Part shown: piece by piece, positions 1 through 40,292 of the stretch
How positions within the stretch are numbered: position 1 is the stretch's first letter
Layout of the letters: each line of letters starts with the position of its first letter
Origin: Cytophagales bacterium
GTDB lineage: Bacteria; Bacteroidota; Bacteroidia; Cytophagales; MED-G16
Reading direction: 5' to 3'
Assembly: GCA_029940715.1 (NCBI GenBank)
Contig: JAPYTU010000003.1
Location: 1 to 40,292 of the forward strand
Length of the DNA: 40,292 nt
Position numbers and translations under genes: made by a program
The notes under the pieces: generated by a model
What the model saw: the letters and a program-made list of their open reading frames with translations, nothing else
Told to the model about the DNA's origin: nothing
Databases searched by the model: none

Positions 1-44
1 GGAAATTAATTTATCTATTTTTGCAAGCCTAAAAATAGGTTTTT

Positions 45-191
45 ATGCTATCAGTTTCCAATTTATCCATACAATTTGGTAAGAGAGTTCTTTTTGACGA
101 TGTTAGAGTACTACAATTAACAATGACAACTGCTATGGTATTAGCGGAGCAAATGGTTCCGGAAATATTTCATTTTAAATTACTTCTTGAC
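45..191 (+). pseudogene. Relic of the 5' end of an ABC-F family ATPase gene (frameshifted, truncated)
   Basis: ATG at 45 encodes MLSVSNLSIQFGKRVLFDDV, typical of an ABC-F N-terminus. The match continues in another frame as NDNCYGISGANGSGN (122-166, broken Walker A), then returns to the first frame as KLLLD. No downstream ABC-F sequence before the opposing gene at 256. Confidence 0.7.
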
Positions 192-255
192 ACAATCTTC
201 ATCCTTACGAGAAACTAATAACAAAAAAGAAAATAAGAATAAAAAGGTGAATAAT

Positions 256-1434
256 CTATTCATTAAAATAATTAGAAAGTCTATAATTCAAATTTTCTCT
301 AATATTCAACCAGAAAAAATTATAATCAGCGGAATGAAAACTTTCTTTTTCAAAAATTTTGATCCATGGAATAGCAATTTTTTTAATCTGTAGAGATCCT
401 TCTTCCGATTCAACCACTATAGAATTTTCTTTTTTAATTTTTAAATTATTTATAGGCAATTTAAAAACATTATATTTAAAAAATTGAAAAAAACTAGGCA
501 TCAAAATACCTTTATGTTCTGTAATTAAATTAGGTTTATCATCTGAAGAAAAAGTAACAGGATTAGTTGCTATAACATCATCATATAATTCATTATTATA
601 TGGATTAAAATTGTTACCAAATGTATTCCATGACATAAAACAATTCATATCATCAGGGTTTTTACATGGAAAATAATCTTTAAAATTATTTTCAACGGGC
701 ATTCCAACTAAATATGAAAGTATTAGTTTTTCTCTCAGTTCTTTATTTGGTAATATAACTTCTTTAAGTAATCTAATAGCATGAAGTGTTCCCTGACTAT
801 GTGCAGCTAAGATAATTTTTTTATCCTGATTTTCTAATTCAACATATTTTAAAAATGCCCTTTTTAGATCACTATAGGCTAAATTATAAGATTCTTTTGC
901 AAAAGCACGTAGTTTATTATTTTCATAACTAAACAATTTTAAAGAATTATAAAGTGATGAATAAAGCTCATCTTTATATGAATTAAAATTGTTTTTTAAT
1001 TTAGGATCAAAAGCAATTTTATTTAATAATTCATTAGAATTATGATACACTAAACCATCATAAAATAACTGTCTATATAATGGAGCATATACATTAGCTA
1101 TACCAGAAAATACACTCGCTTGATTTTTTATAGCGAGTGTATTAACTCTTTTTATATGATCTAAATCTTCAGTATCTGAATTCCATAAATTACCATTATA
1201 ACCTGAATAATATACTGTCGGATATATGTAAAATACATCTACCTTAGATTTAAAATCTGATGACGAATTAATATAATTCTTGGGAAGGGGCACTTCTTTT
1301 TTAGAAGATGATGCCCAATTATTTTTGTATTTATAATCAGGAGATTTTGGATAACCACTATATGATACTAAATACTTCGTTGACGAACAACTAGAAATAA
1401 TAAATATCGTTAGTAAAAAATAAAAATTTTTCAT
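256..1434 (-). CDS. DUF3089-like alpha/beta-hydrolase lipoprotein
   Basis: Lipobox ISSCSS at N-terminus; motifs VDVFYIYPTVYY, NVYAPLYRQ and nucleophile elbow AAHSQGT typical of DUF3089. Confidence 0.75.
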   Translation of the reverse strand: MKNFYFLLTIFIISSCSSTKYLVSYSGYPKSPDYKYKNNWASSSKKEVPLPKNYINSSSDFKSKVDVFYIYPTVYYSGYNGNLWNSDTEDLDHIKRVNTLAIKNQASVFSGIANVYAPLYRQLFYDGLVYHNSNELLNKIAFDPKLKNNFNSYKDELYSSLYNSLKLFSYENNKLRAFAKESYNLAYSDLKRAFLKYVELENQDKKIILAAHSQGTLHAIRLLKEVILPNKELREKLILSYLVGMPVENNFKDYFPCKNPDDMNCFMSWNTFGNNFNPYNNELYDDVIATNPVTFSSDDKPNLITEHKGILMPSFFQFFKYNVFKLPINNLKIKKENSIVVESEEGSLQIKKIAIPWIKIFEKESFHSADYNFFWLNIRENLNYRLSNYFNE

Positions 1435-1472
1435 TGTAAATGATTAAATTGATTCAATATTTTATCTTAAAA

Positions 1473-2639
1473 ATGAACACATTAAAAATAACATTTATAA
1501 CATTATTTTTTGTACTTTTTAGTGGAAATATTATTTCAAATGATAAATCCAATAAACCAAGAAAACTTTTCTTTCCAAATATTGATGGATACCAAACACT
1601 TATTTCAGATTTACACCAACACACAATTTTTTCTGATGGTTTAGTATGGCCAACTATTCGTGTGGATGAAGCAATATACGATGGAGTAGATGTAATATCA
1701 ATGACAGAGCATTTAGAGTATCAACCCCATAGAGAAGATATTCCAAATAAAGACAGAAATAGAGCATACCACTTAACAAAAAGCTATGCTGATAATTTAA
1801 ATAAAAGAAAAAAAGACGATAAAGAACTAATAGTTATAAATGGTCAAGAAATTACAAAAAGCATGCCTCCAGGACATATAAATGCTGTTTTTATAAATGA
1901 AGCAAATAATTTATTACATAAAGATTCACTTACTGGAATCTTAGAAGCAAATAAACAAGGTGCATTTCTATTTTGGAATCATCCAGCATGGCCAGCTCAA
2001 AGAAGTGATGGAATTGCAAGATTAGATGACTATCATAAATACTTAATATCAAACAAATATTTACATGGAATTGAAGTGGTTAATGAGCTAGATTACTCAG
2101 AAGAAGCTTTTCAAATTGCCATTGATAATAATTTAACAATAATGGGAACTTCTGACATTCACGGACTGATAGATTGGATGTTCAAAATTCCTAAGTATGG
2201 TCACAGGCCTGTAACTTTAATATTTTCAAAATCCAAAAAATTAGAAGATATAAAAAATGCTCTTTTCAATGGAAGAACGGTTATTTATTACAATGATTTA
2301 CTCATTGGTAAAAGTATAAATCTAAAACCACTCATTGAAAAAAGTCTAGAAATATCCATAAAAGGGGAAGTAAATCAAGGTTACTCTGAAGATGGAGAAA
2401 GCTCAATTGTTAATATTGAAATTAAAAATCATTCGAGTGCAGATATTATTTTAGAAAATAATTCTGATTATACATTTGAAAATAATGCTGATATATTTAC
2501 AATAAAAGGGTTAAACTCTATAATTCTTAAAACTAAAGTAGGTAAAAGAAAAATTGAAGATCATTTAAATTTTAAAGTTTTAAATGGAATAATAGCACCA
2601 AAAGAATATCTTAAGATAAAACTAGCAACAGGTACTTAA
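1473..2639 (+). CDS. PHP-domain phosphoesterase (Sb-PDE-like), secreted
   Basis: PHP motifs DLHQHTIFSDG, MTEHLEY, FWNHPAWP, GTSDIHG. The ORF track starts at 1440, but the internal Met at 1473 (MNTLKITFITLFFVLFSG) gives a clean signal peptide. Confidence 0.75.
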   Translation: MNTLKITFITLFFVLFSGNIISNDKSNKPRKLFFPNIDGYQTLISDLHQHTIFSDGLVWPTIRVDEAIYDGVDVISMTEHLEYQPHREDIPNKDRNRAYHLTKSYADNLNKRKKDDKELIVINGQEITKSMPPGHINAVFINEANNLLHKDSLTGILEANKQGAFLFWNHPAWPAQRSDGIARLDDYHKYLISNKYLHGIEVVNELDYSEEAFQIAIDNNLTIMGTSDIHGLIDWMFKIPKYGHRPVTLIFSKSKKLEDIKNALFNGRTVIYYNDLLIGKSINLKPLIEKSLEISIKGEVNQGYSEDGESSIVNIEIKNHSSADIILENNSDYTFENNADIFTIKGLNSIILKTKVGKRKIEDHLNFKVLNGIIAPKEYLKIKLATGT

Positions 2640-2642
2640 ATA

Positions 2643-3557
2643 ATGAATCTTAATGTAAAAAATGAAACAGATACATTGGTATCTGTTGTATTAGGAATAG
2701 CAGAGAATTTAGGCCCCAAACCAACAATAGAAAATTGTATTGATCCAAAAACAAAATTTCATATATTAAACAATACATACCCAAAAGAAGATGACTGCAT
2801 AAAAGAAATTGAAAATTTTAAAAACGTATTAAAAAAACATAATATTAACGTTTTAAGGCCTAAGAATAACATCCAAGCTCTAAATCAAATTTTTACAAGA
2901 GACATATCTTTTGTTGTTGAAAATAAATTATTTATACCTGAAATAATTAAAGAAAGAAATAATGAAAAAAATGGAATAAATTCAATAATTGATAATCTTA
3001 GAAATGATCAAAAAATAATTATACCAAAACATATCAAAATTGAAGGAGGAGACATAATACTTAATGATGAATTCATTTTTATTGGATATACTGAAAATAA
3101 TAAATATGTTAATTTAAAAGTATCTAGAACGAATAAAGAATCCCTTGACTACATACAAGAGCAATTTCCAGATAAAACAATAATTGGTATTAAATTGATA
3201 AAAAATGATAAAGACCCTAAAAATAATATATTACATCTTGACTGTACAATGCAACCAATTGGTAATAAAAAAATAATCATATATGAAAATGGCATTTATG
3301 ATAAAAAAGATAGAGATACAATATATGAGATCTATGGAGAAAAGAATTTAGTAAAAATAAATCAAGAAGAAATGTATGAGGGGTGTTCAAATATTTTTTC
3401 AATCAATAAAAAAACTATCGTTTCTGATACAACATTTACTAGACTAAATGAGGAGCTTGAAAGACTAAATTTTTTAATTGAAAAAGTAAATTATAGAGAA
3501 ATATCAAAATTTGGAGGATTATTTAGATGTAGTACTTTACCATTAGAAAGAAAGTAA
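2643..3557 (+). CDS. Arginine deiminase/dimethylargininase-like protein (amidinotransferase fold)
   Basis: Motifs FTRD, EGGD, HLDCTMQPIG and C-terminal catalytic Cys in FRCSTLPLER. Confidence 0.75.
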   Translation: MNLNVKNETDTLVSVVLGIAENLGPKPTIENCIDPKTKFHILNNTYPKEDDCIKEIENFKNVLKKHNINVLRPKNNIQALNQIFTRDISFVVENKLFIPEIIKERNNEKNGINSIIDNLRNDQKIIIPKHIKIEGGDIILNDEFIFIGYTENNKYVNLKVSRTNKESLDYIQEQFPDKTIIGIKLIKNDKDPKNNILHLDCTMQPIGNKKIIIYENGIYDKKDRDTIYEIYGEKNLVKINQEEMYEGCSNIFSINKKTIVSDTTFTRLNEELERLNFLIEKVNYREISKFGGLFRCSTLPLERK

Positions 3558-3576
3558 TAAATCTACCTAAAATATC

Positions 3577-3597
3577 ATTAAATTAATATAATTTAAT
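3577..3597. repeat. AT-only inverted repeat ATTAAATTA-ata-TAATTTAAT
   Basis: Perfect 9-bp arms with 3-bp spacer, 7 bp upstream of the left direct repeat. Confidence 0.5.
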
Positions 3598-3603
3598 ATA
3601 TTG

Positions 3604-3627
3604 CAGGATACATTATAGGATACATAA
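3604..3627 (+). repeat. Left 24-bp direct repeat of the integrase unit
   Basis: caggatacattataggatacataa; the start codon of the integrase-like ORF follows immediately (ATG 3628). Confidence 0.95.
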
Positions 3628-4797
3628 ATGAAAATTCAAATTTGGAGAAGAAAAAATAAAGAAAAAGAAAAATATAATTTATACATCAGATACAGACTAA
3701 GTCAGATAAAAGCAAAAGTTGAAAGCTTAAAATTATGGGAGTGGATTTCACCTAACAATATTAGCCAAAAAGAACATAATTTAAATGTCAAAAGAGCATA
3801 TGAGGAAATTCTTAGGAGAAAAAAAGACGATCTTGAAAATAATAGAAGTAAAATAGATTTTAACAGCAAACAGTCAGATGAATTTGAATTTATTTTTAAA
3901 AAATATTCAAAAATTAAAAATTATAATGCTGTATTTAATTTTCTAAAAAAAATTGACTATAACATAGAAAAGAAAAAAATAAATTCAATCAACAAAACTT
4001 ATTTGAATCAATTAAAATATAAAATAGAAAATAAAATCAAAAATAATAATATAAAAGGAACTACATCTGCAAAATATTGGAATAATTTTAAAAGTGTACT
4101 AATACATTTAAATGATAACGGTATTTGTGACTACCCAAGAGTTGGAGGAATTACTTATAAAAAAGAAAACTCTAAAATTTATACCTTTAATAGTGAAGAA
4201 ATAAAAAAACTTAGAAAATCTACTCCAGAAAAATGGAAAGACTTAAAAAAAGCATTTTTCTTTTCATATAACACGGGACTAAAAATAGGTAAGATTGTAA
4301 AATTAAAATGGAAAAATTTATATAAAACAAATAATGATAAAAAAACAATACATTATTTTAAAATCAATAATAATAATGAGACATTAACAAACTCATTACC
4401 AAAAAATATTAGAAAAATGATTGGAAAAAGAAAATCTAATAATGAATTGGTATTCACATTACCAGAAAAACAATCAAATAGATCAAAAATATTTAGAGAG
4501 TGGTTGAATAAATTAAATATCAATGAAAAGAAAAAATTTAATGATGGAGTAAATAATTATGCAAAAAATTTATATGATAAAACAAAAAATATTTACAAAG
4601 TAGCTTCAGCATTAGGACACAATTCTATCAACAAAACAAAAGAAATTTATAACTATATGGAAAATTATGATTTTCTAGAAAATGAAAATATTATAATAGA
4701 AAATTTAGAAGAAAATATAAATCAAACTAAAAGTAAATCTCTATTTAAAAAAGGTAATCTATTAAGTTATAGAATAAAAAAAAATCAGGATACATGA
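3628..4797 (+). CDS. Degenerate tyrosine recombinase/phage-integrase-like protein (SAM-like N-terminal domain)
   Basis: LKLWEWISPNNISQKEHN (Bacteroidota integrase N-terminal pattern), FFFSYNTGLKIGKIVKLKW (box I), VASALGHNSINKTKEIYNYM (LGH...Y). Canonical box I Arg and HxxR are substituted. Confidence 0.75.
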   Translation: MKIQIWRRKNKEKEKYNLYIRYRLSQIKAKVESLKLWEWISPNNISQKEHNLNVKRAYEEILRRKKDDLENNRSKIDFNSKQSDEFEFIFKKYSKIKNYNAVFNFLKKIDYNIEKKKINSINKTYLNQLKYKIENKIKNNNIKGTTSAKYWNNFKSVLIHLNDNGICDYPRVGGITYKKENSKIYTFNSEEIKKLRKSTPEKWKDLKKAFFFSYNTGLKIGKIVKLKWKNLYKTNNDKKTIHYFKINNNNETLTNSLPKNIRKMIGKRKSNNELVFTLPEKQSNRSKIFREWLNKLNINEKKKFNDGVNNYAKNLYDKTKNIYKVASALGHNSINKTKEIYNYMENYDFLENENIIIENLEENINQTKSKSLFKKGNLLSYRIKKNQDT

Positions 4798-4809
4798 TAG
4801 GATACATAA
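4786..4809 (+). repeat. Right 24-bp direct repeat of the integrase unit
   Basis: caggatacatgataggatacataa; one mismatch to 3604-3627; contains the integrase-like ORF's stop codon. Confidence 0.95.
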
Positions 4810-4869
4810 TAAGAAAATATAGATTAAATTGATAATAAAGTAATAAATAATAATAGAAAAATAATAAAA

Positions 4870-5811
4870 ATGAACTTTTCACAAATCACATCAAGTTTAA
4901 TAATGGTTAAACCTAAACACTTTAACTATAACAAAGAGACAGCAAATAATAACCATTTTCAAAAAGAAGAAAAAATCTTAAATAAAAATGAGATTCAACT
5001 AAAAGCAATTGAAGAATTTGAAAAAATGGTTGAAATAATTAGAAAAGAAAAAATTGAAATTCATGTTTTTAATGATAGAGATAATATAAAGACAACAGAT
5101 AGTATTTTTCCAAATAATTGGATAACTCTACATGAAGATGGAACGGTCATAATATATCCGATGTTCTCAAAAAATAGAAGAAAGGAAAAAAGAAAAGATT
5201 TAACAGAAAAATTGAAAAATAAAGGATATAATATTAACAAAATTATTGACTTATCAAGTTATGAAAAGAAAAAACAATATCTTGAAGGTACTGGAAGCAT
5301 GATACTTGATAGAAAAAACAAAATATGTTATGCCGCATTATCTAAAAGAACAAATGAAATTGTCTTAAATCAACTCTGTAAACTTATAAATTACAAACTT
5401 TTAAAATTTAAAGCATACCAATCTTATAAAAATAAAAGAAAATTAATATATCACACAAATGTTATGATGTGTTTAGCTGATGAATATGCAATAATATGCT
5501 TAGAAAGTATTGATGATGAAAGTGAAAAAAAATTACTAATTAAAAGTCTAAATAATACCAAAAAACAAATAATTGAAATTTCCGAAGGGCAATGCAAAAA
5601 TTTTGTGGGAAATATGCTTCAAGTAAAAAATAAAAAAAATAACAAATACTTAATTATGAGTGAAACAGCTAATAAAAGTCTCAATTTATCTCAAAAAAAA
5701 TCACTTGAAAAATACAATAAATTATTATACAGTAACATAAAATTAATAGAAAAAATAGGAGGGGGTGGGGCAAGATGCATGATTGCAGAAAACTTTTTAC
5801 AAAAAGAATAA
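4870..5811 (+). CDS. CtlX-like citrulline hydrolase / amidinotransferase-fold protein
   Basis: SIFPNNWITLHEDGTVIIYPM, GTGSMILDR, HTNVMMCLAD, GGGGARCMIAE (catalytic Cys) fit CtlX-type proteins. Confidence 0.75.
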   Translation: MNFSQITSSLIMVKPKHFNYNKETANNNHFQKEEKILNKNEIQLKAIEEFEKMVEIIRKEKIEIHVFNDRDNIKTTDSIFPNNWITLHEDGTVIIYPMFSKNRRKEKRKDLTEKLKNKGYNINKIIDLSSYEKKKQYLEGTGSMILDRKNKICYAALSKRTNEIVLNQLCKLINYKLLKFKAYQSYKNKRKLIYHTNVMMCLADEYAIICLESIDDESEKKLLIKSLNNTKKQIIEISEGQCKNFVGNMLQVKNKKNNKYLIMSETANKSLNLSQKKSLEKYNKLLYSNIKLIEKIGGGGARCMIAENFLQKE

Positions 5812-5836
5812 AAGATGTAAATTGTAAAAAAAATAA

Positions 5837-6223
5837 ATGAGAAAAAAAGCAATTCTAACAAAAAAAGCTCCTTTACCAATTGGGCCATACAATCAAGCAA
5901 TACAATTTGATAGTTTACTATTTATTTCAGGTCAAATACCACTTAATCCAAAAAACGGAAAATTAATTTCATCAGGAATAAAAGAAGAAACAAATAAAGT
6001 CATGACTAATATCCAATATATTCTCGAAGAAGCAAAAATGAATTTTAATAATGTTGTAAAGACTACAATCTTCCTAAAAGACATGAATGACTTTGTTGAA
6101 GTTAATACTGAATATGCAAAGTTTTTTGAAAATTGTATTCCACCAGCTAGAGAAACTGTACAAGTATCACAATTACCAAAAAATGTAAATATTGAAATTT
6201 CTTGTATAGCAATTAAAGACTAA
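5837..6223 (+). CDS. ridA: RidA family (YjgF/UK114) deaminase
   Basis: KAPLPIGPYNQAIQFDSLLFISGQIPLNPKNGKL ... PPARETVQVSQLPKNVNIEI. Confidence 0.9.
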   Translation: MRKKAILTKKAPLPIGPYNQAIQFDSLLFISGQIPLNPKNGKLISSGIKEETNKVMTNIQYILEEAKMNFNNVVKTTIFLKDMNDFVEVNTEYAKFFENCIPPARETVQVSQLPKNVNIEISCIAIKD

Positions 6224-7747
6224 ATGTCAGATAATATTAGATTAAGGTTTGCACCAAGCCCAACAGGACCTCTACATATAGGAGGTCTAAGAACCGCATT
6301 ATATAATTACTTGATCTCAAAAAAATCAAAAGGAAAATTTATACTTAGAATTGAAGATACAGACCTAAAAAGGTATAATAAAAAGGCAGAAAAACACATT
6401 TTAGATTCGCTTAAATGGTGCGGAATATCACCTGATGAAAGTCCAGAAAAACCTGGAAATTATGGCCCATACAGACAATCTGAAAGAAAAAACATATACA
6501 AAAAATTTATTGCCATACTCATAAAATCAGGAAACGCTTATTTTGCTTTTGATAAAAAAGAAAAATTAGAAGAAAAGAGAAAAAAGTGTGAAAAAAATGG
6601 AGAAACATTTATTTATAATTGGCACAATAGATTAAAATTTAACAATTCTTTATCTATCAGAAATGAAAAAACTAAAAAACTAACTCAGAATAATAATTAT
6701 GTTGTCAGATTTAAAACAGTTCATTCTGGTAAGAGTAAAAATATGATAACAGTTAATGATGAAATAAGAGGAAAAATACAAGTTGATCTAAATAATTTAG
6801 ATGACAAAATAATATGTAAAAGTGATGGAATGCCAACGTATCATCTAGCTAATGTAGTAGATGATTACCTAATGAAAATTACTCACGTAATAAGAGGTGA
6901 AGAATGGTTGCCTTCATTAGCATTACACTGTCAACTATATAATGCTTTTGGATGGGAAAAACCAAAATTTGCTCATCTCCCATTAATACTCAAACCTACA
7001 GGAACTGGAAAATTAAGTAAGAGAGATGGAGAAAAATACGGATTTCCAGTTTACCCTATAAAATGGAAAGATGAATCAAAAAAATCTGAAATTAAAGGAT
7101 TTAAAGAATTAGGATATGAATCAAAAGCATTAATAAATTTTATATGTTTTATAGGTTGGAATCCAGGAAATGAAAATGAAATTTTATCTCTAAATGAATT
7201 AATAGAAAATTTTTCAATAAATAGAATAATTAAATCTGGCGCTAAATATGATATAGAAAAAGCAAAATGGTTTAACCAATCATATGTAAGAAAATTACCT
7301 AATAAAACTTTTAAAATTATTCTAGAAAATAAAATTAATATTTCCCAGCTAAACAGCGAAAGAATTAATAAAATAATTGAACTTTTGAAAGAAAGATTAA
7401 CCTTTAAAAACGATATATTAATTGAATCAAATAATATTTTAGAAGAACCCAAAAATTTAGATAAAAATTTTATTAATAAAGAATGGTCAAAAGATTTAAA
7501 TAATGTAATAATAGAATTAAATAGATATATTAAAGAAAATCATCTTATAAAACCTGAAAAAATAAAAGATTATTATTTAAATCAGTTAAAAAATAATAAT
7601 ATAAAAATTGGAATAGGTATGCAAGCATTAAGATTATGCATAATAGGAAAAATTAGTGGTCCAGATCTATTTATAATAATTGAAATATTAGGAAATTCTA
7701 AAATAAATAAAAGAATATCAAAAACACTAAACAAGATCAATGATTAA
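6224..7747 (+). CDS. gltX: Glutamyl-tRNA synthetase
   Basis: RFAPSPTGPLHIGGLRTALYNY, LRIEDTD, KLSKRDG. Confidence 0.95.
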   Translation: MSDNIRLRFAPSPTGPLHIGGLRTALYNYLISKKSKGKFILRIEDTDLKRYNKKAEKHILDSLKWCGISPDESPEKPGNYGPYRQSERKNIYKKFIAILIKSGNAYFAFDKKEKLEEKRKKCEKNGETFIYNWHNRLKFNNSLSIRNEKTKKLTQNNNYVVRFKTVHSGKSKNMITVNDEIRGKIQVDLNNLDDKIICKSDGMPTYHLANVVDDYLMKITHVIRGEEWLPSLALHCQLYNAFGWEKPKFAHLPLILKPTGTGKLSKRDGEKYGFPVYPIKWKDESKKSEIKGFKELGYESKALINFICFIGWNPGNENEILSLNELIENFSINRIIKSGAKYDIEKAKWFNQSYVRKLPNKTFKIILENKINISQLNSERINKIIELLKERLTFKNDILIESNNILEEPKNLDKNFINKEWSKDLNNVIIELNRYIKENHLIKPEKIKDYYLNQLKNNNIKIGIGMQALRLCIIGKISGPDLFIIIEILGNSKINKRISKTLNKIND

Positions 7748-8936
7748 AATTGGTATAATTAAAGAAAATAAAATTCCAACTGATAATAGGGCTCCTCTAA
7801 CTCCAAAACAGGCCAAAAAAATTCAAAATAATGGAATAGACATAGTTTGTCAAACTAGCGATATAAGATGCTTTTCTGATATAGAATACAAAAAATATAA
7901 TATCAAAATTGTTGATAATCTAGATGATCGCGATATCATTTTTGGAATTAAAGAAGTTCCAATAAAAAATTTGATAAAAAATAAAACTTATTTTTTCTTT
8001 TCACACACTATTAAAAAACAACCTCAAAATGAGAAATTGCTTAAAGAAGGCATTAAAAAAAAGATAAAACTTATAGATTATGAATGTTTAATAGAAAACA
8101 ATTTACGAATTATTGCTTTTGGAAAATATGCTGGTATCGTTGGATCATATAATTCATTACTTGCATATGGAATAAAAACAAAAAAATTTTATTTAAAAAG
8201 TCTATCTAAATTCAAAGACTATAAAAATTTAAAAAATAAAATTAAAAATATTAAAATAAATGAAGCTTTTAAAATTTTAATTATAGGTAATGGTAAAGTA
8301 GCAAATGGAGCAACAGAACTGCTCGATTTATTAAAAATAAAAAAAATAAATACATCAAATTATATTAATAAGGAATATTCATACCCTGTATATTGTCAAC
8401 TTGAAGTCACTGATTATATGAAAAACCCCGATGACACTAGCTTTGTTGAGAACGAATATTTTAATAATCCAAAACTATTTAAGTCAAATTTTTATAAATA
8501 TAGTAAAGCAACAGATATTTTAATTAATGCAGCCTACTGGGATCCTAAATCACCAAAATTATTTGAAGAAGACTTTATAATGAATAAAAATTTTAAAACT
8601 AGAGTTATTGGAGATATAAGTTGTGATATAAATGGAGCCATACCATGCACAAAAAAGGCTTCTACAATAAAAGACCCATTTTATGATTACAATTCAAAAA
8701 CAAAAAATATAGAAAAAGCTTTTAACAACAAAAGTAATATCACTATTATGGCTGTTGATAACTTGCCATCCGAACTCCCAAAAGATTCTTCCAAATTTTT
8801 TGGAGAAATTATTATCAAAAAAATAATTCCTCTAATTGCATCTGCAAAAAGATCAAGTATTATTGAAAATGCTACAATAATAAAAAATGGTCAGTTAACC
8901 CCTAAATATGATTATTTAACGGACTATATTAAATGA
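7740..8936 (+). CDS. Saccharopine dehydrogenase (LYS1-like)/alanine dehydrogenase-fold oxidoreductase
   Basis: KIGIIKENKIPTDNRAPLTP N-terminus, GKYAGIVGSYNSLLAYG, ILIIGNGKVANGA, VIGDISCDINGAIPCT. Confidence 0.7.
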   Translation: MIKIGIIKENKIPTDNRAPLTPKQAKKIQNNGIDIVCQTSDIRCFSDIEYKKYNIKIVDNLDDRDIIFGIKEVPIKNLIKNKTYFFFSHTIKKQPQNEKLLKEGIKKKIKLIDYECLIENNLRIIAFGKYAGIVGSYNSLLAYGIKTKKFYLKSLSKFKDYKNLKNKIKNIKINEAFKILIIGNGKVANGATELLDLLKIKKINTSNYINKEYSYPVYCQLEVTDYMKNPDDTSFVENEYFNNPKLFKSNFYKYSKATDILINAAYWDPKSPKLFEEDFIMNKNFKTRVIGDISCDINGAIPCTKKASTIKDPFYDYNSKTKNIEKAFNNKSNITIMAVDNLPSELPKDSSKFFGEIIIKKIIPLIASAKRSSIIENATIIKNGQLTPKYDYLTDYIK

Positions 8937-9599
8937 TTATTTAATTCCCGAATTTAATAATTTATAAAATTCATTCCTTTTATTATAAACATTAAAATCA
9001 CCACCATACATTTCAGTAATTGTAGAACAAGAATCATCTTTTATTCCTCTAGAAGTAACACATAAATGCTTTGCATCAATTACCACCATCACATTTTCAG
9101 TATCTAAAACAGTAATGAGTTCATTATAAATTTGAGTAGTTAATCTCTCTTGAACTTGAGGCCTATCAGAATAATATTTTACTATTCTGTTTAATTTTGA
9201 CAACCCAATTACTTTTCCACTTGAAATATAAGCTATATGAGCTTTTCCAATAATAGGTAAAAAATGGTGTTCACAAGTTGTATTAAGATTAATATTTTTT
9301 TCGATAAGCATCTTATTATAATTATACTTATTTTCAAACAATGAAATTTTAGGTTTATTCCTTGGATCTAAACCACCAAATATTTCATTAACATACATTT
9401 TTGCAACTCTATATGCTGTTCCTTTTAAACTATCATCATTTAAATCCAACCCTAACTCATCCAAAATAATCCTAAAATGATTTTCTATTGTTTTTATTTT
9501 TTCAAAATTAGATTTATTAAAAGCATTCTCTTTTAATGGTGTTTCAATTGAAAAATGTTCATGATTATCTCCTATCAATTCAATTTGTTTTGTTTCCAT
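8937..9599 (-). CDS. folE: GTP cyclohydrolase I
   Basis: TCEHHFLPIIGKAHIAYI, GLSKLNRIVKYYSDRPQVQERLT, AKHLCVTSRGIKD. Confidence 0.95.
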   Translation of the reverse strand: METKQIELIGDNHEHFSIETPLKENAFNKSNFEKIKTIENHFRIILDELGLDLNDDSLKGTAYRVAKMYVNEIFGGLDPRNKPKISLFENKYNYNKMLIEKNINLNTTCEHHFLPIIGKAHIAYISSGKVIGLSKLNRIVKYYSDRPQVQERLTTQIYNELITVLDTENVMVVIDAKHLCVTSRGIKDDSCSTITEMYGGDFNVYNKRNEFYKLLNSGIK

Positions 9600-9668
9600 A
9601 GTTATAAGATTAGATTTAATTCAATTATACTTATTAAGTATATAAAAGTTTCATTAATAGAACAATAA

Positions 9669-11369
9669 TTAATTATTATTTTTCGATGTATCTCTTAAAG
9701 TAGTCGTTCTATTAAAAACCATATTATTATTATCACAATTATCTAGTTTAAAATATCCTTTTCTTTGAAATTGAAAATAATCATCATTTGAAGCTTTTTT
9801 TATAGATGGCTCAGCATAAACATTATCTAAAATTAATAATGACTGAGGATTAATATGAGACTTAAAATCGACTGATTGATCTCCATCTGGTGATTCTTTT
9901 TTAAAAAGTCTATCATAAACTCTAACATTTATATTAACTGCTTTACTTTTAGAAACCCAATGGATTGTTCCTTTTATTTTTCTTTTACTTTCAGGACTAC
10001 CAGATCCACTCCTAGATAAGGGGTCATAAGTACAATAAATTCTTTTTATTTGACCAAAACTATCTTTTTCTACTGAATTAGCTTTAATAATATAAGCATT
10101 TTTTAATCTTACTTCTTTTCCTATTGAAAGTCTAAAATATTTTCTATTTTCTTCTTCTTTAAAATCATCCCTTTCTATATAAAGATATTTAGAAAAAGGA
10201 ACATTTCTAAAACCATAACTGTCATCTTCAGGATTATTTTCAGCTTCTAAAATTTCTTCATTCCCATCAGGATAATTATCAATAATTAACTCAACAGGAT
10301 CTAAAACTACCATAACTCTTTTTGATATTTTATTTAATGTTTCCCTTGCGCAATAATCAAGCAAAGCATAATCAATTATATTTTCTCTTTTAGCCACACC
10401 TATTTTATCACAAAAATTAATAATTGATATAGGAGGAATACCTCTTCGTCTTAATCCAGATATTGTTGGCATTCTTGGATCATCCCATCCAGAAACAAGA
10501 TTTAACTCTACTAATTCAGCTAATTTTCTTTTACTCATTACTGTATAAGAAAGGTTTAATCGAGCAAATTCTCTTTGTTTAGGAATAATAGAATTATCGT
10601 CATTAGGTATTTTATTTAAAAACCAATCATATAATTCGCGATGTACTTCAAATTCTAAAGTACAAAAAGAATGAGATATTGATTCAATAAAATCAGACTG
10701 ACCATGAGCCCAATCATAAGTAGGATAAATTTTCCACTTATTTCCAGTTCTATGATGAGATGCATTAATAATTCTATACATCACAGGATCTCTCATATGC
10801 ATATTATGAGAACTCATATTAATTTTTGCTCTTAATACACAATCTCCAGACTTAAAATCTCCTCTTTTCATTTTCTCAAAAAGACTCAAATTTTCATCAA
10901 CACTTCTATTTCTAAATGGACTTTCCTTACCTGAGGAAGTAGGAGAACCCCTTTGAAGGGAAATTTTTTCTTGACTTTGATCATCTACGTACGCATCATT
11001 ATTTTTTATTAAAACAATAGCCCACTCATATAATTGATTGAAATAATCTGATGCATAACACTCCGAGGTATAATTGAAACCTAACCATTTAATATCTTGT
11101 TTAATTGATTCAATAAATTCAATGTCTTCTTTTTGAGGATTAGTATCATCAAATCTTAAATTAACTGAAGCACCAAATTTAATACCCAACCCAAAATTTA
11201 TACTAATTGATTTTGCATGACCTATATGTAAAAATCCATTAGGTTCAGGAGGAAATCTGAATTTTAAACTTTCTTTTTTTAAATTATTATCTAGATCAGA
11301 TCTAATAAGATCACTTAAAAAATTATCTTTCTGATTTAAAAATGTAGATTTTATAATTGAATCATTCAT
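9669..11369 (-). CDS. glnS: Glutaminyl-tRNA synthetase
   Basis: FRFPPEPNGFLHIGHAKSI, FDDTNP, YPTYDWAHGQSD, VMSKRKL. Confidence 0.95.
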   Translation of the reverse strand: MNDSIIKSTFLNQKDNFLSDLIRSDLDNNLKKESLKFRFPPEPNGFLHIGHAKSISINFGLGIKFGASVNLRFDDTNPQKEDIEFIESIKQDIKWLGFNYTSECYASDYFNQLYEWAIVLIKNNDAYVDDQSQEKISLQRGSPTSSGKESPFRNRSVDENLSLFEKMKRGDFKSGDCVLRAKINMSSHNMHMRDPVMYRIINASHHRTGNKWKIYPTYDWAHGQSDFIESISHSFCTLEFEVHRELYDWFLNKIPNDDNSIIPKQREFARLNLSYTVMSKRKLAELVELNLVSGWDDPRMPTISGLRRRGIPPISIINFCDKIGVAKRENIIDYALLDYCARETLNKISKRVMVVLDPVELIIDNYPDGNEEILEAENNPEDDSYGFRNVPFSKYLYIERDDFKEEENRKYFRLSIGKEVRLKNAYIIKANSVEKDSFGQIKRIYCTYDPLSRSGSGSPESKRKIKGTIHWVSKSKAVNINVRVYDRLFKKESPDGDQSVDFKSHINPQSLLILDNVYAEPSIKKASNDDYFQFQRKGYFKLDNCDNNNMVFNRTTTLRDTSKNNN

Positions 11370-11379
11370 TAATAATCAA

Positions 11380-11859
11380 TTATAAACTTGCATTATCTTT
11401 TTCAACCTTTTGAGCTAAATCTGTTTTAAATTTTTTAACAGCATTTGAAATTTCTTGATTTGAAATTCCAATCATCTGAGCAGCCAATATTCCTGCATTT
11501 TTTGCTCCATTTATAGCGACTGTTGCAACAGGAATTCCACTAGGCATTTGAACAGTAGACAATAAAGAATCCCAACCATCAATAGAATTTGAACTTTTAA
11601 TAGGAACTCCTATTACCGGTAAAGTTGTTAAAGATGCCATTACACCAGCTAGATGAGCAGCTCCTCCAGCTCCTGCAATAATTACCTTAGTACCATTATC
11701 AATTGCAGATTCTGAAAATTCAGCAGCTCTTTTTGGTGTTCTATGAGCAGACATAATTGAAACATCATTTTTAATACCGAAATAATCTAATATTTTAGAT
11801 GCTTCTCGCATAACTGGTAAATCTGATTTGCTTCCCATTACTATTGATACTTTTTCCAT
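11380..11859 (-). CDS. purE: 5-(carboxyamino)imidazole ribonucleotide mutase
   Basis: VSIVMGSKSDLPVM, SAHRTP, IIAGAGGAAHLAGV, LPVIGVPI. Confidence 0.95.
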   Translation of the reverse strand: MEKVSIVMGSKSDLPVMREASKILDYFGIKNDVSIMSAHRTPKRAAEFSESAIDNGTKVIIAGAGGAAHLAGVMASLTTLPVIGVPIKSSNSIDGWDSLLSTVQMPSGIPVATVAINGAKNAGILAAQMIGISNQEISNAVKKFKTDLAQKVEKDNASL

Positions 11860-11905
11860 AAAATTTATTTTGAAATTATTAAAAAGGTAAAACTAAACAA
11901 TAAGT

Positions 11906-12628
11906 TTAATTTTTTATATAATTCTTTACATCATCAAAGGAAATATTTCCTTCATAAAAAGCCTTTCCAAAAATTGCATTTTGAATTCCTAACTCTTTTA
12001 ATTTATATAAATCATTTAAACTTCTTATTCCTCCTCCAACTGTTAAAATAAGATTAGGAAATTTTTTAATAATTTTTTTGTACATCCTGATAGGAGGACC
12101 CTTTAATGAACCATCTCTAGTAACGTCAGTAACTTTAACATTTAGAAGTCCTTTTGATTGAAAATAATTTATATGATCAAAAACATTAATTTTAGTTTTC
12201 TGCTTCCAGCCATTAATCTTTAGACAATCATTAATTGTATCAGCTGCAAGAACAATTTTTTTATTTCCCCAAGACATTAGACAATTTACAAATTTATGTT
12301 TATCATATACAGGAAGTGTACCAAGCGTTACCTTACTTGCACCAGCAACAAAAGCCCCCCCTATTTGCTCCATAGTTCTTAATCCACCTGAATAATTTAT
12401 TTTCAATTTTGAAAATTGACTCAATATTTCTAACAATATAAAATTATTCTTTTCTAAAAATTTTGCTGAACCTAAATCAACAAGATAAACTTCTTTAATA
12501 CCAACATCTTCAAATTTTTTTAACAAATCTATTGGACTAACATCATAAACTTTTAAGGTTCTCAAATCACCAGATTTAACCCTAACAGTTTTGTTGTTCT
12601 TTATATATATCGATGCAATTATATTCAT
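11906..12628 (-). CDS. HisA-like TIM-barrel protein (divergent)
   Basis: Ungapped N-terminal match to HisA (MNIIASIYIKNNKTVRVKSGDL), VDLGSAKF, SGGLRT, TDVTRDGSLKGP, VGGGIRS. Position 8 is Tyr where HisA has a catalytic Asp. Confidence 0.75.
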   Translation of the reverse strand: MNIIASIYIKNNKTVRVKSGDLRTLKVYDVSPIDLLKKFEDVGIKEVYLVDLGSAKFLEKNNFILLEILSQFSKLKINYSGGLRTMEQIGGAFVAGASKVTLGTLPVYDKHKFVNCLMSWGNKKIVLAADTINDCLKINGWKQKTKINVFDHINYFQSKGLLNVKVTDVTRDGSLKGPPIRMYKKIIKKFPNLILTVGGGIRSLNDLYKLKELGIQNAIFGKAFYEGNISFDDVKNYIKN

Positions 12629-12671
12629 ATACTCTAGTAGGTAATTAAAATAAAAATGTAAAACAAATAAA

Positions 12672-13370
12672 TTAGTCTAAAACCATCAACTTAAATCCAT
12701 GACCATGAATTGTTTTTATTTGAACTTTGTCATTATGACTAAGATATTTTCTCAATTTAGCAATGTAGACATCCATACTTCTTGCATTATAATAAGAATC
12801 ATCACCCCAAATTTTTATTAAAGCATGATTTCTATCTACTTTTTCATTCAAATTAATACAAAATAATTTTAATAATTCATTCTCCTTAGTTGTTAAATTA
12901 ATTTTGGTGGTTCCAACAATTAACAAATTTTGCTTATGGAAAAAAGTAAAACTAGCAAACTTAAATTCGTCCTCTAATTCTATAACTTTTTTCTTTGGTA
13001 ATCTTTTTTGAATAGCCTTAATTCTAACTAAAAGTTCGTCAATGCTAAATGGTTTGGTTAAATAATCATCAGCTCCAATTTTAAATGCTTTTAAAACATT
13101 TTCTTTTTTAGATTTTGCTGTTAAAAATATTATAGGAATTTTATCATCTATTTTTCTTATATCTTGAGCAAGAGAAAATCCATCTTTTTTAGGCATCATA
13201 ATATCTAGGACAACAAAATCATATTGTTGATTTAAAAATTTTTTTAAACCAATCTCACCATTTTCAGCAATATCTGTATCAAACCCCTTCATTGATAAAT
13301 ATTCTAACAATACTTTACCAAGATTTGGATCATCTTCAACTATTAGTATTTTATTATTTTCCATTATCAA
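12672..13370 (-). CDS. OmpR-family response regulator
   Basis: ILIVEDDPNLG, DFVVLDIMMPKKDG, PIIFLTAKS, DDYLTKPF, winged-helix C-terminus IKTIHGHGFKL. Confidence 0.92.
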   Translation of the reverse strand: MIMENNKILIVEDDPNLGKVLLEYLSMKGFDTDIAENGEIGLKKFLNQQYDFVVLDIMMPKKDGFSLAQDIRKIDDKIPIIFLTAKSKKENVLKAFKIGADDYLTKPFSIDELLVRIKAIQKRLPKKKVIELEDEFKFASFTFFHKQNLLIVGTTKINLTTKENELLKLFCINLNEKVDRNHALIKIWGDDSYYNARSMDVYIAKLRKYLSHNDKVQIKTIHGHGFKLMVLD

Positions 13371-14913
13371 TTTTAAATTTAATTAAAAATACAGAACCTT
13401 TGTTCTTATTGCTAGTTACCTGAATTGATGCGTCATGTTTTTCAAGCATATTTTTAACATAAGATAATCCTAAACCAAAACCCTTTACGTTATGAACATT
13501 GCCCTGTGGTTCTCTAAAAAATTTTTCAAAAATCTTATTAAAATTTCCTTTTTTTATACCAATTCCTTTATCAGCAATTTCAACAAATAAACTATCATTT
13601 TTATTATATGTTTTTACTAATATATCTGGATTTTCAACACTATACTTATTTGAATTATCTAATAAATTATTAATAATATTTAAAAGATGGACTCTGTTGC
13701 CATTTATAAATGAATTTCTAGCTTCTAGCTTCTGAGTTATAATTCCCTTTCTTTTTTCTATTTTAAATTTTATAATATCAACAGCTTTAGATAATATTAA
13801 ATGAATATCAAGTCTTTTAAAATCCAATTGTAAATTACCTTTCTCTAAAGTTGCAATTTGTAAAACCCTTTCAACTTGACTACTCAATCTTTTATTTTCA
13901 TCATCAATAATTCCTATGTATTTATCTTTAATTTTAGATGATCTATTTAAGTCGGCATCCATAAGAGCTTCGCAAGCAAGAGATATAGTTGAAATTGGAG
14001 TTTTAAGTTCATGTGTCATATTATCTATAAACTCATTTTTAATATCCGATAATTTTTTTTGTTCAAAGACCTTCAGGACAACATAATAAAAACAAATGAT
14101 AACTATAATTATAAATATTAAAGAGAAAAATAAATTCATCTGAGATCCCTTCATCAAAAAAGTGTTTTTATTAGGGAAATAAAGTCTAAGCTCTAAATCT
14201 GACTCTATTAAATCATTTTCAAACAAATTAATTTTATATATAGAATTAAATATTTTAATGTTTTCAGAATTTGACAATACTATTTCTTTTGATGTAGTAT
14301 TGATAACTATAAACCCGAAATCTATATTTATATTTCTTGTTGATAGAGCTTTAGATATCATATTTTGTATGACAGAAACATCAAGATCTAATGATATAGA
14401 CTTATCATTACTTAATAATTTATTTAATACAATTTGAATCATTTCAGACTTATCTAAGACCTTATCTATCTCTTTCTGTAAACTAGAATCGATTTTAAAA
14501 TCATCCAGATTCTCAACTAAAACAGAAGCATTAATATCTGAAGTACGATTATCATTATCGAAATTACTACCAGATTCAATATCAAATTGCAAAGAATTAG
14601 ATTTAAGCCCTTTATCAAGGTTATTTTCATCAATAGTTTTTTTACTAAACGTGTTTTCAATTAACTCAATCTGACCACTTTCAGTACTTCTATTTATTTT
14701 AAACTGTGCCTGCAAATTATCTTTAGTAAGATTTATTATTTCTTTTTCTTCAAGTCTTCTATTAACGTAAAAGAGAGCATCTTGAACATTTTTATTAAAC
14801 CTATCCTCATTCAATTCATTAATATCTAAAATCCAATTAAACTGGAAATAAAGAATAGCTAGTAATGAGGTTACTAGCAAAACAATGATTGAAATAAATT
14901 TACCTTTTGACAT
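13354..14913 (-). CDS. Sensor histidine kinase
   Basis: H-box FIDNMTHELKTPISTI, N-box INNLLDNSNKYS, DKGIGIKKG, GFGLGLSYVK; two TM segments. Overlaps the response regulator. Confidence 0.92.
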   Translation of the reverse strand: MSKGKFISIIVLLVTSLLAILYFQFNWILDINELNEDRFNKNVQDALFYVNRRLEEKEIINLTKDNLQAQFKINRSTESGQIELIENTFSKKTIDENNLDKGLKSNSLQFDIESGSNFDNDNRTSDINASVLVENLDDFKIDSSLQKEIDKVLDKSEMIQIVLNKLLSNDKSISLDLDVSVIQNMISKALSTRNINIDFGFIVINTTSKEIVLSNSENIKIFNSIYKINLFENDLIESDLELRLYFPNKNTFLMKGSQMNLFFSLIFIIIVIICFYYVVLKVFEQKKLSDIKNEFIDNMTHELKTPISTISLACEALMDADLNRSSKIKDKYIGIIDDENKRLSSQVERVLQIATLEKGNLQLDFKRLDIHLILSKAVDIIKFKIEKRKGIITQKLEARNSFINGNRVHLLNIINNLLDNSNKYSVENPDILVKTYNKNDSLFVEIADKGIGIKKGNFNKIFEKFFREPQGNVHNVKGFGLGLSYVKNMLEKHDASIQVTSNKNKGSVFLIKFKIDNGK

Positions 14914-14996
14914 TATAACACAAATTTAAAGAAAGTATCTATTTCAATAGAATTTAACGTCTATTAGTAATTTTTATTTAATTAATTTTAACTCAA

Positions 14997-15071
14997 GGGT
15001 TATTAGCTCAGTTGGTTCAGAGCACTGCCTTGACAGGGCAGGGGTCACTGGTTCGAATCCAGTATAACCCA
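14997..15071 (+). tRNA. tRNA-Val (anticodon GAC)
   Basis: Full cloverleaf: GGGTTAT/ATAACCC acceptor, GCTC/GAGC D-stem, CTGCC-TTGACAG-GGCAG anticodon arm, ACTGG-TTCGAAT-CCAGT T-arm. Confidence 0.93.
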
Positions 15072-15160
15072 CTAATTATAATTCATTCTTAACATATTTA
15101 TTATTACTAGTTATGTAATAAAAATAATTTTTTATCTTCATCTAACAAAAATAAAATGAT

Positions 15161-15652
15161 ATGAAAAAAATAATTATGATTGCGTTAGTTTGTATTCTAA
15201 CGTCTTGTGCCCAAAACCAACAAAACCCAAACTTTGAAAAAAATGTTGAATTAGCTAAAAATTGGTTTAACACATTCACGGCTGAGGATTTAGAAGGTTG
15301 TGCTAAATTAATGAGCGATGATGTTGAATGGAGAAGTTGTCTTTATGGTGATCCACTTATGGATAAAGAAGCTACAATTACGTATATGAAGGGTTGGCAA
15401 GATGCTATGGAAAATATAACGTATACACCTGAAAATTACCTTCCTGGAGTTGATCCTGAAACAGGACAATTAAATGGTAGTGTGAGAACTTATGGAACTT
15501 GGACAGGAACAAACACAGAATCTGGAAAAAGTTTTGAGATATACATGTATCACTATTTTACGTTCAATGACGAAGGTAAAATTATTAATTCTGGTGATTT
15601 TGGAGATGCAACAGGAATGCTTCTAGCAGTTGCACCTGATGAAGTAGAATAA
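15161..15652 (+). CDS. SnoaL/NTF2-like lipoprotein
   Basis: Lipobox LTSCA; NTF2-like pattern (NVELAKNWFNTFTAEDLEGCAKLMSDDVEW ... YMYHYFTFNDEGKIINSGDFGD). Confidence 0.65.
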   Translation: MKKIIMIALVCILTSCAQNQQNPNFEKNVELAKNWFNTFTAEDLEGCAKLMSDDVEWRSCLYGDPLMDKEATITYMKGWQDAMENITYTPENYLPGVDPETGQLNGSVRTYGTWTGTNTESGKSFEIYMYHYFTFNDEGKIINSGDFGDATGMLLAVAPDEVE

Positions 15653-15664
15653 ATTAAAATATAA

Positions 15665-15688
15665 GTTCGATCCCAGCATAACCCACTA
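15665..15688 (+). repeat. tRNA 3'-end remnant (att-like duplication of tRNA-Val 3' end)
   Basis: GTTCGATCCCAGCATAACCCACTA against GTTCGAATCCAGTATAACCCACTA at 15051-15074 (21/24); no 5' T-stem or body upstream. Confidence 0.75.
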
Positions 15689-15706
15689 TTTTTAAATTTA
15701 AAAATT

Positions 15707-16498
15707 ATGGAAGATATATTGCTAGTTAGAACCTTTACAATTATTGGTGGGATGTTAGTTATAACAACCATCTTTTCTAAAATAAATAAAGCATACGAAA
15801 CTTCTGCTGAAGCGTGGATTACAATAATTGGAGCATTTCTATTTTTTTTTCTTACTTATAATTATGCTAACCAGTATCCAATTAATCTTATTTATGCGGG
15901 CATATTTTCAGCCTTTATAGGCTGGGATTTAGGGCCTGGAATCGCATTTATGGGAGAAAAGATTAAGTTTAGAGAGTATCTAAAAAAAATAGAAGTCAAC
16001 AGTAAATTTATATATGAAAAAAGCACAAAAAAAACGCATGAATCCATAGCTGATAAATATTTTCGAAAACACGAAGATCTTACCAAAAAACTGGTCTTTT
16101 ATTATGAAAAAGATAGTTCAATAACATTTGGTGAAGATTCAAAGGAAATGCTTGAAATCCACAAACAGTTTAAAGAGAAGGTCACTCAAAAAGACATTGA
16201 CTCGTACAGTGAGAAATGGCAAAACATTGTATTTCAGGCACTGATAGCTACTACTCTCTCAGTTTTTTTAACGTTATTAGTAGTCTACATCACCGATTAC
16301 GATTTTGGCTTTCTTGGAATATTTTTATTTATATCGTTATTGGCACTAATAATTGTTCAACTATTAAATTATTTTATATTTAAATCAACTTGGTTCAGGA
16401 AAATAACTTCCTATGTTGGAATTCTAACTTTTACTCTTTATTTGGTATATGATTTTAACAGACTAGAAAAAGCAGTAGCTCAAGGAGATGAATCCTAG
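15707..16498 (+). CDS. Bax inhibitor-1 (BI-1/TMBIM/YccA)-like membrane protein with large charged insertion
   Basis: C-terminal half IVFQALIATTLSVFLTLLVVYITDYDFGFLGIFLFISLLALIIVQLLNYFIF...SYVGILTFTLYLVYDFNRL resembles BI-1 TM region; charged, non-TM segment at about residues 84-170. Confidence 0.65.
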   Translation: MEDILLVRTFTIIGGMLVITTIFSKINKAYETSAEAWITIIGAFLFFFLTYNYANQYPINLIYAGIFSAFIGWDLGPGIAFMGEKIKFREYLKKIEVNSKFIYEKSTKKTHESIADKYFRKHEDLTKKLVFYYEKDSSITFGEDSKEMLEIHKQFKEKVTQKDIDSYSEKWQNIVFQALIATTLSVFLTLLVVYITDYDFGFLGIFLFISLLALIIVQLLNYFIFKSTWFRKITSYVGILTFTLYLVYDFNRLEKAVAQGDES

Positions 16499-16501
16499 GA
16501 A

Positions 16502-16521
16502 ACAGCTGTAAAAATAGCTGT
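16502..16521 (+). terminator. Possible hairpin after the BI-1-like gene
   Basis: ACAGCT-gtaaaaat-AGCTGT just after the stop; no clear T-tract. Confidence 0.3.
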
Positions 16522-16587
16522 GAAGCTCTATTTAGATATAATAAATTTATTTATGTATATTTTAGAACTTTTAGGTGGTTAAAAAAT

Positions 16588-17397
16588 TTATAAATCCTTA
16601 CTATAAAGCACGGGATTAATTGGAGATGCTATTATTTCCCCTATTTTCACATTTGGACACCAGGTATTCCAATCATTTTTTTGACCATCATTTTCTGGAG
16701 ATTTTAATCTCATTTCATGATCAATAAAAATTACTGTCATTACCTTTCTCATCTTATTCGTTTTATTTGGACCAGCCCTATGAAAAACCCATCCTGAATG
16801 AAAACTAACTTCTCCTATATCAAAAGGCTCTATAACATGATCAAAATCTTTAATTCTCAATTTTTTATCCATAATTTCTTCACTATCATCACTTATAGAG
16901 AGATTTCTTCCCCTCTTAATTATATGACTTCTCGAACTGAATTCAAGAGGCCCCATTGATAGTGGAGTCTTTTGCAGAGGAATCCATACGGTTATGGTTT
17001 TATTAGATTCTACAGGCCAATAATATTGGTCAGCATGCCAAGGTGTTATACCGCCACCGGCTTCCTTAAAAAGAGCTTGATCATGGTATAACCTTACGCC
17101 TGTTACCCCCATCAAATCTGAAGCTATTTTAGCAAGTCTTTTACTGAACACAAAATCTCTTACGTCTTTATTATGTTGCCACAAATTAAATAATTGCAAA
17201 AACGCCTTCCCATACGTGTCTCTATTTTCCAACGGGACTTTAGTGGTTTCTATCGATTCTACGGTTTTAGAAATGGCTTCATTATAATGATCAATTGTTG
17301 CTTTATCAAACACATTTTTTAGTTTAATAAAGTTGTTTTTTCTAAAGAATTTTATTTGTTTTTCAGAAAGCAAATATGGATCATCTAACCTAACCAT
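16588..17397 (-). CDS. Phytanoyl-CoA dioxygenase (PhyH) family protein
   Basis: Fe(II) motif TPWHADQYYWP (HxD), distal His in SFHSGWVFHRAGPN, LYHDQALFKEAG. Confidence 0.88.
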   Translation of the reverse strand: MVRLDDPYLLSEKQIKFFRKNNFIKLKNVFDKATIDHYNEAISKTVESIETTKVPLENRDTYGKAFLQLFNLWQHNKDVRDFVFSKRLAKIASDLMGVTGVRLYHDQALFKEAGGGITPWHADQYYWPVESNKTITVWIPLQKTPLSMGPLEFSSRSHIIKRGRNLSISDDSEEIMDKKLRIKDFDHVIEPFDIGEVSFHSGWVFHRAGPNKTNKMRKVMTVIFIDHEMRLKSPENDGQKNDWNTWCPNVKIGEIIASPINPVLYSKDL

Positions 17398-17406
17398 TTG
17401 AATTAA

Positions 17407-17628
17407 TTATCCATTACATTCTCCATTAGTAAAGCTTGTAACTCCAGCACTCTGAGCATAACAAGAGTTAGGGTAAGTTTTATCATCACAACCACAAACC
17501 GGATCATATATTTCAATACAGACTGCATTCAAATCAATTTTTGATTCATCAATACAGCTATCAACATTATCATCATCGCTGTTACAGCCAAAGGATAAAA
17601 AAAGTACTATTACATAAATAACTTTCAT
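17407..17628 (-). CDS. Kazal-type domain lipoprotein
   Basis: Lipobox SFGC; VCIEIYDPVCGCDDKTYPNSCYAQSAGVTSFTNGEC with six Kazal-type cysteines. Confidence 0.85.
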   Translation of the reverse strand: MKVIYVIVLFLSFGCNSDDDNVDSCIDESKIDLNAVCIEIYDPVCGCDDKTYPNSCYAQSAGVTSFTNGECNG

Positions 17629-17634
17629 TCTACT

Positions 17635-19158
17635 TTAATTTAATAAACTTTTTCCTGTCATTTCAACAGGTTTTTCAATATTCATCAACTCTAAAACTGT
17701 TGGAGCTATATCTCCTAACTTACCATCTTTCAAACCATTTTTAATATTGTTCGATATCAAAATTAGGGGTACTAGGTTGGTTGTATGATAGGTATGAAGG
17801 CTTCCATCTTCATTAATCATTACCTCAGCATTACCATGATCTGCTGTAACTAATATTTGATAATTATTTTTTAATGCTTTTAAAACTATTTTTTTTAATT
17901 CCATATCTACTTTTTCACAAGCTTGTACAGTAGCTTTAAAATCTCCAGTATGACCAACCATATCAGGATTGGCAAAATTTAGACAAGCAAAATCAAAAGA
18001 TTTATTATTTATTTCTGAAATAAATTTATCACTTAAATCTTCTGCGCTCATTTGAGGTTTTAAATCATAAGTAGGAACACTAGGAGAATTACACAAAATT
18101 CTAGATTCATTCTTAAAAAGAATTTCTCTTCCACCAGAAAAGAAAAAAGTTACGTGAGCATATTTTTCTGTTTCAGCAATTCTAAGTTGTGACTTATTAT
18201 ACTTTTCAAGGACTTCACCTAAAGTATTTTTTAGATTATCCTTACGAAATAACACCTTAGCATTTTCAAGTTTATCATCATAATTTGTCATAGTTAAATA
18301 ATCAATAGTTTTTTTCTCCATTGAATAATCCAAGAAATCATCTTGACTCAAAACATATGAAAGTTGTCTCATCCTATCTGATCTATAGTTAAAAGCAAAT
18401 ACCATATCACCATTTTCAATTTTTCCTAGACAATTATTATTTTCGTCAACACAAACAACAGGCTTTATAAATTCATCTGTAATAGAATTATCATAAGATT
18501 TTTTTATAGAATCAATCAAATTTGTTGAAGATTCTCCCATTCCATTAACTACAGCATCATAAGCTAACTTTATTCTTTCCCACCTATTATCTCTGTCCAT
18601 AGAATAATACCTCCCTGAAACAGTCGCTATTTTAGTATTTGTATTTTTTATATAACCCTGTAATTTTTGAATTTCACTTACCCCCTTATTAGGACTCGCA
18701 TCCCTACCATCTGTAAAAACATGAAGAAATATATTTTTTAATTTTTTATCTTTCAAATAATCTAATATATAATACAAGTGTTTTGAATGAGAATGAACAC
18801 CACCATCTGACAAAAGACCTATCAAATGAAAATTATTACCTTTTTGAATTGCAGAATCAACAGCTTTTACAAATGTTTTATTATTTTTTATGCCCTTATC
18901 TTTTAAAGACTTATTTAATTTTATTAAATCCTGATTAACAATTCTACCCGCTCCTATGTTCATATGCCCTACTTCTGAATTACCCATTTGATTTTTAGGA
19001 AGACCTACCTCAATACCTGATGCTATTAAAGTAGAATTGGGGTATTTTTTAATCATATCATCATAGAATGGTGTATTTGCTGAATGAATAGCTGAGACAC
19101 TAGGGTTGTTACCTAATCCCCAACCATCCATTATTAATAATATAACTTTATCATTCAT
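17635..19158 (-). CDS. gpmI: 2,3-bisphosphoglycerate-independent phosphoglycerate mutase
   Basis: VILLIMDGWGLG, GNSEVGHMNIGAGR, VFTDGRDASP, TADHGNAEVM. Confidence 0.95.
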   Translation of the reverse strand: MNDKVILLIMDGWGLGNNPSVSAIHSANTPFYDDMIKKYPNSTLIASGIEVGLPKNQMGNSEVGHMNIGAGRIVNQDLIKLNKSLKDKGIKNNKTFVKAVDSAIQKGNNFHLIGLLSDGGVHSHSKHLYYILDYLKDKKLKNIFLHVFTDGRDASPNKGVSEIQKLQGYIKNTNTKIATVSGRYYSMDRDNRWERIKLAYDAVVNGMGESSTNLIDSIKKSYDNSITDEFIKPVVCVDENNNCLGKIENGDMVFAFNYRSDRMRQLSYVLSQDDFLDYSMEKKTIDYLTMTNYDDKLENAKVLFRKDNLKNTLGEVLEKYNKSQLRIAETEKYAHVTFFFSGGREILFKNESRILCNSPSVPTYDLKPQMSAEDLSDKFISEINNKSFDFACLNFANPDMVGHTGDFKATVQACEKVDMELKKIVLKALKNNYQILVTADHGNAEVMINEDGSLHTYHTTNLVPLILISNNIKNGLKDGKLGDIAPTVLELMNIEKPVEMTGKSLLN

Positions 19159-19219
19159 TTGGGCAAAAATAATTATAGAGAACTAGGTTTTTATATTATT
19201 TATTAAAAGATTTAAATAT

Positions 19220-19597
19220 ATGATTAAACTGGCTTACCTATTGACTTCTTTTTTATTTATAATAAGCACCACTTCTTTAGAGGATATAATTAATGCATTG
19301 TCCATTCAAAATGCAGAAGAAATAATAAATCAACTTGATAAAAATAGCGATATAATAATAAACGATAAAAAAATTTCAGGAAGTAAATCTGAAGTAATTA
19401 GAAGTTTGAATCAATTTTTTGACAAAAATAATTTTAACGAATTAAAAATTATTCATTCTGGCAATTCAGAAAATAATATAATTTACTTACTTGGTGAGTA
19501 CATTTCTAATGACGACCTTTACAAGGTTTTAGCATTAATTAAAAAAAATAGTAATAATCATACAATTCAAAAATTAACTATTAGTAAAAAAGAATGA
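19220..19597 (+). CDS. DUF4783-like exported protein
   Basis: Signal peptide, then ALSIQNAEEIINQLDKNSDIIINDKKISGSKSEVIRSLNQFF. Confidence 0.6.
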   Translation: MIKLAYLLTSFLFIISTTSLEDIINALSIQNAEEIINQLDKNSDIIINDKKISGSKSEVIRSLNQFFDKNNFNELKIIHSGNSENNIIYLLGEYISNDDLYKVLALIKKNSNNHTIQKLTISKKE

Positions 19598-20073
19598 TTG
19601 TAAGGACAAAAAAATTTCAAGTAAATAAAGGTGCATATATAAAAAAAGGGTTCTTAAATCTTTTAATAGAGCAATGGTGGATTAGTTTAATTTATCTAGC
19701 AATCTGTTCGATACATTATCTTTGGATTCCTTCAATTTGGTGGATAATAGGTGCTTCAATAGCACTTGTTTTGTATCTATTATTTTGGCTAATTCAATTT
19801 ATTGGCCTGACGCAATTAGAACAAGGGAAATACATGTTTGAAAGATTATCATATGAAATTTCAAGCAATCAGATATTAATGAAAATTAATACAAAACAAG
19901 GTATGCCTATAAAATGGAATACAGTTAAAAAAGTTAAAATTCAAAAAGATGGATTTCTTTTTAAATTAAACAAAGTTCAATTAATACTTTTTCCTTTTAA
20001 AGTATTTAATTCTGACAACGAAATCAGATTTGTCAAAAGCATACTGAATAGAAAAGGATATGTCTCCTACTAA
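19594..20073 (+). CDS. Membrane protein, YcxB-like C-terminus
   Basis: Two adjacent TM segments followed by a beta-rich tail; overlaps both neighbours. Confidence 0.45.
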   Translation: MIVRTKKFQVNKGAYIKKGFLNLLIEQWWISLIYLAICSIHYLWIPSIWWIIGASIALVLYLLFWLIQFIGLTQLEQGKYMFERLSYEISSNQILMKINTKQGMPIKWNTVKKVKIQKDGFLFKLNKVQLILFPFKVFNSDNEIRFVKSILNRKGYVSY

Positions 20074-20521
20074 AGATAATTTTCAAAAATCAGCTCTAAA
20101 TAAAATAATAAATTATTGTAATTATAGAGATCGTTCCATTAAAGAAATAAAAATAAAATTAGTGGATTTAAGTTATTCAATTGAAATAATTGATTCTGCA
20201 ATATCACAAGCTATAAAATTAGGAATCGTTGATAATTTTAGATTTTCAAAGTCTTTTTCAAGAGGAAAAAATCAAAAAAATCGTTGGGGAAAAATAAAAA
20301 TAGCATATGAACTAAAAAATAAAGGATTAAACAACAAAGAAATCACATTTGGCATTGAAAGTATAGAAGAAAAAACATACTATAAAGTCTTAATGAAATC
20401 TATTGAAGTCTATAAAAGAAAATCTAAAAATTTTGAAAAAAACAAACTGATAACCCACCTAATTAATAAAGGGTATGAAACATCACTTGTTATTAATACA
20501 ATAAAAAAATTAAATTTCTAA
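20060..20521 (+). CDS. recX: Regulatory protein RecX
   Basis: CNYRDRSIKEIKIKL, FRFSKSFSRGKNQKNRWGKIKIAYELKNKGL. Confidence 0.8.
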   Translation: MSPTKDNFQKSALNKIINYCNYRDRSIKEIKIKLVDLSYSIEIIDSAISQAIKLGIVDNFRFSKSFSRGKNQKNRWGKIKIAYELKNKGLNNKEITFGIESIEEKTYYKVLMKSIEVYKRKSKNFEKNKLITHLINKGYETSLVINTIKKLNF

Positions 20522-21694
20522 CTATTTAGACTTCAAATTTTTAATAAAAAGAGCAAAAGATCTGATTATTAAAATTAATATTATAATTATCAGAGAATTA
20601 TTAAATTCTTGTGGCAAGAGATCCCATAATATTAATAAAACAATTAATGATGAAGAATAATATAGCATATAATAATGTAGGGCCTTTTTAAATCTTTTAG
20701 AATGTAGAATAAATGGAATTATAAAATTTAAGGGTGATGCCCAAATAATATTATAGTTATTTGAAGAAAGATGATCTGTAAAAAACCATAAATAAATAAT
20801 TAAAAATCCTACTAATCCCGAAATAGTAAAGAGTAATAAATCAAAGTATTTATACCTTAACTCATATTTAAATTCTCTAAACGTAATAATTAATGTAATG
20901 ATTAATAAAAATAAAAAAACATTTAATGGAGAAAATAAATTTCTTGCACTCTGTGCATTACTATTATCTATTTCAATTGTATTTACAACCAATTCACTTC
21001 CATCAGAAAGTTTTGCATCAGAAAATGAATTAAATAAAAAATCGGGTAAAAACATTGATGAATAATAATCAGATTTAATATCAATTTCTGAACCTAAACA
21101 TATGTCTATACCCAAATCTCCCCACATTTGTTCATCTAAATATAGATCCATCAAATTTCTAATAGATAAAACTGAAGAGTCTTTTTGATAAATTATGTTT
21201 TGTTCCAAAATATTTTCTAAAATATCTCGAATTTTAGTAGCACAATTATTATACACATAATTGTACAAATAATATTTATTTTCATTTTTTATATTATTTT
21301 CTAAATAATAATACAGTTCATTTTTTTGAGAATTTGAAAGATTTAAAACCTGTTCTTTAATGAATCTATTTTCAATTATATAATGTCTTTCTACGGAACC
21401 ATAATCAAACTTACCAACCATGTATAACAATTTTCCATTTAAAAAATTTGTATAAAAATTTGGTTGATCAAAATCAAATAAACCATAATTATAAAAACTA
21501 TTAACCCCTAAACTATCATCTTTATGTCTTATTCCACTATGTCCAAATGCACTATATAATTCTTTTTGCATGGGTCCAATTGTAATAACAGAAAATTGAG
21601 AATTGGATGATACATTTTTTTGAGAATAAGCAAAACATACCTCTTGACATAAAATGCATAAAAAAATAAAACATAAAATAACCTTATTTCCCAT
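20522..21694 (-). CDS. DUF4105/Lnb N-terminal-domain membrane protein
   Basis: SVITIGPMQKELYSAFGHSGIRHKD, YNYGLFDFDQPNFYTNFLNGKLLYMV, YNNCATKIRD. Confidence 0.75.
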   Translation of the reverse strand: MGNKVILCFIFLCILCQEVCFAYSQKNVSSNSQFSVITIGPMQKELYSAFGHSGIRHKDDSLGVNSFYNYGLFDFDQPNFYTNFLNGKLLYMVGKFDYGSVERHYIIENRFIKEQVLNLSNSQKNELYYYLENNIKNENKYYLYNYVYNNCATKIRDILENILEQNIIYQKDSSVLSIRNLMDLYLDEQMWGDLGIDICLGSEIDIKSDYYSSMFLPDFLFNSFSDAKLSDGSELVVNTIEIDNSNAQSARNLFSPLNVFLFLLIITLIITFREFKYELRYKYFDLLLFTISGLVGFLIIYLWFFTDHLSSNNYNIIWASPLNFIIPFILHSKRFKKALHYYMLYYSSSLIVLLILWDLLPQEFNNSLIIIILILIIRSFALFIKNLKSK

Positions 21695-22361
21695 CTATTA
21701 TTAAAACAATTTCTCCTTTAATGATTCTGGTTTCAAAACTAATAAACAATTCCTCAAGAGTTCCCCTTTTATTTTCTTGATATATTTTTGTTAATTCTCG
21801 AGACACTGATGCCTTTCTGTCTTTACCAAAAAATATAATTAATTCTTTTAACGTCTTTAGAATTCTTTTTGGTGATTCATAAATAATAATGGTTCTCTTT
21901 TCATTACTTAATAATTCTAATCTTTTTTTTCTTCCTTTTTTGGTCGGTAAAAATCCTTCAAAAATAAATCTATCCGAAGAAATTCCTGAATTTACAAGAG
22001 CAGGAACAAAAGCAGTTGCCCCAGGGAGACAATCAATTTCTATATTATTTTTTATAGCTTCTCTAATAATTAAAAATCCAGGATCTGATATTGATGGAGT
22101 ACCTGCATCTGATATTAAAGATATGATTTTTCCAGATAAAACTTCATCAATATATTTTTTTACAACTTTATGTTCATTAAAAGAATGATAAGAAAACAAA
22201 GACTTTTTTATATTATACCTATCCAATAATTTTCTAGATACCCTTGTATCTTCACATAATATATAATCAGAATTTTTTAATGTTTTAATCGATCTGTAAG
22301 TAATATCTTCTAAATTTCCTATCGGAGTTGGAACAACAAATAACACAAACTTATCTTTCAT
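21684..22361 (-). CDS. rsmI: 16S rRNA (cytidine(1402)-2'-O)-methyltransferase
   Basis: VVPTPIGNLEDITYRSIKTL, CEDTRVSRKLL, LISDAGTPSISDPG, YESPKRI. Confidence 0.93.
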   Translation of the reverse strand: MKDKFVLFVVPTPIGNLEDITYRSIKTLKNSDYILCEDTRVSRKLLDRYNIKKSLFSYHSFNEHKVVKKYIDEVLSGKIISLISDAGTPSISDPGFLIIREAIKNNIEIDCLPGATAFVPALVNSGISSDRFIFEGFLPTKKGRKKRLELLSNEKRTIIIYESPKRILKTLKELIIFFGKDRKASVSRELTKIYQENKRGTLEELFISFETRIIKGEIVLIIDGK

Positions 22362-22588
22362 AGTAACTCATCAATGGCCTTTGCTAAATCATAATCTTTT
22401 TTAGACACCTTATTCCCAATATCATGAGTTGATAATTTAATTGTTACCTTATTATAAACATTAATAATTTCAGGGTGATGATCTAATTTTTCAGAAATTA
22501 AAGCAACCTTAGATAAAAATGAAAAAGCAGAAATAAAATCTTTAAAAGAGAAATGTTTAACTAATTTATTGTTTTCTTCTATCCACAT
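22358..22588 (-). CDS. phhB: 4a-hydroxytetrahydrobiopterin dehydratase
   Basis: FSFKDFISAFSFLSKVALISEKLDHHPEIINVYNKVTIKLSTHD. Confidence 0.85.
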   Translation of the reverse strand: MWIEENNKLVKHFSFKDFISAFSFLSKVALISEKLDHHPEIINVYNKVTIKLSTHDIGNKVSKKDYDLAKAIDELL

Positions 22589-22589
22589 A

Positions 22590-22847
22590 TTATAAAGAAA
22601 TTATGCTATTAATTTTAGCTGCCTCATCATAAATATAAACTATTTCATCAGCACTCTTCATAATTGAGGATAAGGTAATAGAGACATATTTGCCTTTTTT
22701 AGAAATTTTAATATTTTTTTTTGCTTCAGGAAGAAGACTAATCACATCTTCTTTAGAATCATTTGTAACTATAAATTTAAATGAATATTCACAAGGAAAA
22801 TTATACTCTTGATCAAGAGTCTTTTTAAAACTTTCAATGTTATTCAT
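22590..22847 (-). CDS. DUF493 family protein
   Basis: FPCEYSFKFIVTNDSKED...SKKGKYVSITLSSIMKSADEIVYIYDEA. Confidence 0.75.
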   Translation of the reverse strand: MNNIESFKKTLDQEYNFPCEYSFKFIVTNDSKEDVISLLPEAKKNIKISKKGKYVSITLSSIMKSADEIVYIYDEAAKINSIISL

Positions 22848-22852
22848 TTTTT

Positions 22853-24940
22853 TTAAAAGAATTTATATCTATAATCTTCAATAGAAGAAAATTCTTTTAT
22901 AGCATTATCAATTCGAAAGGGAGTTGATAATTGATTAGCTTGTAGTAGAGAACTAGAATAGTCTGAATAATTTTCAATAGAATCCGCAACAATAAAACCA
23001 TTTAAACCCATTACAATAATCCCCTCATCATTCATAAATGGTCTAGTTAATTCTCCCACTTCCATTGAAAATGCTATTCCTATAGCTTCAGGAGAATACC
23101 CAACATTAGATAAAGAATTCGTTGTAAAATCTAAAGTATTCATATTATAAATTTTTCCTTTATTGTTTAATTGTGTCAAATCAAATAAAGATTTATAATC
23201 TGATAATTTATTTGAAACGTACTCAAATTTCTTATTATTTAATATTTTTTTGGTTATAGAATTTTTAACATCATCTAAATTCTTAGTTCCTTTTTCTTTA
23301 ATATCAGATACAATTGCAATAGCATAACCATCATCCATTTCTATAACATCTGAAATTGAATGCAATGAAGCATTATCACTATATACCCAAATAATTATGG
23401 ACCTTGAATTATTTAAATCTGCTATTTTTTTATCATTTTTATTTAAATTATTAGAAGAAAGCATTTTATAATTACTCTCTTTAACATTCTTTATAAATGA
23501 TTCTTTATTGTCCACCTGTGATCTAAATAATTCTGATTCTCTATAAACAAAGTTTTTAGTATAATCACTAGGAACAAGCACTTTTACAATCGTAGAAACA
23601 TAATAAGACAGATTAGTTTTTGTATTACTCACATAAATTAAATGATAGCCAAATTCTGACTCTATAATTCTAGGAATTAGACCTGTTTTGGACCTTGAAA
23701 AAACCGCGTTTTGAAATGGGAGAACCATAGTTCCTTCAGTAAACCAACCTAAATCTCCACCATTAGAAGCAGAGCCATCCTGGCTATACATTCTTGCTGT
23801 TTCTTCAAAATTACTTCCATTTTTTAATAAATTTAAAACTCTTTGAGCTTCTTCTCTAACTTCTAACTTAGGAGTCACATCAAATTTAAAAAGTATATGT
23901 TTAGCTCTAGCACTATATTTATTTTCTTCAACTATTTCAGATAATTTATTAACAATAAAATTTCCATTTTGAAATTTAACATCAGAAACATATCCCACTT
24001 CTTTATTTTGCAATTCAACAGGAAGCTCATCTATTTTATAATTAACATACGCATTTAATTCATCTGAATTAACCACTGAAAAAGTAGAATCATCTAATAC
24101 CTCGGATAAAAAACTATTTTTAATTCTTTCCATTTCATTAAAAATATATATTGAATCATCTTTTGAAGGAGTTAATGGAAAAAAAATGTAATCAATCGAT
24201 CTAGATTCGCTTTGAATGTAATCTTCTTTATTTTTTTTCAAATAATTTTTCAGCTCAACAGTAGAAATCTCAAATAAAGAATCTTCAACTTCATAAAAAG
24301 GTATAAAAAAATATGATAAATCAATTTTATTATTTGAATTGTAGTATTCCTTTTTTGATTCTAAAACATTAACATTAACAGTTAAAGACATTAAGTTTTC
24401 ATACTTAGACCTCATGCGCATTGGTTTAAGATTTTTTTCAAATGCATACCATGCTTCTTGTTGATTCAAAGGCTGAGAACTAAGAGATTGGAGATAAGAA
24501 ATAACATTTTGAGGACTAAATACATTTGTATTGGGATCAGTAAAGGCTTGCCTTACCATAGGATGAATATTACTTCCTTGAACCATATCAACAACCTCAT
24601 TAGTTGAAACATCTATTCCAAGTTTAAAATATTCTTCTCTATAACTAATATCATCAATTAACCTTTGCCAAACCTGATCTCTAATTGATTCTATCTCAAA
24701 AGCTTCGGGTGATCTTCCATTATTTAGAGAAAAATTATAAGATAGCTCCTCAAACAATGATTGATACAACAGATAATTAACATCTTCTCCATTAATTTCA
24801 GCAATTATATTATTTTGACCATTAAATGCTTGATTATTTGGACCAAGTATATCGCCCAAAACAAAGGCAGCAATTGAAAAACCAACTACAAAGACAAGAA
24901 ATTTGCCCATTTTATTTCTAAGTGTACTTATTATTGCCAT
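22853..24940 (-). CDS. Periplasmic peptidyl-prolyl isomerase (PpiD/SurA-like)
   Basis: MAIISTLRNKMGKFLVFVVGFSIAAFVLGD anchor; parvulin core ARAKHILFKF...SQDGSASNGGDLGWFTEGTMV. Confidence 0.9.
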   Translation of the reverse strand: MAIISTLRNKMGKFLVFVVGFSIAAFVLGDILGPNNQAFNGQNNIIAEINGEDVNYLLYQSLFEELSYNFSLNNGRSPEAFEIESIRDQVWQRLIDDISYREEYFKLGIDVSTNEVVDMVQGSNIHPMVRQAFTDPNTNVFSPQNVISYLQSLSSQPLNQQEAWYAFEKNLKPMRMRSKYENLMSLTVNVNVLESKKEYYNSNNKIDLSYFFIPFYEVEDSLFEISTVELKNYLKKNKEDYIQSESRSIDYIFFPLTPSKDDSIYIFNEMERIKNSFLSEVLDDSTFSVVNSDELNAYVNYKIDELPVELQNKEVGYVSDVKFQNGNFIVNKLSEIVEENKYSARAKHILFKFDVTPKLEVREEAQRVLNLLKNGSNFEETARMYSQDGSASNGGDLGWFTEGTMVLPFQNAVFSRSKTGLIPRIIESEFGYHLIYVSNTKTNLSYYVSTIVKVLVPSDYTKNFVYRESELFRSQVDNKESFIKNVKESNYKMLSSNNLNKNDKKIADLNNSRSIIIWVYSDNASLHSISDVIEMDDGYAIAIVSDIKEKGTKNLDDVKNSITKKILNNKKFEYVSNKLSDYKSLFDLTQLNNKGKIYNMNTLDFTTNSLSNVGYSPEAIGIAFSMEVGELTRPFMNDEGIIVMGLNGFIVADSIENYSDYSSSLLQANQLSTPFRIDNAIKEFSSIEDYRYKFF

Positions 24941-24984
24941 AAAATAAATTTAGGAAGCCAAAATTAAATTTTTATATCTAATTA

Positions 24985-26244
24985 TTATACATTCTCTTTA
25001 AAAAAAACACTATCTATTCTATTATCATTCATAGATAGTATTTTGATTAAATAATTATCAAATTTTATTATTTCACCTTTCTTAGGAAGATTTTTATTAA
25101 AATCAAGAATAAATCCACCTAATGTGTCATATTCTCCAACAGGTATTTTAAAATTATATTTTGAATTTAAATATTTGATTTCTAATCTAGCACTAAAATT
25201 ATAATCATTGTTATTTACTTTATTTTCTAATAATACATCATCATCAAATTCATCTATAATTTCTCCGAAAATCTCTTCTATTATATCTTCTAAAGTTAAA
25301 ATGCCAGAAGTTCCACCATATTCATCTATTACTACTGCTATGTTAATTTGTTCAGACATAAATTTAAAAAGAATTTCACTCGCCAAATTAGTTTCATTAA
25401 TAAATGTTATTGGTCTTATAATTTCTTTAATTGTTTTTGGATTATCAAATAGTGATAAACAATGACAATACCCTATAATGTGATCTATTGAAGATTTATA
25501 AATTATAATTTTTGAAAATCCCGATTCATCAATTATATTTTTCAATTCTAAAATTGAAGCTTTCTCATCTACAGAAATACTATCAGTTCTTGGAATCATA
25601 CAATCTCTAACTTTTACAGTTTTAAGAGCCAAGGCATTATTAAAAAATTCTGTAACATTTTTAGATTGAATTTCTTTATCATTAACTACTACTCTTTTTA
25701 TATAATCATTTAAATCCGTTAACTTAAATACTACTTTTTTATCTGAATAATCTTGATTTAAAATTTTAATTATAAACCATTTAGAAAAGATCATTACAAC
25801 TTTAACCACTGGATATAGAATTAAATAAATAATCAACAAAGGGATCGAAAATGTTATTAATAATTTATCAGGATTTATTAAAAAGATACTTTTTGGAATA
25901 TATTCTGCAGTAATTAAAACAATTACTGTAGAAACTAATGTCTGAATAATTAATATTAAAATATCATTATGAATAAAACTCAACATTGGCTCTAGAAGTT
26001 GAGCCATTACCAAACCATACATAACAAGAGATAAATTATTTCCTATTAACATAGTTGCAATCAATTCAGAATTATTTCTCTTGAAAAGAGAAAATATTTT
26101 ACCAAAAACATTTTTCGATTTAGATTTAATTTCAAAATTTAATTTATTTCTAGATATATAAGCTATCTCTAAACCAGAAAAAAATGCAGAAAATAACAAA
26201 CATACAACAATGAGAACAACCTGTATTTCTATGGTATTTATCAT
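24985..26244 (-). CDS. CNNM/CorC-type protein with CBS domains (GldE/hemolysin-like)
   Basis: N-terminal DUF21 TM region, CBS pair (VRDCMIPRTDSISV), VIDEYGGTSGILTLEDIIEEIFGEI, CorC_HlyC C-terminus. Confidence 0.88.
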   Translation of the reverse strand: MINTIEIQVVLIVVCLLFSAFFSGLEIAYISRNKLNFEIKSKSKNVFGKIFSLFKRNNSELIATMLIGNNLSLVMYGLVMAQLLEPMLSFIHNDILILIIQTLVSTVIVLITAEYIPKSIFLINPDKLLITFSIPLLIIYLILYPVVKVVMIFSKWFIIKILNQDYSDKKVVFKLTDLNDYIKRVVVNDKEIQSKNVTEFFNNALALKTVKVRDCMIPRTDSISVDEKASILELKNIIDESGFSKIIIYKSSIDHIIGYCHCLSLFDNPKTIKEIIRPITFINETNLASEILFKFMSEQINIAVVIDEYGGTSGILTLEDIIEEIFGEIIDEFDDDVLLENKVNNNDYNFSARLEIKYLNSKYNFKIPVGEYDTLGGFILDFNKNLPKKGEIIKFDNYLIKILSMNDNRIDSVFFKENV

Positions 26245-26390
26245 CTATTAATTAATTTAGAGAGAAACAAAAACAGAAAAGAAATCATGAAAAATTCATA
26301 AGAATTTAAAAAATCAAATTTAATAAAAACATAAACTCCAACTAAAAAAAAGATTGTACCAACTATGAATAAAAAATATTTAATTTTCAT
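26241..26390 (-). CDS. Small 49-aa two-TM membrane protein, absent from the ORF track
   Basis: Manual minus-strand translation from 26390: MKIKYFLFIVGTIFFLVGVYVFIKFDFLNSYEFFMISFLFLFLSKLINR*. Overlaps the lptC 3' end and, through TCAT, the downstream start codon. Confidence 0.6.
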   Translation of the reverse strand: MKIKYFLFIVGTIFFLVGVYVFIKFDFLNSYEFFMISFLFLFLSKLINR

Positions 26391-26904
26391 CAATTTCAAT
26401 TGTTCCAGTAGGTATCAAAATTTTATAATTAGAAAAATCTTGATTTGATTCCATTCCTTCTCCACTATGGATTTCATTATTAGTTTTTATGGTAACAAAT
26501 TTCTGTGTTTCAAATTTTTCATCATTTGGATACCAAAATAATTCTTCAGTTCTTAATTCATCATTCGACTCTAGATTAAATAATATAACATTTCCTGATG
26601 CTATATAATAATTATCATCACTATACTTTATAACATGATTAGCTTTAAAATTTGCAATCAAAATATCAGATGATTTTGAATATATTTCCATGAATAAACC
26701 ATTGGGATAAATCTCGTCTCCATTATCTAATACTTGATAAAGATCTGAAATAAGCTTCAATCTAATTTTTGCCGAATCACTTAAAAAAGTATTGAGATTT
26801 TCAATTTCTAATATAGGACCCTCGTAATCTTCCTGAATATTTTGAAGAGACTGGGTATTACAAGCAACAAAAAAATAAAAAAAAAATATCAAATATCTTA
26901 TCAT
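26380..26904 (-). CDS. lptC: LPS export periplasmic protein LptC-like lipoprotein
   Basis: Lipobox VACN; DGLF/NGLF-type segment and IASGNVILFNLESNDELRTEELFW typical of LptC. Confidence 0.75.
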   Translation of the reverse strand: MIRYLIFFFYFFVACNTQSLQNIQEDYEGPILEIENLNTFLSDSAKIRLKLISDLYQVLDNGDEIYPNGLFMEIYSKSSDILIANFKANHVIKYSDDNYYIASGNVILFNLESNDELRTEELFWYPNDEKFETQKFVTIKTNNEIHSGEGMESNQDFSNYKILIPTGTIEIDEN

Positions 26905-26919
26905 TAATAAATAAGAAAA

Positions 26920-28212
26920 TTAATTATTTTGAGAATCATTTTTCTCTAATATTTCTCTTAAATCTTTCATTATTACTTTCATTTCTTTTTGATCTTTCAT
27001 TAATTCAACAATATAGTATTTAAGTTCAGCAATACCAGACAAATTATCACTCATTACGTTTTCACTTAATCTCTCTAATTCGCTTTTAGATGAATTATTA
27101 TCAAGTTTTGTAATTAAAGTTTCATACGTTTTGGTTATTTCATCAAGATATTCTTTATCAACATTATTCGTTGAATTATTTTTAACAACATTTGACAAAT
27201 CTCTGAACTCTTTCAATAAAGAATTATCAAAATTAGGAGAATTAGGAGAAGATTGTATAATCTCTCTTTCTTTTTCAATTAATTGCCTTGTAAGTTCTTT
27301 AATTTCACTTATTTCCTGCCTAGTAAAATCTTTCAATTCATCAAGATTTTTTGTTACTCCATCTTTGAATTGATTAAACTTATCTGTATTATCTTCTATT
27401 GTTGTATTAGCTAATAATTGGATTGAAAAATTTTTTAAATCAACCACATCCTCTTTCAATTCATCAATATAAAAGACAATACTATCTTGATTTGCAAAAG
27501 TAGGTTTATTTTCTTGTTCCTGAATTTTTATATTTGTAAACGTGACTTGTTTTAATAATTCTGTTGCAATTTCTAAATCTTTTTTTAATTTATTTATTTC
27601 ATTAGTTTTTTCATCAACCAATTCATCGTCTTGATTTAAATTATCAACAAGAAGGGTATTGGTTATTTCTTTTTCATCAATTAAAGAAGAAATTTTATTT
27701 AAAAAATCCTCACTACTTAAACTACCTTCACTTAACAATTGTGAAGAAATTTGAGCAGATAAATTGCTTAAATCACTTTGAAGTTTAGAAATATCCCTTC
27801 CAATAGAAGCCATGTCTTCCTTATAAACATTTGTATCATCCTGTAAATCAGCAATAAATTTAACATTAGAACCCAAAATGCCTCTATCTGTATTTGATGA
27901 GAAAGCTTTAGAGACAGAGCTTAGTGAAACAATTACAACAGAAAGAATAACAAAAAGAACAGTTAATTGGAATGAAAAATGAGAAAAACTTTTATATTGT
28001 ATTTTCTTATTAAAATTCCAATAAATCAAAGAGATTGTTGCAAAAAAAAGTAACCCAATTATAATAGGGAAAATATAACTTGCATAAAGGGGTATTAAAA
28101 AATCTTGAATTATAAAGGCAAGTCCACCACTAAGAGCTAAGTTTTTTGCAAATAATCTCAGAACTGGAACTTGTTCAATAAAATCAACTATATCTATGCC
28201 TCCTATCTTCAT
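26920..28212 (-). CDS. Membrane-anchored coiled-coil protein of unknown function
   Basis: N-terminal hydrophobic segments, then about 300 residues of heptad-like charged sequence. Confidence 0.55.
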   Translation of the reverse strand: MKIGGIDIVDFIEQVPVLRLFAKNLALSGGLAFIIQDFLIPLYASYIFPIIIGLLFFATISLIYWNFNKKIQYKSFSHFSFQLTVLFVILSVVIVSLSSVSKAFSSNTDRGILGSNVKFIADLQDDTNVYKEDMASIGRDISKLQSDLSNLSAQISSQLLSEGSLSSEDFLNKISSLIDEKEITNTLLVDNLNQDDELVDEKTNEINKLKKDLEIATELLKQVTFTNIKIQEQENKPTFANQDSIVFYIDELKEDVVDLKNFSIQLLANTTIEDNTDKFNQFKDGVTKNLDELKDFTRQEISEIKELTRQLIEKEREIIQSSPNSPNFDNSLLKEFRDLSNVVKNNSTNNVDKEYLDEITKTYETLITKLDNNSSKSELERLSENVMSDNLSGIAELKYYIVELMKDQKEMKVIMKDLREILEKNDSQNN

Positions 28213-29591
28213 TAGTTATTTCTTTTATTTAAAACTACATTTTCTTTAATCCAACATCCAACGTTCATGATTTGACCTATTTCTAAATTTTCATTAAATA
28301 ATTCTTCCATAGATGGAAATTGTTCTCTAGCTTGATTTGCCTGAGAAATAAGGCCTCCTTTTTTAAACATATTATAAGCTGCAATAAATACAAGTCTATC
28401 TTCAACTCTACTTTTAGATTCTTTACAGTCTTCATAAGATGTCATATATAAATTTCCTATTAATTTATAAGCATTAGGATTATTAGGTTTTAAAATAATA
28501 GATAATTTAGCACTTTTTCTTGATTTTTCTTTATTACCAATAAACGTATATAGTTTTGCTTTATTAAAATAAATCTCTGCTTTCTGATGATTATCTTGAG
28601 TTATTTCTATTGCTTTATCATAAAAATTTAAAGAAACATCATAATTTTTATTTGCTTGCTCTCTGCCTGCAATAAATTTTGCTATAGCAAAATCAGGCTC
28701 TGAAGATAGCATAATTTTAGCAGCTTCAAGAGCAATATCAGAAGATGTACATTTACCAGTAATACTTAGTTGAAATATTTTTTTTGCTAAATTAACGGCC
28801 TCTGGAGAATATACGCTTAATGGTACTGGAGCAGTATCGTCATAATTCGTTTCTACAATTTCATCATTTAACATCGGAATCGCAATAAGTTTTGGGCCTA
28901 AAGTATTTTCAACAAAATTACAATCAACTGTAATTGTTGCTGTTAATAATTTATCAATATTATCCTGATATTTCTTAAATCTATCTGTATTTTTAGACTC
29001 ATTTGATATTTTATAACTAATTATTTTAGAAATCATATCATAGTTTTTTAAAACTTCATCATCAGAAATAGTTTTAGAAGTTAATTTATGTTTTCTAATT
29101 ATATCCATAAAAGCAACAAGATTACCATTTCCTATATCATTCCCATTTAACTCATATGCTTTTAAAAAAAAATTATACAATGACTCATACATAGATTTTT
29201 CTGTCCTATAATTAGAGTATGCAAATGCTGTCTTTCTATTTAAAACGTAAGCCTCCCTCCCGAAAAATTCAATTCTAGAATCAAAAATTTCTAAAGCTTT
29301 TAAAATATATTCTTCTTTTTTAACTGAATCAGTTTCACTTTTTATTAAACACTTATAAATTTTAATTCCATTTTGATAAATTGAAACATGAAGATTTGGA
29401 ACATTATTTAATAACCAAGAGTGATGCTCTAGGGAAGATAAACAATCTCCTTGCTTAAGATAGTCAGTATAAAGAACATTTTTTTCTTCAGCTAAAGATT
29501 TATTTTCTGGCCAATTCCACCCTGGCTGAGAAAATAATAATTTATTAGATACAATAAATAAAAATATTAATATTAATCTTTTCATAAACAT
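28212..29591 (-). CDS. Tetratricopeptide-repeat exported protein
   Basis: Signal peptide; TPR-like ASLNFYDKAIEITQDNHQKAEIYFNKAKLYTFIGNKEKSRKSAK. Confidence 0.75.
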   Translation of the reverse strand: MFMKRLILIFLFIVSNKLLFSQPGWNWPENKSLAEEKNVLYTDYLKQGDCLSSLEHHSWLLNNVPNLHVSIYQNGIKIYKCLIKSETDSVKKEEYILKALEIFDSRIEFFGREAYVLNRKTAFAYSNYRTEKSMYESLYNFFLKAYELNGNDIGNGNLVAFMDIIRKHKLTSKTISDDEVLKNYDMISKIISYKISNESKNTDRFKKYQDNIDKLLTATITVDCNFVENTLGPKLIAIPMLNDEIVETNYDDTAPVPLSVYSPEAVNLAKKIFQLSITGKCTSSDIALEAAKIMLSSEPDFAIAKFIAGREQANKNYDVSLNFYDKAIEITQDNHQKAEIYFNKAKLYTFIGNKEKSRKSAKLSIILKPNNPNAYKLIGNLYMTSYEDCKESKSRVEDRLVFIAAYNMFKKGGLISQANQAREQFPSMEELFNENLEIGQIMNVGCWIKENVVLNKRNN

Positions 29592-29596
29592 TAAAA

Positions 29597-30865
29597 TTAA
29601 TCAAATTTTCTTTTAATAAACCAGATATTATTTATAGAACTACCAACTATAAATTTCAAATACCTTTCTTTAATTAATGTTTTGCTAAGATTTCCCCTTC
29701 TTCCTAATTCAAATGCTAAATTAATTCTTGATATAGAGCCCACTGGTAATGAAAAACCGAAAGTTAATCCAATACTATTAATACTTCCACCATTAACTAA
29801 GTATGGAAAACTTTTATAAACTATTCCAGACCTATATGTAACTCTTTTAAAATAGCTATTAACATTTTCTGCTTCAGGTATAATTTCTATACCTGATGAC
29901 AACTGAAAAGAATTTTTATAATGAATGGATGAATTATCATTAAAACCACTTTTATCATTCCATGGTTGTACTTTAAACTCAAAACCAAAAGATAATTTAT
30001 CAATAATTTCATAAGAAATACCTATACCATAACTTCTAGGGATATTAAAAGTAGATATTTCATTATCTATTAATGTATCTAAAACAACAGGGGATGTTGA
30101 ACCAGGTATTCTTCTTTCCAATTGTGTAAATCGGTTAGCATTCAAAGAAGATTTTAAATCATATATCATACCTATTTTAAGAAATTTACTTTCTACTAAT
30201 TCCTTTTTATAAAATATTCCAATATTAAGTGAATAATCATTGTATACAGATTCTTCAAAATAAGTTGAATTGAATTGAGTTTCATTTGAAACAAATGCCG
30301 ATGTTGTATTTGTTATTTTGCCAAATATATATGAACCTTTTACACCTAAAGACAATTCATTCCCCAATCTAAATCCATTAGCCCAATAAGCTTCCGTTAA
30401 ACCACCAGTGCCAGAATACTCATAAAATGCAAGAGCCGAACTTTGATCTATACGTTTTTGATCAATTAAATTATAACTAACAGTACTATAGGGATTAAAA
30501 CCTATTGATGTAATCCATTTTCCTCCTTTAATCAACGGGACTCCAAATCCAATATAATTGATATTTCCATTCCCATTAATATCTTTTGATGTTTCATTTA
30601 TTATCTGTCTAACATCGGATGAAATACCCATTTCAAAAATGGTAAAACGATTAGAGGTTAAAGCAGCTGGATTTTGATTATTAAGGTGCCAATAAGATCC
30701 GTTGCTAATTCCTAAACCACCCATGGCAAGATTATGTGCAAATGAGTTATCATTTAATTCTCCTATTGAATTTAAAGAACTAAATGGTGTTGTTAGTTGT
30801 GAGAAAGTAACATTACTAACAAAAAAAAGAAAAATCATAAAAACATAAAAAATTATTTTATGCAT
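29597..30865 (-). CDS. Outer-membrane beta-barrel protein
   Basis: Signal peptide, ...PFSSLNSIGELNDNSFAHNLAMGGLGISN, alternating amphipathic strands. Confidence 0.65.
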   Translation of the reverse strand: MHKIIFYVFMIFLFFVSNVTFSQLTTPFSSLNSIGELNDNSFAHNLAMGGLGISNGSYWHLNNQNPAALTSNRFTIFEMGISSDVRQIINETSKDINGNGNINYIGFGVPLIKGGKWITSIGFNPYSTVSYNLIDQKRIDQSSALAFYEYSGTGGLTEAYWANGFRLGNELSLGVKGSYIFGKITNTTSAFVSNETQFNSTYFEESVYNDYSLNIGIFYKKELVESKFLKIGMIYDLKSSLNANRFTQLERRIPGSTSPVVLDTLIDNEISTFNIPRSYGIGISYEIIDKLSFGFEFKVQPWNDKSGFNDNSSIHYKNSFQLSSGIEIIPEAENVNSYFKRVTYRSGIVYKSFPYLVNGGSINSIGLTFGFSLPVGSISRINLAFELGRRGNLSKTLIKERYLKFIVGSSINNIWFIKRKFD

Positions 30866-30945
30866 ATTACTGGTAACATTACGTGTAAAAAGTTGAAATG
30901 CAAAGATGCATTCTTTAATTCAGAAATAAAAAGAAAAATTTATTC

Positions 30946-32016
30946 ATGAATATTAAAAAATATAAGGTTTTAGGAATCATGTCAGGAACGTCCTGTGATG
31001 GTCTAGATATTGCATATTGTGAGTATTGGGAAAAAAACAATAAATGGAATTATAAATTATTAAATTTCACAACGATCAATTACAACATAAAATGGAAAAA
31101 AAAATTATTAAACTGTTATAAAATAAACGCATATGAATTAAAAAAATTGGATGTTAATTTCGGAAATTTTATATGTCAATCAATTAAAAAATTTATAATA
31201 AAACATAAAATAAAACCTGATCTAATAGCTTCTCATGGTCATACAGTATTTCATAATCCTATAGAAAAAATTTCTCTCCAAATAGGAAATCCATTAGCTA
31301 TATTTTCAAAAATTAAAATTCCAATAATATATAATTTCAGAGAACTAGATGTAATAATAGGAGGACAAGGAGCACCATTGGTTCCTTATGGTGAAAAACA
31401 TTTATTTAGTAAATATGATTATTGTATAAATATAGGTGGCATTTTAAATATAACAGATTTAAATGAGAGTAAGTTTTTAGCTTTTGACGTATGTCCGGCA
31501 AATTTAGTACTCAACTTTTTAGCAAGAAAATTAAATATGAAATTTGACAAAAATGGTGAAACTGCTTCAAAAGGAAAAATGATAGATAATTTATATAACA
31601 AATTAAATAATTTAAAATATTACAATTCCTCAAAACCCAAAAGTTTAGATATAAATTATATTGAAAAAAAAATAATACCTCAACTAGAAAAGTATAAAAC
31701 AAAAGATACATTGCACACATTTGTTGAACATATTGCATTTCAAGTAAACAAGCACTTAAATAAAAAAAATGCTTCTGTTCTTTTAACTGGAGGGGGAACA
31801 TTTAATAAATATCTAGTTAAAAGAATAAAAATTAACAATAAGGTAAAATCGATATTTGTTGTACCTGAAAAAAAATTAATTAATTTTAAAGAAGCGTTGA
31901 TATTTGGTTTTTTAGGACTAATGAGACTATTAGATAAAAAAAACGTTCTTAAATCTGTTACAGGATCAAAAAAATCAACATCATCTGGGATTATTATTAA
32001 CAATAAAATTTTTTAG
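30946..32016 (+). CDS. anmK: Anhydro-N-acetylmuramic acid kinase
   Basis: GIMSGTSCDGLDIAYCEY, SHGHTVFHNP, QIGNPLAIF, NIGGILNIT, LLTGGGTFN. Confidence 0.92.
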   Translation: MNIKKYKVLGIMSGTSCDGLDIAYCEYWEKNNKWNYKLLNFTTINYNIKWKKKLLNCYKINAYELKKLDVNFGNFICQSIKKFIIKHKIKPDLIASHGHTVFHNPIEKISLQIGNPLAIFSKIKIPIIYNFRELDVIIGGQGAPLVPYGEKHLFSKYDYCINIGGILNITDLNESKFLAFDVCPANLVLNFLARKLNMKFDKNGETASKGKMIDNLYNKLNNLKYYNSSKPKSLDINYIEKKIIPQLEKYKTKDTLHTFVEHIAFQVNKHLNKKNASVLLTGGGTFNKYLVKRIKINNKVKSIFVVPEKKLINFKEALIFGFLGLMRLLDKKNVLKSVTGSKKSTSSGIIINNKIF

Positions 32017-32019
32017 TTC

Positions 32020-33441
32020 ATGTATGAATTAATGATTATAGTTTTTGTAATAGGTTATATCTGTATAACCATTGAGCACAAAATAAAAATTGACAAGGCT
32101 GCAATTGCACTTATAACTGGGATTTTATGCTGGACTATTTATGTCACTGGAAAAAATGATATTGTAAGTCTTGAGACCATACAGATATATGCAGAAAAAG
32201 AATTTAAAAATACCTTTCAAGATGAAATAATAGAAACATCTAGTTCAACTGATAAAAACACGTTTGATATTGTTGAACACTACGTAACAGAAGTTCAATT
32301 GTTTGAAATTTTAGGTGAAATATCAAGCATATTATTTTTTTTAATGGGTGCCATGACAATAGTCGAATTAATAGACTTGCATGGAGGATTTCGTGTTGTA
32401 ACATCAATAATTAAAACTACAAGCAAATTTAAATTATTATGGATTTTTGGATTTATTGCATTTTTCTTTTCTGCTATTCTTGATAATCTAACTACATCCA
32501 TAATTATGGTTTCTCTTACAAGAAAATTTATATTAAATAAAAAAGAAAGATGGCTTTTTTTAGGACTTATTATAATTGCAGCTAATGCAGGAGGAGCTTG
32601 GTCGCCAATTGGTGATGTTACAACAACCATGTTATGGATAGGTGAACACGTAACAAGTTCAAAAATTATTGTTGAGCTATTTATCCCAAGTTTAGTTTGT
32701 TTTCTTATACCAGCTACTATTTTATCATTTAATATTAAGGGACATATTAATATACCTGATAAAAAATTTATGATAACCTCGCATCATACCACTGAGTTTG
32801 AAAGAAGACTAGTATTTTTTGCAGGAATTGGAGGATTAATATTTGTTCCTATCTTTAAATCACTTACTCATTTGCCTCCTTTTATGGGCATGATGTTAAG
32901 TCTTGGATTTTTATGGTTACTCACTGATATAATTCATAAAAATGATAGGAAAGAAAATAGAAGATACTTTTCAGTATTTCATGCCTTAGAAAAAATGGAT
33001 GTCCCGACAATATTATTCTTTTTAGGAATTTTGTTAGCAGTTGGGAGCCTACAAAGTGCAGGTCAACTAAATGAAGTTGCAATATTTTTAGATAATAAAA
33101 TAGGGACAAATACTTCTAATGGAGTTTATATTATTGGAGTCATTATTGGATTTTTATCAGCTATAATAGATAATGTTCCGTTGGTTGCCGCTGCAATTGG
33201 AATGTACCCTCTAGAAGCAACTGGATACTTTATGCAAGATGGTACATTCTGGAAATTTTTAGCCTATTGTGCTGGAACTGGTGGAAGTTGTTTAATTATA
33301 GGTTCAGCAGCAGGAGTTGCAATCATGGGACTAGAAAACATTCCTTTTTTTTGGTATGTAAAAAGGATATCACTACTTGCAATTATAGGGTATGTATGTG
33401 GCGCAATAACATACATTATCCAAAATATTTTATTGAGCTAA
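32020..33441 (+). CDS. nhaD: Na+/H+ antiporter NhaD
   Basis: FFFSAILDNLTTSIIMVSL, ANAGGAWSPIGDVTTTMLWI, AIIDNVPLVAAAIGMY, GTGGSCLIIGSAAGVAIMG. Confidence 0.9.
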   Translation: MYELMIIVFVIGYICITIEHKIKIDKAAIALITGILCWTIYVTGKNDIVSLETIQIYAEKEFKNTFQDEIIETSSSTDKNTFDIVEHYVTEVQLFEILGEISSILFFLMGAMTIVELIDLHGGFRVVTSIIKTTSKFKLLWIFGFIAFFFSAILDNLTTSIIMVSLTRKFILNKKERWLFLGLIIIAANAGGAWSPIGDVTTTMLWIGEHVTSSKIIVELFIPSLVCFLIPATILSFNIKGHINIPDKKFMITSHHTTEFERRLVFFAGIGGLIFVPIFKSLTHLPPFMGMMLSLGFLWLLTDIIHKNDRKENRRYFSVFHALEKMDVPTILFFLGILLAVGSLQSAGQLNEVAIFLDNKIGTNTSNGVYIIGVIIGFLSAIIDNVPLVAAAIGMYPLEATGYFMQDGTFWKFLAYCAGTGGSCLIIGSAAGVAIMGLENIPFFWYVKRISLLAIIGYVCGAITYIIQNILLS

Positions 33442-33923
33442 TTATCTAAATTACTTTGATATTCAATCATTTTCAAAAAAGTATGAGCAGCATCTTCCCC
33501 CTTATTTCCACATTTTCCCCCTGCTCTTTCAACAGCTTGTTTTTTTGAATTAGTTGTTAAAACACCAAAAATTACTGGCAGATTATACTTTAAAGAAACA
33601 TCTAGAAGACCTTTACAGACCGATTGAGAAATATATTTATCATGATTTGTTTCTCCTTGAATTATACATCCAAGAGCTATAACACCATCAATTTTTTTCT
33701 TGTTTAATAAAATGTCAGAAGCCAAAACTAATTCCATGCTTCCAGGAACATAATAATTGTTTATATTATTTTTCTCTAAACCAGCATTAATTAAAAAATT
33801 ATTACATGAGTTTTTAAGTAATAATGTTATATCATTATTCCACTGAGAGATAATTATACCAACTTTAATATCTTTTATCTTATCCAAGACATAATTATGA
33901 GAAAGACTAGTATTAATGCTCAT
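33438..33923 (-). CDS. ribH: 6,7-dimethyl-8-ribityllumazine synthase
   Basis: VGIIISQWN, YYVPGSMELVLAS, VIALGCIIQGETNHDKYI, PVIFGVLTT. Confidence 0.92.
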   Translation of the reverse strand: MSINTSLSHNYVLDKIKDIKVGIIISQWNNDITLLLKNSCNNFLINAGLEKNNINNYYVPGSMELVLASDILLNKKKIDGVIALGCIIQGETNHDKYISQSVCKGLLDVSLKYNLPVIFGVLTTNSKKQAVERAGGKCGNKGEDAAHTFLKMIEYQSNLDN

Positions 33924-34627
33924 TATATTTTTCCTTCTAATCTTGCTTTGTTTTTTAATGAAATTTGATATTCTACTGATTCTTTATAATTATCAACAAT
34001 ATCTATATAACAATCCAATGCTAAATTTATATCATTTAATTCTTCATATACAAGAGCTAGTTTCAACAAATAATGAGAAGTAAAAAATTGATTTGGTTGA
34101 TAATTAATAGCTTTTTTAAAATAAATAATTGCATCATCATATTCTCCTAACTCAACATAAGCATCACCAATTAATGAATACGATCTAGCTTGTATTAAAT
34201 AATCGCTAGAACTAAAATCTTTAAAATAACGAATTGCGTTATTATAATCACCCAATTTAAGGTATGAAGAACCAGCATAAAAATTTGCAAGATTAGCTGC
34301 TTCAGAAAGATTAAATTCATCAATTATTTCTAAAAAACCATAATTATTTCCATCACCATTTAATGCTTTAACCAAACTATCAGATTCAAAATAGTAAATA
34401 GCCTGAAACATTTCTTCTTGAGCTATAGAGTTCTGATTTGTTTTAAAATAATTAAAGAAAGAAAATAATAAAAAAGAAACTACAAGAAAACTAAGAATTC
34501 CAAATAAAATATTTTTATTCTTATTAATAAAAACTTCAGATTTACTAAGTGTTTCAGAAATTATTTCTGAATTTTCTATCGAAAATACTTCCTTTTTTTG
34601 ACCTTTATATTTTTTTATTTTAACCAT
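33923..34627 (-). CDS. Membrane-anchored TPR protein
   Basis: One TM segment, then TPRs (AGSSYLKLGDYNNAIRYFKDF, GDAYVELGEYDDAIIYFKKAI). Confidence 0.85.
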   Translation of the reverse strand: MVKIKKYKGQKKEVFSIENSEIISETLSKSEVFINKNKNILFGILSFLVVSFLLFSFFNYFKTNQNSIAQEEMFQAIYYFESDSLVKALNGDGNNYGFLEIIDEFNLSEAANLANFYAGSSYLKLGDYNNAIRYFKDFSSSDYLIQARSYSLIGDAYVELGEYDDAIIYFKKAINYQPNQFFTSHYLLKLALVYEELNDINLALDCYIDIVDNYKESVEYQISLKNKARLEGKI

Positions 34628-34639
34628 AATAACTTCTTT

Positions 34640-35671
34640 TTATTCTTTAATAAATGGATAATCTTTTTGAACATAAATATCTGAGAAAACTTCTTCTTTA
34701 TTAGGATATGGTGATTTTTCAGCAAAATCTACAGATTTTTTTATTTGTTCTTTTATATTTTTATCCACTAATTCTATCTCGTTAATAGATAATATATTTT
34801 TACTTAATAAAAGATTTTTTATTTGTTCAATAGGATCTTTTTGTTTGTAATTTTCCAATTCTTTTTTTGATCTATATTGTGCTGGATCTGACATAGAATG
34901 TCCTTTATATCGATATGTTCTAAATTCAAGTAATGATGGCCCTTTTCCATTTCTTGCTCTATTAGCAGCTTTAGAAACAGCATGATGAACATTTATAACA
35001 TTCATTGCATCTACAGGTTTTGAAGGAATGTCATAACCTAATCCTAATTTAAATAATTCAGTTACATTAGATGATCTTTTCACAGAAGTTCCCATTGCAT
35101 AACCATTATTCTCTATTATAAAAATAACAGGTAATTTTAAAAACATTGAAATATTTAATGCTTCATGAAAAGCACCTATTCTAACAGCGCCATCTCCTAA
35201 AAAAGTTATACATACATTATCTGTTTTTTTATACTTCTCAGAAAATGCAATACCTGCTCCGATAGGAATTTGATTACCAACTATTCCATGGCCTCCAAAA
35301 AAATTCTTTTTTTTATCAAACATATGCATAGAACCTCCTTTACCTTTAGATATTCCTGTAGACTTACCGAATAATTCCGCCATTATGTAATCAGGGTTTG
35401 TCCCTAAAGCAATTGGATGAGCATGATCTCGATAAGAAGTAATATATTTATCACCTTCTTTCAGTGCTGAAACAGAACCAGCCACACATGCTTCTTGTCC
35501 TATATATAAATGGCAAAATCCTGCAATTTTCTGCTCTCCATATAATCTACCAGCCATCTCCTCAAACCTTCTCATCAAAACCATAGATTTTAACCAATAT
35601 AAGTATGTAGAAGAATCAAATTCTTTAGATTCATTAATGACTTTAACTTTTTTATCTTTTAAGACTGGCAT
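34640..35671 (-). CDS. pdhA: Pyruvate dehydrogenase E1 component subunit alpha
   Basis: GFCHLYIGQEA, TSYRDHAHPIALG, GKGGSMHMF, TPP motif GDGAVRIGAFHEALN, YRYKGHSMSDPAQYR. Confidence 0.93.
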   Translation of the reverse strand: MPVLKDKKVKVINESKEFDSSTYLYWLKSMVLMRRFEEMAGRLYGEQKIAGFCHLYIGQEACVAGSVSALKEGDKYITSYRDHAHPIALGTNPDYIMAELFGKSTGISKGKGGSMHMFDKKKNFFGGHGIVGNQIPIGAGIAFSEKYKKTDNVCITFLGDGAVRIGAFHEALNISMFLKLPVIFIIENNGYAMGTSVKRSSNVTELFKLGLGYDIPSKPVDAMNVINVHHAVSKAANRARNGKGPSLLEFRTYRYKGHSMSDPAQYRSKKELENYKQKDPIEQIKNLLLSKNILSINEIELVDKNIKEQIKKSVDFAEKSPYPNKEEVFSDIYVQKDYPFIKE

Positions 35672-35756
35672 AATAAATTAATATAATAAACTTAATTGTT
35701 CAAAAATTTCTTTATTTACAGAAACAATATAACATTTAATTTTTGCACAAATATAT

Positions 35757-36851
35757 ATGCATCTAAACAAAATAAAGATTAATAATTTCAAAAATTATAA
35801 TTCTATAATGATAAATTTTTCTCCAGAAGTAAATTTTATTTTTGGAAAAAATGGAGCTGGAAAAACTAATTTATTAGATGCAATTTATTATTTATCATAT
35901 ACAAAAAGTGCATTAAATACTACCGACTATGAAAACATTAAAAAAGGAAAAAATTTTTTTAAAATAGAAGGATCTTTTAATAAAAGGGAAATAAAATACA
36001 CATGTTTATTAAATGAAAAATATTTGAAAAAAATATTTGAAAATAATACTCCATATAAAAAAATAAAGGATCATATTGGAAAAATTCCATGCGTTTTTAT
36101 CACACCCTATGATATAAACTTAATTAGAGGATATAGTAAACAAAGAAGAAAATTTATTGATATGTTAATATGCCAAATAAATAAAAATTATTTGGATGAC
36201 CTTATAACTTATAACAAACTACTAAAACAAAGAAACACATATCTTAAAAATACATTAACAATTGAATATATTGATATAAATCAATTAAATACATATAACG
36301 AAAGATTATTTATACTAAATAATTCAATTAAAACAATTCGAAAAGAACACATAAATTTAATTACCCATAGATTTAATAAAATTTTCAAAACGCTATCCCA
36401 ATCTAACATTAAGGCTTCAATTGAATACATATCGAATTTTGAAAATAAAAAAGGAATAAAACAGTATGAAAATGATTTTAAAAATGATTTCTATTCTAAT
36501 AAAACATCATTTGGCATACACAATGATGATTATATATTTAAAATGGACAACGAATTAATAAAAAAGTATGGATCACAAGGACAACAAAAATTATTTATTA
36601 TATCATTAAAAATAGCAGAATTTTTTATATTAAAATTTTTTTCTAAAAAAAATCCTATTATACTACTTGACGATGTTTTTGATAAATTAGATGATAAAAG
36701 AATTAATTTGTTACTAAAATATTTTGATAGTAATAAATTTTCACAAATTTTTATCACTGATTCTTTAGAGAGTAGAATTGAAAAAATTAAAAATATAAAC
36801 AAAAAAATTAAAATAATTAACATCAAAAATGGAAAAATAAATGAGCAATAA
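35757..36851 (+). CDS. recF: DNA replication/repair protein RecF
   Basis: FNFKNY-type N-terminus, Walker A FGKNGAGKTNLLDAIYYLS, SQGQQKLFIISLKIAE signature, ILLDDVFDKLD. Confidence 0.93.
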   Translation: MHLNKIKINNFKNYNSIMINFSPEVNFIFGKNGAGKTNLLDAIYYLSYTKSALNTTDYENIKKGKNFFKIEGSFNKREIKYTCLLNEKYLKKIFENNTPYKKIKDHIGKIPCVFITPYDINLIRGYSKQRRKFIDMLICQINKNYLDDLITYNKLLKQRNTYLKNTLTIEYIDINQLNTYNERLFILNNSIKTIRKEHINLITHRFNKIFKTLSQSNIKASIEYISNFENKKGIKQYENDFKNDFYSNKTSFGIHNDDYIFKMDNELIKKYGSQGQQKLFIISLKIAEFFILKFFSKKNPIILLDDVFDKLDDKRINLLLKYFDSNKFSQIFITDSLESRIEKIKNINKKIKIINIKNGKINEQ

Positions 36852-37134
36852 AAGAACATCAAAACCTTTAAAAATTAATGAATTAACTTCTCAACTTTTT
36901 AAACAAACAAGAATTAAAAACAATATTCTGCAAGCGCAAGTACAAAATACATGGGAAAAATTAATGGGAAATAATGTAATTAAAAGAACGAATAAAATTT
37001 TTATAAAAGAAAATAAACTAATTATAAAACTAACATCAGCACCACTTAAAAATGAATTAAACAATTCAAAAAAAAGAATTATTAAACAAATAAATGAAAT
37101 CCATTCTGAAATTCAAGAATTAATATTCATTTGA
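36841..37134 (+). CDS. DUF721 (DciA-like) family protein
   Basis: VQNTWEKLMGNNVIKRTNKIFIKENKLIIKLTSAPLKNELNNSKKRII. Confidence 0.8.
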   Translation: MSNKRTSKPLKINELTSQLFKQTRIKNNILQAQVQNTWEKLMGNNVIKRTNKIFIKENKLIIKLTSAPLKNELNNSKKRIIKQINEIHSEIQELIFI

Positions 37135-37698
37135 ATTAAAAAATGTTTTTTGAAAAATAATTAAAATAAAAACACCTATAAATATCAGAGAATCTGCTAC
37201 ATTAAAAACTGGCCACAAAGAAATAAAAGTATCACCTAAAAATGGTATATAGGATGGCAAATACCCTTCCCAAATATCTATAAAAAACATATCTATAACT
37301 TGTCCATTAAACAATTCGAAAGGAGCATTTTTAGGTGAATTATTCAATAAAATACCATAAAAAACACTATCAATTACATTACCAACAGCTCCAGAAAAAA
37401 TCATCGTAGTTGATAAAATCAAAGTTTTATTAAAATTTTTTACAATAATATATTTTAAATATACCCCAATAACCACGGAAGCAAATAAACGAAATAATGT
37501 TAATATTAATTTAGTGTATTTAAAATCAAAATTAATACCAAATGCCATTCCGGGATTTTCAATATGATGTAGTTTAATAAAATTTCCAATTAAAGATATT
37601 TCACTATAAAGAGGCATATTATAATGAACTAATAACTTAATAAATTGATCAAGAAATATGAAGAAAAATGCTAAATAAAAAAATTGATACTTTTTCAT
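37120..37698 (-). CDS. lspA: Lipoprotein signal peptidase (signal peptidase II)
   Basis: FLDQFIKLLV, NPGMAFG, GAVGNVIDSVFYG, FNVADSLIFIGV. Confidence 0.9.
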   Translation of the reverse strand: MKKYQFFYLAFFFIFLDQFIKLLVHYNMPLYSEISLIGNFIKLHHIENPGMAFGINFDFKYTKLILTLFRLFASVVIGVYLKYIIVKNFNKTLILSTTMIFSGAVGNVIDSVFYGILLNNSPKNAPFELFNGQVIDMFFIDIWEGYLPSYIPFLGDTFISLWPVFNVADSLIFIGVFILIIFQKTFFNSNEY

Positions 37699-40292
37699 TT
37701 ATTTTTTTTTAATAAAAAATGAATTGAATTATTTTCAAATTCAAAAATATGTTTGGTAATAAAATTATCTTTAATTGTTATAGTTGTAGCCTGAATTTCA
37801 TTACAAACATAATTGTTAAATGATTTTATAGCTTTTATTATAATTGATTGATTGTCTATTATATCAATAGAAATTTTATCAATAACATTCAACCCTAATT
37901 CTTTTCTTAAATTTTGAATTCTATTAATAAATTCTCGAGAAATTCCTTCTAATTTTAATTCTTCAGAAATATGTAAGTCTAATGCTATAGTAAATAAATC
38001 ATTATTGGCTATTGACCAACCTGAAATATCACCGTACTTTACAACAACCTGATCTAAATCAATCGAATAATTTTTATTATCTATTTTTACTTTAATAAAA
38101 CCCCTTTTTTCTAAATCAATAATGTTCTTATTATTAAATCCTTTAATTAAATGCACTACTTTATTAGTTAAAGAACCATACATTTTTCCTATAATTTTAT
38201 AATTTGGAGATGCCTTTTTAACTAGTATCTCGGAAGAATCATCAATAAATTCTAATTTTTTAATATTGACTTCATTTAAAATAATCCTTGAAACAGATAT
38301 TATATTTTGTTTTTCAGAATCTGATTTAATTGGAATAAGCAATTTCCCTAATGGTTGTCTTACTTTGATTTTTTCCTTTTTTCTAATAGAATGAACAAGT
38401 GAAGAAATATTTTGAGCATATTTCATTTTAATTTCCAAATTTTTGTTAATTAAATTATTATGAACCTGAGGAAAATCTGAAAAATGAACTGATTCTAAAT
38501 CACTATTTTTTGAGAATGCATTCAAATCTCTAAATAAATACTCTGAATAAAATGGAATAAACGGTGAAGATAGTATTGCAATTTTCTCTAAACATTCAAA
38601 TAACGTTTGATATGCCATTTTTTTATCATCTGAATAATCACCTTTCCAAAATCTTTTTCTATTTAACCGTACATACCAATTACTCAAGTCATTTATTAAA
38701 AATGCATTAAGACACCTTGCTGCTTTAGTAGGATCAAAATTCTCAAGATAATTATCAATAGATTTGATTGTTGAATTAAGTTTACTTATTATCCACCTAT
38801 CATCAAATGACCTTTTAGAGTAATCAATAATTTTTTCATCATTTATGAAATGATCTATATTAGCATATAAAGCAAAAAAATTATAAGTATTAGATAAAGT
38901 ACCAAAAAATTTTCTTAATACTTCTTTGATGCCTTTTTCATCAAATTTTAAATTATCCCAAGGATTAGAATTAGATATCATATACCACCTTGTAGCATCT
39001 GGACCATAATTTTTTATAATTTCAAAAGGATCTACAGCATTTCCTAATCTTTTAGACATTTTGTTTCCATCTCTATCCAATACTAATCCATTAGAAATAA
39101 CATTCTCAAAACTTTTTTTACCAAATAACATAATAGAAATAACGTGAAGAGTAAAAAACCAACCACGAGTTTGATCAACACCTTCAGCAATAAATTTTGC
39201 TGGAAACATCTCTTTAAAAAAATTAGAATTTTCAAAAGGGTAATGATATTGAGCAAAAGGAACAGATCCCGAATCATACCAAACATCAATGATATCTAAC
39301 TCTCTATACATTGGATTTCCAGAATTAGATACTAAGACAATATCATCAACATATGGTCTGTGCATATCAAAAGTATCATCCAATAAACTATCCATGAATC
39401 CTTTGTTATAAGATTTATTTACTTCGTTTTTTAATTCTTGAAAACTCCCAATACATATTTCTTCATTTCCATCTTTAGTTCTCCAAATTGGCAAAGGAGT
39501 TCCCCAAAATCTTGATCTACTAAGATTCCAATCAACCAAATTTTCTAACCAATCACCAAATCTTCCAGAACCAGTAGATTTTGGCTGCCAATTAATTTCT
39601 TTATTTTGCTTAATAAATTGTTTTTTTAATTTAGTTGTTTTAATAAACCAAGAATCCATAGGATAATAAAGAATTGGTTTATCAGTTCTCCAACAATGAG
39701 GATATGAGTGTTTGTGTTTTTTTACATCAAATGCTTTATTTTCTATTTTAAGTTTTATTGAAATTTTAGCATCTGTTGATAACTCATCTTTATCAGAATT
39801 TTTATTAAACTCTTTTACATACATACCAGAAAAATCCTTAATTTCTTTTACAAACTTTCCTGATTTATCAACTATAGGAACATCCTCACCCTTATTATTT
39901 TTTACAAATATTCCGGGTAATTTATTTTTTATCGAAATTGTATAATCATCTGAACCAAAAGTTTTTGAAATATGAACAATTCCAGTACCTTCATTTGTTG
40001 AAACAAAATCAGCATCAACCACAGTAAAAGCAGGTTTTTCAGCTTTAACATATGGGAGCAGTTGTTCATAATCCAATCCAATAAAATCAGATCCTTTAAA
40101 GGTTGTTAAAATCTTATATTTTAATTTTTTTTCATCGTAATCATCAATATTATTATGAATCTCATTTTTAGAATCAAAAAAATATGGTAAACAGTCTTGA
40201 GCCAAAATAACTTTTATCTTATTTTTAGTGTACTTATTATATGTTTCTACTAGAGAATACACTATTTTTTTCCCAACAGCAAGACCATTATT
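37695..40292 (-). CDS. ileS: Isoleucyl-tRNA synthetase, partial (5' end beyond the window)
   Basis: HCWRTDKPILYYPMDSWFI, WNLSRSRFWGTPLPIWR, DVWYDSGSVPFAQ, KMSKRLGN. Frame stays open to 40292, so the GTG start at 40262 is an artefact. Confidence 0.93.
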   Translation of the reverse strand, partial: NNGLAVGKKIVYSLVETYNKYTKNKIKVILAQDCLPYFFDSKNEIHNNIDDYDEKKLKYKILTTFKGSDFIGLDYEQLLPYVKAEKPAFTVVDADFVSTNEGTGIVHISKTFGSDDYTISIKNKLPGIFVKNNKGEDVPIVDKSGKFVKEIKDFSGMYVKEFNKNSDKDELSTDAKISIKLKIENKAFDVKKHKHSYPHCWRTDKPILYYPMDSWFIKTTKLKKQFIKQNKEINWQPKSTGSGRFGDWLENLVDWNLSRSRFWGTPLPIWRTKDGNEEICIGSFQELKNEVNKSYNKGFMDSLLDDTFDMHRPYVDDIVLVSNSGNPMYRELDIIDVWYDSGSVPFAQYHYPFENSNFFKEMFPAKFIAEGVDQTRGWFFTLHVISIMLFGKKSFENVISNGLVLDRDGNKMSKRLGNAVDPFEIIKNYGPDATRWYMISNSNPWDNLKFDEKGIKEVLRKFFGTLSNTYNFFALYANIDHFINDEKIIDYSKRSFDDRWIISKLNSTIKSIDNYLENFDPTKAARCLNAFLINDLSNWYVRLNRKRFWKGDYSDDKKMAYQTLFECLEKIAILSSPFIPFYSEYLFRDLNAFSKNSDLESVHFSDFPQVHNNLINKNLEIKMKYAQNISSLVHSIRKKEKIKVRQPLGKLLIPIKSDSEKQNIISVSRIILNEVNIKKLEFIDDSSEILVKKASPNYKIIGKMYGSLTNKVVHLIKGFNNKNIIDLEKRGFIKVKIDNKNYSIDLDQVVVKYGDISGWSIANNDLFTIALDLHISEELKLEGISREFINRIQNLRKELGLNVIDKISIDIIDNQSIIIKAIKSFNNYVCNEIQATTITIKDNFITKHIFEFENNSIHFLLKKNK

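Follow-up and report, generated by a model that had tools for sequence, protein, structure and literature searches.

In a 40,292-nucleotide stretch of DNA from a Cytophagales bacterium (the whole of which we call the window), an integrase-like gene lies between two paired DNA repeats at a locus that is fixed throughout a marine bacterial family. The gene has lost catalytic residues, it evolves under purifying selection, and its flanking repeats are conserved and nearly exclusive to it. Our confidence is evenly divided over the reading that we favor, in which the product is a recombination-dead, domesticated integrase that binds the flanking sites, controlling its own gene and perhaps also the operon that it interrupted. 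We place somewhat short of even confidence the broader proposal that the whole family has co-opted a bacterial integrase as a self-contained local regulator of itself and of an arginine/citrulline operon that it once interrupted.

Paired direct repeats flank an integrase-like gene

The gene (positions 3628 to 4797, plus strand) runs from ATG to TGA and encodes a protein of 389 amino acids, identified as a tyrosine recombinase (integrase) by a PF00589 match (E 5e-11) and an AlphaFold2 model. It is bracketed by two 24-mers, CAGGATACATTATAGGATACATAA at 3604 to 3627 on the left and CAGGATACATGATAGGATACATAA at 4786 to 4809 on the right. The first-pass annotation had described these repeats as matching at 23 of 24 positions in the same orientation with a spacing of 1182 bp, the ATG at 3628 abutting the left copy and the TGA stop (4795 to 4797) lying inside the right copy; all of this proved exact. 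It had overlooked that the integrase lacks most catalytic residues and that each 24-mer contains two AGGATACAT units in direct tandem, spaced at a 12-bp period, at 3605 to 3613 and 3617 to 3625 in the left site and at 4787 to 4795 and 4799 to 4807 in the right site, which overlaps the stop codon (both sites on the plus strand). Each 24-mer correspondingly holds two AGGATACA units 12 bp apart. Just 5' of the left site is a weak promoter-like TATATTG (3597 to 3603, plus strand).

With up to 3 mismatches allowed, the 24-mer has two matches in the window and none in 100 dinucleotide shuffles. Its 23-base core, searched with up to 2 mismatches in the whole 1.62-Mb, AT-rich genome, is found only at these two places.

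The locus is fixed across the family

To this genome we compared its relatives, in a sample of 15 genomes of a Cytophagales-like marine family; the family mates are marine metagenome-assembled genomes (MAGs) and single-cell genomes labelled Marinoscillum, Flammeovirgaceae or MED-G19. In all 15, the integrase gene occupies one locus, downstream of an arginine-deiminase-like gene (ADI; 2643 to 3557 in the window, plus strand; PF02274) and upstream of ctlX, which encodes a citrulline utilization hydrolase (4870 to 5811, plus strand; NF046062 above its cut-off) and is followed by ridA and then gltX. ADI is the neighbor in 15/15 genomes and ctlX in the 14 with complete loci; G003 has a fragment, since contig C43 ends inside the gene. 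Because the left site and the start codon are both on that contig, G003 is ruled out as an empty site. A full-length protein, 41 to 51% identical, is encoded in 14 of the 15 genomes. Each genome carries the gene as one copy at one locus with no second copy, the distances from the integrase to its neighbors are near-constant among complete loci, and no empty site occurs within the 15 genomes of the family.

In an outgroup family, f2 (G034, G049, and G063), ADI and ctlX are adjacent, and the 35- to 46-nt gap between them contains neither an integrase nor GGATAC. The common locus in 15/15 genomes, together with this adjacency in the outgroup, indicates a single arrival of the unit, followed by fixation; the simplest history is one insertion in the family ancestor and then mostly vertical inheritance. 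Variable location, multiple copies, and empty sites, the marks of an active mobile element, were all missing from the family, and ADI-ctlX adjacency was seen only in the other family.

Small clades in the integrase tree agree with those in the neighbor trees, but G006 takes a different place, and full congruence with the neighbors is rejected, mainly on account of this genome (AU p 0.015). Some allele exchange is likely, given this conflict. At L055 (G006), the integrase-like gene clusters with a different clade than its neighbors do, and the nucleophile position is Phe; allele exchange is possible at this locus.

Further upstream in the window, the gene preceding ADI (1440 to 2639) has a C-terminal match to DUF5001 in Pfam. 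This gene is missing at the locus in G002, G004, G010, G011, and G013, where a lipase-like gene adjoins ADI.

Catalytic residues are lost and the N-terminal domain is preserved

Pfam detects only the catalytic (CAT) domain, PF00589, in the window protein. The AlphaFold2 model (pLDDT 79) predicts a beta-beta-beta-alpha N-terminal domain, a helical core-binding (CB) domain, a catalytic domain, and a disordered tail, and it matches the folds of XerH, Tn1549 Int, and lambda Int, with XerH the best match. Homologue alignment and models assign codons 1 to 75 (3628 to 3852, plus strand), the most conserved part of the protein, to an arm-DNA-binding (AB) domain. This N terminus aligns with those of homologues, and both homologues scanned score PF17293 (Arm-DNA-bind_5). 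The family members' own N terminus falls below detection by Pfam's AB model, and the AB domain model alone gives no significant match against the PDB. The PF00589 match, the three-domain model, and the alignment to PF17293-bearing homologues together describe an AB + CB + CAT architecture.

The catalytic site has changed in nearly every family member. The box-I Arg is present in 26/26 active-type homologues versus 0/14 family members, which have Lys, Ser, or an unread residue; in the window this position is Lys, codon 219 (4282 to 4284, plus strand). The His-x-x-Arg motif, replaced in the window by Asn-Asp-Gly-Val at codons 305 to 308 (4540 to 4551, plus strand), is absent from 13 of the 14 members, and the QxKT Lys-beta motif is degraded. 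The nucleophile Tyr is retained in 13/14, including the window (codon 341, 4648 to 4650, plus strand), with Phe in G006. The family as a whole thus lacks the full catalytic RKHRH pentad plus Tyr. G001 comes closest, with His-x-x-Arg, Gly-His, and Tyr in place and Ser at box I, its only departure from the set; judged by these residues, its integrase might be active. Because the presence of His-x-x-Arg was the criterion by which the homologues were gathered, the contrast at box I is the only one that this choice does not bias. In the Tn1549 integrase, changing the box-I Arg to Lys inactivates the enzyme (PMC5871717), but the active CTnDOT integrase has no box-I Arg and uses another Arg instead (PMC8138268), and the case for inactivity therefore rests mainly on the loss of His-x-x-Arg.

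The integrase-like gene is under purifying selection, with dN/dS of 0.11 to 0.35, somewhat above that of its neighbors, and the reading frame is intact in 14/14 complete copies. In most close pairs, dN/dS is lowest in the AB domain. Mean pairwise identity within the family is 64% for the AB domain versus 43% for the catalytic domain, with AB higher in 99% of pairs, whereas among 23 active-type homologues the values are 36% versus 44%, with AB higher in 23% of pairs. The gene and its flanking repeats are clearly preserved by selection, and the gene combines lost catalytic residues, purifying selection, and a fixed orthologous locus, as domesticated recombinases do.

In five genomes (L054, L056, L058, L061, and L063), the integrase-like gene apparently starts with TTG rather than ATG. 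Such starts would fit low expression.

The flanking sites are conserved as DNA

Each of the 14 complete-locus genomes contains the pattern GGATAC-N6-GGATAC at two positions only, one on each side of the integrase gene. The only exception is one additional match in G011, unrelated to the locus, and the reversed control pattern has 0 matches in the 14 genomes. The first-pass annotation had advised a search of related genomes for the 24-mer beside this gene family; with the GGATAC-N6-GGATAC pattern, site pairs bracket the gene in 14/14. Two copies per genome rule out a dispersed genomic repeat; because the site pair is found nowhere else in the genomes, a wider regulon is not seen. Site identity between genomes is 81 to 86%, versus 41 to 45% for the neighboring 30 nt, and the distance between the two pairs is near-constant at about 1.15 to 1.18 kb. 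Inside each genome, the left and right spacers differ. The left site of G003 has one mismatch in its second unit.

The right site is preserved at the DNA level, and the reading frame through it varies among genomes: that of G011 is shifted and ends earlier, and those of G008 and G014 read through. Since the site is kept despite these differing frames, protein-level conservation is rejected as the cause of the right repeat. At L058 (G009), the right site consists of three 12-bp units rather than the usual two. The first, which lies in the coding part, has decayed to AAGATACA, and the pair has apparently been re-made further downstream.

In 10/14 genomes, the motif TATTTT[TA][GA] is found no more than 25 nt before the left site, versus 1.1 expected from shuffles. 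The 88 nt that follow the right site contain it in 1/14, and the window's own TATATTG, at or near the corresponding position, is only a partial match. TATTTT[TA][GA] resembles the -7 element of Bacteroidota promoters.

No crossover core (inverted arms around a spacer, common to both ends) is conserved outside the GGATAC pairs, as far as visual inspection and identity values show. In sequence, the pairs resemble arm-type binding sites that have lost their recombination half to decay. They are direct pairs with a 12-bp period, as arm-type sites are, rather than an inverted-repeat crossover site, and their form therefore does not suggest recombination between the repeats.

Proposed working of the unit and alternatives

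We propose that in the family's ancestor a single insertion placed a mobile element, with its AB-domain tyrosine integrase, between the ADI-like gene and ctlX, and that the element became fixed. Recombination would then have been lost, leaving the catalytic residues gone and the crossover site not conserved, and the arm-site-binding half would have been kept in the form of the AB domain and the two repeat pairs. From the retention of the arm-binding half and the loss of the recombining half, we infer that the protein binds the two flanking sites. Binding to the left pair, which overlaps the gene's own predicted transcription start and its start codon, would repress transcription of the integrase. 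The protein may also bind the right pair behind its own gene; there it might limit transcription into ctlX-ridA-gltX, either by obstructing it directly or by bridging to the left pair so that a 1.2-kb loop forms. Several integrases repress their own promoter.

A dead integrase could instead have an architectural role, bridging the site pairs to hold a DNA loop or to mark a chromosomal position. The purifying selection on CB and CAT despite lost catalysis would suit multimer formation, and two site pairs kept about 1.15 to 1.18 kb apart would fit such a role, but a left site that overlaps a promoter-like motif and the start codon is needless for pure structure, and there is only one such locus per genome. 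We regard a purely architectural role as unlikely. We give slightly less weight still to a reading in which some other factor recognizes the repeats, either as operators or as RNA elements such as mRNA processing or translation signals, with the integrase gene regulated and its product non-binding. In its favor, both sites have the same orientation and fall in presumably transcribed gaps, and on the left an AGGA precedes the start codon at a distance suited to ribosome binding. However, no start codon lies behind the right copy, the pairs flank this gene and no other (bar the one unrelated match in G011), and their invariable 12-bp-period pairing resembles arm-type sites.

The first-pass annotation had seen in the unit a minimal self-contained element, or a fixed relic of one, in which recombination between the repeats would release a circle of about 1.18 kb. 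Direct repeats at both ends fit a functional mobile element or excision switch, in all or some lineages, as does G001, whose Ser at box I is also found in the active CTnDOT integrase. We nevertheless consider this very improbable. The family has a single copy at one locus in 15/15 genomes and no empty site, His-x-x-Arg is lost in 13/14, and these three facts make excision of a 1.18-kb circle unlikely; further, the repeats are not an inverted crossover site, and the left and right spacers differ in each genome. One locus in every relative and no empty sites, across the 15 genomes compared, is also the outcome that the annotation had itself set against its interpretation. For the lineage of the window, the fixed locus and lost catalysis rule out an excisable 1.18-kb element, and the unit is probably not a working element. 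The word "fixed" stands and "relic" does not: a functionless, decaying relic would explain the lost catalytic residues and a protein that diverges faster than its neighbors, but it is scarcely credible for a gene with an intact frame in 14/14, dN/dS of 0.11 to 0.35, and a selectively preserved AB domain and sites.

Relation to known recombinases

The recombination-dead integrase that we favor resembles, in its ancestry, the IntCTnDOT subgroup (CTnDOT and NBU1; PMC8138268), although its catalytic residues no longer match those of active members. Both belong to Bacteroidota and share the AB + CB + CAT order, and the box-I Arg is weakly conserved in the subgroup and absent from the CTnDOT integrase itself (PMC8138268). 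The AB domain of the CTnDOT integrase binds subterminal arm sites (PMC8138268); direct-repeat pairs of suitable form are present here as candidate sites. In contrast to that subgroup, the family has lost His-x-x-Arg in 13/14 members, has no convincing conserved replacement for the box-I Arg, and carries the gene without a surrounding element, fixed across the whole family.

Domestication of tyrosine recombinases is already known from the Crypton-derived DUF3504 genes of animals, which have lost most of the R-H-R-Y tetrad, are host-fixed and under selection, and in many cases are transcriptional regulators (PMC3212892). The family gene shares the lost catalytic residues, fixation in the host, and selection. 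The Crypton-derived genes differ in being eukaryotic, fused to other domains, and without recognizable binding sites, which makes the exapted part hard to test there, whereas the family gene stands alone with both candidate sites preserved. The Tn1549 integrase mutant R225K has the box-I Arg-to-Lys change seen in most family members, retains DNA binding, and serves as an inactive control (PMC5871717); it is a laboratory mutant, engineered in an otherwise intact mobile-element integrase.

Within a literature search that covered an open-access subset, the passages matched by keyword in a review of prokaryotic exaptations (PMC8987985) name integrases that regulate by excising and integrating DNA, and none of these passages presents a catalytically dead case. 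A peptide-pattern scan of IMG/VR returned no related viral integrases, phage records gave weak CAT-domain matches only, and the matches listed for the GGATACANNNNAGGATACA pattern in IMG/VR are about as many as chance could give for 15 specified bases in so large a collection.

An integrase between direct repeats, then, need not mean a moving element. Here an entire bacterial family has kept the gene together with its candidate sites, an outgroup has the flanking genes adjacent and lacks the insert, and G001 may hold an intermediate stage. If our proposal is true, the conversion of a mobile element's integrase into a host regulator can be tested directly.

Single-recombinase Xer/dif systems such as XerH/difH, which provide the best fold match, likewise place the recombinase gene beside its sites. 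The sites here are direct rather than inverted and lie on both sides of the gene, and typical Xer-like genes are found elsewhere in the genome. Xer/dif is ruled out on these grounds, as two direct-repeat pairs take the place of a single inverted-repeat dif. A second Xer-like recombinase, at G000:C33:2412-3076 (L065, L067), is apparently split over two frames, which appears to be either an assembly error or a true frameshift.
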